NCBI RefSeq assembly: GCF_023278365.1
Contig: NZ_CP075338.1
Location: 806,001-870,000, forward strand
Direction of reading: 5' to 3'
DNA: 64,000 nucleotides
DNA from: Epilithonimonas zeae
Lineage (GTDB): Bacteria; Bacteroidota; Bacteroidia; Flavobacteriales; Weeksellaceae
This document shows, piece after piece, positions 1 through 64,000 of the stretch; the stretch's first letter is position 1; each line of letters begins with the position of its first letter. A program made the translations under genes and the position numbers. The notes under the pieces were generated by a model, which worked only from the letters and a program-made list of their open reading frames with translations, was not told where the DNA came from and did no database searches.

Positions 1-1
1 G

Positions 2-223
2 GAAGCACAACAAAAAAATCCTGTCATAAAAGATAAAATTCAACAAATTTTTGTTCAACAAAATGACCCGATGGTTCAGAAAGAATTGATTTCTTTTTTG
101 GCTGAAAAACAGCCATCAGAGTTGGATTCTGAAGTTCATACAAAACTTTTAGCACTCGTTAAAGATCCAACAACAGTAGATTTTGTGAAAGACGAAGCCT
201 ATTCTGTAATAATGAAATTTTAA
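2..223 (+). CDS. HEAT-repeat domain protein, C-terminal fragment
   Basis: The reading frame is open from the window edge and ends at the TAA at 221-223, giving 73 residues with no start in view. The visible part is amphipathic helical with the spacing of HEAT repeats (for example PMVQKELISFLAEK and LLALVKDPTTVDFVKDEAY). In related flavobacteria a HEAT-repeat protein commonly sits between a sigma factor and DUF4097-like genes, and two such genes follow here on the same strand after a 48-nt gap, which fits an envelope-stress type operon. Function beyond a protein-protein interaction scaffold cannot be read from this fragment. Confidence 0.6.
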   Translation, partial: EAQQKNPVIKDKIQQIFVQQNDPMVQKELISFLAEKQPSELDSEVHTKLLALVKDPTTVDFVKDEAYSVIMKF

Positions 224-271
224 AAGCTTTTAAATAAATAAACCCAATAAATTATTAACAAATTAAACATT

Positions 272-1075
272 ATGAAAAAGATATATTTAATCATATTTGC
301 TTTGATGACAATTTCCTTCCAAGCGCAGGAAAATACAAACCAAGCAAATACAACAAAAGAAAATTCGAAGACATATAAAGTCAATAAAAATAAAGGAAAA
401 CTACTCATTAATCTGGGAAAAGTAACAGTTGAAGGTTACAAAGGCAATGAAATCATTTTCTCTTTGGAAGGTAAAATGCCCATAGAAGACAAACGTGCAG
501 AAGGCCTGCAGGTAGTGAATGCTTTAGGACTTACAGACAACACCGGACTAGGAATCAATGTTTCTGAAAAAGACGGCATTTTGGAAGTAAATCCCTTGAA
601 AAAGATTTCGTCGCCATCGATTAAAATATTAGTTCCGGAGAATGTGATTGTTTCGTTTAAACATCAATCTCAATATGGAGAAAATATTGTTTTTAGAAAT
701 ATGCAAAATGAGATTGAAATCGCGTCTACTTACAATAATATCCAGTTAGAAAATATTACAGGGCCTGCAACGGTGAAATCTATCTATGGAAATGTGGAAG
801 CGGTTTTCAGCCAAAATGTAAAAGGTCCTTTATCCATTATTTCGGTTCACGGGCATACAGATGTCAGCCTTCCAAAATCTGTAAAAGCCAACCTAAAAGC
901 AACAACTTCTTATGGCGAAATCTACATTTCCCCAGATTTTAAAATTGAGCAAGAGAAGAAAACAGAGGACGACTTGATTAAGTATGGCAATGATCTTATC
1001 GGGAAAGTGAATGGCGGTGGAACCGATATAGAAGTTCGTTCAGATTACAGTAAAATTTATTTGAGAGCGAAATGA
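272..1075 (+). CDS. Secreted DUF4097-like beta-rich protein (first of a pair)
   Basis: A 267-residue protein with a Sec signal peptide (about residues 1-19, ending SFQAQ) followed by a repetitive beta-strand region of the DUF4097/putative-adhesin type, seen in recurring turns such as YGENIVF, YNNIQLENI, YGNVEAVF, YGEIYIS and YSKIYLRAK. These repeats suggest a beta-helix or stacked beta-sheet in the periplasm or on the surface. It overlaps the start of the next gene by 4 nt (ATGA), so the two are probably translationally coupled. The two proteins share the C-terminal pattern and are likely an ancient duplication. The ligand is unknown. Confidence 0.72.
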   Translation: MKKIYLIIFALMTISFQAQENTNQANTTKENSKTYKVNKNKGKLLINLGKVTVEGYKGNEIIFSLEGKMPIEDKRAEGLQVVNALGLTDNTGLGINVSEKDGILEVNPLKKISSPSIKILVPENVIVSFKHQSQYGENIVFRNMQNEIEIASTYNNIQLENITGPATVKSIYGNVEAVFSQNVKGPLSIISVHGHTDVSLPKSVKANLKATTSYGEIYISPDFKIEQEKKTEDDLIKYGNDLIGKVNGGGTDIEVRSDYSKIYLRAK

Positions 1076-1794
1076 AAAGGCTAATCATTTTTGTAATGGT
1101 TTACGTTTTCGGAATCATTACTGCACAAACAACGATTAACAGAAGTTTTGCTACGACTAAAAATCAAAATATCTCCTTGAAATTCGATTATCCTCAATTG
1201 ATTAAAATCAGCACTTGGGACAAAGATGAAATTCAGATTTTGGGAACTGTCAATATCAATGATAATGAAAACAATGATGCTTTTCAAATCAAAGAATCGA
1301 AGGAAGGAAATGCTCTTGTTATCGAAGGAAACGTTTCTGAAATGGATAAAATACCGCATCGGATAACAGTTCACAAGGGAAATGAGAAATTAACTTTTAA
1401 ATCCAAAGAAGATTATCAACAATATTCTAAAGCCAACGGAGTAACTTTCAACACGATGTCCAAAGGAGTTGATATCAATATTGAATTGGAAATCAAAGTT
1501 CCGAAATCTCTCAAAACCCAGATAGAAGCAAAATACGGTTTGGTAGAAGTTAAAAACTTCGGTGGAGAAATCAATGTTAATGCGCCTTATGGCGGTATTG
1601 ATGCTACGATTGCAGAAAGAAATACAGGAAAGCTTTCGGCAGAAACATATTTTGGGCAAATCTATTCTAATTTGGATGCTAAATTTGGCGGAAAAGATTC
1701 GGATGATTTTCATACCTTAGTGAGTACAACGTTGGGAAACGGACCACAATACAGTCTTGAATCCAAATACGGAAATATCTATCTAAGGAAATAA
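1072..1794 (+). CDS. Secreted DUF4097-like beta-rich protein (second of a pair)
   Basis: A 240-residue exported protein with signal peptide MKRLIIFVMVYVFGIITAQ, followed by strands and turns of the same kind as the upstream gene (KYGLVEVKNFGG, APYGGIDATI, TYFGQIYSNL, SKYGNIYLRK). The start is fixed by the ATGA overlap with the preceding stop. The ending YGNIYLRK closely resembles YSKIYLRAK of the upstream protein, supporting duplication. Homologues are annotated as DUF4097 or putative auto-transporter adhesin head domain proteins. A structural envelope role is inferred from signal peptide and fold only. Confidence 0.72.
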   Translation: MKRLIIFVMVYVFGIITAQTTINRSFATTKNQNISLKFDYPQLIKISTWDKDEIQILGTVNINDNENNDAFQIKESKEGNALVIEGNVSEMDKIPHRITVHKGNEKLTFKSKEDYQQYSKANGVTFNTMSKGVDINIELEIKVPKSLKTQIEAKYGLVEVKNFGGEINVNAPYGGIDATIAERNTGKLSAETYFGQIYSNLDAKFGGKDSDDFHTLVSTTLGNGPQYSLESKYGNIYLRK

Positions 1795-1798
1795 TTAA

Positions 1799-2182
1799 AT
1801 GAAAAACGAAATCAATAATAAAAAAATGACTGTCATCAATGGCAGTCATTTTTCGAATATGGAAGGTTTCTACGAGGAAGTTTCCCAGCTTTTTATGAAA
1901 GATGAAGATTGGAAAGTCGGGACATTGGACGGTTTTGATGATGTTTTATATGGATTTCGCGGCGAAATTATCTGGAAAAATTCCCAAAAGTCGAGAGAAG
2001 ATTTAGGCTTTGATTCAACCAAAGAATTCTACGAAAATAAAATTCAAATCGGAAAACCTTTCAACGTAGAATTAATTCAGCAAAAACTGGATGAATTGAT
2101 CGATGGAAAAGGGCAAACTTTATTCGAAATTTTAATTGAAATTATTAGGTCGCATCAAAACATCAATCTGACATTAGCATAA
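1799..2182 (+). CDS. Barstar-like ribonuclease inhibitor family protein
   Basis: A 127-residue cytosolic protein. Residues about 10-60 match the barstar pattern: a first strand with ING, then a helix (NMEGFYEEVSQLF) and the LDGFDDVLYGF segment typical of barstar-family inhibitors. Barstar binds and inactivates the secreted RNase barnase. No barnase-like ribonuclease is visible nearby, so this is an orphan immunity-type gene. It begins 4 nt after the preceding stop and probably shares that transcript. A second in-frame ATG at about residue 10 (MTVINGSHF) may be the true start because the barstar fold begins there. Confidence 0.7.
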   Translation: MKNEINNKKMTVINGSHFSNMEGFYEEVSQLFMKDEDWKVGTLDGFDDVLYGFRGEIIWKNSQKSREDLGFDSTKEFYENKIQIGKPFNVELIQQKLDELIDGKGQTLFEILIEIIRSHQNINLTLA

Positions 2183-2261
2183 AAGACAGCAAAATAACTA
2201 TCAAATTAGTAACTATTTTCATTTAGCACAATCTTTGAATTATTCCGAAAAATTCAAGTTT

Positions 2262-5159
2262 ATGAGTGCGGTTAATGTAAAAACGATATTGCTTAAAATA
2301 TTAAAATGGTTGGGAATTACCATCGCTTCTATCCTATTTTTAATGTTCATCATCCCGATTTTATTTCCGGGAACTATTTCCCAACAGGTTAAGATTTTTG
2401 CGAACAAGCATCTAGCCGGAGAATTGGATTATAAGAAAACGCATCTTACTTTTTTCCGTCACTTCCCTTCTCTCACGGTTTCCGTAGACGATTTTATCCT
2501 GAAAGGCTCGAAACCATTTGAGCAAGATACATTGCTAGCAGCAAAAGATGTTTCTGTAGGAATCAATCTGAAGAATCTGATTTTTGATAGAGAAGTTAAA
2601 ATCGATGAAATCTACGTCAATGATGCAACAGCCAATGTTTTTGTCAATTCTAAAGGTGAAGCCAACTATAACGTTTACATTTCCAAACCATCTGAGAAAC
2701 CAAGAGATACAACCGGAGCCGGAGCTTCTGTCAAATTAGATTTAATCAAACTGAAAAACTGGAATATCAAATATAATGACCACGCAGCCAACGTTTTGGT
2801 CAACGCTAAAGGACTTAATTATACAGGAAAAGGTGGATTGAGCGAAGATATTTTTGATTTGGAAACCGATTTGGATATTGATAAAGTTGATTTTGCTCTG
2901 AACAGAATCTGGTATGCACAGCAGAAAACATTGCACGCAGATTTGATTACGAGAATCAACACCAATGCGTTAACTTTTGTATTGAGAAAAAATGAGCTCA
3001 GAATCAATGAACTTCCTTTAAAATTCACAGGTTTTGTGAGTATTTTGAAGGATGGATATAATCTTAATATAAATGCGGCTTCTGAGAAAACGACGATTCG
3101 GGATATGATTTCGGTTTTGCCTCCTCAATATCTGGATTGGGCAAAAGACACAAAAATTGAGGGAAACAGCGATTTGTTTTTCAGTTTGAAAGGTCGATTC
3201 AGTGAGCCAAAAAATTTGAAGCCAGATTTGAAGGCAAGTTTGAAAGTCAATAATGGTTTCGTTTCCAATAGCAACGCACCGGTTCCGATGAATAATCTTA
3301 ATATGGATTTGAATGTCGATTTACCTTCGTTGGATACCGAAAAACTACTACTCGATTTGAGAACTTTGAGTTTTGATTTAGGCAAAAACAACAGCTTCCG
3401 GGCAGTCGTGAAAACGCAGGGATTGAACGAAATGAAAGTTAATGCCAACATCAAAGGTGCGGTTGATTTGGCAACTCTGGATGCAGCTTTGGGATTGAAA
3501 GATATTGAACTGAAAGGTCTTATGAATACGGATATTCAGTCGAATGGAATTTTCAGTTTGGATAAAAAATTATTTCCAAAAACGAAAGGTTATTTTAACC
3601 TGAAAAATGGCTGGCTGAAAACGAAATATTATCCAAATCCAATTCAGAACATCAATATTTTAGCGAATATCCATAACACCGACGGAACTTTCAAAAGTCT
3701 GGGTGTGAAGCTCGACCCTTTTAAATTTGATTTTGAAGGCAATCCGGTTTTCGTGAATGCAAATTTGCAGGATTTCGAAGATTTATTATACAAAGTCAGA
3801 GCAAAAGGAACATTGAATGTTGGCAGAATCTACAAAGTTTTCAAAAAAGAAGGTTTGGACATCAGCGGATTGATTATGGCAGATTTATCACTCAACGGAC
3901 GACAAAGTTATGCGACAACCGGACAATACAGCAAGCTTGATAACAGAGGAAATCTCATCTTAAAAAATATAAAAGCTACAACCGAATATCTTCCGAAATC
4001 ATTCTATATCAAAGAAGGTAATTTCGAATTTGAGAATGAGAAAATGTGGTTCAGAAAATTCTATGGTAACTACGGAAAATCCGACTATTCGCTCAATGGA
4101 TATTTATTGAATACCATCAATTATTTCATTGAAAGAAAAGGAACCTTACACGGTAGATTCCATCTTAAATCCAATTATATTTTGGTGGATGAATTTATGG
4201 CGCTGAAAGAAGGTGATAATACAGACAAATCCCTTGCAGTAACCTATGCGAAGGAAGAGCACCCAAAAAGTAGTGGTGTTGTAATTGTCCCGACCAATCT
4301 AGACGTTTCTTTGGAAGCTAATGCCAAAAAAGTTGAGTTCAAAGGACTTGGATTGAACAACCTTGCAGGCTTGGCTTCGGTAACGAAAGGCGAAATTTAT
4401 CTTAAAAATACAACATTTGATATCATCGGAAGCCGAATGGGAATCGATGCAAGATACCAGAATGAATCTCCCATTACTGCCAATTATGACGTAGCCTTGA
4501 AAGTCGATAATTTTGATGTTCAAAGGGCTTACAAAGAAATTGATATGGTGCGTGAAATGGCGACTGCTGCGAAAGATGTGAAAGGAATTGTATCTCTGGA
4601 TTACAAACTGAAAGGCGATTTTGATGGCAATATGAAACCTATCTATCCATCATTGGAAGGTGGTGGAAATGTCAACTTAAAAGATGTAGAAGTCAAAAAC
4701 CTAAAAATGCTTTCGGTAGTCGGAGACAATATTGGCGCCAATGCTTTTGATAATCCTGATATGAAAGGTGTGGATATCAAGACGAGCATCAACAATAATC
4801 TGATTCACGTGGAGCCGTTTACCTTTAAAGTTTCTGTTCTGAGACCGACGATTAGCGGAACTACAAGTTTCAATGGTCTATTGGATTTCAGAGTTAGAGT
4901 TGGTTTACCGCCAGGCGGATGGATTGGTTTCCCGATTGTTGTAACCGGAACACACGAGAAACCGAAAATCAAAATCTTCAGCAAAACCGGACAAGGGATT
5001 GTAGAAGCTTTATATAATACCAAATCTAACAAGGTTATCCGTGAAGAAAAACGAGCCGAGAAAAAATCCCGAGCACAACAACGAAAAGAAAAACACGCTC
5101 AGGAAAAGAAAGCCGAAAACGCAGAAAAGCAGATTGACAAAGATTTGAAGAAGAAATAA
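2262..5159 (+). CDS. AsmA-like family protein (bacterial lipid-transfer/envelope)
   Basis: A 965-residue protein from the ATG at 2262; an upstream TTG at 2235 would add nine residues but is less likely. It has an N-terminal membrane anchor (about residues 14-36), then a long beta-rich periplasmic body and a very basic, charged C-terminal tail (last ~45 residues, rich in EK, RA, KK). The start (KHLAGELDYKKTHLTFFRHFPSLTVSVDDFIL) and the end (GLPPGGWIGFPIVVTGTHEKPKIK) are typical of the AsmA superfamily in Bacteroidota. Family members are linked to phospholipid transport and outer-membrane homeostasis. A terminator follows directly. Confidence 0.85.
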   Translation: MSAVNVKTILLKILKWLGITIASILFLMFIIPILFPGTISQQVKIFANKHLAGELDYKKTHLTFFRHFPSLTVSVDDFILKGSKPFEQDTLLAAKDVSVGINLKNLIFDREVKIDEIYVNDATANVFVNSKGEANYNVYISKPSEKPRDTTGAGASVKLDLIKLKNWNIKYNDHAANVLVNAKGLNYTGKGGLSEDIFDLETDLDIDKVDFALNRIWYAQQKTLHADLITRINTNALTFVLRKNELRINELPLKFTGFVSILKDGYNLNINAASEKTTIRDMISVLPPQYLDWAKDTKIEGNSDLFFSLKGRFSEPKNLKPDLKASLKVNNGFVSNSNAPVPMNNLNMDLNVDLPSLDTEKLLLDLRTLSFDLGKNNSFRAVVKTQGLNEMKVNANIKGAVDLATLDAALGLKDIELKGLMNTDIQSNGIFSLDKKLFPKTKGYFNLKNGWLKTKYYPNPIQNINILANIHNTDGTFKSLGVKLDPFKFDFEGNPVFVNANLQDFEDLLYKVRAKGTLNVGRIYKVFKKEGLDISGLIMADLSLNGRQSYATTGQYSKLDNRGNLILKNIKATTEYLPKSFYIKEGNFEFENEKMWFRKFYGNYGKSDYSLNGYLLNTINYFIERKGTLHGRFHLKSNYILVDEFMALKEGDNTDKSLAVTYAKEEHPKSSGVVIVPTNLDVSLEANAKKVEFKGLGLNNLAGLASVTKGEIYLKNTTFDIIGSRMGIDARYQNESPITANYDVALKVDNFDVQRAYKEIDMVREMATAAKDVKGIVSLDYKLKGDFDGNMKPIYPSLEGGGNVNLKDVEVKNLKMLSVVGDNIGANAFDNPDMKGVDIKTSINNNLIHVEPFTFKVSVLRPTISGTTSFNGLLDFRVRVGLPPGGWIGFPIVVTGTHEKPKIKIFSKTGQGIVEALYNTKSNKVIREEKRAEKKSRAQQRKEKHAQEKKAENAEKQIDKDLKKK

Positions 5160-5163
5160 AAGG

Positions 5164-5192
5164 AAAGCTCCAATTGATTTGGAGCTTTTGTT
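5164..5192 (+). terminator. Rho-independent terminator after the AsmA-like gene
   Basis: The inverted repeat AAAGCTCC-N9-GGAGCTTTT is followed by a T-rich run, immediately downstream of the stop at 5159. Confidence 0.8.
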
Positions 5193-5223
5193 TTAAATAA
5201 AAATATAATTATCTATTTAATAA

Positions 5224-5832
5224 CTATTCTTTTTCAACTTTTGTTCTAAAATAACCATTCCCATAAACAAGTATTTTTTTTGGTGCAAAATCATTGTTCT
5301 CTATTACAAAATCGATTTTTCCATAGATACTATCTCCGACATTATAAAATCTTTTATCAAAAGTTAAATCTTGTTTTAAAATTCTGTATTGCGGTTGTCT
5401 ATTGTTATCAGGCACCACATCAGTAAATGAATATGGCTCTAGGTTAAATCTTCCATATAAATAATCAATTTCATATCCTCCACCACTAAATCCTGAACTA
5501 TATCCTATACTGACTTTTATTTTCCCATCCCTTTTTACAGCTCTGCAATTATTAAACCCGGCAAGTTTTAATTCTTCTGCAGTTTTAGGCTTCTTACCTG
5601 CATAAAATAATACTGTGGAACTCTTCTTCCTTGATATTGAGTCATAAATCTCTGTTCCATTTATAATTTCTTTTTGCAAATCCATTACTCGAAATATTTT
5701 TTCGTTTTTAATATTGGAATCAATTTTCGCAGGTATCAATTTTGAGTAAGTGTTGAAGTGAAAATATAAACCAAAACCTATAATAAATAGGATTATAAAA
5801 AATATGAGCCATTTTAATATTTTCATTTGCAT
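5224..5832 (-). CDS. Membrane-anchored hypothetical protein
   Basis: A 202-residue protein with one N-terminal hydrophobic helix (about residues 4-26, LKWLIFFIILFIIGFGLYF) and a soluble, presumably periplasmic domain. I do not recognise a family. The body is moderately charged and contains a glycine-serine stretch (GYSSGFSGGGYEIDYLYG), and ends NGYFRTKVEKE. An alternative start at the second Met (MKILKW) is two residues in. It stands alone between convergent neighbours and is AT-rich compared with the AsmA gene next to it. Treat it as a lineage-specific envelope protein. Confidence 0.6.
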   Translation of the reverse strand: MQMKILKWLIFFIILFIIGFGLYFHFNTYSKLIPAKIDSNIKNEKIFRVMDLQKEIINGTEIYDSISRKKSSTVLFYAGKKPKTAEELKLAGFNNCRAVKRDGKIKVSIGYSSGFSGGGYEIDYLYGRFNLEPYSFTDVVPDNNRQPQYRILKQDLTFDKRFYNVGDSIYGKIDFVIENNDFAPKKILVYGNGYFRTKVEKE

Positions 5833-6378
5833 AATGTTATTGTCATTAATAAGTAGTTTAAGTTGAATCTATAAAATCACTTTACTAATAAAAATAATAA
5901 TATTTTCAACATCAATCTAAAAAAATAAAACTCATTTCATTATAAAACCACCCTCAACCGCTTCCGAAGCGGCAAAAGCAGGTTACTCAAGTGGTCGCAA
6001 CTGGTTCAGAACCACCTGTAGCCACTTCAATAACTGGTTGCAGGCGGTTACCCAAGTAGTCTCGGGCGGTTGAGAACCACCCAAAGGTGGTTAGGTAAGT
6101 GGGTGTGACCAGTTGTACAACCAGTCTCAGGTACTTCGAGACCGGTTGCAACCATTTCACAACCGGGCAAAGGGTGGTTCGGAACCAGGGGTACCCCCCT
6201 CCTGAACCACCCCCTACAGAATATTGACTTTATCAAAATGATGAGTATTGATGAGCATTGCAGAGATTTTCCTTGAATTTTCTAATTTGAAAATGCAAGT
6301 AATCAAAAAATGAATTATTTGTTAACAAAATTTTTTGGTAATTCAGGAAAAGCTTTATTTTTAGGCAAAACAAAAATA
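5833..6378. other. Intergenic region holding a 65-bp degenerate tandem repeat
   Basis: There is no convincing gene. Positions 5833-5944 are AT-rich spacer, 5945-6215 are a GC-rich tandem repeat described separately, and 6216-6378 lead to the acyl-CoA dehydrogenase start. A 62-codon minus-strand frame crossing the repeat has no family resemblance and reflects the base composition of the repeat. Confidence 0.7.
5945..6215. repeat. Degenerate ~65-bp tandem repeat, hairpin-rich, about four copies
   Basis: The word gaaccacc (or a close variant) recurs at 5945, 6009, 6074, 6139 (as gagaccgg) and 6204, giving spacings of 64, 65, 65 and 65 bp. A second anchor, ggttac(t/c)caagt, occurs at 5981 and 6046, also 65 bp apart. 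Between anchors the copies diverge, but most short GGTT/AACC words pair with each other. Hairpins visible by eye include CCGCTT-ccg-AAGCGG (5959-5973), TGGTT-cag-AACCA, AACCACC-caaa-GGTGGTT (6075-6092), and the perfect palindromes GTTGTACAAC, GGTTGCAACC and GGGGTACCCC. The tract is much richer in G and C than its surroundings. Confidence 0.75.
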
Positions 6379-7560
6379 ATGTCATATTACCCGTTAACAA
6401 GCATACCAGATTACTATTCAATAGACGCTCTTTTGACCGAAGAACACAAGCTTATCCGCGATTCTGTAAGAAGCTGGGTGGAGAGTTTTGTAATGCCACA
6501 GATAGATGAAGCGGCACAAAATCATACGGATATCCCCGGATTGATGAAAGAATTGGGAAATATCGGTGCGCTTGGTCCATACATTCCGGAAGAATATGGC
6601 GGTCCGGGACTTGACCAAATCTCTTATGGACTCATAATGCAGGAATTGGAAAGAGGTGATTCGGCGGTTCGTTCTGCGGCTTCTGTTCAGTCTTCTTTAG
6701 TAATGTTTCCTATTTTCGAATACGGTTCAGAGAAGCAAAAAAGAAAATACCTCCCGAAGTTGGCTTCCGGTGATTTGATTGGATGTTTTGGTTTGACAGA
6801 GCCTAACCACGGCTCCGACCCTTCTTCTATGGAATCCAAATTCACAGACCAAGGCGACCACTACCTTTTAAATGGTGCCAAGATGTGGATTACCAACTCT
6901 CCTGTTGCAGACATCGCTGTAGTGTGGGCAAAAGGCGAAGACGGAAAAGTAAGAGGAATGATTCTTGAAAGAGGAATGGAGGGCTTTACTACACCAACTA
7001 CTCATAACAAATGGAGTCTTAGAGCATCAAAAACCGGAGAACTGGTTTTCAATAATGTGAGAGTTCCTAAGGAAAATCTACTTCCTAATATTGAAGGTTT
7101 GAAAGGACCTTTATCTTGTCTTAACTCAGCGAGATACGGCATTTCTTGGGGTGTCATTGGTGCTGCGATTGACTGTTATTGTACCGCTGTTCAATATACG
7201 AAGGAGAGAAAACAATTCGGGAAACCGATTGCTTCTTTCCAGCTTCAGCAAAAGAAATTAGCGGAATTTTTAACTGAAATTACCAAAGCGCAATTGCTTT
7301 GCCTACAGTTAGGAAATCTAAAAAATGCGCATAAAGCATCGCCAGCACAAATCTCTATGGCGAAAAGAAATAATGTAAAAATGGCGATTGATATTGCCAG
7401 AGAATCCCGTCAAATGTTGGGCGGAATGGGAATAATGGGAGAATTCCCGATTATGCGCCACGCTGCGAACCTGGAATCGGTTATTACTTACGAAGGAACG
7501 CACGACATTCATCTTTTGATTACAGGGATGGATATTACCGGCATCAATGCCTTTGGATAA
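6379..7560 (+). CDS. gcdH: Glutaryl-CoA dehydrogenase-type acyl-CoA dehydrogenase
   Basis: A 393-residue flavoprotein from the ATG at 6379 (MSYYPLTSIPDYYSIDALL). An upstream ATG at 6310 would add a 23-residue extension unlike the family. The DYYxxDxLLTEEHKLIRDSVRSWV start, the FGLTEPNHGSDP flavin-binding signature, RKQFGKPI, and the C-terminal TYEGTHDIH motif, whose Glu is the catalytic base in this subfamily, mark it as GcdH. GcdH oxidatively decarboxylates glutaryl-CoA to crotonyl-CoA in lysine and tryptophan breakdown. It is a stand-alone gene with its own terminator. Confidence 0.85.
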   Translation: MSYYPLTSIPDYYSIDALLTEEHKLIRDSVRSWVESFVMPQIDEAAQNHTDIPGLMKELGNIGALGPYIPEEYGGPGLDQISYGLIMQELERGDSAVRSAASVQSSLVMFPIFEYGSEKQKRKYLPKLASGDLIGCFGLTEPNHGSDPSSMESKFTDQGDHYLLNGAKMWITNSPVADIAVVWAKGEDGKVRGMILERGMEGFTTPTTHNKWSLRASKTGELVFNNVRVPKENLLPNIEGLKGPLSCLNSARYGISWGVIGAAIDCYCTAVQYTKERKQFGKPIASFQLQQKKLAEFLTEITKAQLLCLQLGNLKNAHKASPAQISMAKRNNVKMAIDIARESRQMLGGMGIMGEFPIMRHAANLESVITYEGTHDIHLLITGMDITGINAFG

Positions 7561-7589
7561 GACCAAATCAATCTTATATATTTTTAACA

Positions 7590-7620
7590 AAACCTGCGGA
7601 ATATTTTCGCAGGTTTTTTC
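7590..7620 (+). terminator. Rho-independent terminator after gcdH
   Basis: The stem AACCTGCG (7591-7598) pairs with CGCAGGTT (7608-7615) across a nine-base loop and is followed by TTTT. Confidence 0.85.
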
Positions 7621-7688
7621 GTTCAGATGTAAACTACAAAAGCCACAAAAGATTTATTGTTTGTATTTGTGATTTAAAAAAACTTAAT

Positions 7689-8261
7689 ATGAAAAAATAC
7701 TTCGTCATTCTATTCTTCGTTTCCATCACTATTTTTGGACAAAATTTTCAAACCAAACTCTCCAATGCTGCTATTAATCTGACTAAAGACAAAGTCGTTT
7801 ATGACCCTACTTATTTTAATATTAAATACCCGAATGGCGATGTTCCTGCAGGGAAAGGTGTTTGTACAGATGTTGTCATCAGAGCTTACAGAGAATTGGG
7901 AATCGATTTGCAGAAGGAAGTTCACGAAGATATGGCAAAGAATTTCTCCAAATATCCAAAGAAATGGGGATTGAAAAGACCTGATACCAATATCGATCAC
8001 AGGCGTGTTCCGAATCTGATGGTTTTCTTTTCGAGATTTGGGAAAGTAAAGCCTATTACAAATGATGCAAAAGATTATGTTCCGGGCGATATTGTAACCT
8101 GGGATTTACCTAAAAATCTGACACATATCGGAATTGTTGTCAATAAAAAATCAGCCGATGGCAAACGATATTTAATTTCTCATAATATCGGAGCTGGGCA
8201 GGTTTTACAGGATTGTCTTTTTGATTGGACGATTACGGGGCATTATCAATATTCTAAGTAG
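7689..8261 (+). CDS. DUF1287 family secreted protein (YijF-like)
   Basis: A 190-residue protein with a signal peptide (MKKYFVILFFVSITIFGQ) and a domain matching DUF1287. The recognisable parts are VYDPTYFNIKYPNGDVPAGKGVC, with Cys59 and the following TDVVIRAYRELGIDLQ helix, the DTNIDHRRVPNL segment, and PGDIVTWDLPKNLTHIGIVV with a His near residue 148. The Cys-helix and later His arrangement resembles NlpC/P60-type cysteine peptidases, so a periplasmic hydrolase role is plausible but unproven. It is followed on the same strand by an N-acetylmuramoyl-alanine amidase, which fits a cell-wall context. Confidence 0.8.
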   Translation: MKKYFVILFFVSITIFGQNFQTKLSNAAINLTKDKVVYDPTYFNIKYPNGDVPAGKGVCTDVVIRAYRELGIDLQKEVHEDMAKNFSKYPKKWGLKRPDTNIDHRRVPNLMVFFSRFGKVKPITNDAKDYVPGDIVTWDLPKNLTHIGIVVNKKSADGKRYLISHNIGAGQVLQDCLFDWTITGHYQYSK

Positions 8262-8270
8262 AAGATATTG

Positions 8271-8392
8271 AACCACAAAAGTCACAAAAGACATTACTAT
8301 TATGGATATTAAAAAAGAACAAAAAAGAGTTTATAACCGCTACTTATTTTATCTTTTTGTTAATCTAAAAAACTTTTGTGACTTTTGTGGTT
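8271..8392. repeat. Small palindromic element with 20-bp perfect inverted arms
   Basis: The arm aaccacaaaagtcacaaaag (8271-8290) is exactly reverse-complemented at 8373-8392, with 82 bp between. A related single arm (actacaaaagccacaaaag) lies near 7633. There is no coding content, and it resembles the CACAAAG/GCAAAG-type intergenic elements common in flavobacteria. Confidence 0.75.
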
Positions 8393-8406
8393 TATAAATA
8401 TTTATA

Positions 8407-9057
8407 ATGAAAAGGATTTCCCAATTTTTATTTCTAGTTTTTTGTCTAATATTTCAAGCTCAAAACCTTAAAATCATTCAGAAACCGATTGATTATTCCA
8501 AAGAAAGAATGAAGCTGAGTCTGGATTATATGAAAGACCATCACAATTTAATCCAGAAAACCCCGAATATCATACCGAAAATCATTGTTCTGCATTACAC
8601 GGCTGGTGGAACGATTGAGTCGAATTTCAGATACTTCAGCAATTTATATCTAGAGAATCAACGAGCAACGCTTAAGAAACAAAGTTCTCTCAATGTTTCT
8701 GCTCATTTTCTGGTTGACAGAGACGGAACGGTTTATCAATTGGTTGACCCGGAATTGTTTGCAAGACATACGATTGGATTGAATTATTGCGCCATCGGTA
8801 TAGAAAATATCGGAAGTAAATCTCAACCTTTGACCGATAAGCAAGTTGAAGCCAATACAGAATTAGTCAAATATCTTGCAAAAAAATATCCGATTGAATA
8901 TCTCATCGGGCATTCGGAATATGGTGTTTTTAGGAATTCTAAACTTTGGAAAGAAACGGATTCTAAATATTTTACAGGGAAAGAAGACCCGGGTTCTGAT
9001 TTTATGAAAAAAGTAAGAGCAAAAGTAACTGATTTGAAACTGAAAAGCCAACCTTAA
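8407..9057 (+). CDS. N-acetylmuramoyl-L-alanine amidase (Amidase_2 fold), exported
   Basis: A 216-residue protein with a signal peptide (ending IFQAQ). The Amidase_2/PGRP zinc fold is clear: the first zinc His in VLHYTAGGT, then SAHFLVDRDGTVYQLV, the second His in FARHTIGLNYCAIGIENIG, and YLIGHSEYG, with a late acidic ligand in EDPGSDF. Such enzymes cut the amide bond between N-acetylmuramic acid and L-alanine in peptidoglycan or recycled muropeptides. The location is periplasmic or outer-membrane associated. It lies just downstream of a palindromic repeat element. Confidence 0.88.
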   Translation: MKRISQFLFLVFCLIFQAQNLKIIQKPIDYSKERMKLSLDYMKDHHNLIQKTPNIIPKIIVLHYTAGGTIESNFRYFSNLYLENQRATLKKQSSLNVSAHFLVDRDGTVYQLVDPELFARHTIGLNYCAIGIENIGSKSQPLTDKQVEANTELVKYLAKKYPIEYLIGHSEYGVFRNSKLWKETDSKYFTGKEDPGSDFMKKVRAKVTDLKLKSQP

Positions 9058-9067
9058 TTAATTTTAG

Positions 9068-9130
9068 TCTCGCTGATTAAGCAAATTTAGCAGATTCATT
9101 TTATCCGCTAAATCAATAGAATCTGCGAGA
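9068..9130. repeat. Imperfect inverted repeat element
   Basis: tctcgctgatt...atttagc (from 9068) and gctaaatcaatagaatctgcgaga (9107-9130) form imperfect arms. It occupies the gap between the convergent amidase and AddB-like genes and could act as a bidirectional terminator. Confidence 0.55.
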
Positions 9131-9140
9131 AATTATTTAA

Positions 9141-11834
9141 CTACCAACTCACCTTCTCTTTTTCCTCAAATGGAATTTCAGGATTCAGAATTTCAAAAAT
9201 TAGGTTTCTGATAGAATCTTCCACTTCAGAATCTTCGATGTCAATAAAGTTAAGTTTTTGTGGACCATTATTGACTTCTGCAAAAGACCAGATTGCCGTT
9301 TCGATATTATCAGGATTGATGTTCAAAACATTTTTGATACAATATTTATAAATCGAAAGCTGCAAAGCCTGCTTGTAATCGTCTCGGAAAAATAATTCCG
9401 GCAGTTTTTCTTCTTTGTTTTTACCAAGATTAATTGTTAAATTTTTCGGTTTTGCCGTTTTATAATCAATCACTCTTGTAATTCCGTCCAATCTATCGAT
9501 TCTGTCGATAAACCCATAAAAACTGATCTTGTCAGTTCTAATTTCATCAAGGTAAAAATCACAGTTGATTTCTTTCTCCAAATCCAGAATCTCCAAAGCA
9601 GAACCATTTTTCACCAACTCCAAATCATATTCTACAATATTGCGCACTACCCTTTTAGCAATTTCTTTGTGGATATAATTCATTCCGCGATTATAGAATT
9701 CCGGCTGGTGTTTCAGCTTCTCAATCGCAAAGTCAATCGCTGAATCTGTTTGTTGAAGTAAACTTTCTAAATCATTAACTAATAATAATTTATTCTTTAT
9801 TGGTTCGTGCAAAAATTGCAAAGCATAATGAACTAGGTTTCCATAATTTCTTTGGGATAATTCCTCTTCAATTTCGTTGGTTTCTCTGGTTTTGAGAAGA
9901 TTATTAAGATAGAAATCAATCGGATTATAAAGATAAGTCACAAGATGCGAAGGCGAAACTCGGTTTTTCCATTCGTTCAGAAGTCGCATTACTTCGTCGT
10001 TTTTATCGATTTTCATCAGCTCCTGAGCAATTGGTTCCGAGGAATTTTCGATAATAATATGTTCGATATTGTGCGGACTTTCCATTTCCAATTGGGTGAT
10101 AAAACGACTTTTTTCGCCTGTATTAACACCAGAACTCAATGCATTATAAAGCAAATGCACATTTTCCGAATTCTGAATCAATCGGTAAAAGTGATAAGCA
10201 TAAATACTGTCATTTTCAAGAAAAGTATTTAAACCAAAATTCTTGCGAACATCAAATGGAATGTAGGTATTTTGTGTATTTCCTAATGGTAATTTTCCTT
10301 CGTTGACGGATAACAATATTATATTCTTGAAGTTCAAAAGACGCGTCTCCAAAAGTCCCATAATCTGGAATCCAGCCAACGGTTCTCCCACAAAATCAAT
10401 ACTTTCTGAATTAACCAATTGATTAATGAGAACTTCCAAAGTTTCTATTTTAACATCAATCTGATAAGGTAATAATTGATTTTTGATGATTTTGAAAACA
10501 TTCTCAAACAACGCAATATTCTCATACTGAATATCATCCAATTCTTTGAATTTGAGCTCGTAACAGAACTTAATCAACAGATCTAAAAACGTTTGATAGT
10601 TTTCCGGTTTTTGTAAAAGCTGAAAATAACTGAGATTTCCAAGTAATTCCTGTAACAAAGTTTTAGAAATATAAACGATGTTTCTTTCTTCTATTGCGAA
10701 GATAAAATTTCGGATAATTTCAGAATCTTTTTCGTCATTTGGTAATTCTTCCAAGATTGGTAAAACATCGGCGTAATAATAACTAGATGATTTTTTTTCC
10801 TGCTGTTTCTGAAGATAAAACAGTTTCTTCATAGCATTACTGAAAGATAGATTCTTCAACGGAAATCCCATCGTAATATTCACGCTTTCAATAGCATTTA
10901 AACTGTCTAAAACGGCTGGCAAAAGATTTTCATCCAATAGGACCAAAGCTGTTTCTGATAATTCGTTTTTTGGAATTTTTTTTAGGATTTCAGGAAGGAA
11001 TTTGGCTTGGACAATATTTCCCGAAACTTCGTAGGTTTTGATTTTTTTTGGTTGTGAAAATTGATTTTCAATCCATTTGAAATTTCTACTGTCATTAAAT
11101 TCTTTCCACTTCAAAGTTTCTCTCAAAAACTTTCCGGATTCCTGTCTTTCGTCATCAATATAATATTGATCGGCTTGAAAATAAGTTTCGGCTTTGTTCC
11201 ATTGCAAAAGCCGTCTTATCAATTGCTCTTCCACTCTTGACAACGCATTGAATCCACAAAAAAGAAATTGCCGATTGGTTTGTTTGGCAAAATTTTCAAT
11301 TCCGGAAAAAGCATCTTGATATAACATTCCGGAAGTAGCGAGATTTTCTTTTTTCAATTCTGATTTCAGAAGTGGCAGAAACTCGTTCATTTTTCGCCAG
11401 AAATTAAGGTTTCGTTTTCTTGGATTGTCATCTTCGCCGAGATTTTCTCCCCAGTTTTTGATGCGTTCTTCGTCCAGCATCCAAAGCAGAATTTTCTGGT
11501 CGTCGTCAGAAAACTTCATCATATCATCCCAATCTTTCTGCAAAGTCGGAAACCATTTCAGAAACCCTGAAAAATCTTCGGAAGCATCAATTTTATTATA
11601 AATACGAAATGCGAATAGCCAAAGCGCAATGCCTTTGATTTCTACATTTTCTGATAATTCTGCGATGAGTTCGTCTATAGTGACAAAGTTGGGTAATAGC
11701 CCTTGGTAATGCTTTTCTTTCAGAATTCTTTTGATGAAAACCATTGGTCTTTTTCCGGGAAGAACAATATCGAGCTCGGAAATGTCCTGATGGTTTTCTA
11801 ATAATTCTGAAATAATCTTCTGAAGAAACTGCAT
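9141..11834 (-). CDS. AddB/RecB-type PD-(D/E)XK nuclease family protein
   Basis: An 897-residue cytosolic protein. The C-terminal ~230 residues hold a RecB-type PD-(D/E)XK nuclease: the H in GNLVHYALQFLH, the FYGFIDRIDRLDGITRVIDYKTAKP core with catalytic Asp and Lys, and the QLSIYKY helix. The N-terminal two thirds resemble a degenerate UvrD/AddB helicase fold (DIVLPGKRPMVFIKRIL, FQIMGLLETRLLNFKNIILLSVNEGKLP) without a clear Walker A motif. In Bacteroidota this protein usually works with a RecB-like helicase in double-strand-break end processing. The partner is not in this window. Confidence 0.82.
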   Translation of the reverse strand: MQFLQKIISELLENHQDISELDIVLPGKRPMVFIKRILKEKHYQGLLPNFVTIDELIAELSENVEIKGIALWLFAFRIYNKIDASEDFSGFLKWFPTLQKDWDDMMKFSDDDQKILLWMLDEERIKNWGENLGEDDNPRKRNLNFWRKMNEFLPLLKSELKKENLATSGMLYQDAFSGIENFAKQTNRQFLFCGFNALSRVEEQLIRRLLQWNKAETYFQADQYYIDDERQESGKFLRETLKWKEFNDSRNFKWIENQFSQPKKIKTYEVSGNIVQAKFLPEILKKIPKNELSETALVLLDENLLPAVLDSLNAIESVNITMGFPLKNLSFSNAMKKLFYLQKQQEKKSSSYYYADVLPILEELPNDEKDSEIIRNFIFAIEERNIVYISKTLLQELLGNLSYFQLLQKPENYQTFLDLLIKFCYELKFKELDDIQYENIALFENVFKIIKNQLLPYQIDVKIETLEVLINQLVNSESIDFVGEPLAGFQIMGLLETRLLNFKNIILLSVNEGKLPLGNTQNTYIPFDVRKNFGLNTFLENDSIYAYHFYRLIQNSENVHLLYNALSSGVNTGEKSRFITQLEMESPHNIEHIIIENSSEPIAQELMKIDKNDEVMRLLNEWKNRVSPSHLVTYLYNPIDFYLNNLLKTRETNEIEEELSQRNYGNLVHYALQFLHEPIKNKLLLVNDLESLLQQTDSAIDFAIEKLKHQPEFYNRGMNYIHKEIAKRVVRNIVEYDLELVKNGSALEILDLEKEINCDFYLDEIRTDKISFYGFIDRIDRLDGITRVIDYKTAKPKNLTINLGKNKEEKLPELFFRDDYKQALQLSIYKYCIKNVLNINPDNIETAIWSFAEVNNGPQKLNFIDIEDSEVEDSIRNLIFEILNPEIPFEEKEKVSW

Positions 11835-11904
11835 TTTATATAATTGATGAATTATAATTGATAAAAGCTAATTGATGATGGATTGAAAATAATCATACAA
11901 ATCT

Positions 11905-11934
11905 TATAAAAAAGCCTTTAAAAACTTAAAGGCT
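11905..11934 (-). terminator. Terminator hairpin, minus strand (possibly bidirectional)
   Basis: AGCCTTTAA (11913-11921) pairs with TTAAAGGCT (11926-11934). On the minus strand it is followed by a T run (the A tract near 11907-11912). It could end readthrough from the lipoprotein gene at 12237. Confidence 0.55.
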
Positions 11935-11970
11935 CAATTTAATTCTTTTTTTGTTGACTTGAAGTATATT

Positions 11971-12040
11971 TTAAACGCAAAGTCCGCAAAGATTTTTTTG
12001 AAATTTTAAAAATATTTTTAAGTTCGCAAAGACGCTTTGC
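11971..12040. repeat. GCAAAG-type short repeat cluster
   Basis: cgcaaagtccgcaaag near 11974 is followed by the hairpin GCAAAG-acg-CTTTGC (12026-12040). This repeat style recurs in the elements at 8271 and 35463. Confidence 0.5.
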
Positions 12041-12112
12041 TCATCAAAGAATGATAAATTTGTTGTTAATTTCTTTTTGATTTCAAAACTTTATTTGGGT
12101 GACAAATGCCTT

Positions 12113-12226
12113 AGCCCCGATTGCAACGGCATCCTTTTTTGTTATTGCGATGGTTGAATGGTTCAACAGATTGCTTCACTTCGTTCGCAATGACAAAAAA
12201 GATATAGTGGAAAGCGGGATTAAGCT
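12113..12226. repeat. Mosaic inverted-repeat intergenic element
   Basis: Imperfect outer arms run from agccccgattgcaacggcat to gatatagtggaaagcgggat with matching ttttttgt/acaaaaaa inner ends. Inside, ATTGCGA (12144-12150) pairs with TCGCAAT (12185-12191) and encloses the hairpin GTTGAA-tgg-TTCAAC. I recall similar gccccgatt...aaagcggga elements being widespread between flavobacterial genes, but cannot confirm that here. Confidence 0.6.
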
Positions 12227-12236
12227 CTTGAAATAA

Positions 12237-12656
12237 TTACTCTACAACCACTTTTTTCTCAAAGAATGTGTTGGCTCCGGCTGTGTCTTTTCCAGTCCAG
12301 AATTTGAACGTGTAAGTTCCTGTTTTTACAGGTTTGAAGTTGATTCGACTGCCATCTACATAGGTTCCGTCGCCACAAACGTCATTGGTTTTGTAAGCAA
12401 AATTGGCGATTGTGCGGACAGAATCGTTGGTATAATTGTAATCATAACTGTAAATGCCTTCACATGTTTTTTTGAATGTAGAATATGCGAGAATCTCCTG
12501 CGTAACACCTAACGACATTGTGTCCATCGGGATTTTCACACTGTCTATTTTGGTTGGGAAAACCTCTTCAATCTGGCTGTAATCATCATTGTCCTTACAG
12601 GAAACTGCCAATGCTGAAAATCCTATTAAAGCTGATAAAATAAATACTTTCTTCAT
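12237..12656 (-). CDS. Putative lipoprotein
   Basis: A 139-residue protein with a lipoprotein signal (MKKVFILSALIGFSALAVSC; lipobox LAVSC). The mature part is beta-rich with an Ig-like ending (YTFKFWTGKDTAGANTFFEKKVVVE). Three further Cys residues could form disulfides (KKTCEGIYSY, TNDVCGDGTYV). I do not recognise a named family. It lies 14 nt downstream of rsmG on the same strand and is probably co-transcribed with it, although no functional link is evident. Confidence 0.65.
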   Translation of the reverse strand: MKKVFILSALIGFSALAVSCKDNDDYSQIEEVFPTKIDSVKIPMDTMSLGVTQEILAYSTFKKTCEGIYSYDYNYTNDSVRTIANFAYKTNDVCGDGTYVDGSRINFKPVKTGTYTFKFWTGKDTAGANTFFEKKVVVE

Positions 12657-12670
12657 AATCGTTTCTTATT

Positions 12671-13306
12671 TTAGTTATTGAAATTGCCTTTTGAGAGATA
12701 AACTACTTTTTTTGTATCAAAAAACTCGCCATCGAAATAATTTTTCAAACTAAAAATTTCGCATTTCAATCCTGCCAATTCTTCTGCTAAGTCGCCACCT
12801 TTTAAGTAAAGAACACCGTTGTGTTTTGGATTGAATTGGTCTTTTTCAAATTTCCCTCTCAGCCAAGTCAGGAAAACCGGCATTTGAGTCACTGCTCTGC
12901 TGACTACGAAATGGAATTTTTCTTTCAATTGCTCCGCTCTCATATGATGAGCTGTTACGTTTTTCAGACCAAGACTTTCCGCCACCCCTTTTACCACGGT
13001 AATTTTTTTTCCGATACTATCTACTAAAGTGAATTGAACATTCGGGAAAAGAATTGCCAGCGGAATTCCTGGAAAACCGCCGCCGGTTCCGATATCCAAA
13101 ACCTTAGTTCCATCTGCAAACTCCATCACTTTCGCAATTCCTAAAGAATGTAGAATATGCTTCTCATAGAGACTGTCTGTGTCTTTTCTGGAAATGACGT
13201 TGATTTTCTCATTCCAATCTTTGTACAAAACTTCTAGTTCTGCAAATTGATTTTTTTGTTCGTTGGTAATATTCGGGAAATATTGTAAAATTAATTCTAA
13301 AGACAT
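12671..13306 (-). CDS. rsmG: 16S rRNA (guanine527-N7)-methyltransferase RsmG
   Basis: A 211-residue cytosolic enzyme of the usual family length. Its S-adenosylmethionine-binding motif is VLDIGTGGGFPGIPLAI, preceded by the characteristic NVISRKDTDSLYEKHILHSL and followed by FTLVDSIGKKITVV and FVVSRAVTQM. RsmG (GidB) methylates N7 of G527 in 16S rRNA, and loss causes low-level streptomycin resistance in several bacteria. It is followed by a small lipoprotein gene after 14 nt. A terminator of the upstream T9SS gene lies about 45 nt ahead of its start. Confidence 0.93.
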   Translation of the reverse strand: MSLELILQYFPNITNEQKNQFAELEVLYKDWNEKINVISRKDTDSLYEKHILHSLGIAKVMEFADGTKVLDIGTGGGFPGIPLAILFPNVQFTLVDSIGKKITVVKGVAESLGLKNVTAHHMRAEQLKEKFHFVVSRAVTQMPVFLTWLRGKFEKDQFNPKHNGVLYLKGGDLAEELAGLKCEIFSLKNYFDGEFFDTKKVVYLSKGNFNN

Positions 13307-13349
13307 AAGGCGAAATTATGAAAAGATTTGTTAATATTAATTATAAATA

Positions 13350-13380
13350 AAAAAACCATCAAAAATTAATCTGATGGTTC
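13350..13380 (-). terminator. Rho-independent terminator after the large T9SS gene
   Basis: AACCATCA (13354-13361) pairs with TGATGGTT (13372-13379). On the minus strand the stem is followed by a long T run (A run at 13348-13355). Confidence 0.8.
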
Positions 13381-13403
13381 TTAAATTTCAAAGTTTTAAG
13401 TGT

Positions 13404-16400
13404 TTATTTTAAAACTTTTTTGGTCATCGTTGTATTTCTAGAATTCACTTTTATAATGTACATCCCTTCTGGAAGGTTTGTCTTATTAATTAAAACTTCT
13501 TTCTTTGCATTTTTTGTGTTATATAATAATCTTCCAACAGAATCATAAAGACTTACTTCGTCTATATTATCATCCGACTTCACGATAAAATTCTGAGTAT
13601 CTTTTGAAATGATGATTCCTTTTTTGGCTGTATTATCTGTTCCTAATGTTTCCAAAGATTTGTAAACCACTTCAAATCTATCTTCGTATTGTCCAGCATT
13701 GGTATTGAAAACGTATCCGTTATCTGTAATGTTGATGACTTTATTCAGATATTTATCTTTCAAATAAACCGCTTGATTTGTGTTGAAAATCCCATCTCTG
13801 TCTGTTAATGAAATCGTATAATTTCCAGATACAGAGGCTTTGAAACCTAATTTTGCAACATCTTCTGTATTGAAATTAGAATCCTTTGCCTGGATTGCTA
13901 ACTTGTGGCTGTCTAATACACTCCAGAAAGAATCGTTTCCGATTGCTAAAAGATCTGCATCATAATCGCTATCAAAACCATTGGTTGCATTATTGATATA
14001 TCCAATCAAAATCTCGTTGTTAATATCTGTTGGCGATTTGAACTCTAACCAAAATCTGTTTTTCTGAACAGCTGTTTTATTGTAGTAATTGGCAATATCA
14101 GAATTTCTCATCGAATTTTTGAATACCAAAGGTTGGTTTTTACCAGCTGGCTTTGCTTGAATGATAAATCCTTGACCTACAGAAATATTACCATTTGGTT
14201 TTCCGTTATTCGATCCATAATATGTTGCGGATGTTCCTCCAACTACTGTAGCAATCGCATAATTGTTACCACTGTAATTACTGCTTTGTTGAGAGATGAT
14301 TTGTCCATCATTGTTGGTCCAGAAATATCCGATACCATAAATCTTAGAGCTATTTTCTGCAAAGAACTCATCAAAACTAATATTAGAAGGATAAGGATTT
14401 CCAACCATATTGTAACCGTGTTGTGCATTGGTATATTTCAAATTATAAGTTGCTACATCTCCGTTTTGAGGCGTTCCTACAAACTCGAATTTAGAAGTTG
14501 GAGAAGTTACCGTTACAGTTTCCGGGAAACTGTTTTTTCCTCTAATCGCATATCCTCTTGCTGGCTGAAATACAGATGAAGAATTCAGTGTAATATCGTT
14601 AGCAATAGTTGTTACGAAATAGTCATTAGCTTCATTATAAACATAAAATCTGTTCCAAGGTGTTCCAGTTCCTGTTGTTGAAGCTTGGTTGTAACCATCT
14701 GAAAACTGGTAAAGATTCTGACCAATTACAGGTGTTGACCAATAATTATATCCCATTTTTGGAATAATCGCTGATTTTTTAACAGTTACATTTCCTACAT
14801 TTGAAGCATTACCTACTTGTAAAAGATTAGCATCGTGCTCTACAGTGAATGAGTTAGTTGCAGTATTATTATTTGCAATCTGACCATTAACTGTGATAAA
14901 TCCTCCTGTTTTAACCGTCAATGTTCCTCCAGCGTTGATTGTTAAATTTTGACTTTCAAAGTTTCCGTAAACTGTTGTATCATAATTGGTATCAATAATA
15001 GCATTTTTGGTTGCTGTTGGTACACCGTTACTCCAATGCGGGTTGGAGGCGTTTTGCCAGATTGTATCGTTAGATGCAAATATATAATTGTAGTATATAC
15101 CTCCAATCTCAGGACCTGAACCACCAGGAAGATATTGGAAAACATACTGCATATAACTTGTATTATAGAAATATAATCTGATATACAGTTTCTCGTTAGG
15201 TCCAACTTTCAATCCATCAGCAAAATTAGAAGTATTCAAAGTATATGCATTTGTAACTGTGCCAGTTTTAAGCACTGAATAATCAGAAAAATCCGCACTC
15301 TTAGAATATCTCAATTCATAAGTAGCACCATTTGTACCTTTAGCAACATAGCTGAATGTTTTTGGTTCAATTGTTTTATTCGGACTCACATTATCCAAAA
15401 TAAACTGTGCGTATCTATTTGTATTGATCGTTGTAGAATTACCATTACTTTCCAGATAATAAGCCTTAGGGTTGGTTTCTCCTCCAACGGCTACTGTCAT
15501 TCCGCCAGTTGTCGTCATTGTTGTAGAATTGATGAAAGACTGAAAAGCAGTAGCTGTAAAGTTATTCTGATCCCAACGGATAAGTGGCGAAGTTGTATTC
15601 ACATTGTTATTAATACTTACTGTTGCCGTGTTGGAAACACCATACTCGTTGGTAATGTAGTATGAGAAAGAATCTGCTCCAACATAATCCTTTGAAGGAA
15701 TATAATTGATGCTTTTATCCGCATTAAGTGACGTTGTACCGTGTGACGGCTGTGTATATATTAACGTATTGATTTTATTACTATAATCGTCATTAATTAA
15801 TACATTGATATCGATATCATTATTTACAATGTTAGTTACAGAATCGTCATAAGCAATAGGAGCAGTTGAACTGAATTCCACATTTCCGATAAATGCAGGG
15901 CCAACATTGTCTCCGTTTTTCAACAGAATCTGGAAAGCATTCCAAGTATTATAAACGTAAACTCTCAGATATAAAACCTGTCCGTCTGTTGCAATTGGTT
16001 TTGAGAAATTTTTTAAAGATATTTCTTTTAGAGTATTTGTAACAGTAGTTTCCGGCAATACATTGAAAGCTGTCGTAAAGCTGCTGTTAAGAGAATAATC
16101 AATTTTGATTTTTGCATCTCCACCTTGTGTTAAACAAAGGAAATTAAACTCAGAAAGATTCAGCTTATATCCATTTTTTGGACTGATTGTAAACTGAATA
16201 TACTTTGATTTATCAATAGTTTCAACATTTTTGTCTGGCCAACCATTGGTCTGAAAAGCATTGTATCCACTCAAACTGATATTTTGAACATAGGATTGAG
16301 TCACCGTAGAAGTCATATTACCAACAACAACCTGCGAATTATAAACGCTTGGCGTATAGTTAGAATTATTCCATCTGGTTAAAGCTTTATCAACATTGTT

Positions 16401-17240
16401 GGCAACTGTAAGACTAACGGTAGCTTCATTGGATAAACCAGTCGTATTGCTGATTTTATATTTGAAAGTATCTGTTCCTGTATAACCTGTTGTTGGTTTA
16501 TAAGTTACATTGGTAGTTCCATTCACAGTTATTGTCCCGTGTGCTGGCTGTTGCGTTATTGTAATTCCATTAATAGTTGTAGTAGAAACATCATTACTTA
16601 AAATATCCAGTACCGCTTCATTATTTTTATAAGCAGTATAGCTGTCGTTATTAGCTGTTGGAACCGTTGGAGTATCTACAGAAACAGTTCCTGTAAAATT
16701 AGGTCCGGCTCCTGTTCCTCCGTTTGGAGTGTAAGATAAATGGAAATTATTGTAAGTATCGTAAATGTAAAAACGTACATAAAGTGTCTTCCCGGAAGCC
16801 AACAAAAGATTATTAAAACTCTGTGATATAGTCTGCCAGCTACCTCCATTTACACTTCGTGACAACAGAGTTTGTGAATTAGAAAAATCTGAATTCGTAG
16901 AATATCTGATTTCAAATTTTGATGTTCCACCTTGATTTCTGAATGTGAGGTTTAAATTTCCTAAATTAATTTTATAATTATTGCTTGGATTTATAGTAAA
17001 TTGAATATATTTACTAGTATCAATTGTACTGGATGAAGGTAATCCTGATATCAAGAAAAATGTCTCACTCCAAGAAGTTGGAGCTACGGATACCCCTCCA
17101 GCAGTTGTTATATTTTGTGCAATAACATTGCTTCCGGTTGTTGGCGTAAGATCATTTTTAGTCCATCTTACTAGTTCCGTTTGTGCAAAAAAGAAATTCG
17201 CAAAGAGTAGTACAAAGAATAAAGTGTAGTGTTTTTTCAT
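13404..17240 (-). CDS. Large T9SS-secreted multidomain protein with triplicated modules
   Basis: A 1278-residue exported protein with a signal peptide (ending ANFFFAQ) and a Type IX secretion type A sorting domain at the C-terminus (last ~75 residues: VSLYDSVGRLLYN, LPEGMYIIKV, TTMTKKVLK). Three copies of a ~170-residue jelly-roll-like module start LVRWTKNDLTPT, LTRWNNSNYTPS and LIRWDQNNFTAT; the first two are each followed by a cadherin/Ig-like segment (NNDSYTAYKNNEAVLDILSND; YDDSVTNIVNNDIDINVLIND). A long beta-rich region (NLTINAGGTLTVKTGGFITVNGQ) follows. No catalytic motif is seen, so adhesion or ligand binding is inferred. Confidence 0.85.
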   Translation of the reverse strand: MKKHYTLFFVLLFANFFFAQTELVRWTKNDLTPTTGSNVIAQNITTAGGVSVAPTSWSETFFLISGLPSSSTIDTSKYIQFTINPSNNYKINLGNLNLTFRNQGGTSKFEIRYSTNSDFSNSQTLLSRSVNGGSWQTISQSFNNLLLASGKTLYVRFYIYDTYNNFHLSYTPNGGTGAGPNFTGTVSVDTPTVPTANNDSYTAYKNNEAVLDILSNDVSTTTINGITITQQPAHGTITVNGTTNVTYKPTTGYTGTDTFKYKISNTTGLSNEATVSLTVANNVDKALTRWNNSNYTPSVYNSQVVVGNMTSTVTQSYVQNISLSGYNAFQTNGWPDKNVETIDKSKYIQFTISPKNGYKLNLSEFNFLCLTQGGDAKIKIDYSLNSSFTTAFNVLPETTVTNTLKEISLKNFSKPIATDGQVLYLRVYVYNTWNAFQILLKNGDNVGPAFIGNVEFSSTAPIAYDDSVTNIVNNDIDINVLINDDYSNKINTLIYTQPSHGTTSLNADKSINYIPSKDYVGADSFSYYITNEYGVSNTATVSINNNVNTTSPLIRWDQNNFTATAFQSFINSTTMTTTGGMTVAVGGETNPKAYYLESNGNSTTINTNRYAQFILDNVSPNKTIEPKTFSYVAKGTNGATYELRYSKSADFSDYSVLKTGTVTNAYTLNTSNFADGLKVGPNEKLYIRLYFYNTSYMQYVFQYLPGGSGPEIGGIYYNYIFASNDTIWQNASNPHWSNGVPTATKNAIIDTNYDTTVYGNFESQNLTINAGGTLTVKTGGFITVNGQIANNNTATNSFTVEHDANLLQVGNASNVGNVTVKKSAIIPKMGYNYWSTPVIGQNLYQFSDGYNQASTTGTGTPWNRFYVYNEANDYFVTTIANDITLNSSSVFQPARGYAIRGKNSFPETVTVTSPTSKFEFVGTPQNGDVATYNLKYTNAQHGYNMVGNPYPSNISFDEFFAENSSKIYGIGYFWTNNDGQIISQQSSNYSGNNYAIATVVGGTSATYYGSNNGKPNGNISVGQGFIIQAKPAGKNQPLVFKNSMRNSDIANYYNKTAVQKNRFWLEFKSPTDINNEILIGYINNATNGFDSDYDADLLAIGNDSFWSVLDSHKLAIQAKDSNFNTEDVAKLGFKASVSGNYTISLTDRDGIFNTNQAVYLKDKYLNKVINITDNGYVFNTNAGQYEDRFEVVYKSLETLGTDNTAKKGIIISKDTQNFIVKSDDNIDEVSLYDSVGRLLYNTKNAKKEVLINKTNLPEGMYIIKVNSRNTTMTKKVLK

Positions 17241-17266
17241 CGTTCTTAAGTGGTTTTTAGAGCGTG

Positions 17267-17274
17267 CAAAATTA
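17267..17274 (-). promoter_or_regulatory. Promoter -7 element TAATTTTG for the T9SS gene
   Basis: On the minus strand TAATTTTG fits the Bacteroidota TAnnTTTG consensus, about 27 nt before the start codon. No clear -33 TTG is seen. Confidence 0.5.
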
Positions 17275-17480
17275 AATTACAGATTCGAAATAAATATTAA
17301 CATATGGTAAAAAATTTTCAAGTCGGATTTTAGGTGATTTAATTAAATTCCATGCTAAAAATGACAATTTCTTTCATAGTTATCTACAATCCTCATTTGT
17401 GTGTTTACTAAACTGATTGCAATATTATTGATAATAATACAGAATCTAAATTTTTTAGCGCTAAACCCTTATGAATAAAG

Positions 17481-17503
17481 TAAAAACTATCCCTTGGGAT
17501 AGT
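17481..17503 (-). terminator. Terminator downstream of the TPR/LuxR regulator
   Basis: ACTATCCC (17486-17493) pairs perfectly with GGGATAGT (17496-17503). Read on the minus strand it is followed by TTTTTAC. Confidence 0.7.
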
Positions 17504-17567
17504 CTTTGTATGGGCAATGTAGTAGGTGTTTTTACCTAGATGTAGGGGTAATGTAGTAGGTAGAAAA

Positions 17568-18836
17568 TTAATTATTTCTCAACTTCTGGAAGAAATCCTT
17601 GCGATCTTTGATATCCAAAATGGTGTAAATATTTTTAGTATGATACTTTACAGTATTTTCACTTATAAATAATTTTTCTGCGATTTCTTTATTTGATAAG
17701 CCATCCGCGAGATGGATTAAAAGTTCTTTTTGACGATCTGTTAATTCATCCGAACTTAAGAAAAAATACCTTTTTGAGTCCTCTAGATTTTCTGAATTTT
17801 GAGAATAAGAATCGAGTTCCTGTTTCATTTGTTCCAACTCATCTCTCATCATCAATTTATCTCTTTTGATCTTTCTATTCTTTTTATAAAAATAGATTAC
17901 AGCCAGAATAGCAATTAAAATGATAATACTCAAAATAACGGTTCTTTTCCAGATATCAGATTGCTCTTTTATGAGTTGCTCTTTTTCTGTATAAGCTTTA
18001 TCAATAATATGCATCTCAGAAATCTTGACTTCCTGATTCTCTAGTCTCCGGAGTGAATCAAGTTCCGAGCCAATCAGGTACGCTTTTCCAAAAAGATTAT
18101 TTTCTTTATAGATCTTTTCCATTTCGGAAGCAGTGAAGATTTTGTATTTCAATATATTACAGCTATCCGAAGTTTGCATGCTGACATCATAAATTTCTTC
18201 TGCTTTGGCAATGTTTTTTTTCTTGCTGTACAGATTCATCAGTTTTGCATAAACAATAGGAAGATTGCAAGAGTTGGCAGCCTGCATAATTTTCAGCGCA
18301 TCATAATATTTTTTCTCCGCTTCGTTATATTGTTTTTTGATCAGGAAAAGATAACCTTCCTGCATTAGGATATAAGAATTATCTTCAGGATAAGAATTGA
18401 GGTATTTTTTAGCTGCAATTCTCTTCATCACTTCCTCAGACTTATCATATTGATTATTATCAAAATACACAAAAGCATACTCGTAATCAAGCTTCATGCG
18501 TAAAAGATTATCTTCCGGTAGTTGTTGGGCAATTACACTCGACTTGTTAAGATAGTCTATGCACATCATATAATCGTTGACACTTCGGTAGGTTGTTGCC
18601 ATAAGAAACAAGATATTAGCCTGTTCTTCGTTTGTAAGGTCTCCTGACAATAGAATATCAGAAAGCTTTTTTTGTGAAAGCTGATGTTTTCCTTCTCTAT
18701 TATTCTTAATGATTTCTTCCTCAATGGAATTGAGGTTGAGGTTTTTAGCAGAGAAAAATATAGAGAATAGTATAAAAAAGCCTAAGAAATACCTTGTAAA
18801 ATTAAAATTCATCAATGTCTTGTGTGTATTAATCAA
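17568..18836 (-). CDS. TPR-containing membrane regulator with LuxR-type HTH
   Basis: A 422-residue protein. It has an N-terminal signal or anchor (a second start MNFNFTRYFLGFF at 18812 may be the real one), TPR-like helices (about residues 35-270; YDKSEEVMKRIAAKKYL, QYNEAEKKYYDALKIM), a transmembrane segment (TVILSIIILIAILAVIYFY, near residue 300), a coiled coil, and a C-terminal LuxR helix-turn-helix (LTDRQKELLIHLADGLSNKEIAEKLFISENTVKYH). Such proteins in Bacteroidota couple an extracytoplasmic TPR sensor to DNA binding. Its gene lies directly upstream of, and in the same direction as, the large T9SS protein, a candidate target. Confidence 0.8.
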   Translation of the reverse strand: MINTHKTLMNFNFTRYFLGFFILFSIFFSAKNLNLNSIEEEIIKNNREGKHQLSQKKLSDILLSGDLTNEEQANILFLMATTYRSVNDYMMCIDYLNKSSVIAQQLPEDNLLRMKLDYEYAFVYFDNNQYDKSEEVMKRIAAKKYLNSYPEDNSYILMQEGYLFLIKKQYNEAEKKYYDALKIMQAANSCNLPIVYAKLMNLYSKKKNIAKAEEIYDVSMQTSDSCNILKYKIFTASEMEKIYKENNLFGKAYLIGSELDSLRRLENQEVKISEMHIIDKAYTEKEQLIKEQSDIWKRTVILSIIILIAILAVIYFYKKNRKIKRDKLMMRDELEQMKQELDSYSQNSENLEDSKRYFFLSSDELTDRQKELLIHLADGLSNKEIAEKLFISENTVKYHTKNIYTILDIKDRKDFFQKLRNN

Positions 18837-19061
18837 CCGTTTTTAGTCTCATTCGAAACTACAAACAATCTTTTAAAGATAATTGCAAAAATAATTAATT
18901 ATATCTATTTTTTCTCAAAAAATATTTTATTTTTTACTCATTTATATATTTGTTTTAAATATCAAAAAATTATTCTAATCTGAAACTTATAAAATGATAA
19001 AATTCATGAATTAAAGCCTCAATTTTTTACCAAACCATTCAGCTTATAGATTTAAATCAAT

Positions 19062-19069
19062 TATATTTG
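19062..19069 (+). promoter_or_regulatory. Promoter -7 element TATATTTG upstream of the aminotransferase
   Basis: TATATTTG matches TAnnTTTG and lies 29 nt before the ATG at 19099. Confidence 0.55.
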
Positions 19070-19098
19070 TCTCTAAATCTAATTTATAAAATAGTTTC

Positions 19099-20289
19099 AT
19101 GAGTAAAATTTCGGATAGACTGAATAGACTGAGTTATTCTCAGACTTTCGTGATGAGCAACAAAGCACGCGATATGAAGGCGGCAGGAATTGATGTAATA
19201 AGTTTGACTTTGGGAGAGCCAGACTTTGATGTTCCTCAAAAAATTAAACAAGCAGCCTTTAATGCTATTAATGAAAATTATAGTCACTACTCACCTGTTC
19301 CGGGATTTTTAGAACTGAGACAAGCTATTTCTGCAAAGCTTAAAAGAGATAATAATCTTGACTATAAGCCTTCTCAAATTTGCGTTGCAAATGGAGCAAA
19401 GCAGTCTATCATCAATGTTTTATCGGCAATTGTGAATGATGGCGATGAAGTTATCCTTCCTGCTCCATATTGGGTAAGTTATGACGAGATGGTAAAATTG
19501 GTTGGCGGAACTTCGGTATTTATTGAAACTTCTATTGATACTGAATTCAAAATTACAGCTGAGCAATTAGAAAAAGCGATAACTCCTAAAACCAAAGCTT
19601 TGCTTTACAGCTCACCTTGTAATCCATCGGGAAGTTTCTATGCAAGAAAAGAATTGGAAGCAATTGCTAATGTTGTAGCCAAATATCCGCATGTGACAAT
19701 CATTTCTGACGAGATTTATGAATTTATCAATTATGAAGGAGAGCACGTTTCTATTGCTAGTTTCCCTCAGGTTTATGAGCAAACAGCCGTAATCAATGGG
19801 ATGAGTAAAGCTTTTGCTATGACGGGATGGAGAATTGGATATTCTGCTTGTCCAGAGTGGTTGGCAAGTGCTTGTGACAAAGTTCAAGGTCAAATGACAA
19901 GTGGCGCTAATACAGTTGCACAGAGAGCCTCTATCACTGCTTTACAAATGGATCCGTCGGAGTTGCAATATATGATTTCGGAATTCCATAAAAGACGTGA
20001 TTTAGTTTTTGATTTGATGAAAGATATCAAAGGTTTCAAATGTAATCTTCCAAAAAGTGCATTCTACTTTTTCCCAGACATCTCTTATTTCATCGGAAAG
20101 AATCTGAACGGGACTGAGATTAAGGATTCAGATGATTTCGCAATGTTCTTATTAGAAAATGCACACGTTGGTTGCGTGGGTGGTGTAAGCTTCGGAAGTC
20201 CTGAATGTATCAGGTTCTCTTATGCAGCATCAGAAGCAGAATTGAGAGAAGCAATGAGAAGAATTAAAGATTGTGTAGAACAGTTTTAG
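19099..20289 (+). CDS. aspC: PLP-dependent aminotransferase, aspartate aminotransferase type
   Basis: A 396-residue class I/II aminotransferase, the usual length for the bacterial Ib aspartate aminotransferases. Visible are the N-terminal LTLGEPDFDVPQ, the PLP-contact NGAKQSI, SPCNPSG (the substrate and cofactor-binding Asn), ISDEIYEF, and the Schiff-base lysine Lys237 in NGMSKAFAMTGWRIGY, followed by the C-terminal FSYAASEAELREAM with a substrate-carboxylate Arg just before it (IRFSYA). It interconverts aspartate and 2-oxoglutarate with oxaloacetate and glutamate; related members also act on other amino acids. It is a single gene with its own promoter and terminator. Confidence 0.88.
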   Translation: MSKISDRLNRLSYSQTFVMSNKARDMKAAGIDVISLTLGEPDFDVPQKIKQAAFNAINENYSHYSPVPGFLELRQAISAKLKRDNNLDYKPSQICVANGAKQSIINVLSAIVNDGDEVILPAPYWVSYDEMVKLVGGTSVFIETSIDTEFKITAEQLEKAITPKTKALLYSSPCNPSGSFYARKELEAIANVVAKYPHVTIISDEIYEFINYEGEHVSIASFPQVYEQTAVINGMSKAFAMTGWRIGYSACPEWLASACDKVQGQMTSGANTVAQRASITALQMDPSELQYMISEFHKRRDLVFDLMKDIKGFKCNLPKSAFYFFPDISYFIGKNLNGTEIKDSDDFAMFLLENAHVGCVGGVSFGSPECIRFSYAASEAELREAMRRIKDCVEQF

Positions 20290-20316
20290 AATACCTCAAA
20301 GACATTAATAATATTA

Positions 20317-20347
20317 AACATCGCTTTCTCAAGTGGTGTTTTTTTAT
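20317..20347 (+). terminator. Rho-independent terminator after aspC
   Basis: AACATCGCTT pairs with AAGTGGTGTT (two G-T pairs) around a short loop and is followed by TTTTT. Confidence 0.65.
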
Positions 20348-20556
20348 TTAAAAATTTATATATTTTCTGATTTTACTCATTCAAAAAGTTAATTAATTGT
20401 TTGAAATTTATACTAGATTGTAAATTAAATGAATTTTCTTACTTATCATAAGTAAGTTTAAATATTAATATCCATAGATAACACTGTTAGTTTTGACTCT
20501 TTTAGTTCAATAGATTTTATAAATCGAAAATAAATTTATCATTCACACAATCTTTG

Positions 20557-20564
20557 TAATTTTG
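20557..20564 (+). promoter_or_regulatory. Promoter -7 element TAATTTTG for the peroxiredoxin operon
   Basis: TAATTTTG lies 38 nt before the ATG at 20603 and is followed by GCAC, as is common at flavobacterial start sites. Confidence 0.6.
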
Positions 20565-20602
20565 CACTATCAAATTTTAACAACAATTTAAACTTAAATA
20601 TT

Positions 20603-21235
20603 ATGTCATTAGTAGGTAAATTATTCCCAAATGTTGCGATTGATGCAATGAGCGAAATGGGTGACGATCTTAAGATCAATGTTTTTGAAGAAGCTTTAAA
20701 CAATCAGCAAAAAGTTATTTTGTTCTGGTATCCAAAAGATTTCACTTTTGTTTGCCCTACAGAATTGCACGCGTTTCAGGAAGCTTTACCAGAATTTCAA
20801 AAAAGAAATACAATTGTAATTGGTGCTTCTTGTGACACAAACGAGGTTCACTTCGCTTGGTTGAACACGCCAAAAGACAATGGTGGAATCGAAGGTGTAA
20901 CTTATCCAATCCTTGCTGATACGCACAGACAATTGGCAAACATCCTTGGGATTGTAGATCAGGATTTGGATTACGATGAAGAAGGAAACGAGGTTTACAC
21001 AGGTTCTAACGTAACTTACAGAGCAACTTATTTGATTGATGAGACTGGAAAAGTTTTCCATGAGTCTGTAAACGATATGCCTCTTGGAAGAAACGTGAAA
21101 GAATATCTTCGTCTAATTGATGCTTATGCTCACGTTCAAAAGCACGGAGAAGTTTGTCCTGCAAACTGGGAAGAAGGTAAAGAAGCGATGAACGCTAACA
21201 GAACTGGCGTAGCAGAATACTTCAGTAAAAACTAA
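20603..21235 (+). CDS. Peroxiredoxin, AhpC/TSA typical 2-Cys family
   Basis: A 210-residue cytosolic peroxidase. The peroxidatic Cys51 lies in FTFVCPTEL and the resolving Cys near residue 185 in GEVCPANW, followed by a C-terminal YF-containing tail. It reduces hydrogen peroxide and organic hydroperoxides. The thioredoxin-like gene 52 nt downstream is a likely electron donor, and a small DUF6952-type protein completes the operon. The family branch (Prx1/AhpC) is supported by length and motif order. Confidence 0.92.
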   Translation: MSLVGKLFPNVAIDAMSEMGDDLKINVFEEALNNQQKVILFWYPKDFTFVCPTELHAFQEALPEFQKRNTIVIGASCDTNEVHFAWLNTPKDNGGIEGVTYPILADTHRQLANILGIVDQDLDYDEEGNEVYTGSNVTYRATYLIDETGKVFHESVNDMPLGRNVKEYLRLIDAYAHVQKHGEVCPANWEEGKEAMNANRTGVAEYFSKN

Positions 21236-21287
21236 TTGGTAGTCATAATCGATTATCATTTATAATTAATCATTAATAATTGTAGAA

Positions 21288-21599
21288 ATGTACATAGAAC
21301 TTACTGGAGACACATTACAGCAAATCATTCAGGAGAATGACAAAGTAATGGTTCAATACGGCGCAACTTGGTGTGGGAACTGCAGAATTATGAAACCAAA
21401 GTTCAAAAAACTGGCTGCAGAAAACGAAGATATCCCTTTTTATTATGTGGATGCAGAAAAGTTACCTGAAAGTAGAAAATTAGCAACAGTTGATAATCTA
21501 CCGACTTTTGCAGCGTTTGAAGGTGGTACTTTGAAAAATCAGGTTCAGACCAATCAGGCTGAAAGTCTTAACAATCTTTTCAGCGAATTAAAAGATTAA
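21288..21599 (+). CDS. Thioredoxin family protein
   Basis: A 103-residue thioredoxin fold with the active site WCGNC (Cys29 and Cys32; classical thioredoxin has WCGPC) and the cis-proline loop DNLPTF. Its place between the peroxiredoxin and the DUF6952 gene suggests it recycles the oxidised peroxiredoxin. It is cytosolic, with no signal peptide. The Asn in the CxxC pair differs from housekeeping thioredoxin and suggests a dedicated partner. Confidence 0.9.
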   Translation: MYIELTGDTLQQIIQENDKVMVQYGATWCGNCRIMKPKFKKLAAENEDIPFYYVDAEKLPESRKLATVDNLPTFAAFEGGTLKNQVQTNQAESLNNLFSELKD

Positions 21600-21651
21600 A
21601 AATTAAGGCATCTCTTAATCTTTAAATCTTATAGTTTCTAAATTTATTAAA

Positions 21652-21900
21652 ATGAAATTACCAATCATAAGACAGTTTTATCAGAATCAAACACCGGAAA
21701 ATCTGGAAGCGACTTTGGAAGTTTTAGAAAGCTTCTGTGAGTTCCGAAATGTTTCTGAAGAAGATATGAATGTTGCCGGCGAACTCATTACGAACATTTG
21801 CGGCGCTCTAGAAGTACACGCCAATGTCAATAACGGAATGAGCGAAAAGGACGCATTGAATTCATTTGCTCAAAAAGTTATGGGTTCTATCGACAAATAA
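21652..21900 (+). CDS. Small DUF6952-like protein of the peroxiredoxin operon
   Basis: An 82-residue helical protein (KLPIIRQFYQNQTPENLEATLEVLESFCEF; two Cys, at about residues 28 and 50). I recognise it as the short protein that commonly follows peroxiredoxin and thioredoxin genes in flavobacteria; DUF6952 is my best recollection of its family name. No enzymatic motif is evident. Conservation of the gene trio suggests a role in peroxide defence, perhaps as a redox partner or regulator. Confidence 0.7.
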   Translation: MKLPIIRQFYQNQTPENLEATLEVLESFCEFRNVSEEDMNVAGELITNICGALEVHANVNNGMSEKDALNSFAQKVMGSIDK

Positions 21901-21920
21901 AAGTTAACTTTTATATAATC

Positions 21921-21955
21921 AAAAAGGCTTTAGAAATTTCTAAGGCCTTTTTCGT
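21921..21955 (+). terminator. Terminator of the peroxiredoxin operon
   Basis: AAAAGGC...TTTAGAAATTTCTAA...GGCCTTTTTC forms a strong stem (one bulge) followed by a T run. Confidence 0.75.
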
Positions 21956-21984
21956 TATTTTTGGAAAACCTAATAATCTCTTTG

Positions 21985-22539
21985 ATGAAAGCCTTAACTT
22001 ATTTATTAATTGCTTTTTTTATCTTATTAAATTGTTCAGATGACTCAATAAAAACTATGGATTTTGGAGATTTTCAAATTCAAACACCTAGACACTGGAA
22101 AGAACTAAAATCAGATGCTTGTGATAGCAATGCTGGAATTATTGTAACGAAAAATAAAGATTCTATTCATTTTGATTATGGAATGTATTCAAATTCACTC
22201 GACGAAAATCCCATTATTATTAATCGGACAATGCTGAAAGAAATACTTTTACAAGACTCAAAAATAGATACAACAGAACTTATAATTGTCGAAAATATTG
22301 AAAAGGTAAATAGAGAAGATTACTTGAAAAGTAAAATTTCTTACAAAAATATTGATGGTTACAACGCTAAAATCTTAATTCCTAAAAAAATTGGAAATGG
22401 AATGACTGGTATTTATATTGATAAAATTAAAACTGAATTGCACGGAGAAGTAAAATTCAATTTTATGGGAGAAAATTTATCTAAACAAAGTCAAACAGAA
22501 CTTTTGACAGCAATAAATACTTTAAAATTCACAAAATAA
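21985..22539 (+). CDS. Putative lipoprotein
   Basis: A 184-residue protein from the ATG at 21985; a TTG at 21961 would add eight residues but spoils the signal. Signal MKALTYLLIAFFILLNC, with lipobox LLNC, is followed by a soluble domain (MDFGDFQIQTPRHWKEL). The opening resembles PsbP/PsbQ-like or DUF-type lipoproteins that begin with a short beta hairpin and PxxW motif, but the family is not certain. It follows the peroxiredoxin operon terminator, so it is probably transcribed separately. Confidence 0.6.
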   Translation: MKALTYLLIAFFILLNCSDDSIKTMDFGDFQIQTPRHWKELKSDACDSNAGIIVTKNKDSIHFDYGMYSNSLDENPIIINRTMLKEILLQDSKIDTTELIIVENIEKVNREDYLKSKISYKNIDGYNAKILIPKKIGNGMTGIYIDKIKTELHGEVKFNFMGENLSKQSQTELLTAINTLKFTK

Positions 22540-22550
22540 AATTTCAAAAA

Positions 22551-23000
22551 TCAGTTCTTAAGAATCATCAAGCTCCTCTTATGATTTTGGAAACCATAAT
22601 GTTCGTAAAGTTTTTTAGCTTTCTCATTATGATTCTCTATTTCCAATAAGACAATTTTGAAATTATTTTCAACAGAAAAATCCTTCACGAACTCCAGAGC
22701 CTTTTTGCCCAATGATTTCCCTTGAAATTCCGGTTTTACAAATAATTCATCCAAGAAAAGAATTTCGCCACCAAATTCAAAACTGAAATACTTAGCCAAA
22801 ATAATATAACCTGCAATTTCGCCTTCAAAAACAACTTTAAAACAATTGCCGTAATTATCATTATTAATGAATTTTACGAAATTATCAGTCGTTAATTTTT
22901 CAGCAAAAGAATATAAATCAATCGCATAAAAATCCTTCATCATTTCGCATAATTCAGGGATATCAGAGATGTTTGCTTTTAAAATTTTGTGATTCATCAT
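22551..23000 (-). CDS. GNAT family N-acetyltransferase
   Basis: A 149-residue acetyltransferase. The acetyl-CoA-binding motif A is LDELFVKPEFQGKSLGKKALEFV, preceded by the strand-rich GEIAGYIILAKYFSFEFGG and followed by VLLEIENHNEKAKKLYEHYGF, which is typical of GNATs. The substrate is unknown. Its start overlaps the stop of the upstream nuclease gene (ATGATGA), indicating translational coupling in a minus-strand operon with the nuclease and a Crp-type regulator. Confidence 0.85.
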   Translation of the reverse strand: MMNHKILKANISDIPELCEMMKDFYAIDLYSFAEKLTTDNFVKFINNDNYGNCFKVVFEGEIAGYIILAKYFSFEFGGEILFLDELFVKPEFQGKSLGKKALEFVKDFSVENNFKIVLLEIENHNEKAKKLYEHYGFQNHKRSLMILKN

Positions 23001-23509
23001 TTTTTCTTTTTATTTTCTCTCCATAGCCAAGGCGCAATTGGAACGTTATCTTTCCAGAGTCCTACTCTATTTTTTCGAGCTTCGTTTTCCAGTTTTGCAT
23101 AAGAAGAATCTTTGGAATATTTTTTATAATGCCAAGCCATTCCTTGTTTTAGCATTTGCTTATTCACATTTTGATTTTTATCATTAATGACAACTGCAAT
23201 TAATCGTTTATATCGGTCGTATTTTTCTGCCTGAACTGTTACAATTCTTCCAAAGCAAAGATTGGATAATGCTTGTTTCGCTTGATTTCCAAATGGCTGA
23301 GTTCCTCTTTTCTCCGGCGAATCTATGTGTGCGAGACGAATTTTAATGGGACTTTTATTATAAAGAACTTCCATTGTATCGCCATCAGAGATCCCAATAA
23401 CTTTTGCTGAAAATGTTTTATGACTAAGGTTATCCTTTAATTGACTTTGTCCAAAGCTTAAAATCGAAAATAGAACTAATACTAAGAATTTATCCAAATC
23501 AAATCTCAA
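22997..23509 (-). CDS. Exported thermonuclease (SNase-like) family protein
   Basis: A 170-residue protein with a signal peptide (about residues 1-20, ending LSFGQ) and a staphylococcal nuclease fold: VIGISDGDTMEV, IRLAHIDSPEKRGTQPFG with the catalytic Arg, Asp and Glu positions, and YDRYKRLIAVV with the second catalytic Arg. It probably hydrolyses extracellular or periplasmic DNA and RNA with calcium. It overlaps the Crp-type regulator by 11 nt upstream and the GNAT gene by 4 nt downstream. Confidence 0.87.
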   Translation of the reverse strand: MRFDLDKFLVLVLFSILSFGQSQLKDNLSHKTFSAKVIGISDGDTMEVLYNKSPIKIRLAHIDSPEKRGTQPFGNQAKQALSNLCFGRIVTVQAEKYDRYKRLIAVVINDKNQNVNKQMLKQGMAWHYKKYSKDSSYAKLENEARKNRVGLWKDNVPIAPWLWRENKKKK

Positions 23510-24092
23510 ATTTCTTTTTAGCCAACTCTTTTCTCACGCGGCTCAAACTTTCCGGCGTAATTCCAAGGTAAGAAGCTACCATCCATTGTGGTGCACGGAG
23601 CATAAGATTCGGGTATTTTTTCAGGAAATCCAGATAACGTTCTTCCGCAGTTGTGCTGATCAGAGCATTCACTCTATTCTGAAGATTCTTGATATGGTTA
23701 AACATCAATCGTTGATTTTTTTCGGCAACATCAGGATAGATTTTTGAAAGATTCTCAAAGAAACCTTCTCTTGTCACAACAACCGTACTGTCCTCGATGG
23801 CTTCTATATAAAATCTAGATTTTTCATTCAGCAACTGGCTGGTTGTATCAGAAATAATCCAGTTTTCCGGTGCAAATTGTATCACGTGTTCTTTTCCTGA
23901 CTTATCTATAGAATACATTCTCAATAAACCTTTTTCTACAAAAAATGTACAGTCAGAAATCTCACCTTCTCTCAGGATGATTTCGTTTTTCTTAACTTCT
24001 TTGATCTCATAAAAAGATGAACATAGTTCCAAGCTTCCAATGGGAACGCCTAGTATTTGAGAAAGATGATTGCGGAAATTCTGATACTCCAT
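23499..24092 (-). CDS. Crp/Fnr family transcriptional regulator
   Basis: A 197-residue regulator with a cyclic-nucleotide-binding-like beta barrel (about residues 25-115; ILREGEISDCTFFVEKGLLRMY, HVIQFAPENWIISD) and a C-terminal winged helix (MVASYLGITPESLSRVRKEL). The canonical cAMP-binding phosphate loop is not complete and no Fe-S cysteine set is visible, so the ligand is unknown. It is first in a three-gene overlapping operon with the nuclease and acetyltransferase, and may sense nutrient or redox state. Confidence 0.88.
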   Translation of the reverse strand: MEYQNFRNHLSQILGVPIGSLELCSSFYEIKEVKKNEIILREGEISDCTFFVEKGLLRMYSIDKSGKEHVIQFAPENWIISDTTSQLLNEKSRFYIEAIEDSTVVVTREGFFENLSKIYPDVAEKNQRLMFNHIKNLQNRVNALISTTAEERYLDFLKKYPNLMLRAPQWMVASYLGITPESLSRVRKELAKKKFEI

Positions 24093-24126
24093 TTGTGTTG
24101 ATTGTGTTTAATGGAAAAATTAATAA

Positions 24127-24501
24127 TTAAACTGTATCCAAATCGATATTTTGATGAGATGCGTTGTGTGTTGCTCTTCCGTTTTCCAGAACGATAAGCT
24201 GTGGACTCTGGTGGACAATATCAAAGCGGGATTCAATTTCATTTGATAAGTTTCTGTGCGCTAACAAATCCAAAAAATAAAAGGCATAATTTTTATCCGA
24301 GTTTTGCATTTGCTTTTCAAAATTTTTCAACACAGTTTTACTGATAAAACAACGTGTCGAATGTTTGAAAATCAATACTTTTTGCTGAGAAGATTTCTCA
24401 ACTGCCAGGTCTAAATCCTTTTCGGATTCAATTTTTTTCCAAAGACTTTTGGTCTGGTCCTGCTCTTCTTTTTTACCAAATATTTGATCTAAAAATCCCA
24501 T
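24127..24501 (-). CDS. ytxJ: Bacillithiol-system bacilliredoxin YtxJ family
   Basis: A 124-residue thioredoxin-fold protein with the single-cysteine active site KHSTRCFIS instead of CxxC, and the cis-Pro region HQSPQLIVL, followed by the HNASHQNID ending typical of YtxJ. Monothiol bacilliredoxins (BrxC) remove bacillithiol from oxidised proteins. Bacillithiol occurs in many Bacteroidota, so this fits. It sits between the Crp-type regulator and the ZIP transporter on the minus strand. Confidence 0.85.
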   Translation of the reverse strand: MGFLDQIFGKKEEQDQTKSLWKKIESEKDLDLAVEKSSQQKVLIFKHSTRCFISKTVLKNFEKQMQNSDKNYAFYFLDLLAHRNLSNEIESRFDIVHQSPQLIVLENGRATHNASHQNIDLDTV

Positions 24502-24557
24502 AAAATCGATTTGAGTAAAATTATGATTTTCCTATCGAAATAGAAAATATTTTTTTA

Positions 24558-25250
24558 TTAATGATGATGAAACAAATGTCCGCCTAAAGCCAAAACAATT
24601 CCGCAAATGACCAGAATAATCTTTTGCCAGTCCATCTTGTGATTCTTATTGCTTTCAAAAATAATAACGGACGAAATATGAAGGAAGATTCCGCCAACAA
24701 CGGCCAAGAAATAAACTTTCAGATTTTCATCAAAGTACTTCCCTAAAAGCATTCCCAGAGGTGAAGCCAAAGCAAAAACGAGAACTATCAGCCAGAATTT
24801 GGTTGAGAAATTTTTGCTGTGAGCCAAGAAACTTCCCAAAACAAAAGAAATCGGGATATTATGAAAAAGAATTCCTAATAAGTAAGGAGAAAGCGTCTCT
24901 TTTTCGTGTGATAAAGGAATCCCTTCTATAAAAGCGTGAACAAACAGTCCGATAATCAAAGCAACAGGAATGATAGAATTTTCATCGGAATGATGATGAA
25001 GATGGCCGTGTTCAAAACCTTTGGTCAAACTTTCCAACAACATCTGAATCAAAACACCGAGTATGACGAAAATCCCGATATTGTGGTCTTCTGAATGATA
25101 AACTTCCGGAAAAACTTCATTCAAGCAAATTGTTATCAAGAATCCTGCACTTAGAATGAGAAGATTTTTGGCGAATTGTTGCTTGCTCCCGAAATATTTT
25201 CCGAGAAAAACACCAATCAGAACACTTAAAATTAATAGAATAATTATCAT
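24558..25250 (-). CDS. ZIP family divalent metal transporter
   Basis: A 230-residue membrane protein with about eight hydrophobic segments. The metal-binding helix signatures are HAFIEGIPLSHE (TM4) and FHNIPISFVLGSFLAHS (TM5), preceded by a histidine-rich loop (FEHGHLHHHSDEN) between TM3 and TM4, as in ZIP zinc/iron importers. The C-terminus ends with HLFHHH. Such proteins bring zinc or related metals into the cytosol. No Fur/Zur site is obvious. Confidence 0.88.
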   Translation of the reverse strand: MIIILLILSVLIGVFLGKYFGSKQQFAKNLLILSAGFLITICLNEVFPEVYHSEDHNIGIFVILGVLIQMLLESLTKGFEHGHLHHHSDENSIIPVALIIGLFVHAFIEGIPLSHEKETLSPYLLGILFHNIPISFVLGSFLAHSKNFSTKFWLIVLVFALASPLGMLLGKYFDENLKVYFLAVVGGIFLHISSVIIFESNKNHKMDWQKIILVICGIVLALGGHLFHHH

Positions 25251-25269
25251 AAACTAATATATGAAATGG

Positions 25270-25316
25270 GGCTGGATGCAGGATGCTAGAAGTCATCCAT
25301 CATCCATCATCTAACC
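25270..25316. repeat. Imperfect inverted repeat with ggatg/catcc words
   Basis: ggctggatgcaggatgctag pairs imperfectly with catccatcatctaacc. A related element lies at 26066-26138, so the two flank the methyltransferase gene. Confidence 0.5.
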
Positions 25317-25317
25317 T

Positions 25318-26043
25318 CTAAAGTTTTCTAAATAAGTTAATACATCTCTGCGAACTCTTTTCATCAAAATCATTAAGCTGATAATCGCCCCAGCGTTGGA
25401 TTAATTCGAAACCAAATTCATCCGCAAACTTCAGAATTTTCTCTGGAGAAGTCAGTTTTACACGTTCAAAAAAATGATGCTTTTTGCCATCCGCTTCAAA
25501 ATCAATTTCCTTCATAATATATTCGCCTTCAATATGTTTCTTGATATTGAAGATAATATTTTCTCTTTCGATTGAAGAGCTCGGGGTAATGACTTTCTTT
25601 ACATATTCTGCATTCAGAAAATCTAAAACGAAAAAGCCCCCATCCTTCAAAACATCGGAAACAGATTGGAAAACACTTCTGTCCTCTTCTTCTGTTTCAA
25701 AATAGCCAAAACTTGTAAACAGATTGAAAACCGCATCTACAGGCTCACTTTCTATTTTATTTCGCATATCGTGAACCTGAAACTTCAAAGTCTCTGTCTC
25801 GAATTGCTTATCAAAACGGATACTTTGTTCAGATAAATCCAATCCTAAAACATCGTAACCCAATTTGTTTAGATAAACAGAATGCCTGCCTTTTCCGCAA
25901 GCCAGATCAATTATTTTTGAGTTTTTCTCAAGTTTCACATAATCCGTTAAAAGATTCAGAAAATCTTCTGCTTCTTTATAATCGTGATTTTTGTAAAGAA
26001 TATGATAATATGGTGTATCAAACCATTCTTCGAACCATTGCAT
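25318..26043 (-). CDS. Class I SAM-dependent methyltransferase
   Basis: A 241-residue enzyme starting at 26043 with MQWFEEWFDTPYYHILY, the usual start of this family; an upstream in-frame ATG at 26145 would add 34 residues that lie across a repeat and the promoter. The SAM motif is IIDLACGKGRHSVYLNKLGYDVLGLDLS. Later motifs include AVFNLFTSFGYFE and GGFFVLDFLNA. The substrate is unknown. A promoter -7 element (26048-26055) ends only 5 nt before the ATG, implying a leaderless or nearly leaderless transcript. Confidence 0.85.
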   Translation of the reverse strand: MQWFEEWFDTPYYHILYKNHDYKEAEDFLNLLTDYVKLEKNSKIIDLACGKGRHSVYLNKLGYDVLGLDLSEQSIRFDKQFETETLKFQVHDMRNKIESEPVDAVFNLFTSFGYFETEEEDRSVFQSVSDVLKDGGFFVLDFLNAEYVKKVITPSSSIERENIIFNIKKHIEGEYIMKEIDFEADGKKHHFFERVKLTSPEKILKFADEFGFELIQRWGDYQLNDFDEKSSQRCINLFRKL

Positions 26044-26047
26044 CTTG

Positions 26048-26055
26048 CAAAAATA
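26048..26055 (-). promoter_or_regulatory. Promoter -7 element TATTTTTG, leaderless type
   Basis: On the minus strand TATTTTTGcaagATG: the element is four bases from the start codon, so transcription would start at or inside the ATG. Confidence 0.55.
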
Positions 26056-26065
26056 GTGAAATTTT

Positions 26066-26138
26066 GGTTGGATGATGGAAGTTTTATGATGGAAGTTAAC
26101 ATCGTATTGAAAATCATCCAGCTTCCTTCTTCTAACAT
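26066..26138. repeat. Imperfect inverted repeat, second ggatg/catcc element
   Basis: ggttggatgatggaag is matched by catccagcttccttcttctaac in inverted orientation. It is related in sequence to the element at 25270-25316. Confidence 0.5.
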
Positions 26139-26152
26139 CGAGCAAAAAACTC

Positions 26153-26160
26153 TACTTTTG
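26153..26160 (+). promoter_or_regulatory. Promoter -7 element TACTTTTG, leaderless type
   Basis: TACTTTTGcaaaATG: the element ends four bases before the ATG at 26165, mirroring the divergent methyltransferase promoter. Confidence 0.55.
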
Positions 26161-26164
26161 CAAA

Positions 26165-27325
26165 ATGGATATAAATAATCTAAAGATACAGGTCAAAACT
26201 TTTTTTGGTCTGGAACAAATCTTAGCGGAAGAGATTAAAAAATTGGGAGGTAAAAATGTGGAGGTTAAAAACCGTGCGGTAACTTGTGAAGGCGACCTTG
26301 GTTTCCTTTACAAACTCAATTATTCTTGCAGAACAGCTCTTAAAATTTTAGTTCCGATAATGGAATTCAAAGCTTTTAATGAGACCAAATATTACGATAA
26401 ATTATACAAGTTTGATTGGGATCAGTTCTTGGAACCAAACCAGACTTTTGCCATTGATGCAACTGTAAACTCAGAAAGATTCAGTCATTCGCAGTTTATG
26501 ACTTTGAAAATGAAAGACGCCATTGTAGATTATTTTCAAGAGAAACATAAAGTAAGACCAAATATTAGTAAAGACAATCCGGATATCAAATTCCATCTTC
26601 ATATTGACAGAGAATTGGTTTCGATTTCTCTAGACAGTTCAGGAGATCCGCTTTTCAAACGTGGCTATAGAAAAGAACAAACAGTTGCGCCAATCAATGA
26701 AGTTTTGGCTAGCGGAATGTTACAACTTGCAGGCTGGGACGGAAAAGGTAATTTCCTAGACCCAATGTGTGGTTCAGGAACATTGTTGATAGAAGCAGCG
26801 ATGATTGCAATGGATTTGCCGGCGCAGACTTTCAGAAGAAATTTTGCTTTCCAGAATTGGAAAAATTATGATTCAGAATTATTCAAAACCATCAAAGAGG
26901 TTCGACTGAATCGGGTGAAGGAATTCACTGGAAAAATTGTTGGTTACGATATCGATTATAGCGCTTTGGATGCAGCAAGAGCTAATATAGAATCTGCCGA
27001 GATGGAAGATCTAATTACCGTTAGAAATAAAAATTTCTTCGATTCTGAGAAAGATATGTTCCCATTGTTGATGGTTTTCAATCCGCCTTATGACGAGAGA
27101 ATTTCTATTAACGATGATGATTTTTATAAGAAAATCGGTGACACTTTCAAACAACATTATCCAAATACTTTGGCTTGGCTGATTTCTGCAGATTTAGACG
27201 CACCCAAGAAAATTGGTTTGAGACCTTCAAGAAAAATCAAATTATTCAACGGAAAACTGGAAACAAGATTTTTGCAATATGAAATGTATGATGGGTCTAA
27301 GAAAATAAATAAATTTAAAAATTAA
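26165..27325 (+). CDS. THUMP-domain 23S/16S rRNA N2-guanine methyltransferase (RlmL N-half type)
   Basis: A 386-residue enzyme. An N-terminal ferredoxin-like and THUMP region (about residues 1-160; KTFFGLEQILAEEIKKLGG, VSISLDSSGDPLFKRGYR) precedes a Rossmann methyltransferase with FLDPMCGSGTLLIEAA and the catalytic NPPY motif in MVFNPPYDERI. This architecture is that of RlmL/YpsC-type guanine-N2 methyltransferases acting on rRNA. The exact site in this organism is not determined. Its stop overlaps the convergent alarmone synthetase gene by 4 nt. Confidence 0.88.
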   Translation: MDINNLKIQVKTFFGLEQILAEEIKKLGGKNVEVKNRAVTCEGDLGFLYKLNYSCRTALKILVPIMEFKAFNETKYYDKLYKFDWDQFLEPNQTFAIDATVNSERFSHSQFMTLKMKDAIVDYFQEKHKVRPNISKDNPDIKFHLHIDRELVSISLDSSGDPLFKRGYRKEQTVAPINEVLASGMLQLAGWDGKGNFLDPMCGSGTLLIEAAMIAMDLPAQTFRRNFAFQNWKNYDSELFKTIKEVRLNRVKEFTGKIVGYDIDYSALDAARANIESAEMEDLITVRNKNFFDSEKDMFPLLMVFNPPYDERISINDDDFYKKIGDTFKQHYPNTLAWLISADLDAPKKIGLRPSRKIKLFNGKLETRFLQYEMYDGSKKINKFKN

Positions 27326-28284
27326 ATTTTTCTATCCAATCCTATTATTAATCTTACTAAAGCTACTTGTGAATAAAAATATCCTAAATTTATCATCGCT
27401 TTTTTCTCCTCATTGTAAAAAACATTGTCAGATTTATTTTTTAAAATTCCTTTTACTGCTAACTTATCTATTTTGATAATTGCTGTCAAATGCTTATCAA
27501 TTAAATCTCTAAGTTCATTAACACTTTTAATTTTATAACTGGCTAACTCAATTAATAATGAAGAAATATCCTGCCTAGAATATTTATTATTTGGGAAAAA
27601 CTCGTCTAATATTTTTCCTAGTATGTCAATATTAAGATTTTCGTCGTCTTTGATTTCAGATTTAATGTACAATTCTCTATCAAATAATAACCTTTCAAAT
27701 TCCAAATCTACAATTTCAAGCAAAGCAGAAATCCTATTTATAGATCTTTTTAATTGTTTTGGAATGTCATTTTCTTTCTTATATTGAAAGAAGTTTGATG
27801 CTTCTGCCCAATTATGTTGTGACAGTGTTCTCAATTGTATTTCGAAATTTTTACTTAATAAATTATTGTGTAGTAAATTAATATAATCATCCTTTAATTT
27901 ACATACAATATGTGTTGACGAATACCCAAACTCCATTTCTTTAAGTTTTTCACTTGTGTTATATATTTTGATAACAACATAATTTTTATTGATAAGTTCT
28001 ATTATTTTATCTGTATCTCTTTTAAAAAGAGTTACTATTCTTAATCCTGAAATATCTTGAAGCTCTGTAACACTTTTTTTAATATTGAATCTACCACTTG
28101 AAACTTTTTCATAGATTGAATCAAAAGTTTTTATTCGAAAATGAATAGGAATAGCAATTTCTATTTTAGCACTTTTAATAATTTCGTTTAACTCTGTTTC
28201 TAATTCTATACATAAATCAGAATATATAGGTACTAAAAGTTTATATTCTTTTTCTAAATCTTCTATATTTGCTTTTTTACTCAT
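27322..28284 (-). CDS. Stand-alone RelA/SpoT-domain alarmone synthetase (possible toxSAS)
   Basis: A 320-residue protein from the ATG at 28284; the upstream ATG at 28356 would run into the divergent glycosyltransferase. The synthetase motifs are intact: the basic RIKTFDSIYEK (residues 50-60), ELQDISGLRIV (Asp77), GYSSTHIV (120-127), EIQLRTLSQHNWAE (148-161). There is no HD hydrolase, TGS or ACT domain, so it is a small alarmone synthetase. The C-terminal ~120 residues are helical, charged and unrecognised. It could make (p)ppGpp, or be a toxic member that modifies ATP or tRNA. It is visibly more AT-rich than the flanking genes, suggesting acquisition. Confidence 0.8.
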   Translation of the reverse strand: MSKKANIEDLEKEYKLLVPIYSDLCIELETELNEIIKSAKIEIAIPIHFRIKTFDSIYEKVSSGRFNIKKSVTELQDISGLRIVTLFKRDTDKIIELINKNYVVIKIYNTSEKLKEMEFGYSSTHIVCKLKDDYINLLHNNLLSKNFEIQLRTLSQHNWAEASNFFQYKKENDIPKQLKRSINRISALLEIVDLEFERLLFDRELYIKSEIKDDENLNIDILGKILDEFFPNNKYSRQDISSLLIELASYKIKSVNELRDLIDKHLTAIIKIDKLAVKGILKNKSDNVFYNEEKKAMINLGYFYSQVALVRLIIGLDRKI

Positions 28285-28318
28285 ATTTGCAATTGTATAT
28301 ATAAAAATAAAAAATAAA

Positions 28319-29317
28319 TTGAGTCCAACAATCTCCATCATCATCGCCATTTTCAACAGAAAAGACGAATTATTCGAACTTTTGAATTCTCTTTCTCATC
28401 AGACAGATAAAAACTTCGAAGTTATAATTGTAGATGATGGTTCCAAAATAGCGCTTCTACCTACGGTTGAATTATTTCAAGAACAATTGGATATCCAGTT
28501 TTTCAGAAAAGAGAATTCTGGTCCAGGACTTTCAAGAAATTACGGCGCAAAGCGCGCCAAAAATGATTGGCTGGTTTTTGTAGATTCGGACGTGATTGTA
28601 GAAACGGATTACATCGAAAACATTAAGAAAAATCTTATAGAAAATCCTTGCGATGCTTTTGGTGGCGCAGATAAAGCGCACAGAGGTTTCAATCTGATGC
28701 AGAAAGCCATTTCTTATTCTATGACCTCGGTTTTCACAACTGGCGGAATCCGTGGCAGCAAAAAAGCAGTAACGAAATTTCAGCCAAGAAGTTTCAATAT
28801 GGGCGTGAATAAAGAGAAATTCTTGAGCATCGGTGGGTTTTCTGAAATGAGAATCGGCGAAGATCCGGATCTATCGATGACGTTTTGGGAAAATGGCTAC
28901 ACGACTTTGTTCTATGATAATATTGGTGTTTATCACAAACGCAGAACCGACTTTGGTAAATTCTCCAAGCAAGTGTATCAATTCGGTTGTGCAAGACCAA
29001 TTCTGAATCAAAGACATCCAAATTATGTGAAACCTACGTTTTGGTTTCCGAGCATTTTTCTGTTGGGTTATTTGGTTGGAGTTATTCATTATTTTGTTTG
29101 GGGAAATGGATTGATTCTCGCTTTGTACGGGCTTTACACATTTCTTGTTTTTTTTCATGCGTTGATGGTTACTAAAAATATAAGTATTGCTGGAATGGCG
29201 ATAATTTCTACTTATATCCAAATGTTTTCTTATGGTTACGGTTTCTTAAAATCCTGGTTTCTTCTTAATATTATGAAACAAACTCCGAAAGAGGCTTTTC
29301 CTAAACATTTTCATTAA
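28319..29317 (+). CDS. Family 2 glycosyltransferase with C-terminal membrane segments
   Basis: A 332-residue GT-A enzyme: ISIIIAIFNRKDELFELL (nucleotide-sugar-binding start), VIIVDDGSK, RNYGAKRAKNDWLVFVDSDVIVE (the DxD-type VDSD), and FSEMRIGEDPDLSMTFWENGY. Two to three hydrophobic segments end the protein (FWFPSIFLLGYLVGVIHYF, LALYGLYTFLVFF). No ATG is available; TTG at 28319 is the best start, and the frame stays open further upstream without an ATG. It probably extends a cell-surface glycan. Only 34 nt separate it from the divergent synthetase. Confidence 0.85.
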   Translation: MSPTISIIIAIFNRKDELFELLNSLSHQTDKNFEVIIVDDGSKIALLPTVELFQEQLDIQFFRKENSGPGLSRNYGAKRAKNDWLVFVDSDVIVETDYIENIKKNLIENPCDAFGGADKAHRGFNLMQKAISYSMTSVFTTGGIRGSKKAVTKFQPRSFNMGVNKEKFLSIGGFSEMRIGEDPDLSMTFWENGYTTLFYDNIGVYHKRRTDFGKFSKQVYQFGCARPILNQRHPNYVKPTFWFPSIFLLGYLVGVIHYFVWGNGLILALYGLYTFLVFFHALMVTKNISIAGMAIISTYIQMFSYGYGFLKSWFLLNIMKQTPKEAFPKHFH

Positions 29318-29402
29318 TTTAATTAACATTTAATTATCAGTTATAAAACCTTTGCTTGGAATATTTTTTGTAAATTTTTATAGAAATTAAATTTATAAAA
29401 CT

Positions 29403-31139
29403 ATGTCAAAAAATATCGCCGATCAATTTGTAGAGATCCTAGTAAAAACGGGAGTTAAACGCATATATGCTGTCACTGGTGACAGCCTTAATTTTTTAAA
29501 TGATGCCATAAAACGTGAAGGCTCCATCAAATGGATTCACGTACGACATGAGGAAGTTGGTGCATTCGCTGCAGCTGCTGAAGCTGAATTGGAAGGTCTT
29601 GCAGTTTGCGCAGGAAGTTCTGGTCCGGGTCACGTTCATCTAATCAACGGACTTTATGAAGCTAACAGAGCAAATGTTCCGGTTCTGGCAATTGCTTCAA
29701 CTTGTGAGAGTTCAGAGTTTGGAACTTCTTATTTTCAGGAAACCAATACGATTAAATTGTTTGATGATTGTTCTGTTTATAACCAAATTGCGACAACACC
29801 CGAACAAGCGCCGAGAATGTTGCAAGCAGCTTTGCAACATGCGATTTCTAAAAAAGGTGTGGCTGTTTTAGGAATGCCTGGTAATCTTTTCGAAGAAGAT
29901 TCTGTGAAAAATATCAGTTCAGATTTAGTCTTCAAAACCAATCCAAGAATTATTCCTTCAGAGGAAGAAATTAGCTGGATTGCGGAGCATTTGAATTCAA
30001 GGAAAAAAGTGGCAATCTATTGTGGAATCGGAGCTTCTGAAGCTCATTCCGAAGTTATTGCTTTGGCAGAAAAACTGAAAGCACCAATCGGATATTCTTT
30101 CCGAGGAAAAATGGGAATTCAGTACAATAATCTTTACGAAGTTGGAATGACCGGACTTTTGGGTTTGCCTTCAGCTTTCAAAGCAATGCACGAAGCTGAT
30201 ATTATTTTATTGCTCGGAACCGATTTTCCTTATGTAAAATTTATGCCTGTTGATAAAATAATTATTCAGATAGATGACAAGCCGGAACGTTTGGGAAGAC
30301 GAGCACAATTGACGAGAGGTTTTGCCGGAAAGATTAAAGATTCATTAATCAGTCTTTTGCCTTTAATTAAAATTAATGATGACAGAAAATTCCTTGATAA
30401 GCAACTAGAATTTTATCAGACTGTAAAAAACAATCTTAGATCCTACGTTGAAGACAAAGGAAAAGAAAGCCACATTTCTCCGGAATTTGTTGCCGAAACT
30501 TTGAATATTAAAGCAAATAATGATACGATATTTACCGTAGATACTGGAATGTGCTGCGTTTGGGGTGCAAGATATTTGCAAGCGACAGGCGAGCGAAAAC
30601 TTTTGGGATCTTTCAGTCACGGGACAATGGCGAATGCAATGCCAATGGCTATCGGAGCGCAATTATCCAATCCGGATAAACAAGTAATCGCACTGTGCGG
30701 AGACGGCGGACTTTCTATGTTGTTGGGCGATATTGCAACGATCAAACAATATAATTTACCAATCAAAATCATTGTTTTCAATAACCGCTTCTTGGGAATG
30801 GTAAAATTGGAAATGGAAGTAAACGGAATTCCGGACAACGAGACGGATATGATCAATCCAGATTTCGGACTGTTAGCTCAGTCTTTTGGAATCAAAGGTA
30901 TCAATGTGACAGATCCGGAAAAAGTGGAAGAAGCGATTGATGATGCTTTGCAAACAAACGGTCCAGTTTTGGTCAATATTTTCACAGATCCAAATGCGTT
31001 GGCAATGCCACCAAAAGTTGGTTGGGATCAAATGAAAGGAATGGGAATCGCAATGACGAGAATGATGTTGGACGGTAATTTCAAAGAAGTGGCGGACACG
31101 ATCTCCAGCAATTACAGACACATTAAAGAAATTTTATAA
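29403..31139 (+). CDS. poxB: Thiamine-diphosphate pyruvate dehydrogenase (quinone)/pyruvate oxidase, PoxB type
   Basis: A 578-residue enzyme, close to the 572 of E. coli PoxB. The three-domain ThDP fold is clear: N-terminal VTGDSLNFLNDAI and HVRHEEVGAFAAAAEAEL (the cofactor-activating Glu), GSSGPGHVHLINGLYEA, a central FAD/nucleotide-binding-like domain, and the ThDP motif CGDGGLSMLLGDIATI...IIVFNN (near residue 433). PoxB converts pyruvate to acetate and CO2 while passing electrons to quinone at the membrane. A ThDP-dependent oxidase of another 2-oxo acid is the alternative. Confidence 0.87.
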   Translation: MSKNIADQFVEILVKTGVKRIYAVTGDSLNFLNDAIKREGSIKWIHVRHEEVGAFAAAAEAELEGLAVCAGSSGPGHVHLINGLYEANRANVPVLAIASTCESSEFGTSYFQETNTIKLFDDCSVYNQIATTPEQAPRMLQAALQHAISKKGVAVLGMPGNLFEEDSVKNISSDLVFKTNPRIIPSEEEISWIAEHLNSRKKVAIYCGIGASEAHSEVIALAEKLKAPIGYSFRGKMGIQYNNLYEVGMTGLLGLPSAFKAMHEADIILLLGTDFPYVKFMPVDKIIIQIDDKPERLGRRAQLTRGFAGKIKDSLISLLPLIKINDDRKFLDKQLEFYQTVKNNLRSYVEDKGKESHISPEFVAETLNIKANNDTIFTVDTGMCCVWGARYLQATGERKLLGSFSHGTMANAMPMAIGAQLSNPDKQVIALCGDGGLSMLLGDIATIKQYNLPIKIIVFNNRFLGMVKLEMEVNGIPDNETDMINPDFGLLAQSFGIKGINVTDPEKVEEAIDDALQTNGPVLVNIFTDPNALAMPPKVGWDQMKGMGIAMTRMMLDGNFKEVADTISSNYRHIKEIL

Positions 31140-31146
31140 ATCTTAG

Positions 31147-31170
31147 CCCAATTCTATAATTGGGGTTTTT
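31147..31170 (+). terminator. Terminator after poxB
   Basis: CCCAATT-ctat-AATTGGG followed by GTTTTT, eight bases after the stop. Confidence 0.8.
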
Positions 31171-31186
31171 ATTGATTTTAAAGCAA

Positions 31187-31214
31187 AAAAGCTTCACATA
31201 ATGTGAAGCTTTTA
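31187..31214. terminator. Bidirectional terminator between poxB and the secreted protein
   Basis: AAAAGCTTCACAT pairs fully with ATGTGAAGCTTTT, with an A run on the left and T run on the right, so it can serve both convergent genes. Confidence 0.8.
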
Positions 31215-31247
31215 GAAAATAATATATATAACCTTAGTTAAAAAAAA

Positions 31248-31838
31248 CTATTTTAGAGAAATCATTCTACTGAAACTGTCGCCGTCTTTTTCAACGTTGA
31301 TTATATAAGTTTCAGGGTTTGCAGGGTTTAGATCAAAAGTCAAATCAATCAATCCGTCTTTAGCAACATTATTTTTTGCGTAATAGGTGTTGTTTGCTGT
31401 ATCGTAGATAGAAACTTTTACATCACCTACCACATTTGCCATTTTCAATTTTACAACGTTTTTGTTAATGGTATATTCTGGTTTTGAAATCGCAGAAATT
31501 GGAGATTTTTCCAAAGAAACCTGGTCACCATTGACTACGATTTTGTATTTTTCAATTTTAGCATCAGATTCTGCAACCAAGAAATAAGTTCCGGAAGCCA
31601 TTCCGTTCATATTGTAAGATTTCTCAACGTTTTCACTTTTCAAAGTTTCAGAGAAAATCTCATTTCTGTCGCTGTTGTAAACATATAGTGAAACGTTCTT
31701 TGCGTTAGAAACCTCAAAATGTAAAGTTTTTTGAGTAACCTCTCCTATTGATACAGAAAAATCTTTATCCTTAGCCATCGCACTTGTAGAAACAAAAATA
31801 CTTGCTACAAGAAAACCAAATTTTAATATACTTTTCAT
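31248..31838 (-). CDS. Secreted beta-sandwich protein of unknown function
   Basis: A 196-residue protein with a signal peptide (cleavage after STSAMA). The body looks like two tandem small beta-sandwich domains: GEVTQKTLHFEVSNAKNVSLYVYNSD with MASGTYFLVAESDAKIEKYKIVV, then INKNVVKLKMANVVGDVKVSIYDTAN with ETYIINVEKDGDSFSRMISLK. These turns (SGTYFLV, ETYIINV) recall T9SS sorting domains and DUF3244-type proteins, but no separate cargo domain is present. Function unknown; it may be a free-standing surface or periplasmic protein. Confidence 0.68.
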   Translation of the reverse strand: MKSILKFGFLVASIFVSTSAMAKDKDFSVSIGEVTQKTLHFEVSNAKNVSLYVYNSDRNEIFSETLKSENVEKSYNMNGMASGTYFLVAESDAKIEKYKIVVNGDQVSLEKSPISAISKPEYTINKNVVKLKMANVVGDVKVSIYDTANNTYYAKNNVAKDGLIDLTFDLNPANPETYIINVEKDGDSFSRMISLK

Positions 31839-31867
31839 ATTACTATCTTTTTAATTGTTTTACTATG

Positions 31868-31875
31868 CAAATGTA
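31868..31875 (-). promoter_or_regulatory. Promoter -7 element TACATTTG for the secreted protein
   Basis: On the minus strand TACATTTG lies 29 nt before the ATG. TTTG occurs 14 bases upstream of it, a shorter spacing than usual. Confidence 0.5.
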
Positions 31876-31981
31876 TAATGGATAAACATCAAATAATACA
31901 ATACAATTTTCATTTATATGTCCTATATTAACATTAACTAAATGTTAATTAATAAAATAAGGTAATTTAAAACATATTAAA

Positions 31982-31989
31982 TAAATTTG
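31982..31989 (+). promoter_or_regulatory. Promoter -7 element TAAATTTG for the AraC regulator
   Basis: TAAATTTG fits TAnnTTTG and lies 79 nt before the ATG at 32069, leaving a leader that carries a direct repeat. Confidence 0.5.
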
Positions 31990-32006
31990 CATTGTGAAAT
32001 CATCGT

Positions 32007-32063
32007 GATTTGAAAACGATAAAAATCAGTAGAAAAAACAGCGATTTGAAAAACAATAAAATC
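32007..32063 (+). repeat. Pair of 21-bp near-identical direct repeats in the araC-type leader
   Basis: gatttgaaaacgataaaaatc (32007-32027) and gatttgaaaaacaataaaatc (32043-32063) are spaced 36 bp, start to start. Direct repeats are the usual operator form for AraC-family proteins, so autoregulation is possible. Confidence 0.55.
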
Positions 32064-32068
32064 TACAT

Positions 32069-32941
32069 ATGAAACATAATAGTCCCACTTTTGAAGCGGT
32101 AAGTCCCGGTATTGGAAGTAGTTTTACTTGTCTGAAGTTTAATCGGAATGAAAATATCAAATCACACATTTGGCATTATCATCCTGAGATCGAACTGATT
32201 TTCGTTTGTGGCGGTTCTGGTAAAAGACAGATTGGAAGCAATATTTCTTACTTTTCAGACGGCGATTTGATTCTGATTGGCAGTAACCTTCCGCATTGTG
32301 GGATGACCAATGAAAATACCAATAATGATTATGAAGTTGTGATTCAGTTTCCTGTGGATTTTCTGGGCTCGGAATTTTGGCAGGCTAAGGAAATGAATAA
32401 AATTGCTGCGCTTTTGGAAGCTGCGAAAAGTGGAATTGTTTTCGGTGATGAAGTTAAAAATGCTTTGAAGACAAAAATGGAAGCTTTGACAGAAGCCACC
32501 TCTTTGACCAAATTGATGATACTAATTGAAATTCTGGACGAACTTTCTCACACGCAAGATTACAAAATCCTTAATGCTTCAAAATATTATCTGCAGACTC
32601 AAAAAGAGGATAATGACAGAATCAATGTGATTTTCAATTATGTAAAAGACCATTTTAAGGAGCAAATCACTTTGGAAACCGTAGCGGAATTATCCAATAT
32701 GACAGTTCCTTCTTTTTGCCGATATTTTAAGAAAATTACAAATAAAACCTTCACACAATTCGTGAATGAATATCGCATTACGCATTCTCTAAAACTCTTG
32801 GCAGAGCAACCAATGAGTATTACCGAGGTTTGTTTTGATAGTGGATTTAATAATTTCAGTTACTTCAACAAAACTTTTAAAGAACATACGCAGAAAAGTC
32901 CGTCGCAGTATAGGAAAGAGTTTAGTAATATTTTGGCTTAA
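32069..32941 (+). CDS. AraC family transcriptional regulator with cupin domain
   Basis: A 290-residue regulator. The N-terminal cupin (about residues 10-90: IWHYHPEIELIFVCGGSGKRQIG, GDLILIGSNLPHCG) is followed by a linker and two helix-turn-helix motifs at the C-terminus (about 195-290: ITLETVAELSNMTVPSFCRYFKKITNKTF and ITEVCFDSGFNNFSYFNKTFKEHTQKSPSQYRKE). Regulators of this form usually respond to a sugar or related small molecule. It is a single gene; its target is not evident from its neighbours. Its 3' end overlaps the convergent gene by 20 nt. Confidence 0.9.
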   Translation: MKHNSPTFEAVSPGIGSSFTCLKFNRNENIKSHIWHYHPEIELIFVCGGSGKRQIGSNISYFSDGDLILIGSNLPHCGMTNENTNNDYEVVIQFPVDFLGSEFWQAKEMNKIAALLEAAKSGIVFGDEVKNALKTKMEALTEATSLTKLMILIEILDELSHTQDYKILNASKYYLQTQKEDNDRINVIFNYVKDHFKEQITLETVAELSNMTVPSFCRYFKKITNKTFTQFVNEYRITHSLKLLAEQPMSITEVCFDSGFNNFSYFNKTFKEHTQKSPSQYRKEFSNILA

Positions 32942-33452
32942 GTTTTTTAATCTTTCTATAAAGTTTAAAAACATATTTCTGCATAAATTTTTCCGTTAGT
33001 TGATTATTATAGCCCATTCCATTCTTCATATCCTCAACGGAAATAGCTAAACAACCTCTTATATTCATGTAATAATTTGTAGAAGAGATTTTATTATTTA
33101 TAATATAATATTCGGAATGCTTTTTCAAGTCATTTAAATATGGATGTTGCTCTTCAATTTTAACAAAAAATAAATCGTTGTTTTTAAAGTAGTATTTGAT
33201 TTCAAAATGTGTATTTCGATTTTTTAATATATTTTGAGTAATTATTCTCTTATCAAATTTTAAAACCTTTACACTAATACTATCGTGCATTATTATTGAA
33301 GTTGAATCAACATTTGAATTACTAATACTATCAATAACATAAACTTCTTCCTTAACTTTTCTTTGATTCTTATCAATTTTTATTTGCGAAAAACAAATGA
33401 ATGAAACCAAGAAAAGAATTAATGAAAATATTCGGGAAATTTTATTTGTCAT
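32922..33452 (-). CDS. Exported hypothetical protein
   Basis: A 176-residue protein from the ATG at 33452 with a signal peptide (MTNKISRIFSLILFLVSFICFSQ); an in-frame upstream ATG adds six residues. The remainder is AT-rich in codon use and contains no motif I recognise. The ending is very basic (KLYRKIKKLKPKYY). Its last 20 nt overlap the AraC regulator gene tail-to-tail. It may be a lineage-specific envelope protein. Confidence 0.55.
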   Translation of the reverse strand: MTNKISRIFSLILFLVSFICFSQIKIDKNQRKVKEEVYVIDSISNSNVDSTSIIMHDSISVKVLKFDKRIITQNILKNRNTHFEIKYYFKNNDLFFVKIEEQHPYLNDLKKHSEYYIINNKISSTNYYMNIRGCLAISVEDMKNGMGYNNQLTEKFMQKYVFKLYRKIKKLKPKYY

Positions 33453-33456
33453 AATT

Positions 33457-34565
33457 CTAATAAATAACACTAAAATACTTCTTCATCTCCTCCATCGTCC
33501 CCAAACTAATTCTCGTCCACTTCCCCTTTTCCTCATACGTCTTACCACCGAGAATTTTCGCTTCTTTCAAATTTTTAAAATAATCACCTTTATAATTTTC
33601 CAAAGAAAAATAAATAAAATTCGCAGAAGACGGAATGGTTTTAATTCCTCTTTTATTAAATTCTGAAACTGTAAAATCTTTCACTTTCTGATTGTTGACT
33701 AAAACTTTGGATATAAATTCTTGGTCTTCCATTGCTGCAATTGCGCCGGTCATTGTCGTAACACTGATTTCTGCACCACTCCAGCTTTGAAGTTTTTTCA
33801 GATTTTTAATGGTTTCTGGATGTCCAATCGCATAACCCAATCTCGCACCAGCAAATCCATAAAGTTTGGAAAATGTTCGGGTAATTATCAGATTCGGAAA
33901 AGTATCAACCAAATCTGCTAAGGATTTCTGATTTGTAAACTCAATATAAGCTTCATCCACCAATATTGTCATATGCTTGGTAAAGTTTTTATAAATCGTA
34001 CAATTTCTTCTCTTAAAAGTAAATCTCCAGTGGGATTATTAGGATTGCAGATATAAACCAATCTCGTGCTTTTTCTAATCAAATCTTTCATAGCATCGAG
34101 ATTAATCCTTTTCTTTTCATCCAAAGGAACAACTGTTTTTGACATTCCGAGAAACTCCGCAATAGGCTCGAAGATGGTGAATGATGGATTCGGGATAATG
34201 AAATGTCCGTTCTCTTGAGAAACAAATTTAGTAATCAATTCCAGAAGAAAAGATGAACCTGCAGAAACCAAAATATTCTCTTTTTTAAGTTGGTTTTTCT
34301 CTGCTAATTTATCACACAAAACATCCACCAATTTAAAATCATACATCGAAGAAAGACTAAGACTTTTCGGCATCGCTTCCAAAGCTTTTGGTGAAGTTCC
34401 AAATGGATTTTCGTTAAAGCAAAGCCGAATGGTTTGGTTGTTATTTTTTAATTCATTGAAATTCGGAGTTTCTTTTGCTAAAAATTCTAATGGCGAAAGT
34501 GTTAAAGCAGCACTTCCAAAAAAAGCAGTTTTCAGCCAATCTCTTCTGTTGATAGACATAGTCAA
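33457..34565 (-). pseudogene. Tat-exported histidinol-phosphate aminotransferase-like protein, frameshifted
   Basis: Two adjacent frames give one aminotransferase. The first part (33969-34565, 198 aa) has a twin-arginine signal (NRRDWLKTAFFGSAALTLSP), then RLCFNENPFGTSP, SAGSSFLLELI and VYICNPNNPTGD. The second (33457-33972, 171 aa) begins TILVDEAYIEF and holds the PLP lysine in TFSKLYGFAGARLGY. Together they equal a full-length HisC-type enzyme (~369 aa). The frames meet at CCAAGCATATGA; adding one base (as if CCAAAGCAT) restores KTLPKHMTILVDEAY. Either a one-base deletion inactivated the gene, or the ATGA overlap allows restart, or the assembly lost a base in an A run. Confidence 0.82.
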
Positions 34566-34719
34566 GTTTTATTTATTAAAATTAAAATATTATTTGGAAT
34601 CAAATTTATTTCATCGGAAAAAAATAAAATTCTAACCGATAAAATTTCACTTTCATCGATTTTGATTTGAATTCGTTTCTGTCGATTCTACTTTTGAATC
34701 AGAAATTAAAACTATTACA

Positions 34720-35454
34720 ATGTCTCTATTCACACCACTTATTTGGCTTTTAATAATGTTGCCAATTTTCATTCTCGCTTTCTTCAAATCTAAAAAAGGA
34801 AACTTGAAATTCCTTTTATTATTCATCACCATATTTTTAGCTGACACTTATTTGCAGATACTCAGCAAGCAATTAATTCCTGATTTTTTGGGATTAAAAT
34901 TCGCCTGGATTGGGAAGTTTTTAAGTTTGGTTTTGTCTTTATCAGTTATTTATTTCGTGAGTAAAGATGACAGAAAAGCAATTGGATTTACGACATTTTC
35001 CAATTCTAAAAGTCAAGTTAAATACGGAATTTTAGTTTTTCTTGGATTTTTGACATTTGATTTTATCTTCAAATTTATTTTGTTTCCAAAAGGTGGAGAA
35101 TTTGACTTAGAAACTTTCGTTTTTCAGGCAACAATGCCGGGTTTGACAGAAGAAATATTATTCCGTGGAATTTACCTTTGGATTTTTGATAAGGTCTTTT
35201 TGCCGAATTGGAATTACAAAGGAATCACTTTTGGTTGGTCATTTGTGATTGTGACTTTGCTTTTCGGAGTGGCTCACGGCGTTGTTTTGACTTCGGATTA
35301 TCAATTTAAATTTGATATTATTACAATCGTTTATCTGACTTTGATTTCGTCTTTCAGTGTAGGAATTCTAAGAAAATTCTCTGGTAATCTTATTTATTCT
35401 GTTGTTGGTCACAATGTGATTAATGTCATGAATGCTATCATCAGAATACTGTAA
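34720..35454 (+). CDS. CPBP family intramembrane protease
   Basis: A 244-residue membrane protein with about six to eight hydrophobic segments and the three CPBP/Abi motifs: LTEEILFRGIYLW (paired Glu and the Arg), LLFGVAHGVVL (His), and VVGHNVINVMNA (second His and Asn). These residues form the active site of intramembrane glutamic endopeptidases. Bacterial relatives take part in prenyl-protein-like processing, bacteriocin immunity or signalling; the substrate here is unknown. It is divergent from the frameshifted aminotransferase. Confidence 0.85.
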   Translation: MSLFTPLIWLLIMLPIFILAFFKSKKGNLKFLLLFITIFLADTYLQILSKQLIPDFLGLKFAWIGKFLSLVLSLSVIYFVSKDDRKAIGFTTFSNSKSQVKYGILVFLGFLTFDFIFKFILFPKGGEFDLETFVFQATMPGLTEEILFRGIYLWIFDKVFLPNWNYKGITFGWSFVIVTLLFGVAHGVVLTSDYQFKFDIITIVYLTLISSFSVGILRKFSGNLIYSVVGHNVINVMNAIIRIL

Positions 35455-35463
35455 AAATACATT

Positions 35464-35598
35464 AAACACAAAGGCACAATAAAATTAATCATTCAAAAAA
35501 GTTAAGGCACAATGATAAACATTAACGAAGTTAATAAACCTTGTGCCTTAAAATATAAAGCATCAAAGATTATGAATCTTAGTGTCTTTGTGAAATTT
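35464..35598. repeat. Nested inverted-repeat element upstream of the DUF5694 gene
   Basis: Outer arms aaacacaaaggcac and agtgtctttgtg enclose a perfect inner pair TTAAGGCACAA (35502-35512) and TTGTGCCTTAA (35541-35551). It shares the CACAAAG style of the 8271-8392 element. Confidence 0.6.
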
Positions 35599-35622
35599 CA
35601 TTATTAATAAAAAAACAATATT

Positions 35623-36465
35623 ATGTCTCTCATTTTCAAAAAAAACATTTCTGTTAATCATCTCGTTATTTTGCACTTATTGCTTTTCTCAGGAAAAAAT
35701 CAACGTTCTGCTGTTAGGAACTTACCATTTCAACAATCCAGGAAATGATGCAATTAAAGGTATAGAAAGGAATATTTTGACAGCTGACAATCAAAAAGGT
35801 CTTGACCAAATCACAAGTTCAATTATTTCTAAATTTAAACCAGACCAGATTTTTGTAGAAAGTAATTTTAATAAAAAAGAAGACTTAAATAATAAATACC
35901 AATTATATCTGAAAAATCAGTACAATCAATTTACTGATACCATCAAAAAGCCAAGATTGAAGCGGTTTTACATAGAAGGCGAAACTTTTCAATTGGCTTT
36001 CAGATTAGCTAAAAGAGCTAGTATTAGACAGATTTTTCCAATTGATAGTCTTATCGAAATGAGATTTGACATTCTTCAAAAAGAATTGAATTCTAATCCT
36101 GTAACGAAAAGTATTTTAGAAAAAAATGCAGCTAAAATGGCTCAATCGAGCGACAAATGTATGTCCAAAGATTTATTAAAAGACGTCTTTCTTGTTTGAA
36201 TCAAAAAACCCAACTAGCTGAGAATAAAGGTTTTTACATTTCTATCGCTAACAAAGTCAATCCTGATGGCAAATATTTTGGTTCAAATCTCGTTGCGGAT
36301 TTTTACAAAAGGAATCTAATTATGTATTCCAATATTCAAAATCAGATAGAGCTAAAAACAAAGAATATTTTTATTTTGGTTGGAACTGGTCACGCTGCCA
36401 TCTTCAGAGAGTTTTTTGAAAATGATGAAAATTTTAATCTGATTGAAGTTGATGAGATTTTGTAG
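35623..36465 (+). pseudogene. DUF5694 family protein with two frameshifts
   Basis: Three overlapping reading-frame pieces rebuild one exported protein. From ATG 35623, MSLIFKK leads into an 8-A run (35638-35645); with seven A the frame becomes a proper signal peptide (TFLLIISLFCTYCFSQEKINV) joined to LLLGTYHFNNPGNDAIK, the DUF5694 start. The frame then stops at 36197-36199 (LLKDVFLV), while LNQKTQLAENKGFYISIANKV and the ending NIFILVGTGHAAIFREFFENDENF continue one base out of register beside a T run. The family is related to TraB/GumN-like putative hydrolases. Two indels next to homopolymers suggest decay or assembly error. Confidence 0.75.
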
Positions 36466-36515
36466 AATAATCTCACTCCCATTATAAATTCTAATCTCAA
36501 AAGCTTATTTTTGAA

Positions 36516-37700
36516 ATGCCTTTTTACATTAGCAGAATGCAGACAGAACCGACGATAGCAGAACTTCAACCCAATCAAAACATCTTGATAGAATTCGAAA
36601 AATTCTATAACAAAAGTCCGAAAATAATTTTCCATTTTTTGATGTGGTTTGTATTTTCAGCATTGTTATTTCTTAATTATTATATCGAACTCAAACTGTC
36701 TGTCTTTGAAGGTTTAATTTTAACATTAAGAAATGCGGTCAACAATATGGTTGTTTTCTATATTTTCTTCTATTTATTAGTTCCGAAAATATTCCTATTA
36801 AAGAGAAAAACATCCATTATTTTATTAATTCTGAGCATTCCTATTTTGGTTTATATCTGGATGATTGTCAATCATTTTATGTATGTGTTTTATTATCATT
36901 TAGGCTACGAAATCAACGTTCCGGTTTATAAAGACATCATTAAAAAAAATGGCTCTATAAGTTTGATAGAAGCAATTCCTTTCAAGGCTGTTATTGGAAA
37001 TGCAGTTCTTGTGATTTTTACGATGTTGCCTTTTTTCTTCGTTAAGATTTTGTTGGAAATCATAAAAATATATAACAGAACCACAGAATTGCAACAGCAA
37101 AAACTGGAAGTCGAAATCCAGAATATCAACATCGAAAAAGACTTTCTGAAATCACAGTTGAATCCGCATTTTCTTTTCAATACTTTGAATAATCTTTATG
37201 GTCTAAGTGTCAAAAAAGATGATCTTGCACCGGAGGTGATCTTGAATCTTTCCGATATAATGAGCTATACACTTTACGAATCTAATGCTGAAAAAGTAGC
37301 TTTGGAAAAGGAAATTGATTTCATCAAAAATTATTTTGAATTGGAAAAAATGCGTTATCCAAAAGATAAAAACATTCTGTTGGAAATCTCGGGAGAGGAT
37401 GAAATTTCCGGACTTTATATTGCGCCTTTGATGACTTTTACATTTATAGAAAATGCTTTCAAATACGGCTTAAAAAGTTCTCAAAATCAATTCATCAAAC
37501 AAGAAATTGAAATCAAAAACAATACATTTTATTTTATTTTGGAAAATGATATTGATAAGACCGAAATCAAAAAAGAGTTTGGAGGAATTGGATTGGAGAA
37601 TATCAAAAAGAGACTACAACTACTCTATCCCAATCAACATATTCTGAATATCAAAACTTTGGAAAACAGCTTCAGAGTCGAACTAAAAATTAACTTGTAA
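36516..37700 (+). CDS. LytS-type sensor histidine kinase
   Basis: A 394-residue membrane kinase. Four hydrophobic segments (IIFHFLMWFVFSALLFLNYY, VVFYIFFYLLVPKIF, IILLILSIPILVYIW, AVLVIFTMLPFFFVKILL) precede a short coiled coil and the His_kinase signature LKSQLNPHFLFNTLNNLYGL with phospho-acceptor His218. The ATPase part includes LMTFTFIENAFKYGL (N box) and FGGIGLENIKKRL (G box). A start at 36537 (MQTEPTI) is also possible. The response regulator follows after 2 nt, so the pair forms one two-component system; its stimulus is unknown. Confidence 0.9.
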   Translation: MPFYISRMQTEPTIAELQPNQNILIEFEKFYNKSPKIIFHFLMWFVFSALLFLNYYIELKLSVFEGLILTLRNAVNNMVVFYIFFYLLVPKIFLLKRKTSIILLILSIPILVYIWMIVNHFMYVFYYHLGYEINVPVYKDIIKKNGSISLIEAIPFKAVIGNAVLVIFTMLPFFFVKILLEIIKIYNRTTELQQQKLEVEIQNINIEKDFLKSQLNPHFLFNTLNNLYGLSVKKDDLAPEVILNLSDIMSYTLYESNAEKVALEKEIDFIKNYFELEKMRYPKDKNILLEISGEDEISGLYIAPLMTFTFIENAFKYGLKSSQNQFIKQEIEIKNNTFYFILENDIDKTEIKKEFGGIGLENIKKRLQLLYPNQHILNIKTLENSFRVELKINL

Positions 37701-37702
37701 CG

Positions 37703-38410
37703 ATGGAAAAATTACGTTGTGTCGTACTCGATGACGAACCGATTGGAAGAGAAATCATTGAGAATTTTGTCAAGGAAATTCCGTTTTTGGAATTGACAGA
37801 TTCTTTTGGAGATTCTGTGGAAGCGCTAATGTTTTTGGAAAACAATTCGGTGGATATTGTTTTCAGCGATATTCAGATGCCAAAGATCAACGGTTTGGAT
37901 CTAGTAAAAACATTGGAAAATCCGCCGGTTATTATATTTATCACGGCTCACAGAGATTTTGCTTTGGATGGATTCGAAACCGGAGCGACAGATTATCTTG
38001 TAAAACCTGTGAGATTTGACCGATTTTTAAAAGCGGTGAATAAAGCAAAAGATTATATCAATCTGAAACGAAATTCAACAGTTCATCAGGTGAATGATGA
38101 CCGAATTTTCATCAAAGCGGATGGAAAACTCACAAAAATTCTTCTGGACGAAATCCTGTATGTAGAAGCGCAAGGCGATTATTTGAAAATCGTTATTAAT
38201 AATGAATCATACACGACTTTAGCAACGTTAAAATCTATGGATGAAGTTCTGACTTTGCCCAAATTTTTCCGAGTTCAAAGGTCTTTCATCGTCAATCTGG
38301 AAGCTATCAGAAGTTTAAACGGAAATATGGTTGAATTAACGAATGGAAAGAGCATTTCAATTGCTTTGAACAAGAAAGAGGAATTGTATCAGGTTTTGGG
38401 GATTAGATGA
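37703..38410 (+). CDS. LytTR-type response regulator
   Basis: A 235-residue regulator. The receiver domain has CVVLDDEP, the phosphorylated Asp56 in VFSDIQMP, FITAHRDFALDGFETGATDYLVKPV with the conserved Lys, and the C-terminal half (about 130-232) is a LytTR DNA-binding domain (EILYVEAQGDYLKIV, FFRVQRSFIVNLEAIRSL). The LytTR family binds promoter repeats of nearby or distant targets. It begins 2 nt after the kinase stop and is surely co-transcribed with it. The small genes downstream may belong to its regulon, but no repeat operator was found. Confidence 0.92.
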   Translation: MEKLRCVVLDDEPIGREIIENFVKEIPFLELTDSFGDSVEALMFLENNSVDIVFSDIQMPKINGLDLVKTLENPPVIIFITAHRDFALDGFETGATDYLVKPVRFDRFLKAVNKAKDYINLKRNSTVHQVNDDRIFIKADGKLTKILLDEILYVEAQGDYLKIVINNESYTTLATLKSMDEVLTLPKFFRVQRSFIVNLEAIRSLNGNMVELTNGKSISIALNKKEELYQVLGIR

Positions 38411-38486
38411 TTTTCGCTAGTCAAATATGGTTTTCCGTAAGTTAATCATAATCAAGGATATTATTTTTAAAAATAATTTAAAATCT

Positions 38487-38828
38487 ATGAAAAAAATAAT
38501 ATTTGTCATTATTCTCTTTTTGATTTCTTGTGATGGAAATGACCAAAAGGAAATCGAATGGACAAAAAATGGAACTCTGCATCAAGCTAAAATTTCAGAC
38601 TGGAAGAATTCAACAGAAGAAAATAAGTTAGCAACCTGCGCTGATTTTGTTGCGAGTTTGAAAAAAGTTGAACATCAAAAATATAAAACAGTGTCTGAAA
38701 TGAAAAATGACGCTATCAATATGCAAGCTTGTATCGAAGAGGCTATTAATGGTGGTGATTATGCTGATGATTTTAAAGTAAGTGAAGTTGCAGTATTATG
38801 TCATATAATGATGAAATCAACTAATTAA
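38487..38828 (+). CDS. Small putative lipoprotein
   Basis: A 113-residue protein from the ATG at 38487 (a frame start at 38427 adds 20 unlikely residues). It has a lipoprotein signal, MKKIIFVIILFLISC, with Cys15 as the acylation site. The mature part is acidic and contains three further Cys (LATCADFVASL, NMQACIEEAI, VAVLCHIMM). I do not recognise the family. It follows the LytTR regulator on the same strand after 76 nt and precedes another small AT-rich gene. Confidence 0.6.
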   Translation: MKKIIFVIILFLISCDGNDQKEIEWTKNGTLHQAKISDWKNSTEENKLATCADFVASLKKVEHQKYKTVSEMKNDAINMQACIEEAINGGDYADDFKVSEVAVLCHIMMKSTN

Positions 38829-38838
38829 CTTTTTCATA

Positions 38839-39219
38839 ATGTCACAAAAAAAATTACTCCTAAGTGTTATAATTGCAATATTTATAAGTTTTTTAATGTT
38901 TACATTTTGGTTACGACCAGCTTTAACAGAGAATTCGGTTGGAATAAGTGAAGCATATATTATTTCAAAAGATTTTGTAAAAGAAAATCTTAAATCTCCT
39001 ACAACTTCATATTTTTCTTCAGAATATTCTTATAATCAAATTAATGAGAAAGAATTCGAAATAAGATCAGAAGTTGATTCTGAAAATTCATTTGGAGCAA
39101 AATTACGCTCTATTTGGATTGTCAAATTAAGATATACCGATGGCGAATGGACAGATAGAAATAATTGGATATTAGAAAATATTGAGATTTATTATATGAA
39201 AATACTTTTTTCAATTTAA
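38839..39219 (+). CDS. Small single-pass membrane protein, hypothetical
   Basis: A 126-residue protein with one N-terminal hydrophobic helix (LLLSVIIAIFISFLMFTFWL) and an extracytoplasmic domain containing AYIISKDFVKENLKSPTTSYF and IWIVKLRYTDGEWTDRNNWILENIEIYY. The SKDFVKENLKSP stretch followed by a beta-rich part resembles small secreted proteins with a conserved FVKxxLKSPxTAxFP motif. Function unknown. It starts 10 nt after the lipoprotein gene and is probably co-transcribed with it. Confidence 0.6.
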   Translation: MSQKKLLLSVIIAIFISFLMFTFWLRPALTENSVGISEAYIISKDFVKENLKSPTTSYFSSEYSYNQINEKEFEIRSEVDSENSFGAKLRSIWIVKLRYTDGEWTDRNNWILENIEIYYMKILFSI

Positions 39220-39221
39220 CT

Positions 39222-40055
39222 TTACTCAAAAATAATCGTCTTGTTCCCATCAATAAAAACCTTATCGTCAAAGACCAATTTCAGGGCATTTGCTAAAACA
39301 ATTCGTTCAACGTCTTTTCCCATTTTCGCAAGGTCTCTTGCTGTTTTGGAATGACTGACTTTAATAATATCCTGATAAATAATTGGACCTTCATCCAAAT
39401 CATTGGTCACGAAATGAGCCGTTGCGCCAATAATTTTCACACCTCTTTTGAAAGCCTGTTTGTAAGGATTGGCGCCAATGAACGCTGGCAAAAATGAATG
39501 ATGAATATTGATGATTTTCCCTTCCAGATTCTGAATAAAATTAGGCGAAAGAATCCGCATAAACTTAACCAAAACCAAATAATCGAATTGATAATTTTTC
39601 AGTGTTTCTTTAATTTTATTTTCGTGTTCTTCTCTCGTGATATTTTCTGCAGGAATATAGATAAATGGAATATCGAATTTTTCTGTCAGTTCTTGTAAAG
39701 TTTCATAATTCCCAATGACCGCTAAGATATTAAAATTCAAATCTTTGAACTGATTTCTAATCAGCAAATCTGCAAGACAATGATGTTCTTTGGTAACGAG
39801 AATCACAACATCTTTTTTCCGTCCATCCACGCAATCCACTTTAGAATCGGGAGGCAACATCGCCAAAACTTCTTTGGCAATCTGTTCCCTGTCACAATCA
39901 CCTTCGAAAGTCGTGCGCATAAAAAAACGTCCGTTATCTTCATCCACAAATTCATCATTTTTCGTGATATTGAACTCATTTTTAAAGAGCAATTCAGATA
40001 TTTTATAGACTAAGCCTTTTTCGTCTGTGCAATTGATTCTAAGAATAGTTTCCAT
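39222..40055 (-). CDS. purU: Formyltetrahydrofolate deformylase PurU
   Basis: A 277-residue enzyme. An N-terminal ACT domain (LRINCTDEKGLVYKISELLF) regulates a formyl-transferase-like catalytic domain with INIHHSFLPAFIGANPYKQAF (catalytic Asn and His) and VTNDLDEGPII (catalytic Asp). It hydrolyses 10-formyl-tetrahydrofolate to formate and tetrahydrofolate, balancing one-carbon pools for purine synthesis. It ends 2 nt from the convergent small membrane gene and is downstream of the GH10-like gene on the minus strand. Confidence 0.93.
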   Translation of the reverse strand: METILRINCTDEKGLVYKISELLFKNEFNITKNDEFVDEDNGRFFMRTTFEGDCDREQIAKEVLAMLPPDSKVDCVDGRKKDVVILVTKEHHCLADLLIRNQFKDLNFNILAVIGNYETLQELTEKFDIPFIYIPAENITREEHENKIKETLKNYQFDYLVLVKFMRILSPNFIQNLEGKIINIHHSFLPAFIGANPYKQAFKRGVKIIGATAHFVTNDLDEGPIIYQDIIKVSHSKTARDLAKMGKDVERIVLANALKLVFDDKVFIDGNKTIIFE

Positions 40056-40073
40056 CGGTGTTTTTGAGTTTTT

Positions 40074-41639
40074 TTAATTAGCAGAAATTGCTTTGTATGG
40101 ACTTAATTTTCCTAATTTCCCAACAGATCTTACTACAACTGTCGTCAGTTTTTTTCCATTTGAAAATGATAAAACTGTTTTATTAATGAGTTCCGGAGAC
40201 AAGATTTCAGTTTGCCAATTGTCGCCATATTTCAGATAAATCACATAAGACAAAGCTTCGGGCTGTTTGTTCCAGCTAATCACAAAATTATTGGATTCTT
40301 TTTTGAGATTCACATGAAGTTCTGATAAAGGTTCTGAAGCCAACCAATTTGTTTCGGGAATGAGAACTTTATCTTTATAAGAGTTGTTTTTCAACTCCTG
40401 TTGCATCTCGTAACTTTTACTAATTCCTGCAATGCTGTAGTGGACTTCTCCTGTATTATTTTTAATAATCTGTCTTGTCACCTCTATTTCGCGGGCGATT
40501 TCTGTTGCTTTATTTGGAGATTTTACAGCAACGGTGTTAAGACCTGGCCAAAGATGACGACCTTTTGTATTCTCATCACTCCACCATTGTAAAAGAAGCG
40601 GAAAACTTTGTCCCGGCGAATCGACAGGCCAATACAACTGAGGCGTAAAATAATCTACCCAACCTTGGTTCAGCCATAATTTGGCATCTGCATACAATTC
40701 ATCATACTGAGAAGAACCTTTGATTCCAGTGGGATAACCGGGTTTCCAAATTCCAAATGGACTGATTCCGAACTTCACATCATTTTTTTGAGCTTTAATT
40801 TCGTCATATACTCTTTTCACAAATTTGTTGACATTTCCTCTTCGCCAATCTGCTCTGGAAAGCGTTCCGCCAGATTGCTGATAGACGGACCAAGTTTTGT
40901 AATCAGGGAAATCTTTTCCGCCATTATATTCGGCATACGGATAGAAATAATCATCCAAATGAATTCCATCAACATCATATCTCGAAATAATATCTTTAAT
41001 CACTTTTGAAGCCTGATCTTGCGTTCTGTCATCAGCCGGATCAAACCAATACATTCCGTTTTTTAGCTTCACAACATTATCAGGCGATTTTCTGACCATC
41101 GATTCTGAGGAGATTGCGCCACCATTGGAATGATGTGCACGGAATGGATTCAGCCAAGCGTGAAATTCTAAACCACGTTTATGACATTCTTCAATCCAAA
41201 ATTCCAAAGGATCATACTCAGGATAAGGTGCTAAACCAATTTGTCCAGTCAAAAAATGCGACCAAGGTTCGTGAGTACTTTTATACAAAGCATCCGCCGA
41301 AGGACGAACTTGTAAAATTACCGCATTGAAATTGAGATCAACCAACATATCCAACATTTGTATCGCTTCTTGTTTTTGCTGATCTACGGACAGATCATTT
41401 CTAGATGGCCAATTGATATTCGCAACCGATGCAATCCAAACAGCTCTGAACTCTCTTTTGATTTCAGGTAATTTGATATTATTCAATTGAACAACTGGTT
41501 TGGGCGGAAGCTTAATTTCAGTTTTTGTAATTGGTTTTTTAACACCAGATTTAGTTGGTGATTTTTTAGTCTTTGTTGCACAAGAAACTACAAAGATTGC
41601 CAATAAAAGTATTTGGAAAAATGATAATCTGAAACGCAT
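40074..41639 (-). CDS. Family 10 glycosyl hydrolase-like lipoprotein (GHL10/YngK type)
   Basis: A 521-residue exported protein. Start 41639 (MRFRLSFF) is preferred over 41648 because a promoter -7 element (41646-41653) covers the latter. A lipobox ending VVSC is followed by a Lys-rich linker and the GHL10 TIM barrel: REFRAVWIASVANINWPSRN, LNFNAVILQVRPSADALY, PWSHFLTG, GIHLDDYFYPY (catalytic-type acids), and FGISPFGIWKPG. A C-terminal fibronectin-like segment follows (LHVNLKKESNNFVISW). Relatives hydrolyse peptidoglycan or exopolysaccharide glycans; the substrate is unproven. Confidence 0.85.
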   Translation of the reverse strand: MRFRLSFFQILLLAIFVVSCATKTKKSPTKSGVKKPITKTEIKLPPKPVVQLNNIKLPEIKREFRAVWIASVANINWPSRNDLSVDQQKQEAIQMLDMLVDLNFNAVILQVRPSADALYKSTHEPWSHFLTGQIGLAPYPEYDPLEFWIEECHKRGLEFHAWLNPFRAHHSNGGAISSESMVRKSPDNVVKLKNGMYWFDPADDRTQDQASKVIKDIISRYDVDGIHLDDYFYPYAEYNGGKDFPDYKTWSVYQQSGGTLSRADWRRGNVNKFVKRVYDEIKAQKNDVKFGISPFGIWKPGYPTGIKGSSQYDELYADAKLWLNQGWVDYFTPQLYWPVDSPGQSFPLLLQWWSDENTKGRHLWPGLNTVAVKSPNKATEIAREIEVTRQIIKNNTGEVHYSIAGISKSYEMQQELKNNSYKDKVLIPETNWLASEPLSELHVNLKKESNNFVISWNKQPEALSYVIYLKYGDNWQTEILSPELINKTVLSFSNGKKLTTVVVRSVGKLGKLSPYKAISAN

Positions 41640-41645
41640 AGTTTG

Positions 41646-41653
41646 CAAAACTA
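41646..41653 (-). promoter_or_regulatory. Promoter -7 element TAGTTTTG for the GHL10 lipoprotein
   Basis: On the minus strand TAGTTTTGcaaactATG: it places transcription start beside the ATG at 41639 and argues against the upstream Met. Confidence 0.5.
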
Positions 41654-41673
41654 AAGGATAAATTTAGAATAAC

Positions 41674-41698
41674 AAAAAAAGCATCCAATAATGGATGC
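41674..41698 (-). terminator. Terminator after the toxin-antitoxin pair
   Basis: On the minus strand GCATCCA-ttat-TGGATGC is followed by TTTTTTT. Confidence 0.85.
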
Positions 41699-41723
41699 AG
41701 TTCTGTATACTTTTATAATAAAA

Positions 41724-42017
41724 TCATATTCTTCTGATTAAATCTCGAGCACCGTGATGAATCATCAAAATATGAATTTCATCCTGCGAAACAATCTTAT
41801 AGATAATTCTGTAATTTCCTTCAATAATCTCTCTTACACTTTTATCATTGCTTTCACTTACAAGTTTTCCAATAAAAATATTTGATTTTATAACTTCAGT
41901 TTTTGTTTGAATTTTTACAATTTGTAATTGAGCATATCTTTTAGAATCGTGAGAAATATAATCATAAATTTCCTTTAAATCTAATTTCGCAGATATTAAC
42001 CATTTAATGCGAACCAT
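41724..42017 (-). CDS. RelE/ParE family toxin
   Basis: A 97-residue ParE-like toxin: WLISAKLDLKEIYDYISHDSKRYAQLQIVKI (helical hairpin), GKLVSESNDKSVREIIEGNYRIIYKI (strand core with the conserved Arg), and ILMIHHGARDLIRRI. RelE members cut mRNA on the ribosome and ParE members poison DNA gyrase; the DLKEIYDYI and HGARDL features fit the ParE branch. The gene overlaps the upstream antitoxin by 22 nt, so both are translated together, and it ends at its own terminator. Confidence 0.85.
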   Translation of the reverse strand: MVRIKWLISAKLDLKEIYDYISHDSKRYAQLQIVKIQTKTEVIKSNIFIGKLVSESNDKSVREIIEGNYRIIYKIVSQDEIHILMIHHGARDLIRRI

Positions 42018-42190
42018 TGCTGAATCTCGTTTTTGAGTTGGTCCTCATCAATCGTTTCATTTTTGTCAGACTCTTGTAACCTCTCTTCCAATTTCTCAAT
42101 AAAAATTAATCGCTCAATAACTTCCTCAATGCTGATTTCATCTGGAAAATCGTCAATATGTTTTTTTAGTTTTTCTTTGGTGATCGTCAT
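41996..42190 (-). CDS. Antitoxin of the ParE-type pair
   Basis: A 64-residue, strongly acidic and helical protein (DDFPDEISIEEVIERLIFIEKLEERLQESDKNETIDEDQL) without a recognisable ribbon-helix-helix motif. Its small size, position just upstream of a RelE/ParE toxin and 22-nt overlap identify it as the antitoxin. The segment SIEEVIERLIFIEKLEERL is common in Bacteroidota antitoxins of this type. It would neutralise the toxin by wrapping its surface. Confidence 0.75.
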   Translation of the reverse strand: MTITKEKLKKHIDDFPDEISIEEVIERLIFIEKLEERLQESDKNETIDEDQLKNEIQQWFALNG

Positions 42191-42237
42191 CTTTGTATGA
42201 ATTTATTAAGCTAAGTTAATCAATTTAAAAAGAACAA

Positions 42238-42264
42238 AAAAGCCTTCAAAATATGAAGGCTTTT
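42238..42264. terminator. Bidirectional-type terminator downstream of bipA
   Basis: AAAAGCCTTCA pairs with TGAAGGCTTTT around a five-base loop. On the minus strand it ends bipA transcription. Confidence 0.8.
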
Positions 42265-42277
42265 AAATTTATGAAGA

Positions 42278-44092
42278 TTAAGCTTTTGCTTGTCTTTCCA
42301 ATCTTTTTCTATCTTCTTCAGAAAGGATTTTCTTTCTCATACGGATGAAGTTAGGCGTAACCTCGATTGCTTCATCAGCTTGGATATATTCCATACATTC
42401 TTCTAGAGAGAACAAGATTTTTGGTGCAACACCAGTATCTTTATCTTTTCCGGCTGCACGCATATTATTCAACTGTTTAGCTTCTACAATATTTACAACC
42501 AAATCACCAGGTTTGTTTTGCTCACCGATAATCATTCCAGTGTAGATTTCTTCACCTGGATCAACGAAGAACTTACCTCTATCTTGAAGTTTGTTGATAG
42601 AATATTCTGTAGCTGGACCAGTTCCTTTACTTACTAATACACCATTGTTTCTTCCAGGAATAGCACCTTTGAAAGGCTTATATTCTGTGAAACGGTGCGC
42701 CATAATAGCTTCACCAGCAGTTGCAGTCAACATTTGAGAACGCAATCCGATTAGACCTCTTGAAGGAATCTCGAATTCCATATGTTGCATTTCACCTTTA
42801 GTTTCCATAATGTGAAGGTCACCTTTTCTCTGAGTTGCTAAGTCGATAACTCTAGAAGCAAATTCCTCAGGAACGTCAACAACCAAAGATTCATAAGGCT
42901 CCAATTTTTGACCATTTTCATCTTCTTTCAAGATAACTTGTGGCTGACCAATTGTCATCTCATAACCTTCTCTTCTCATGGTTTCAATCAAAACTGATAA
43001 GTGAAGAATACCTCTACCAAAAACCAGGAAAGTGTTCGCATCGTCAGTTTGTTGAACTCTCAATGCCAAGTTTTTCTCTAATTCCTTAGTTAATCTTTCT
43101 TTAAGGTGGTTTGAAGTTACATATTTACCATCCTTACCAAAGAAAGGTGAGTTGTTGATAGAGAACGTCATATTCAATGTCGGTTCATCAATTGCTGTTC
43201 TTTCCAATGGCTCAGGATTTTCCAAGTCAACGAAAGAATCTCCAATTTGGAACGCATCGAAACCTACTACAGCACAGATATCTCCTGCTTGTACTTCAGT
43301 TACTTTTTTCTTTCCAAGACCTTCGAAAACGTAAAGTTCTTTTACTTTTCCTTTCACAATTTTTCCATCTGCCTGAGCAAGACCAATCCATTGAGATTCT
43401 TTTACCTCACCTCTTGTTACTTTTCCAATTGCAATTCTTCCTAAGAAAGAAGAGAAATCTAATGAAGTAATCTGCATCTGAAGGTTACCTTCAGTTACTT
43501 TTGGTTCTGGAACATATTGTAAAATCCCGTCTAATAATGGGAAAATATTATCTGTTTCTTCTAATGAAGTGTTGAACCAACCTTGTTTAGATGAACCATA
43601 GAATGTTGGGAAATCCAACTGCTCTTCAGTAGCATCAAGGTTGAAGAACAAGTCAAAAACTTGGTCGTGAACTTCGTCCGGACGACAGTTTGGTTTGTCA
43701 ACTTTGTTGATTACAACCAAAGGTCTAAGACCAAGTTCCAAAGCCTTTTGAAGTACAAATCTTGTCTGTGGCATTGGTCCTTCGAACGCATCCACCAACA
43801 AAATAACTCCGTCAGCCATTTTCAAAACTCTTTCTACCTCACCACCAAAATCGGCGTGACCAGGTGTATCGATTACATTGATTTTAACGTCTTTGTAATT
43901 TACAGAGATGTTTTTTGAAAGAATGGTAATCCCTCTTTCTCTTTCCAAATCGTTATTATCCATAATCAACTCACCGCTCTCCTGATTCTCTCTGAAGATG
44001 TTGGTTGCGTGAATAATCTTATCAACCAAAGTCGTTTTTCCGTGGTCAACGTGTGCGATAATCGCTATATTTCTAATGTTTTGCATATCCAT
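42278..44092 (-). CDS. typA: Translational GTPase TypA/BipA
   Basis: A 604-residue GTPase of the family length. The G motifs are AHVDHGKTTLVDKI (P loop), DTPGHADFGGEV, and NKVDKP, followed by EF-Tu-like domain 2 and EF-G-like domains, and the C-terminal BipA domain (LGRIAIGKV, LPSRGLIGLRSQMLT-like GLIGLRSQ, NNGVLVSKGTGPATEYSI). BipA binds the ribosome and promotes 50S assembly and growth under cold or stress. It is the most conserved gene of this part and a single transcription unit with promoter (44105-44112) and terminator. Confidence 0.96.
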   Translation of the reverse strand: MDMQNIRNIAIIAHVDHGKTTLVDKIIHATNIFRENQESGELIMDNNDLERERGITILSKNISVNYKDVKINVIDTPGHADFGGEVERVLKMADGVILLVDAFEGPMPQTRFVLQKALELGLRPLVVINKVDKPNCRPDEVHDQVFDLFFNLDATEEQLDFPTFYGSSKQGWFNTSLEETDNIFPLLDGILQYVPEPKVTEGNLQMQITSLDFSSFLGRIAIGKVTRGEVKESQWIGLAQADGKIVKGKVKELYVFEGLGKKKVTEVQAGDICAVVGFDAFQIGDSFVDLENPEPLERTAIDEPTLNMTFSINNSPFFGKDGKYVTSNHLKERLTKELEKNLALRVQQTDDANTFLVFGRGILHLSVLIETMRREGYEMTIGQPQVILKEDENGQKLEPYESLVVDVPEEFASRVIDLATQRKGDLHIMETKGEMQHMEFEIPSRGLIGLRSQMLTATAGEAIMAHRFTEYKPFKGAIPGRNNGVLVSKGTGPATEYSINKLQDRGKFFVDPGEEIYTGMIIGEQNKPGDLVVNIVEAKQLNNMRAAGKDKDTGVAPKILFSLEECMEYIQADEAIEVTPNFIRMRKKILSEEDRKRLERQAKA

Positions 44093-44104
44093 TTTTTACG
44101 CGTG

Positions 44105-44112
44105 CAAATGTA
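44105..44112 (-). promoter_or_regulatory. Promoter -7 element TACATTTG for typA
   Basis: On the minus strand TACATTTGCACGCG lies 12 nt before the start codon, giving a very short leader. Confidence 0.55.
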
Positions 44113-44210
44113 GTGAAATTTTATGGGAAGATGAACTCTGATTCAATTATTTTTAAAAATAAGGCTAAATAATTAACATCTAATTAAAGCTTTGTTAATC
44201 AGCAGATTAA

Positions 44211-45395
44211 TTAAAGGCTTTTCAGAATTTCTTTTCCATCAACGGATTGTGTGAAAATCAGATAATGATTTCCGCCGTCATTCAGCTTGTATTTTTTCTT
44301 GATTTCTTCCGGTTTTAGAGGATAATTTTTGGAAATAATATTGTACTTCTCTCCTTTTTTCAAATCTTTAGCCTCGGTTTTTTCTATTTCTAAAACTCTT
44401 CCAGGGAAATTTTCGATTTTGTTTTCTGAAGTATAAAAATGTGTATTTGGATGCAGTTTTTTCAATCCGAATTGTTCTGAAATAATATTAAATGCGCCAG
44501 CTTTTAAAATTGAATTGTTTGGAATATAGAGGAAATTCAAACTTCCTGAGAATTCTGACTTTGCCAATTTTTCGTCATTGAAATTGAAAGAAAATCCTGG
44601 TTCATCAGATTCGAGATTGATACATTTAATAGTTGTCGGCTGTTGGCTGTCAGTTAATGGATTATTTTCTATAGTTAAAAGGAGTTCTTTCACTTCATTT
44701 TTAACCGCAATAATTTGAATTTCAGTAATATTTTTTAATTCTGAAATGAGATAAGAAATATCAATCAAAGGTGATAATTTGACAATAATTTTGTCTCCAA
44801 TCGAATGTAATTTTTCTTCTATTTCTAATAGATTTGGTGATAGATCTTCAAGTAAAAATTTCTTTTTGTTTTGCTGGTCTCTTCTCGCTGGGTCAAGATA
44901 AACGACGTCAAACTTAGTAGAATTGTCAGTATGAGGCTCTCGAAGACTTTCTAAAAACACTTCCAAATTTTCATTAATGAAATGGGCTTTTCGATTTAAT
45001 ACTTTCCAATTATTTTCAACGATTGAAATCAATTCTGGATTTTGTTCGATTAATGTTACTTCATCAAAATTCTTAGACAAAAAATAGGCATCAATCCCGA
45101 AACCACAAGTTAAATCAAGAAAAGATTTTCCTTTAAGATTTTGAGCTTTATATTTTGCAGTTGATTGAGATGAAGCTTGTTCCAGATTGAGATTTGGAGG
45201 GAAAATAATTCCTTCCTTTAATAAAAATGGAAACTTCTTCTCAGCTATTTTTTTGCCTTTAACTTGTTGCACAATTTCTTGAATCGTAACATCAGAAAAT
45301 GGCGATTTTTTCAATAATAATTTATTTAAATCAGAATTGAGATTTTGATTGATATAATTTTGAATATCAGAAGAAATTAATTTTGAAAAATCCAT
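44211..45395 (-). CDS. SAM-dependent methyltransferase with THUMP-like domain
   Basis: A 394-residue protein. A helical N-terminus (about 1-90) precedes a Rossmann methyltransferase with KSFLDLTCGFGIDAYFLSKNF, VTLIEQNPEL and the motif FDVVYLDPARRDQQNKK. The C-terminus carries a THUMP-like domain (LKKGEKYNIISKNYPLKPEEIKKKYKLNDGGNHYLIF), which suggests RNA as substrate. Proteins of this arrangement are widespread in Bacteroidota but not functionally assigned. It lies 10 nt downstream of the MFS transporter gene, on the same strand. Confidence 0.82.
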   Translation of the reverse strand: MDFSKLISSDIQNYINQNLNSDLNKLLLKKSPFSDVTIQEIVQQVKGKKIAEKKFPFLLKEGIIFPPNLNLEQASSQSTAKYKAQNLKGKSFLDLTCGFGIDAYFLSKNFDEVTLIEQNPELISIVENNWKVLNRKAHFINENLEVFLESLREPHTDNSTKFDVVYLDPARRDQQNKKKFLLEDLSPNLLEIEEKLHSIGDKIIVKLSPLIDISYLISELKNITEIQIIAVKNEVKELLLTIENNPLTDSQQPTTIKCINLESDEPGFSFNFNDEKLAKSEFSGSLNFLYIPNNSILKAGAFNIISEQFGLKKLHPNTHFYTSENKIENFPGRVLEIEKTEAKDLKKGEKYNIISKNYPLKPEEIKKKYKLNDGGNHYLIFTQSVDGKEILKSL

Positions 45396-45405
45396 TGATT
45401 ATTAT

Positions 45406-46812
45406 TTAAACCGACTTCATATTGTCGCCATCTCTAAAATTCAGTCTTCTGAAAACTAGACCTGAAAGTATCGTGAGAAACCCTACCACCAAAAATGTGT
45501 AACGAAACGCCGTGTGAACCTGATTTTTAACTAAAGTCGTGTCGCCTTCAAACAATTTTAAAACAATCAAACCAAATGCAATCCCAAATCCAACCGCAAA
45601 CTGTTGATTAACAGAAACCAGAGAATTGCCACTGCTATTTTGGTAAGGTCGCAGATCAGCAATAGAAATCGTATTCATCGACGTAAATTGAATCGAATTA
45701 AAAAATCCTAAAATCAACAAAATCGGAACAAACCAATAAATTGAACTGTGGACACTCGGAATCGCCAGACAGCAAATCAAAATTCCGATTGTAAACGTAT
45801 TGACCATCAAAGTTTTGCGGTAGCCAAATCTATCCAAAATCCCAATGACAAAAGATTTTCCGAACATTGCTGTAAGAGCCATCGGTGCAATAATCCAACC
45901 AGAAGTGAGCGCCGATTTTCCATAAGCAATCTGAATCATTAACGGAACTAAAAGCGGAATGGAACTAATGCCTAGTCTTGTTGCCAGATTTCCTAAAATC
46001 CCAACCCTGAATGTTCGGACTTTAAAAAGATTCAATGGAAAAATAGGGTTATTGTCTGTTTTCGCGTGTTTGTAATAGAAGTAAAGCATCAGAAAACCCA
46101 GAAAAAATATCATCAAAACAGGTGTAATATTTTGAGCATTTCCCAATAATTCCAACGCACTTGAAAGTAGTAAGGAAGCCAAAGCAAAAATCAGAAATCC
46201 CTTTAAATCAAAATCGATGACGGGCGATTTATAATTCGGCATATATTTTAAACTAAGAATAATTCCCAGAGCTCCTATTGGAATATTAATCAAAAAGATC
46301 CAGTGCCAACTGAGATAATCTACCATATACCCACCTACGACAGGCCCCATTACCGGTCCAATCAATGCTGGAATGATGGCGAAATTCATTGCTTTCAAAA
46401 GTTCATTTTTATTGAAAGCCCGAATCAATGCTAATTTCCCAACCGGCGTCATCAAGCTACCACCAACTCCTTGAATCACTCTGGAAATTACCAATTCGGT
46501 AAGATTTTGTGACAACGAGCAAAATAATGAACCTAGCGAGAAAACAAATAAAGAAAGAATGAATATTTTTTTAGTTCCGAATTTATCCGCCAAAAATCCG
46601 CTCACTGGCATAAACAAAGCTAAAGTCAGAACGTAACTAATGATAGCATTTTGCATATCCAAAGGCGATTCCTGCAAATCTCGGGCAATGGAGGGTAATG
46701 ATGTATTTAGAATTGTAGAATCCAGCATCTGCATAAAAATCGCGGTTCCTAAAATCAAGGGAAGAAATTTTTTAACAGAATCGGTAGTTATATTTTCGTT
46801 CATAATTATCAA
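45406..46812 (-). CDS. MFS multidrug exporter, DHA2 (EmrB-like) family
   Basis: A 468-residue transporter with about 14 hydrophobic segments. The start may be the second Met (MNENITTDS, at 46803). DHA2 signatures are LDSTILNTSLPSIARDL in TM1, FGTKKIFILSLFVFSLGSL (motif A), RVIQGVGGSLMTPVGKLAL, and the antiporter motif C in PVMGPVVGGYMVDYLSWHWIFLINIPIGALG. It would expel small hydrophobic drugs with proton exchange. Its downstream neighbour is the THUMP-like methyltransferase 10 nt away, a possible operon. Confidence 0.9.
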   Translation of the reverse strand: MIIMNENITTDSVKKFLPLILGTAIFMQMLDSTILNTSLPSIARDLQESPLDMQNAIISYVLTLALFMPVSGFLADKFGTKKIFILSLFVFSLGSLFCSLSQNLTELVISRVIQGVGGSLMTPVGKLALIRAFNKNELLKAMNFAIIPALIGPVMGPVVGGYMVDYLSWHWIFLINIPIGALGIILSLKYMPNYKSPVIDFDLKGFLIFALASLLLSSALELLGNAQNITPVLMIFFLGFLMLYFYYKHAKTDNNPIFPLNLFKVRTFRVGILGNLATRLGISSIPLLVPLMIQIAYGKSALTSGWIIAPMALTAMFGKSFVIGILDRFGYRKTLMVNTFTIGILICCLAIPSVHSSIYWFVPILLILGFFNSIQFTSMNTISIADLRPYQNSSGNSLVSVNQQFAVGFGIAFGLIVLKLFEGDTTLVKNQVHTAFRYTFLVVGFLTILSGLVFRRLNFRDGDNMKSV

Positions 46813-46838
46813 ATAAAAAAATCCGCGTAATGCGGACC
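46812..46838 (-). terminator. Terminator of the agmatine-putrescine operon
   Basis: On the minus strand TCCGC-ATTAC-GCGGA is followed by TTTTTTT. Confidence 0.75.
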
Positions 46839-46842
46839 TAAT

Positions 46843-47901
46843 CTATACCAAAGGTTCTTGTTGACTTAAACAGTGGAAACTTCCCAATCCCCAAATAATA
46901 TCGGTAGAATCGATTCCCACGACTTCTCTATCAGGAAAACATTTTTGGATGATTTCTAAAGCCAATCCATCTTTATCGCATCTGTAAGTTGGCACAATCA
47001 CTGATTTGTTAGCGATGTAAAAATTGGCGTAAGAAGCTGGTAATCTTTGTCCGTCACAATACACTGGGTCTGGCATTGGAAGCTTGATGATATTAAGTTT
47101 TTCGCCGTTTAGCAAAGTCATTTCTTCTAGTTGGCGAAGGTTTGTTTGAAGAATTTCATAATTATCATCTTCAGGATTATCTTCAATCACTGTTAGAACT
47201 GTATTTTCATTTACGAATCTGATGGTGTCATCAACGTGACCATCTGTATCGTCACCTACAATTCCGTCATCTACCCAAAGAACTTGCTTTTGTCCGTAAT
47301 ATTTTTTCAGAAACTCTTCTACTTCTTCCTGCGAAAGATGTGGATTTCTGTTTTCATTAAGCAGACAAGATTTTGAAGTCAAAACTGTTCCGGCACCGTT
47401 GAATTCAACAGAACCACCTTCCATAATAATTCCAGGATACAAAACAGGCAATCCTTTTTCTTCAGCAATTTTTGTCGGAATCACATCATCTAATTCGAAT
47501 GGCGGATATTTTCCTCCCCACGCATTGAAGCCCCAATCAACAATGATTTTCTTTGGTTCTTCTCCGTTCTTATTTACTAAAAAAGCAGGTCCGTGATCTC
47601 TGCACCAGGCATCATTGGTTTCGTGAAAGTAGAATTCAACTTTAGAAATATCCGCTCCGGCTTTGGAAATATGCTCCATTGCAAAAGCCTGCATCTCTTG
47701 GTCTTTGACATTAATGCACACAAATTCACCTTTGGTTAATTCAGCAATGAATTGTGCATAAGCAGGGTAAATCAAATCGATTCTTTCTGGCCAGGATTCT
47801 TCTTTATGCGGCCAAGACAACCAAGTTGCTTCGTGTTCTTCCCATTCTGCGGGGAAAGTGTATCCATTTTCTAACGGATTAAAATCTTTATCTATAACCA
47901 T
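46843..47901 (-). CDS. aguA: Agmatine deiminase (agmatine iminohydrolase)
   Basis: A 352-residue porphyromonas-type PAD/agmatine deiminase: FPAEWEEHEATWLSWPHKEESWP, NDAWCRDHGPAFLV, WGFNAWGGKYPPFELDD, MEGGSVEFNGAGTVLTS, GDDTDGHVDD with the catalytic His, and the nucleophile Cys344 in GLGSFHCLSQQEP. It converts agmatine to N-carbamoylputrescine and ammonia. The start overlaps the preceding stop by one base, so it is translationally coupled to the N-carbamoylputrescine amidase. Together they make putrescine from agmatine. Confidence 0.94.
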   Translation of the reverse strand: MVIDKDFNPLENGYTFPAEWEEHEATWLSWPHKEESWPERIDLIYPAYAQFIAELTKGEFVCINVKDQEMQAFAMEHISKAGADISKVEFYFHETNDAWCRDHGPAFLVNKNGEEPKKIIVDWGFNAWGGKYPPFELDDVIPTKIAEEKGLPVLYPGIIMEGGSVEFNGAGTVLTSKSCLLNENRNPHLSQEEVEEFLKKYYGQKQVLWVDDGIVGDDTDGHVDDTIRFVNENTVLTVIEDNPEDDNYEILQTNLRQLEEMTLLNGEKLNIIKLPMPDPVYCDGQRLPASYANFYIANKSVIVPTYRCDKDGLALEIIQKCFPDREVVGIDSTDIIWGLGSFHCLSQQEPLV

Positions 47902-48776
47902 TAATCCTCGTCAATAAAACGTTTTGTAATCGGCGAATAAGTTTCAATTCTTCTATCTCTAAGGAATGGCCAGTGCTTTCTCATATAATCGGTCTGGGCA
48001 AGATCAACTTCTGTTACCACAACTTCTTCTTTATCGTGAGAACCAAGATATAAAAGCTTTCCTTGAGCATTGGTCACAAAACTTCCGCCCCAGAATTTCA
48101 TTGCACCATCTTGCTCAAATCCTACTCTATTGACAGAAACTACCGGAACGCCATTTGCAACTGCATGAGAACGCTGAATTGTCTGCCAGGCATTGTATTG
48201 ATCTTGATTGGTTTCTTCATCCTGGTCGGTTGCCCAGCCAATTGCTGTTGGGTAGAACATAATATCTGCGCCCATCAACGCAGTGATTCTTGAAGCTTCC
48301 GGATACCATTGATCCCAACAAATCAGTACACCAATTCTTCCGAATTTTGTATCAAAATTTTTATAACCTAAATCGCCTGGTGTGAAATAGAATTTTTCAT
48401 AAAAAGCAGGATCATCCGGAATATGCATTTTACGATATTTACCAAGATAAGTTCCGTCAGCATCAATAACAGCCGTTGTATTATGATAAAGACCTTGTGC
48501 TCTTTTTTCGAATAATGAAGCGATGATTACAACGCCCAATTCTTTAGCAACAGGAGACAATGCATCTGTTGAAGGACCAGGAATTGGTTCCGCCAATTCG
48601 AAATTATCATAGTCTTCTACATCACAAAAATACAATGATGTAAAAAGTTCCTGTAAACAAACAATTTGAGCTCCTTTAGCAGCAGCATCTTTTATCTTTT
48701 CAATGGCTTTGTTCAGGTTTGACTGCTTATCAGCAACGCAAGACATCTGAACTGTTCCGATTTTAACCTTTGACAT
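47901..48776 (-). CDS. aguB: N-carbamoylputrescine amidase (nitrilase superfamily)
   Basis: A 291-residue carbon-nitrogen hydrolase. The catalytic triad is Glu43 in LQELFTSLYF, Lys in KYRKMHIPDD, and Cys in VLICWDQWYPE; PGDLGYKNFDTKFGRIG and RSHAVANGVPVVSVNRVG complete the family signature. It hydrolyses N-carbamoylputrescine to putrescine, CO2 and ammonia, the step after aguA. It is first in the two-gene operon, with a TAttTTTG promoter element at 48794-48801. Putrescine or derived homospermidine is a typical polyamine of Bacteroidota. Confidence 0.94.
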   Translation of the reverse strand: MSKVKIGTVQMSCVADKQSNLNKAIEKIKDAAAKGAQIVCLQELFTSLYFCDVEDYDNFELAEPIPGPSTDALSPVAKELGVVIIASLFEKRAQGLYHNTTAVIDADGTYLGKYRKMHIPDDPAFYEKFYFTPGDLGYKNFDTKFGRIGVLICWDQWYPEASRITALMGADIMFYPTAIGWATDQDEETNQDQYNAWQTIQRSHAVANGVPVVSVNRVGFEQDGAMKFWGGSFVTNAQGKLLYLGSHDKEEVVVTEVDLAQTDYMRKHWPFLRDRRIETYSPITKRFIDED

Positions 48777-48793
48777 TATTTTAAAAATTTTTA

Positions 48794-48801
48794 CAAAAAT
48801 A
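48794..48801 (-). promoter_or_regulatory. Promoter -7 element TATTTTTG for aguB-aguA
   Basis: On the minus strand TATTTTTG lies 17 nt before the ATG at 48776. Confidence 0.5.
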
Positions 48802-48916
48802 CTAAGATTCTAGGGAATCAAAAATTCAACCAAAAGATTTAGGGTAATATTTCTAAAAATTAATTTCCTCATCTATAATTTCTATGCTTTAAAACTGTTA
48901 ATTCCTTGGGAAACTT

Positions 48917-48924
48917 TACCTTTG
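48917..48924 (+). promoter_or_regulatory. Promoter -7 element TACCTTTG for the thioesterase
   Basis: TACCTTTG lies 25 nt before the ATG at 48950 and is followed by TATC. Confidence 0.5.
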
Positions 48925-48949
48925 TATCAAATAAAAATGGTACAGAACT

Positions 48950-49363
48950 ATGATGAATTATCACACCAGAAAGTGGATCAAACCAGAAGACCTAAACCCA
49001 AACCATTCTCTTTTCGGAGGAAGACTGTTGCAATGGATTGATGAAGAAGCAGCACTTTATGCGATTATCCAGCTAGAAAATTCGAGGGCAGTAACAAAAT
49101 ATATTTCTGAGATCAATTTTGTGAGTTCGGCAAAACAAGGCGACATTATTGAGATTGGAATTGAAGCAGTGGAATTTGGTAGAACCTCTTTGACACTAAG
49201 ATGTGAAGTTCGAAATAAAATGACACATCAAAAAATTATTACGATTGACAAATTGGTTTTTGTAGCTCTTGGCGAAGATGGATTGCCAAAACCGCACGGA
49301 AAAACAAAAATCGAATATGTTGAGGATCGACTTTATGTTAAAAATACGAATCCAGAATTATAA
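48950..49363 (+). CDS. Acyl-CoA thioesterase, hotdog fold
   Basis: A 137-residue hotdog protein. HSLFGGRLLQWIDEEAALYAIIQ holds the helix and acidic catalytic residues of the YciA/BFIT-type thioesterases, with TKYISEINFVSSAKQGDIIEIGIEAVEFGRTSLTLRCEVRN as the central sheet. It hydrolyses acyl-CoA to free acid and CoA; chain-length preference is not evident. A second in-frame ATG lies at 48953. A terminator overlaps the stop codon. Confidence 0.88.
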   Translation: MMNYHTRKWIKPEDLNPNHSLFGGRLLQWIDEEAALYAIIQLENSRAVTKYISEINFVSSAKQGDIIEIGIEAVEFGRTSLTLRCEVRNKMTHQKIITIDKLVFVALGEDGLPKPHGKTKIEYVEDRLYVKNTNPEL

Positions 49364-49390
49364 TAGAATCTAAACCAGATTCTATTTTTT
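49362..49390 (+). terminator. Terminator after the thioesterase
   Basis: AATAGAATCT-aaacc-AGATTCTATT followed by TTTTT; the stem begins within the stop codon. Confidence 0.85.
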
Positions 49391-49467
49391 TAGTCCGATA
49401 TTTCAGCAAGGTTAAATTATCTCTTCCAAAAATTTTAATTAAATTCGTGAAATTTTAAAAATTTAAA

Positions 49468-51603
49468 ATGAAAAAAATTCTCTTATCAGCTTTTGCATTG
49501 TCAACAGTAATGACATTTGCTCAGCAATACGGAGGGATGTGGATTCCGACAGAAGTTAATGAAAAAGAAATGAAAGAACTTGGAATGAAAATCTCTGCCA
49601 AAGATATTTTCAATCCGGAAAAAGCAAGCATCAAAGATGCCGTAGTTCAGTTTGATGGTGGTTGTACTGCGGAAATCATTTCGGGAAAAGGATTGTTATT
49701 GACTAATCATCATTGCGGTTATGATAATATCCAGTCTCACTCAACCGTAGAAAATGACCTTTTGACCAATGGATTCTGGGCAAAAGATATGAATGGAGAA
49801 TTACCAAATCCTGGAGTGACTGTAGATTTCATTACTGATATCAAAGAAGTGACAAAAGACATTCTTGCAGGAACTAACGGTCTAACTGTAAAAGATCTTG
49901 ATGCGAAAATCAAACAAAATACAGACGCTTATATTGCTTCTCAAAAACCAGAGAGCTATCAGAAAATATCCGTAAGGTCTATGTATTATGGTAATAAATA
50001 TTATGCTTATGTCATAGAAACTTACAAAGATATCCGTTTGGTTGGCGCACCGCCTTCAGCGATTGGAAAATACGGTTCTGATACAGACAACTGGGTTTGG
50101 CCAAGACATACGGGAGATTTCTCTATGTTTAGAATCTACGCCGATAAGAACAACAAACCTGCAGAATATTCCAAAGATAATATTCCCTATACACCGAAAC
50201 ATTTCTTACCAATTTCTATCAAGGATAAGAAAGAGGATGATTTCACTTTTGTTTTCGGATTCCCAGGAAGAACAACGGAATATCTTCCTGCTGTAGCAGT
50301 TGAAAAAATTATGACGGAAATTGATCCGGCGATGATTTCTGTGCGTGATGTCACTCTTAAAACGCTTGATGAAAAAATGAGAGTGGACAACGCTACAAGA
50401 ATAAAATACGCATCTAAGTATGCAAGAATCTCCAACGCCTGGAAAAAATGGCAAGGTGAAATCGAAGGTCTTAAAAAGTCTAATGCTGTTGGAAAAAAAC
50501 AGCAATATGAGCAATCTCTGATTTCTAAAAATCCGGCAATCAAAACAACAATTGACGGACTTAACAAACTTTATAATGAGCAAGCACCTTACGCCTTGAA
50601 CAGAGCTTACTACAGTGAGTTGCCAAGAAATGCTGAAACTTTGGCTCTAGGAAGTTTATTTGGGAGTTATGTAGAAGCTGTAGAAAATGGAACTTCTTCT
50701 CAGAAATCTTTAGATAATCTGAAATCGAGATTGTCTGAAATTTATAAAGATTATGAGAGCAGTCTTGATGCAAAAGTAACTGCAAAAGTGATTGCACTTT
50801 ATGCCAACAAAACACCTCAGCAGTTTTTACCAGCTGGTTTTGAAAATTATAAAGATGTGAATCAAAACATTACAACCATAGAAAATTGGGCGAAAAACTC
50901 TGTCGTGATGGGAAGCGGAAAAGTGAATGGCGCAACAGTTTATTCTGATATTAATAAAGTTTTTGCAGATCAGAATGCTTTGGTTCAAGCGCTTAAAAAT
51001 GATCCAATTGTTCAGCTTTACGCATCTATCAAAGGAACTTATGTAAAAACAACGCACGATAAAGTGACGTCTTATCAAACTGAAATCGATGCTTTGCAAA
51101 AACAGTTTATGGCTCAGCAAATGGAAACAGATAAAGACAGAAAATTCTTTCCAGATGCCAATTCTACTTTGCGTGTAACTTATGGAAAAGTGAAAGGTTC
51201 TAATCCACGAGATGCTGTTACTTATGGTTATCAAACACATCTTTCTGGTGTGATGGAAAAATATATTCCTGGAGATTATGAATTTGATTTGCCTAAAAAA
51301 CTAATCAATCTTTACAACACCAAAGATTACGGAATCTATAAAGATAAATCAGGCGATGTTCCGGTTAACTTTACAGCAACCAATCACACCACTGGTGGAA
51401 ACTCCGGAAGTCCGGCTTTGGATGCTTACGGAAATCTAATTGGCCTTAACTTCGATAGACAATGGGAAGGCACGATGAGTGACATCAATTATGATCCTAA
51501 ATTGTGTAGAAATATAATGGTGGATACAAAATATATCTTGTTTGTGATTGATAAATATGCTGATGCAAAATGGTTAATCAACGAGATGAAAGTTGTGAAG
51601 TAA
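49468..51603 (+). CDS. S46 dipeptidyl peptidase, acidic-specific DPP11 type
   Basis: A 711-residue periplasmic serine peptidase with a signal peptide (about 1-18, ending TFAQQ). The S46 fold is clear: catalytic His in LTNHHCGYDNIQSHST, Asp in DTDNWVWPRHTGDFSMFRIY, and nucleophile Ser in HTTGGNSGSPALD. The residue after NFD that sets P1 preference is Arg (GLNFDRQWEGTMSDI); in DPP7 it is Gly, and in DPP11 it is Arg for Asp/Glu. So release of dipeptides with acidic P1 is predicted. This enzyme fits a peptide-fermenting or proteolytic lifestyle. Confidence 0.92.
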   Translation: MKKILLSAFALSTVMTFAQQYGGMWIPTEVNEKEMKELGMKISAKDIFNPEKASIKDAVVQFDGGCTAEIISGKGLLLTNHHCGYDNIQSHSTVENDLLTNGFWAKDMNGELPNPGVTVDFITDIKEVTKDILAGTNGLTVKDLDAKIKQNTDAYIASQKPESYQKISVRSMYYGNKYYAYVIETYKDIRLVGAPPSAIGKYGSDTDNWVWPRHTGDFSMFRIYADKNNKPAEYSKDNIPYTPKHFLPISIKDKKEDDFTFVFGFPGRTTEYLPAVAVEKIMTEIDPAMISVRDVTLKTLDEKMRVDNATRIKYASKYARISNAWKKWQGEIEGLKKSNAVGKKQQYEQSLISKNPAIKTTIDGLNKLYNEQAPYALNRAYYSELPRNAETLALGSLFGSYVEAVENGTSSQKSLDNLKSRLSEIYKDYESSLDAKVTAKVIALYANKTPQQFLPAGFENYKDVNQNITTIENWAKNSVVMGSGKVNGATVYSDINKVFADQNALVQALKNDPIVQLYASIKGTYVKTTHDKVTSYQTEIDALQKQFMAQQMETDKDRKFFPDANSTLRVTYGKVKGSNPRDAVTYGYQTHLSGVMEKYIPGDYEFDLPKKLINLYNTKDYGIYKDKSGDVPVNFTATNHTTGGNSGSPALDAYGNLIGLNFDRQWEGTMSDINYDPKLCRNIMVDTKYILFVIDKYADAKWLINEMKVVK

Positions 51604-51625
51604 TTAAATATTAAATTAAATAGAG

Positions 51626-51662
51626 CTTTGCCAAAGATGATTATCTTTGGCAAAGTTTTTTT
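51626..51662 (+). terminator. Terminator after the S46 peptidase
   Basis: A perfect 13-bp stem, CTTTGCCAAAGAT and ATCTTTGGCAAAG, with a four-base loop and a T run; it ends just before the next start at 51666. Confidence 0.88.
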
Positions 51663-51665
51663 CCA

Positions 51666-52667
51666 ATGAGCTTCAAAACCAAATTTTTCCGAATTGTCAA
51701 CCCAATAACAAAGATATTCTCCTTTGAAAAATTTTTTGGTTCATTACCTTTTGATAATTTGATTTTGGTTTATCATTTGGTTTCTGATGAAGATGTAAAA
51801 CATGTCAAACATCTTTTTCCTTACCGCTCTGTCAGACAGTTTGAAAAAGATCTCGATTTTCTGTCAAACCATTTTGAATTCGTTAATTGGGAAGATTATC
51901 TCAATCAAAAGAAAACTTCGAAGCCAAAACTTCTATTGACTTTTGACGATGGTTACAGCGAGTTTTATGACATCATCTCTCCTATTCTTCTCCGAAAAGG
52001 AATTTTCGCTATTAATTTTATCAATCCAAAGTTTATTGATAACAAAGAATTGATGTGGCGGAACAAAGCCAGTTTGATTGTTTCGGAAATTATTGAGAAT
52101 GGAACTTTTCAAGAAAAGATGCACAAATTAACCGGAGATGAATTAAACGAAATTGTTTCTTCAATCTTAAGTATCAATTTTGAAAATCAAAATCAGTTGG
52201 ATGAAATTGCCAATCATTTAGAAATCAATTTTGAAAACTATCTCCAAAACAATCCAGTCTATCTAACTACGAAACAATTAATCAAACTAAAAAAAGATGG
52301 TTTTGGAATTGCCTCTCACGGTTGGGATCACCCGCTTTATAATCAACTTTCTCTAGAACAACAAATCGATAATACACAGAAATCCTTAGATTATATGATA
52401 GATAATCAATTTCTGAATGATTCTTTTGCTTTTCCTTTTACAGATCATTTGGTGACAGAGCAATTTTTTGATTTGATTTTTAAACAAAATTCTGATTTAA
52501 AATACACCTTTGGAGCGGCAGGGTTAAAATTAGACTCTTATTCTAAAAATATCCAGAGAATTCCGATCGAAACCAAAAATTATTCAGCCGAAGAAATTCT
52601 AAAAAACGAAATTATCTATTATCAAATATTGAAAATGCTTGGCAAAAACACGATTAAAAGAAGCTGA
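51666..52667 (+). CDS. Polysaccharide deacetylase family protein
   Basis: A 333-residue carbohydrate esterase 4-like protein. The NodB motifs are LILVYHLVSDE, LLLTFDDGYSEFYDIISPILLRKGI (metal-binding Asp), and SHGWDHPLYNQLS (paired His). The C-terminal SFAFPFTDHL and RIPIETK stretches fit this family of Bacteroidota. There is no signal peptide, so it may act on a lipid-linked or cytosolic sugar in surface polysaccharide synthesis. It is followed by a GNAT acyltransferase and MepB gene on the same strand. Confidence 0.83.
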   Translation: MSFKTKFFRIVNPITKIFSFEKFFGSLPFDNLILVYHLVSDEDVKHVKHLFPYRSVRQFEKDLDFLSNHFEFVNWEDYLNQKKTSKPKLLLTFDDGYSEFYDIISPILLRKGIFAINFINPKFIDNKELMWRNKASLIVSEIIENGTFQEKMHKLTGDELNEIVSSILSINFENQNQLDEIANHLEINFENYLQNNPVYLTTKQLIKLKKDGFGIASHGWDHPLYNQLSLEQQIDNTQKSLDYMIDNQFLNDSFAFPFTDHLVTEQFFDLIFKQNSDLKYTFGAAGLKLDSYSKNIQRIPIETKNYSAEEILKNEIIYYQILKMLGKNTIKRS

Positions 52668-52693
52668 AATTATGCTTTGAACAAAGTGTTTGC

Positions 52694-52701
52694 TATATTT
52701 G
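52694..52701 (+). promoter_or_regulatory. Promoter -7 element TATATTTG before the GNAT gene
   Basis: TATATTTG ends 17 nt before the GTG at 52719, so the GNAT and MepB genes may have their own promoter. Confidence 0.45.
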
Positions 52702-52718
52702 TTTAAAATTAATGATCG

Positions 52719-53789
52719 GTGATAAATATTGTTGGATTAAACAAAGCACAGTTAAAAGGATTTACGCAAACTATACAATTCAAAAATTTTGAATTTGCTC
52801 CCATTTCTGAACTTAGAGAATCTTCTCACATCCACAATCCCCGCGCTACAGATAAAGATATCTTATTATTTTTAGCTTTTGATGACGATCAACTTGCAGG
52901 TTATTTAGGTATTCTTCCTGATGATGTCAATGATAAAAATGGTGAAAAAATCCATTTTGGATGGCTATCCACATTATTCGTTAGCGAAAAACACAGAGGC
53001 AAACAGATCGCTCAGAAGTTACTTTACTCTGCTGAAGAAGTTTATGATAAAAATCTAATGATTACCGAGTTTACACCAAGTGCAGAAAGGCTTTACCGTA
53101 AAATCGGATTGTTTGAAGATTTGACTTCCAAAAATGCTGTGCGATATTATTACAAATCCAACCTAGCTGAACTTTTACCTACGAAGAAACCCTTTTTTGA
53201 TAAGAATAAAATCTGGTTAAAACGATTTGATAACCTGATTAATATTTTCATTCCTTATCTCAGCGCTGGGAAAAACAATCTTTATAAAATCACAAAAACG
53301 ATTGATAAAAGCTTAAATCAATTTCTCATCAATCAAAAGAAAAATCCAATTGCTAGAAACGCAGAAGATTTCCAATGGATTTTAGATTACCCTTGGCTTT
53401 CTCAGGAAACGGAGCAATCTAATTACCTTTTTTCTTCATATTCCAAGGATTATGAGATGTTTTGGGTCTCGGTATATCAGAATCAGGAGATTGTTGCGGC
53501 GATGCTTTGTTCAGTAAGAAACGGAAATTTGAAAGTGCTTTATTATTTTGGAAATGTAGAATTTGTAGCAGGAATTCTTCCAAAAATCATCAAGAAATAT
53601 AAAATCAAAATGATGACAATTTACGATGATAAGCTTAACAGTATGATCCAGAAAAATAAAACGCCAAAATCTATTTATAAGCGACCACTAAAAAGAGATT
53701 ATCTTACTCATAAAGATTTCAAAGAGAAACTCGGAAAAGATTTTAAATTCAACTTTACTGATGGTGACGGCGATTTTTCTTTTACTTAA
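52719..53789 (+). CDS. GNAT family N-acetyltransferase
   Basis: A 356-residue protein with a GTG start at 52719; the ATG at 52712 is in another frame and gives a short unrelated peptide. The N-terminal half has the acetyl-CoA motif WLSTLFVSEKHRGKQIAQKLLYSAEEVY and AERLYRKIGLFEDL, the usual GNAT fold. The C-terminal half (from residue ~170) looks like a second, degenerate GNAT-like domain (EMFWVSVYQNQEIVAAMLCSV). It is longer than simple GNATs; a glycan or peptide acyl acceptor is plausible next to the deacetylase, but not shown. Confidence 0.78.
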   Translation: MINIVGLNKAQLKGFTQTIQFKNFEFAPISELRESSHIHNPRATDKDILLFLAFDDDQLAGYLGILPDDVNDKNGEKIHFGWLSTLFVSEKHRGKQIAQKLLYSAEEVYDKNLMITEFTPSAERLYRKIGLFEDLTSKNAVRYYYKSNLAELLPTKKPFFDKNKIWLKRFDNLINIFIPYLSAGKNNLYKITKTIDKSLNQFLINQKKNPIARNAEDFQWILDYPWLSQETEQSNYLFSSYSKDYEMFWVSVYQNQEIVAAMLCSVRNGNLKVLYYFGNVEFVAGILPKIIKKYKIKMMTIYDDKLNSMIQKNKTPKSIYKRPLKRDYLTHKDFKEKLGKDFKFNFTDGDGDFSFT

Positions 53790-53797
53790 ATAGATCA

Positions 53798-54295
53798 ATG
53801 AACATTGATTTGCAATATTTAAATGATTTAATTTTAAAAGGATTAAATCTTCAGCTTTCGGAAATCACTCCAGATCTGGAATGTGAAGAATATTCTGGTT
53901 TCAATTTTAAAATTAATCAAACTAAGTTTAAATTCCGAAAGTCAAAACTGACACCTAAGAAGATTGGTCAATTTGTAACCTTTTGGAAAAGAAATTTAGA
54001 TGGAAAAACGGTTCCTTTTGACGTTTATGATGATTTTGACTTTTACATTATTTCGATTGAAGAAAGTGAAAACTCTGGCTTTTTCATGTTTCCAAAAATT
54101 ATTCTAGAAAAAGAAAATTTAATTTCCAGCGGAGAAAAAGCTGGAAAAAGAGGTTTCAGAATCTATGCAGATTGGCATTTTCCGAATAATAAACAAGCTG
54201 AAAAAACAAAACTCTGGCAAACCAAATACTTCATCAATTATTCTGATTCTGATGATTCTATTTTAAATGAATTTAGAAAAATTACAAAGCTCTAA
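53798..54295 (+). CDS. MepB family protein
   Basis: A 165-residue protein matching the MepB family: EEYSGFNFKINQTKFKFRKSKLTPKKIGQFVTFWKR, DFYIISIEESENSGFFMFPKIILEKENLIS, and KRGFRIYADWHFPNNKQAEKTKLWQTKYFI. In Staphylococcus aureus mepB lies with the MepRA efflux genes, but its own biochemical function is not known. Here it begins 8 nt after the GNAT gene and has no efflux neighbours. Location is cytosolic. Confidence 0.85.
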   Translation: MNIDLQYLNDLILKGLNLQLSEITPDLECEEYSGFNFKINQTKFKFRKSKLTPKKIGQFVTFWKRNLDGKTVPFDVYDDFDFYIISIEESENSGFFMFPKIILEKENLISSGEKAGKRGFRIYADWHFPNNKQAEKTKLWQTKYFINYSDSDDSILNEFRKITKL

Positions 54296-54299
54296 TACT

Positions 54300-55751
54300 T
54301 TACTTTTCACAATCACAATCTTGTCTCCTATGACGCTTCAATTCATTATCCCAAAACGGATATAGCTTGATTGCGATATAAAAATTGGCTGCGTGAAGAT
54401 GTTTTTGCTTTAATAATAAAGGAAAAGTATTCTCACTTCCAAGAATCAAAGGTCCAATCCTAAAGTATCCACCAAATTGAAGACTTTTATACTCCGACAA
54501 AGTTGTAGAAACTCCGTAACCGATAGCAGCTTTCTGTACAGAATAATTGGCATTAAGAATATTGTTTCGTTTGACAGAGTTCTCAAAAAGAGGAACTCTC
54601 TGAATCCAATTGAAATTAACAAAATGATTTTCTTTTATTCTTTGACTATAATTTAAGTTAATACTTGTCGGTAAACCAATTTTAAAACCATTACCAACAA
54701 AAGATTTGTTTTCGTCACCATAAGCTTCTTTGCTTAATAGTTTTAAATATTGTTCGGGACTTTCAAATTCCTGATCCTCCAGATTGGGATTATTCTGCAA
54801 CCAAATGGTATTTCCATTAACAAAACTATGATTTAATCCATGTTTGAAATTGACATAACCTAAATCCAAAATATTAAAAGAAAATTTAGTTTGATACTCA
54901 TCTTCTCTGGGATTTTTATCAATCATTGTAATTCCCAAATCCAAACCCAAACCAGAACCATTTTGCTTATAATCATAGCGTTTTGTTTCTGAATTATAAT
55001 TGGTAATGTAATTGACAGAAACATTATAATCAGAAGCATAGATGTTCATCAAATCCGGATTATCCCATATCGCAGGCTCTGTTGCAGTTAGTTTTATATT
55101 CTGATGACTGATGATATTAGCAGCGTCTAATCCCATTTCGTATTTCAAATTAAGACCAAAAATCCATTGTTTGTCAGAAGTTGGAAAAATTGTTGTTGCC
55201 GCATTAAATCCGATTTCATTCCAATTCATAGCAATTGAAGAGAATGGTTCCATTTCGTAAAACTCAGGTTGTTTGATCATTTCGTTACCAAATCGAAGAT
55301 AGTTGTCCAAATCCAGAACTGAAGCTTGTGATCTCAGTCGGCTGAATAATCCCAGCACATATTTTTTGTCTTTGATATCAGCTGTCATAGAAAATGATGG
55401 TCCCATAATATCAGTATTGAACATCAGGCTGGCATTCTCTTTATTATAAAAATCAAAGACACTTGGTTGAGTTTCTCCGGTAATTCCGCGATTTGGGTTG
55501 GCTAATTGTATTGGCGTTCCTGCTAAACCTAAAAGACTTTGTTTAGAAATGTAAGCGTAATCGTTCTGAAGAAAAAGATCTGCAGAAACCAAATTTACAT
55601 CCCAAGGATTTGGATTGAGAAAAGGCTGTGTTGGCGAAAAAATAGCAGAATTAATGCCGCTGTAACTATCATTGGTAAAAGTAAAATTATTCTGGGCTGT
55701 AATTTTTACAATACAGAACACAATCAACCCCAAACAAAATAATTTCAACAT
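54300..55751 (-). CDS. DUF5723 family outer-membrane beta-barrel protein
   Basis: A 483-residue exported protein with a signal peptide (ending KITAQ) followed by DSYSGINSAIFSPTQPFLNPNPWDVNLVSADLFLQNDYAY, the start typical of DUF5723/PorV-like proteins. Repeated amphipathic strands (FNFNILDLGYVNFKHGL, IGYGVSTTLSEYKSLQFGGYFRIGPLILGS) indicate an outer-membrane barrel. The ending carries a His-Arg-rich tail (KRHRRQDCDCEK). It may assist export or act as a surface channel. It is convergent with mepB. Confidence 0.8.
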   Translation of the reverse strand: MLKLFCLGLIVFCIVKITAQNNFTFTNDSYSGINSAIFSPTQPFLNPNPWDVNLVSADLFLQNDYAYISKQSLLGLAGTPIQLANPNRGITGETQPSVFDFYNKENASLMFNTDIMGPSFSMTADIKDKKYVLGLFSRLRSQASVLDLDNYLRFGNEMIKQPEFYEMEPFSSIAMNWNEIGFNAATTIFPTSDKQWIFGLNLKYEMGLDAANIISHQNIKLTATEPAIWDNPDLMNIYASDYNVSVNYITNYNSETKRYDYKQNGSGLGLDLGITMIDKNPREDEYQTKFSFNILDLGYVNFKHGLNHSFVNGNTIWLQNNPNLEDQEFESPEQYLKLLSKEAYGDENKSFVGNGFKIGLPTSINLNYSQRIKENHFVNFNWIQRVPLFENSVKRNNILNANYSVQKAAIGYGVSTTLSEYKSLQFGGYFRIGPLILGSENTFPLLLKQKHLHAANFYIAIKLYPFWDNELKRHRRQDCDCEK

Positions 55752-56023
55752 TTTACAAACCAGTTAATTATAAACTATTTTTTAAAGAAAATATTGTTGA
55801 GTAAGAAAATTGTTAAACATAGGATTAATAATGAGTGTTTAATCCGAAAACCAATATGGAAATTGTACTAATTATGATAAAATATGAAATCCTTGCAATC
55901 GATTAAACCACTGATATTCAATACTAATATTTTGTAAAATCAAATGTCTCATATTTGTCACCCTCTGTTTTATTGTACAATTCATAATAAAATTTAGATT
56001 TATACAACTAATCTGATTGTATT
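55752..56023. other. Regulatory region of the collar-protein operon
   Basis: 272 nt, AT-rich, between the divergent DUF5723 gene and the collar-domain operon. The palindrome attgtacaat occurs near 55975. No gene or clear TAnnTTTG element can be supported. Confidence 0.4.
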
Positions 56024-56605
56024 ATGAAAAAATTTAAACTTTTAATTATTGGAGCATTTATGATTACAGTAAAAATAAGTGCACAAAGTGAACCATTTGT
56101 GGGACAAATTATGTTTGTACCCTACAATTTTGCACCAATCGGCTGGCATGATTGCGATGGATCTGTGGTAAGTATTGCAGAATATTCTACATTATTTCAG
56201 TTAATTGGAACAACTTATGGTGGAAACGGGCAGACAACTTTCGCTTTACCAGATATGAGAGGCAGGGTTATTATAGATGATGGAAATGGAGCTGGTCTTA
56301 GTCCATATGTACTTGGACAAAAGGGAGGTACAGAAACTGTAACATTAACAGTTAATCAAATGCCATTTCACACTCATAATGTTGTAGGATCTAATTTAAA
56401 CGGAAATTCTAGTTCGCCAACCAATGCGGTACCTGCTAATACAAGAATATTAGACCCGGAATATTCTAATGCTACCTCCGATACAACTATGAAAGTCAAT
56501 ACTGTATCAAACAACGGCGGATCTCAACCACATAACAATATGATGCCTACTACAGCAATGAAATGTGTCATCGCTACGGAAGGTATTTTTCCATCACAAA
56601 ACTAA
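56024..56605 (+). CDS. Secreted tail-collar domain protein, copy 1
   Basis: A 193-residue protein with a Sec signal peptide (MKKFKLLIIGAFMITVKISAQ). The remainder is a phage tail-collar/microcystin-dependent protein domain: FVGQIMFVPYNFAPIGWHDCDG, YSTLFQLIGTTYGGNGQTTFALPDMRGRVIID, VTLTVNQMPFHTHNV, and KCVIATEGIFPSQN. The two Cys (CDG and KCVI) are shared with copies 2 and 3. In phages such domains trimerise at tail fibre tips and bind receptors. There are no phage genes nearby, and the signal peptide points to secretion. It begins the four-gene operon 5 nt before copy 2. Confidence 0.86.
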   Translation: MKKFKLLIIGAFMITVKISAQSEPFVGQIMFVPYNFAPIGWHDCDGSVVSIAEYSTLFQLIGTTYGGNGQTTFALPDMRGRVIIDDGNGAGLSPYVLGQKGGTETVTLTVNQMPFHTHNVVGSNLNGNSSSPTNAVPANTRILDPEYSNATSDTTMKVNTVSNNGGSQPHNNMMPTTAMKCVIATEGIFPSQN

Positions 56606-56610
56606 ATACT

Positions 56611-57198
56611 ATGAAAACAAGCAAACTATTTTTTTTGATGTTTATGATCGTAATAAACTCAAAACTCTCCGCGCAAGATGGAACACAATACGTTGGGCAA
56701 ATCGCCTGGGTATCATTTACTTTTGTACCAAATGGCTGGGCAGAGTGCAATGGTGCATTGCTTCCCATACAGCAAAACACAGCTCTCTTTGCCTTATTAG
56801 GAACACAATACGGCGGTAATGGAACAACCAATTTTGCACTCCCCGATTTACGAGGACGAACGCTAATTGGCTCTGGAAACGGACCTGGTCTAACACCGCA
56901 ATCTAATGGAGAAATGACTGGAGAAAGCCAAACAACTCTTAATATTCTTAATCTACCTTCACATAATCATTCTGTAAAAGCTGTGAAAGCTGTTGGTAAC
57001 AAAAACACGCCAGGAGGCAATCTACCTGCAAACACGGGAGATGAGGATCAAGAATATTCTACTGCTATTTCAGATACTACTTTTAATACTCAAGCTATAC
57101 AAGCTAGCGGATCTGGTCAGGCTCATAATAATATGCAGCCTTATGGTACTTTAAAATGTATTATTGCTTTAAACGGTGTATTTCCTCCACATCCTTAA
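56611..57198 (+). CDS. Secreted tail-collar domain protein, copy 2
   Basis: A 195-residue protein from the ATG at 56611 (an upstream frame start at 56563 lies inside copy 1). The signal peptide ends KLSAQ. The collar domain follows: YVGQIAWVSFTFVPNGWAECNGALLPIQQNTALFALLGTQYGGNGTTNFALPDLRGRTLIG, LNILNLPSHNHSV, and KCIIALNGVFP. It differs clearly from copy 1 in the central 110-160 region (GGNLPANTGDEDQEYST), where the exposed tip of tail-fibre proteins normally varies. The same CxxxG and KCxI cysteines are kept. Confidence 0.86.
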   Translation: MKTSKLFFLMFMIVINSKLSAQDGTQYVGQIAWVSFTFVPNGWAECNGALLPIQQNTALFALLGTQYGGNGTTNFALPDLRGRTLIGSGNGPGLTPQSNGEMTGESQTTLNILNLPSHNHSVKAVKAVGNKNTPGGNLPANTGDEDQEYSTAISDTTFNTQAIQASGSGQAHNNMQPYGTLKCIIALNGVFPPHP

Positions 57199-57214
57199 TT
57201 TTAATATTTATATT

Positions 57215-57799
57215 ATGAAAAATAAAAATTTAATTATACTAGGTTTGATATTATTATCAACAAAAAGTTTTGCTCAGTCTACCCCATTTCTTGGGCAGAT
57301 AGCTTATGTTACTTTTGGCTACGCACCCAAAGGTTGGGCTGAGTGTAATGGTCAAACCTTACCAATTAATCAGAATGTAGCTCTGTTTTCACTTTTGGGG
57401 ACGACCTACGGTGGAAATGGCAGTACCACTTTTATGTTACCAAATATCCAGGGTAGGGTTATTTTAGGGAATGGTCAGGGACTTGGTCTACCCAATTATT
57501 CACAAGGCGATATTGGAGGAGAAGAAAACCACACGGTTACCTTGAACGAGATGCCGGCACATAATCACAGCTTATTGGCTGTTAAAGCCAATGGTAACAC
57601 CAGTGATTCAAGTTTAGGTGTACCAGCAGATACAAAAACTCTGGACAAAGAGTACAGCACAGACCTCAGCAGTCCAGCTCTTATGAAAAATGATATGCTT
57701 ACTAGTACAGGAGGTAGCCAACCACATCCGAACATCCAGCCTTACATCACTTTCAAATGTATCATTGCTTTACAGGGCATATTTCCATCAAGACCTTAA
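57215..57799 (+). CDS. Secreted tail-collar domain protein, copy 3
   Basis: A 194-residue protein from the ATG at 57215 (an upstream frame start at 57176 falls in copy 2). Signal peptide ends KSFAQ. Collar domain: FLGQIAYVTFGYAPKGWAECNGQTLPINQNVALFSLLGTTYGGNGSTTFMLPNIQGRVILG, HTVTLNEMPAHNHSL, and KCIIALQGIFPSRP. It is closer to copy 2 than to copy 1, so the array grew by duplication. It is followed after 11 nt by the T9SS-sorted protein. Confidence 0.86.
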   Translation: MKNKNLIILGLILLSTKSFAQSTPFLGQIAYVTFGYAPKGWAECNGQTLPINQNVALFSLLGTTYGGNGSTTFMLPNIQGRVILGNGQGLGLPNYSQGDIGGEENHTVTLNEMPAHNHSLLAVKANGNTSDSSLGVPADTKTLDKEYSTDLSSPALMKNDMLTSTGGSQPHPNIQPYITFKCIIALQGIFPSRP

Positions 57800-57810
57800 A
57801 ATTTAAACTT

Positions 57811-58503
57811 ATGAAAAAAATATATTTATTATCAACAATATTACTGTCTGTTGTGGTTCTCGCACAGGATATAACATTCAGTGGATGTACCAATTTGTTT
57901 GGTGCTGCCAATTATCTTTTTACCAAGGAAACCAATCCCGATACTTATGGCAAAAGAATCTACGTGACGTCGCCAGTAACGGGAGATCAACCTTGCGGAG
58001 GTTTGGGAACTTGCGAATTCAAAATACAATGGAATAATACAATGTCAAGATGGGAATTCTTAGCTGACGAAGGTGACGGCACTTTTACCAGCCCATATCT
58101 CATATATTATAATTCTACAGGAAGCAGCACAGCACCGAATCCACCAAGTAATAATGTTGGAACGTGGGTAGAAAATACATCTGTTACAGAAGGCGCTTGC
58201 GGTGGAAATTTGACGACTTCCAATTCCAATTTTTCGGGTGATGTTCATACAACAACTTTAGCCGTTAATGAAACTGATAGTGGGAAAGCACTTCTATTTC
58301 CTAATCCTGTTGTGGATAATATAGGCATCCAAGGTCTTGGAAGTGCAAAAGAATATCAAATAATAGGTATGAGTGGACAAATAATAAGATCTTCAAAATT
58401 TGAAAATAAAATTAATGTCAAGGATTTGGAATCCGGAGTTTATCAATTGATAATTATTACGACCGATTCCAGAACCCATCAGTTTAGATTTATAAAAAAA
58501 TAA
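57811..58503 (+). CDS. T9SS-sorted secreted protein of the collar operon
   Basis: A 230-residue protein from the ATG at 57811, with signal peptide MKKIYLLSTILLSVVVLAQ. The N-terminal cargo (about 20-155) is Cys- and Gly-rich (FSGCTNLFGAANYLF, QPCGGLGTCEFKIQW, EGACGGNLTTSN), with no known family. The last ~70 residues are a Type IX sorting domain (ALLFPNPVVDNIGIQGL, YQIIGMSGQIIRSSKF, LESGVYQLIIITTDSRTHQFRFIKK). The gene lies 11 nt after collar copy 3, so it is probably exported to the surface together with the collar proteins and may anchor or display them. Confidence 0.82.
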   Translation: MKKIYLLSTILLSVVVLAQDITFSGCTNLFGAANYLFTKETNPDTYGKRIYVTSPVTGDQPCGGLGTCEFKIQWNNTMSRWEFLADEGDGTFTSPYLIYYNSTGSSTAPNPPSNNVGTWVENTSVTEGACGGNLTTSNSNFSGDVHTTTLAVNETDSGKALLFPNPVVDNIGIQGLGSAKEYQIIGMSGQIIRSSKFENKINVKDLESGVYQLIIITTDSRTHQFRFIKK

Positions 58504-58528
58504 ATACTATATTTCTTTAGTTTTATAA

Positions 58529-58560
58529 GTCGGAAGAGTTTTCTTCCGGCTTTTTGTTTT
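58529..58560 (+). terminator. Terminator of the collar/T9SS operon
   Basis: GTCGGAAGA-gttt-TCTTCCGGC with one G-T pair, followed by TTTTT, 26 nt after the stop. It closes the four-gene unit. Confidence 0.85.
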
Positions 58561-58611
58561 ACAAAATGTAAACACTTAAATTTGATTTAAATCTAAAAAC
58601 AGAAACAATCC

Positions 58612-59331
58612 ATGAGAATACCAACAATCCTCGGAATTATTGAAAGAAGAATGCTTGTCAATTATATTGTTGAACCAAAGTTTGTGGAGAAGATTTTGCC
58701 AAAACCATTTAAACCAAAACTCTATAAAGATAAAGCAATTATAGGAATTTGCTTGATACGATTGAAAAATATAAAACCAAAAGGCTTTCCTAATTTCATT
58801 GGAATTAATTCAGAAAATGGTGCTCATAGAATTGCTGTAGAATGGGATGAAAATGGAGAAATGAAAGAAGGTGTTTATATCGCAAGAAGAGATACTAATT
58901 TAAAACTAAATTCTCTAATTGGTGGCAGAATTTTTCCAGGTAGGCATTATTATGCAAAATTCAATGTGAAAGAAGAAAATCACAATTATCATCTAGATTT
59001 TAAATGTTCGGATAATACAACGATAGAAATTGATGCCAAATTAGTCTCTGAATTTAGTTCAAATTCTATCTTTAAATCTATAGATAATGTTTCAGATTTT
59101 TTTGAGAAAGGATCGGTTGGATATTCACCTAATGGTAATTGTTTTGAAGGTTTGAAACTCGAAACATACCATTGGGAAATAAAACCTTTGGAAGTTTCAA
59201 ATGTAAAATCAAGTTTTTTTGATAATCAGGATGTTTTTCCAGAAGGTTCTATTCAATTTGACAACGCTGTTTTGATGGAAAATATAGAACACGAATGGAA
59301 ATCTCTAAGAAGTATTAAACAAATTTTATGA
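58612..59331 (+). CDS. DUF2071 family protein (YqjF-like)
   Basis: A 239-residue protein of the acetoacetate-decarboxylase-like superfamily: RRMLVNYIVEPKFVEKILPKPFKP, IGICLIRLKNIKPKGFP, EGVYIARRDTNLKLNSLIGGRIFPGRHYYAKF, and KGSVGYSPNGNCFEGLKLETYHWEIKPLEV. Members are widespread but without a proven function; a decarboxylase role is only suggested by the fold. It is cytosolic and stands alone between the collar operon terminator and a membrane protein gene. Confidence 0.82.
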   Translation: MRIPTILGIIERRMLVNYIVEPKFVEKILPKPFKPKLYKDKAIIGICLIRLKNIKPKGFPNFIGINSENGAHRIAVEWDENGEMKEGVYIARRDTNLKLNSLIGGRIFPGRHYYAKFNVKEENHNYHLDFKCSDNTTIEIDAKLVSEFSSNSIFKSIDNVSDFFEKGSVGYSPNGNCFEGLKLETYHWEIKPLEVSNVKSSFFDNQDVFPEGSIQFDNAVLMENIEHEWKSLRSIKQIL

Positions 59332-59367
59332 TTTATTAAATTTACCCAGTTTAAAGTATATAATATT

Positions 59368-60009
59368 TTGAACAATGCCAAAGCAGACCAGCAAATCAAA
59401 ATTATTGGATTGATGAATGAATTTATAAATAGGGAAATCAAGAATCTGAAAAAACTACGGTTAACAGCTATCGGTTTTTTGGCTTTGATCAATTGTGTCA
59501 TTCTAGGCTGTTTTGTTTACTTATTCTATCAGGCTTATACCAGTAGGGATATTCAGGAAAACTTTATCAGCTATGTCTTTCCTACGGTTTTATATCTACA
59601 GTTGGTTTTAGCATTATGCTTTGTACCACTCATCGTAATCATCCACAGGAGATTCAGAAGTGTTATGAATGAGCTTGCTGATCTTAATGATGAATTTGTC
59701 ATCCACTATCAGAATTATATCCGATTTATCCAACGGTTAATGACGGTCATTCCTTTGTATCTGTTTTCACAAAAAGGATTATTGGTATTTATGAATTTCA
59801 AAACACAATTAATTCCTCCTAACACAATTAATTTTATAAAAATCAAACGTGTAAATTTTGGACGCTTCAGAAAATGCTCGATTTATCTGTATCAGGACAA
59901 AACTTTGATCTCTAAAATAACTTATCACAAAAGCCATCCTGCAGAAGCAGAATTTTTGAAACAAAATACTCATCTGATTAACAAAAATGGCGTCAGGATT
60001 GAAGATTAA
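59368..60009 (+). CDS. Hypothetical two-helix membrane protein
   Basis: A 213-residue protein; the frame begins with TTG at 59368, and ATG at 59413 (MNEFINREIKNLKKLRL) gives a 198-residue version that I consider more likely. Two hydrophobic segments (LTAIGFLALINCVILGCFVYLFY and YVFPTVLYLQLVLALCFVPLIVIIH) lie before a cytosolic domain with a beta-rich part (INFIKIKRVNFGRFRKCSIYLYQDKTLISKITYHKSHP). The arrangement resembles a small PH-like or YcxB-like domain behind a membrane anchor. No family can be named with confidence. Confidence 0.62.
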   Translation: MNNAKADQQIKIIGLMNEFINREIKNLKKLRLTAIGFLALINCVILGCFVYLFYQAYTSRDIQENFISYVFPTVLYLQLVLALCFVPLIVIIHRRFRSVMNELADLNDEFVIHYQNYIRFIQRLMTVIPLYLFSQKGLLVFMNFKTQLIPPNTINFIKIKRVNFGRFRKCSIYLYQDKTLISKITYHKSHPAEAEFLKQNTHLINKNGVRIED

Positions 60010-60015
60010 AATAAA

Positions 60016-60612
60016 ATGAAAACACAACTTTTTCCATTCTTTCTATTATTAATTTTGATGAGCTGTGACACCAAAGGAACAGAACATAAGAATATCATCA
60101 TCTCAAAGGTTCATTACAAACCGAATTCAAAGATTATTGATACACTTTGGGTTTCTCAAAATGATTCTATTATTTTTAGTCAGAAAGAAATCATGATTGG
60201 CAATCCAGGTCAAACACCTGAACCAGTCACTATCTACGAATTGATAGAGCCAAAAGATGGTGTGTATTATTATATCTATGATAATGAAGGGAAACTTTTT
60301 ATGGAGGGCCGTTATGATGCGAAATACACCTACGAAGGCCACACTACTGACCACGGCGATTTCTACAATTCCAAAACCTACAGATACAGAGACAATGGCA
60401 AATTGAGAAGCGTTCACTATATGGAGGATGGCAGAAATGTCAAAACGGAATCTTACAACAGAAAAGAACAACTGGATGAAGTCCGATATATTGATAAAAA
60501 ATCCGAAACTACTACTAAAGTCGAGATGTACGAAAATGGTGAAGTGAAGAAGACCAGAGTCTATACCAGTTTTGATAATTATTATATCGTTCCGGGAGCG
60601 ACTAAACCATAA
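60016..60612 (+). CDS. MORN-like repeat lipoprotein
   Basis: A 198-residue lipoprotein with signal MKTQLFPFFLLLILMSC. Repeats of the MORN/YwqK type occupy the second half: YYYIYDNEGKLFMEGRYDAKYTYEG, KTYRYRDNGKLRSVHYMEDGRNVKTESYNRKEQLDEVRYI, and KVEMYENGEVKKTRVYTSF. Such repeats are found in surface and antitoxin-annotated proteins of Bacteroidota; the annotation as antitoxin is not supported by any nearby toxin. It starts 6 nt after the membrane protein gene, probably the same transcript. Confidence 0.72.
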   Translation: MKTQLFPFFLLLILMSCDTKGTEHKNIIISKVHYKPNSKIIDTLWVSQNDSIIFSQKEIMIGNPGQTPEPVTIYELIEPKDGVYYYIYDNEGKLFMEGRYDAKYTYEGHTTDHGDFYNSKTYRYRDNGKLRSVHYMEDGRNVKTESYNRKEQLDEVRYIDKKSETTTKVEMYENGEVKKTRVYTSFDNYYIVPGATKP

Positions 60613-60624
60613 CATCAAAAACAA

Positions 60625-60652
60625 AAAAGTGAAGCACTTCTGCTCCACTTTT
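60625..60652. terminator. Terminator between the MORN lipoprotein and M16 genes
   Basis: AAAAGTGAAGCA and TGCTCCACTTTT pair with one mismatch around CTTC. A and T runs on both sides suit convergent use. Confidence 0.7.
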
Positions 60653-60674
60653 CTTATTTAAAAATCAATTAAGA

Positions 60675-63587
60675 TTAATATCCGAAAATCTCTTCAAGAC
60701 TTACTTCTGTGAAAGTTCCCATCTTGTTGATAGACTCCATATTCAGGTTTTCTTTTTTACCGATGATTGCGGTGTTGTATTGCAACGGTTTGATTTCGGT
60801 ATTGTAGAAACTGGTTAATTCCGGCAAAGTCAGTTTTTGGATCTCTGCATAGATATCTTTTCTCACATCATAATCTATTCCTAATTTCTTAAGCGATAAC
60901 TGATTGTAGTAAGTTACCGTTCGGTTGATTCTGTTAGATGCGATTTGTTTCAAAGCAGATCCTTTTGCATTCTCGAACTGAGCCGGGATTTGAGGTAATT
61001 CTGCCATTAGATCACCCATTGCAGCAACTGCTAATGGTAATTTGTTAGCTTGAGTTCCGATGTAGTTAGTCACATAGTTCGCGTGATTTTTCTCCGTCGC
61101 ATTGGCATAAGATACATAAGCTGAATATGCCAGAGACTTACTTTCTCTGATCTCCTGGAACACGATAGAAGACAATCCACGCCCAAAATATTCATTGAAA
61201 ACACTCGCTTTTCCGAAGTTTGCGACATTCACATTACCAGCCTTTGCAACCTTAGACATTTCCATCTGCACCATATCATACGGGGTAAAATATACTTTTC
61301 CGGCAGTTGCAGGTTCAGCGTATTCTTTAGCAGCTGCAGGCTGTAGTTTTGTATTAACAATGTAAGGCTTCACCGCTTTTTCCAATCCTTTTTGGTCTTC
61401 TCCGTAAAGGAAAACTTCGTAAGGATATTCGTTAAGTGTTTTGATTTTAGAAATCAATTCAGTCACGTTAATGCTTTTCAAACGGTCTTTAGAAATCACA
61501 TCCGTCATTCTGGAGTCTTTACCAAATTTAGCATAGTTAGCCAACGCAGCCATTATCCTGTTCTTGTCTTTCTTCGCCACTTCTCTGGATTCCAAAATGG
61601 TATTAACCGTTTGGTCGTAGATAGCTTGATCTGCTTTCACGTTATTGATCCAGTGATTCATCAGCTCTACTCCTTTCTTCATATTGCTTTCCAATCCACT
61701 TAGCGCAATAATCATCTGGTCGTTTGACGTTCTGAATTGATTCGTAATTCCCAGTTTGTAAAACTCTTCTTTCAGTTGTTCCGGCGTGTATTTATCCGTT
61801 CCAAGATATTGAAGAACCGTTACACCAAGCGCCAGTTCTTTGTCATTATCAGTCCCGAAAGGGAAAACATAATTCACCTGAGCCACTTCATTGTATTTAT
61901 TCTTGATGAAGCTAACTTTTTTGTCTTTGATTGTAGAGGTTGCAATGGCGGTTTTGAAATCAATGAACTCTGGTTTGATGTCAGAAGATTTGGTATTGAT
62001 AATGTCTTTCAGGAAAGGCGATTGCGCCTCTCTGTTCAGTTTAATTGGTGTGATTCCCGGGTTTTCTACACGCACCAGTTTATCATTCACACCTTTTTCT
62101 TTGTAAACAACAACATAGTTATCCTTGAAGAATTCGTTAGCAAACTTTACTACATCCGCCTTGGTAATCGCTTCGTATTGGTTGATTTCGTCCAGCTCCT
62201 GCTCCCACGTTCTGTTACCTATGTAAGTTGAATATAATGTTGTAGCCAATCCATCTGCCGTTTCCCAACGTTTCATTCTCTGAACTTTTAAATCATTTAC
62301 TATTGCGTTCAGCATCCAGTCTGGGAATTGTCCTTTCTTAACTAAATCGATTTGTTCCAATAGCAATTTCTTAGCATCATCAAAACTTTGTCCATCTTTT
62401 GGAACCACGCTTAAAACAAATGCACCATACGTTTTGAAAGGCGATTCGTAAGCACCAGCACCTAATGTTTTTTGTTTTTGGTTGATGTTAAGGTCGATTA
62501 AACCTGCGTCACCGCTGTTACTTAATATCTCTGCAACTACATCAGCTAATCTGGCTTCCTGGGTTCCGTTAGAATCTGTTCTCCAGGCCAAGGTCATTCT
62601 TGGTGCAGAAGGGCTTTTCACGGTTCTTGAGACAATGCTCGTCATTGGCTCTTCAGAAACCATTTTCTTCATCGGCAACTCTTTATATTTGAATGTGCCA
62701 AAATACTGATCCACCAGTTTAATTGTTTTATCAAAATCTAAATCACCAACTAAAACTACTGCCATATTATTAGGCACATAATAAGTATCAAAATATTTAT
62801 GAATCGCCACCATAGAAGGACTTTTCAAATGCTCAGATGTTCCAATTGTCGTTTGCTGACCATTTGGATGTTTTGGGAAAAGCGCTTCCATCATGGCATA
62901 ATTCACCAATCTTCCATCATTATCCTGAGCACGGTTGTACTCTTCGTAAACCGCTTCCAACTCTGTGTGGAATAATCTCAAAACCAATTCAGAGAAACGC
63001 TCGTGTTCAACTTTTAGCCATTTTTCCAGTTCATTGGATGGAATATTGTTTTTGTAAACCGTTTCGTCCAGCCAGGTGTGCGCATTGGTTCCGGTTGCTC
63101 CAAGAGAAGAGATCGCTTTATCATATTCGTTAGCAATCGCATATTTTGACGCTTCCTGAGAAACCTCATCGATTTTCTTGTATAATGCTTTTTTCTTTGC
63201 AGGATCTTTTTCTGCTTTGTGCTGTTCATACAAGTCGGAAATCTGTGCCAACAATGCTTTTTCTTTTGCCCAGTCGCTGGTTCCCAATTTAGAAGTTCCC
63301 TTGAAAACCATATGTTCCAGGTAATGTGCTAATCCTGTATTGTCGCTTGGGTCGTTATTAGAACCTGTTCTTACAGGAATGTAAGTCTGGATTCTTGGTG
63401 CATCATCATTTTTAGCAAGATAAACTTTCAGTCCGTTTTTTAAGGTGTAAACCCTAACGCCCGATTGGTCGTTTTTTACCGTCTCGTAGGTATAGCCTTG
63501 TTTATCTGTAGCAGTTTGTGTTTCAAATTTCTGTGCCATTGCATTCATCATAAATAATAGTGAAATCGAAATAAATAGTTTCTTCAT
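60675..63587 (-). CDS. M16 (pitrilysin/insulinase) family zinc metallopeptidase
   Basis: A 970-residue exported protein with a signal peptide (ending NAMAQ). It is a two-domain M16 enzyme: the active N-terminal half has the inverted zinc motif HYLEH (residues 88-92), with the later Glu ligand in ELEAVYEEYNR; the second half (from ~510) is a related but inactive domain. SNNDPSDNTGLAHYLEHMVFKG and NMAVVLVGDLDFD are diagnostic. Periplasmic M16 peptidases of this size degrade peptides and unfolded proteins. It stands alone on the minus strand. Confidence 0.92.
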   Translation of the reverse strand: MKKLFISISLLFMMNAMAQKFETQTATDKQGYTYETVKNDQSGVRVYTLKNGLKVYLAKNDDAPRIQTYIPVRTGSNNDPSDNTGLAHYLEHMVFKGTSKLGTSDWAKEKALLAQISDLYEQHKAEKDPAKKKALYKKIDEVSQEASKYAIANEYDKAISSLGATGTNAHTWLDETVYKNNIPSNELEKWLKVEHERFSELVLRLFHTELEAVYEEYNRAQDNDGRLVNYAMMEALFPKHPNGQQTTIGTSEHLKSPSMVAIHKYFDTYYVPNNMAVVLVGDLDFDKTIKLVDQYFGTFKYKELPMKKMVSEEPMTSIVSRTVKSPSAPRMTLAWRTDSNGTQEARLADVVAEILSNSGDAGLIDLNINQKQKTLGAGAYESPFKTYGAFVLSVVPKDGQSFDDAKKLLLEQIDLVKKGQFPDWMLNAIVNDLKVQRMKRWETADGLATTLYSTYIGNRTWEQELDEINQYEAITKADVVKFANEFFKDNYVVVYKEKGVNDKLVRVENPGITPIKLNREAQSPFLKDIINTKSSDIKPEFIDFKTAIATSTIKDKKVSFIKNKYNEVAQVNYVFPFGTDNDKELALGVTVLQYLGTDKYTPEQLKEEFYKLGITNQFRTSNDQMIIALSGLESNMKKGVELMNHWINNVKADQAIYDQTVNTILESREVAKKDKNRIMAALANYAKFGKDSRMTDVISKDRLKSINVTELISKIKTLNEYPYEVFLYGEDQKGLEKAVKPYIVNTKLQPAAAKEYAEPATAGKVYFTPYDMVQMEMSKVAKAGNVNVANFGKASVFNEYFGRGLSSIVFQEIRESKSLAYSAYVSYANATEKNHANYVTNYIGTQANKLPLAVAAMGDLMAELPQIPAQFENAKGSALKQIASNRINRTVTYYNQLSLKKLGIDYDVRKDIYAEIQKLTLPELTSFYNTEIKPLQYNTAIIGKKENLNMESINKMGTFTEVSLEEIFGY

Positions 63588-63749
63588 AGTAATACTTTTA
63601 TTTTTTCGGAGCGTAATTTACGCAACATTTTATTAGTCACAAAGAATTGAAAATTGTTACTTAGATGAATAAAGAATGGTCTTTTGAAAAATAATATTTG
63701 ATTTTGTCATTGCCAACGAATTAAACCAATCTTTTATTAATTTTAGGAT

Positions 63750-64000
63750 ATGAAACCTGGCTTTATTTATATAATGACCAATAAAAACAACACTACATTA
63801 TACGTTGGTGCTACATCCAATTTGCCCCAAAGAGTCATAGAACACAGACAGAACAAATATCAAAACAGCTTTACCAGCAGATATAATTTGTACAAATTGG
63901 TTTATTAGGAATCTTTTCAGGAGATTGGAGATGCTATTGCCAGAGAAAAACAAATAAAAGCTGGTTCCAGACAAAAGAAAATAGATTTGATTCAGTCAAT
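63750..64000 (+). pseudogene. GIY-YIG superfamily nuclease gene with an internal stop, cut by window end
   Basis: From the ATG at 63750 the translation reads FIYIMTNKNNTTLYVGATSNLPQRVIEHR, the GIY-YIG start (here FIYIM...YVG), then RYNLYKLVY and a TAG at 63906-63908, after which the same frame continues with ESFQEIGDAIAREKQIKAGSRQKKIDLI, the usual family continuation. Intact relatives read YYE here, so a single TAT-to-TAG change explains the stop. UvrC-like small GIY-YIG proteins of this kind are often multicopy in flavobacteria. The 3' end is outside the window. Confidence 0.8.

Follow-up and report, generated by a model that had tools for sequence, protein, structure and literature searches.

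The window, i.e., the whole stretch of 64,000 nucleotides of Epilithonimonas zeae that was analysed, contains an operon of four genes on the + strand, which are separated by 5, 16 and 11 nt (c1–c2, c2–c3 and c3–partner, respectively). The first three genes are c1 (56024..56605, 193 aa; PF07484, 4.4e-26), c2 (56611..57198, 195 aa; 1.5e-26) and c3 (57215..57799, 194 aa; 2.5e-25). They encode collar proteins that each start with a Sec-like signal peptide followed by a collar domain; the structure of c3 was modelled. The fourth gene (57811..58503) encodes a partner protein of 230 aa, consisting of a signal peptide, an N-terminal domain without Pfam match (residues 19–150, 57865..58260) and a type A T9SS C-terminal sorting domain (residues 162–230, 58294..58500; TIGR04183, 3.9e-9). 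The starts of genes 2–4 were taken inside longer listed ORFs. Downstream on the same strand, a hairpin of 11 pairs with a T tail is present at 58527..58552. The initial annotation called it a strong terminator, but the number of such matches is near chance (2 found vs 1.4 expected), and only its terminator-like appearance stands.

Six neighbors of the operon were scanned with Pfam. Four scored above the cut-off (an acetyltransferase, a MepB-like protein, DUF5723 and DUF2071) and two had no match; phage families were absent from all six, which agrees with the earlier statement that no tail, capsid or integrase genes lie nearby. The genome measures 3.94 Mb in one contig and encodes the T9SS translocon protein SprA (2074.9 bits). 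It has 136 matches to T9SS sorting domains, which is estimated to be a few per cent of the genes when ~3,600 genes are taken. A fourth collar gene is present elsewhere in this genome. At L158 4653–6823 (C1:3226652–3228822), a lone collar without signal peptide is followed by a protein that looks LRR-like by eye and has a T9SS sorting domain.

The description of c1–c3 as tandem collar genes with their own signal peptides was borne out. All three match PF07484 with 89–93 bits against a cut-off of 24, which places them in the collar family. Their signal regions end in SAQ or FAQ and are Sec-like by eye, and the collar domain begins at residue 27–29 of 193–195. Neither PF18962 nor TIGR04183 matches c1–c3, so that the collars themselves do not qualify as type A T9SS cargo. 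The model of c3, which is weak (pLDDT 67.6), aligns over residues 17–188 with the collar fold of 1ocy, 2xgf and 8kec, pointing to a gp12-like fold; the match is to the receptor-binding domain of the T4 short tail fiber. The mutual identity of c1–c3 peaks at alignment columns 61–80 (0.65–0.70) and is low in the signal peptide (0.30–0.35) and in columns 101–140 (0.30–0.50) and 161–180 (0.35–0.40). The central regions were originally said to differ most between the copies. These columns are indeed low, but the signal peptide is equally so, and the D-x-E-Y motif between the low stretches (at about columns 141–150) is nearly invariant in relatives, which makes the region unlike a freely varying tip.

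The partner has a sorting domain above both cut-offs (PF18962, 34.3 bits vs 27; TIGR04183, 36.4 bits vs 23), as was claimed for the gene 11 nt downstream. Together with its signal peptide, assigned by eye, and the presence of SprA in the genome, this marks it as a type A T9SS cargo protein. The label 'Cys-rich' was too strong, as there are 4 to 6 cysteines in 70 relatives. Its closest named relative, from E. lactis, is 74% identical. The N-terminal domain has invariant C, Y, W, PP, W and C positions (alignment A3, 13 rows); PDB sequence searches with this domain gave no credible match, and in the structure comparison of the partner the matches were taken up by the sorting domain.

To survey the co-occurrence of both components, as the initial annotation had suggested, 296 Weeksellaceae genomes were searched separately with a partner profile and a collar profile, and loci were taken from the matches listed in these score-ordered searches. 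The partner set ends at 2.5e-77, the next matches (7.8e-23) lying mainly over the sorting domain. Class A collars, to which c1–c3 belong, were delimited at a score gap (220 vs 183 bits). This gave 104 partners in 103 of the 296 genomes. A class A collar lies upstream of 103 of the 104 partners, at 5–19 nt in profile coordinates, and in the lone exception (G179) the reading frames of collar and partner are both broken. Conversely, each of the 127 class A collars (102 genomes) has a partner no more than 3 kb away, and none was found alone. A scan of named-species genomes likewise yielded 69 partner loci from Chryseobacterium, Epilithonimonas, Kaistella, Halpernia, Soonwooa and some MAGs, with a collar directly upstream in every case. 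Within the family, class A collars and the T9SS gene are thus linked almost without exception; as the genomes are related, these counts are not independent events. A DUF4407 gene family flanks 63 of the 69 loci, and another family, which includes an IMP dehydrogenase, flanks 60 (53 by exact motif). The window and several Epilithonimonas-type loci occupy another genomic place, without the IMP dehydrogenase neighbor.

Class A collars are also marked by their sequence. For this comparison 92 class A rows (89 from loci L031–L099 and three from the window) were set against 176 other collars from retrieved contexts. A second cysteine near the C-terminus is present in 89 of the 92 class A collars vs 1 of the 176 others, and the D-x-E-Y motif in 86 vs none. 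A first cysteine is common to both sets (90/92 and 136/176), as is P-x-H-x-H (92/92 and 144/176); the H-x-H motif holds a metal in gp12 and gp37. Both cysteines occur in 87 of the 92 class A rows, two of the five exceptions being rows trimmed past their start, and a disulphide between them would be formed in class A collars. Signal peptides outside the window were assigned by a hydropathy rule, not by SignalP. By this rule nine collars outside class A, from eight loci, score as Sec-exported, and they have neither the second cysteine at that position nor D-x-E-Y. The two features are therefore marks of class A and not of export as such, and the idea of the second cysteine as a general export sign was dropped.

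The operon might be the remnant of a prophage tail module. The collar domain and matches to PHROG tail families are what such a remnant would show, yet the surroundings speak against it. No phage family, and hence no tail gene adjoining a collar, was found among the six window neighbors or the ten flanking families shared by the 69 relatives' loci (not every flank was scanned). Moreover, the partner has no match in 50,697 phage records, nor was it found in a pattern scan of viral contigs, and the pair is linked in 102 genomes. A prophage remnant is thus very improbable and was dropped as an explanation; nor do c1–c3, in the functional sense, appear to be phage tail proteins. The similarity of c3 to phage proteins is low, with 36–38% identity in the best 12 of 345 phage places and less than 60% in all 345. 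Among the matches listed, 12 plasmid places reach 45–56%, and two plasmid records fall in the 60–80% band.

These identities also bear on a defensive role, in which exported collars would act as a decoy by occupying or blocking the receptors that incoming phages need. A gp12-like fold and the patchy presence of the module (103 of 296 genomes) would suit a decoy, but the best 12 phage places listed are just 36–38% identical to c3, and D-x-E-Y is nearly invariant instead of fast-changing, which leaves this idea improbable. The anti-competitor structure proposed in the initial annotation was not supported as stated.

The number of collars varies between genomes. One class A collar is present in 88 of the 102 genomes, two in 3 and three in 11. 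In a tree of 66 collars, c1, c2 and c3 each group with the same-position gene of seven other loci, Soonwooa included (support 89/88, 100/97 and 100/99, respectively; 8 loci each). Since each groups by position across eight loci, the triad is of old origin and has kept a fixed order. The single collars of Chryseobacterium form a separate group. In Halpernia, the order is collar–partner–collar–partner–collar, and the three collars are a local expansion by duplication. These data bear on the earlier proposal of an obligate c1–c2–c3 heterotrimer displayed by the partner. The distinct lineages in conserved order fit it, and so do the triads among other collar classes and the 560-aa frame of one distant genome described below. 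As 88 of the 102 linked genomes have a single collar, however, a heterotrimer is not required, and the Halpernia arrangement arose by local duplication. As a general rule the obligate heterotrimer falls away, and for the window's own triad it is conceivable but doubtful. Where the three paralogs are kept, i.e., in these eight loci, they probably specialise, perhaps as a heterotrimer. The 560-aa frame (L194 1492–3174, genome G457) contains three collar domains, an arrangement suggesting that the members of a triad can work together as a single unit of three parts.

Beyond the family, the partner N-terminal domain returns beside collars. In the contexts of other collars, the best match, leaving aside L204 and the gene of the window itself, is a 620-aa protein at L242 in which the domain occurs twice (5.1e-7; profile built from close relatives alone). 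It lies 12 nt 3′ of a collar and has a sub-threshold Pfam sorting domain at its C-terminal end (23.2 bits vs 27). With the same profile, L249 reached only E 2.4 but has the same motifs by eye; after L242 and L249 had joined the profile, L247 (4.3e-4) and L251 (6.7e-4) followed. In L249, L247 and L251, which come from one distant genus, the domain is part of a T9SS-type protein 9–206 nt after a collar triad. A search of 395 Bacteroidota genomes with A3 gave 13 matches, 10 of which, in nine genes, adjoin collars; L242, L249, L247 and L251 are all seeds of A3, which biases this search to such cases. L249 had been added by eye, and among the distant members only L242 was found by a profile holding no distant member. 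Of the other three matches, the one in G307 has no collar neighbor, the one in G511 is close to the end of a contig and lacks an upstream collar, and the one in G502 is full of stops. Subject to this bias, the domain is rare and mostly collar-bound.

Other collar classes show a related pattern. In the family sample, a same-strand sorting-domain gene comes next downstream of other-class collars in 18 of 28 loci: in 18 of the 19 with clusters of one or two collars, the exception being a single collar, and in none of the 9 triads. These collars have no signal peptide by the hydropathy rule, except for one that is Tat-like. Outside the family, 73 stretches were retrieved, a set that does not include a few of the collar clusters listed; of these 73, L270 (no collar above 60 bits) and L236 and L250 (no gene downstream) were left out. 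A sorting-domain gene directly follows 20 of the resulting 70 collar loci, one of them class A (L204), and not the other 50, compared to 4 of 244 background genes located four or more genes away from a collar (Fisher, 4e-11). The loci were picked from score lists and not by their neighbors, but this test overstates the difference, as the genomes are related and the background, consisting of crude and partly spurious ORFs, is likely too low. In addition, the sorting-domain profile used for the counts was seeded with nine Pfam-matched proteins, mostly from the counted loci. No single protein that unites a collar with a sorting domain was found, either among the matches listed (two sets of 120, judged from the Pfam columns) or in the loci inspected.

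Several arrangements were seen among these other classes. A second pair, found in 16 loci of the family (L162 5030–6419, L274 4475–6469, L163, L276, L278–L287, L289 and L290), consists of one or two collars without signal peptide and a T9SS-type protein of 273–277 aa. The spacing is 18–40 nt in 15 loci and 133 nt in L279, and the four 273–277-aa proteins inspected in full are unlike the window's partner. In L160 5446–6471, L200 5722–9849 and L202 5902–10701, collars are followed by long proteins with a common 'GDI' N-terminal motif by eye. Those of L160 and L200 end in a sorting domain, the one of L202 runs off the stretch, and they are possibly a further partner family. In L161 1113–9842 (G295), a collar triad adjoins genes that by eye are formyltransferase-, glycosyltransferase-, methyltransferase- and PIG-L-like. 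Export by Sec does not account for the signal-less collars that precede sorting-domain genes. Tat-like (twin-arginine) N-termini are seen on collars outside class A at L149 2290–2952, L206 4996–6905 and L236 229–894, and may represent another export route for such collars.

The pairing itself could also be explained by two separate cargoes of one operon, which serve in a common location (surface or matrix) without forming a complex, the collars staying periplasmic or leaving by vesicles. In favor of this, the collars have no sorting domain, and the sorting-domain proteins that follow other collars are of quite different kinds. Co-variation points in the same direction. Over 40 single-collar loci, the distance correlation between collar and partner N-terminal domain, given GuaB, is 0.16 (p 0.005), and the one for the sorting domain is 0.32 (p 0.001). 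Co-evolution of collar and N-terminal domain beyond species distance is thus weak and non-specific, without sign of a specially co-evolving interface. On the other hand, collar and partner are paired at short distance and nearly invariably in 103 genomes, and in distant families this partner domain again turns up next to collars. Both observations argue for a joint function, and we consider two separate cargoes rather unlikely.

The two-part collar–partner module is real and conserved. Its most economical interpretation, which we hold with slightly more belief than doubt, is a chromosomal, non-phage surface module in which gp12-like trimeric tips use Sec for export and are presented together with a T9SS-sorted partner. 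According to this model, the collars would cross the inner membrane by Sec and acquire a disulphide that joins the two conserved cysteines. Three chains would assemble around a metal bound by H-x-H, in the manner of gp12-like tips, and the resulting trimer would associate with the partner N-terminal domain. The T9SS would carry the partner out and fix it to the surface, by which the tips would be displayed or released there, where they might bind a glycan or envelope ligand as fiber tips do. In most module-bearing species of the family, a single collar gene, i.e., a homotrimer, would suffice. Of the collar complex displayed by T9SS in the initial annotation, the tie to a T9SS gene is what the survey supports; a sorting domain is present in the partner and not in the collars, and it is an inference that a complex forms, that the collars cross the outer membrane in this way and that they bind such a ligand. 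The boldest version that is still open is export by piggyback, in which the collars, themselves devoid of a sorting domain, would fold and assemble into trimers while still periplasmic and exit bound to the T9SS cargo, with the partner N-terminal domain as a dedicated collar adaptor. This carrier route is put forward tentatively, the odds being against it. If true, the T9SS would be able to export complexes by piggyback, and Bacteroidota would own a class of surface fiber tips made from phage-type parts, whose sorting-domain partners could be exchanged across the phylum.

Bacterial genomes commonly contain proteins annotated as 'phage tail protein' or 'tail fiber protein', whose cellular role, to our knowledge, is mostly unstudied. 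The conserved pairing hints at a role for one collar class, namely export and a link to a secretion system of the cell surface, and the gene set of the Chryseobacterium group suggests that phage grappling tips have been taken over by bacteria for use on their own surface. Should the complex prove real, it would be a compact and modular adhesin or receptor-binding system, the T9SS would be able to carry passengers, and the partner domain would offer a handle for finding such systems throughout Bacteroidota. In the open-licence PMC literature, to which preprints and most subscription papers do not belong, nothing was found on a pairing of a collar or phage tail protein with T9SS.

The window's proteins can be compared to several known systems. 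The T4 short tail fiber gp12, the tip of the T4 long fiber gp37 (1ocy, 2xgf) and the fiber of cyanophage A-1(L) (8kec) have the collar fold in common with the c3 model, as well as H-x-H. In contrast to these fibers, the window's collars have no fiber shaft, but they do have a Sec-like signal, an extra conserved cysteine and a place in a chromosomal operon with T9SS cargo. The bacterial proteins annotated as MdpB, 'microcystin-dependent protein' or tail fiber protein (COG4675) belong to the same family, have the same size and often occur in three copies, as in the window. The others that were sampled mostly have no signal peptide by the hydropathy rule, nearly all do not have the second cysteine and D-x-E-Y, and, unlike the window, their triads in the family sample have no sorting-domain gene next downstream. 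COG4675 also appears in the tables of a soil metaproteome (PMC5579227). A bacterial precedent is formed by the MAT fibers of Bdellovibrio. They are described as phage-fiber-like trimers that are encoded by the bacterium and located on the cell surface, one of which binds prey surface glycans (PMC10769870). These are long chimeric fibers with a β-rich domain of ~130 aa right after the signal peptide, followed by the fiber (PMC10769870). Measured against that description, the window's collars have no room for such a domain and are not MATs; they consist of a short tip, and the T9SS partner is a protein of its own. Finally, the partner has the signal peptide and type A sorting domain of type A T9SS cargo proteins, from which it differs by an N-terminal domain without Pfam match and a near-obligate collar gene upstream.
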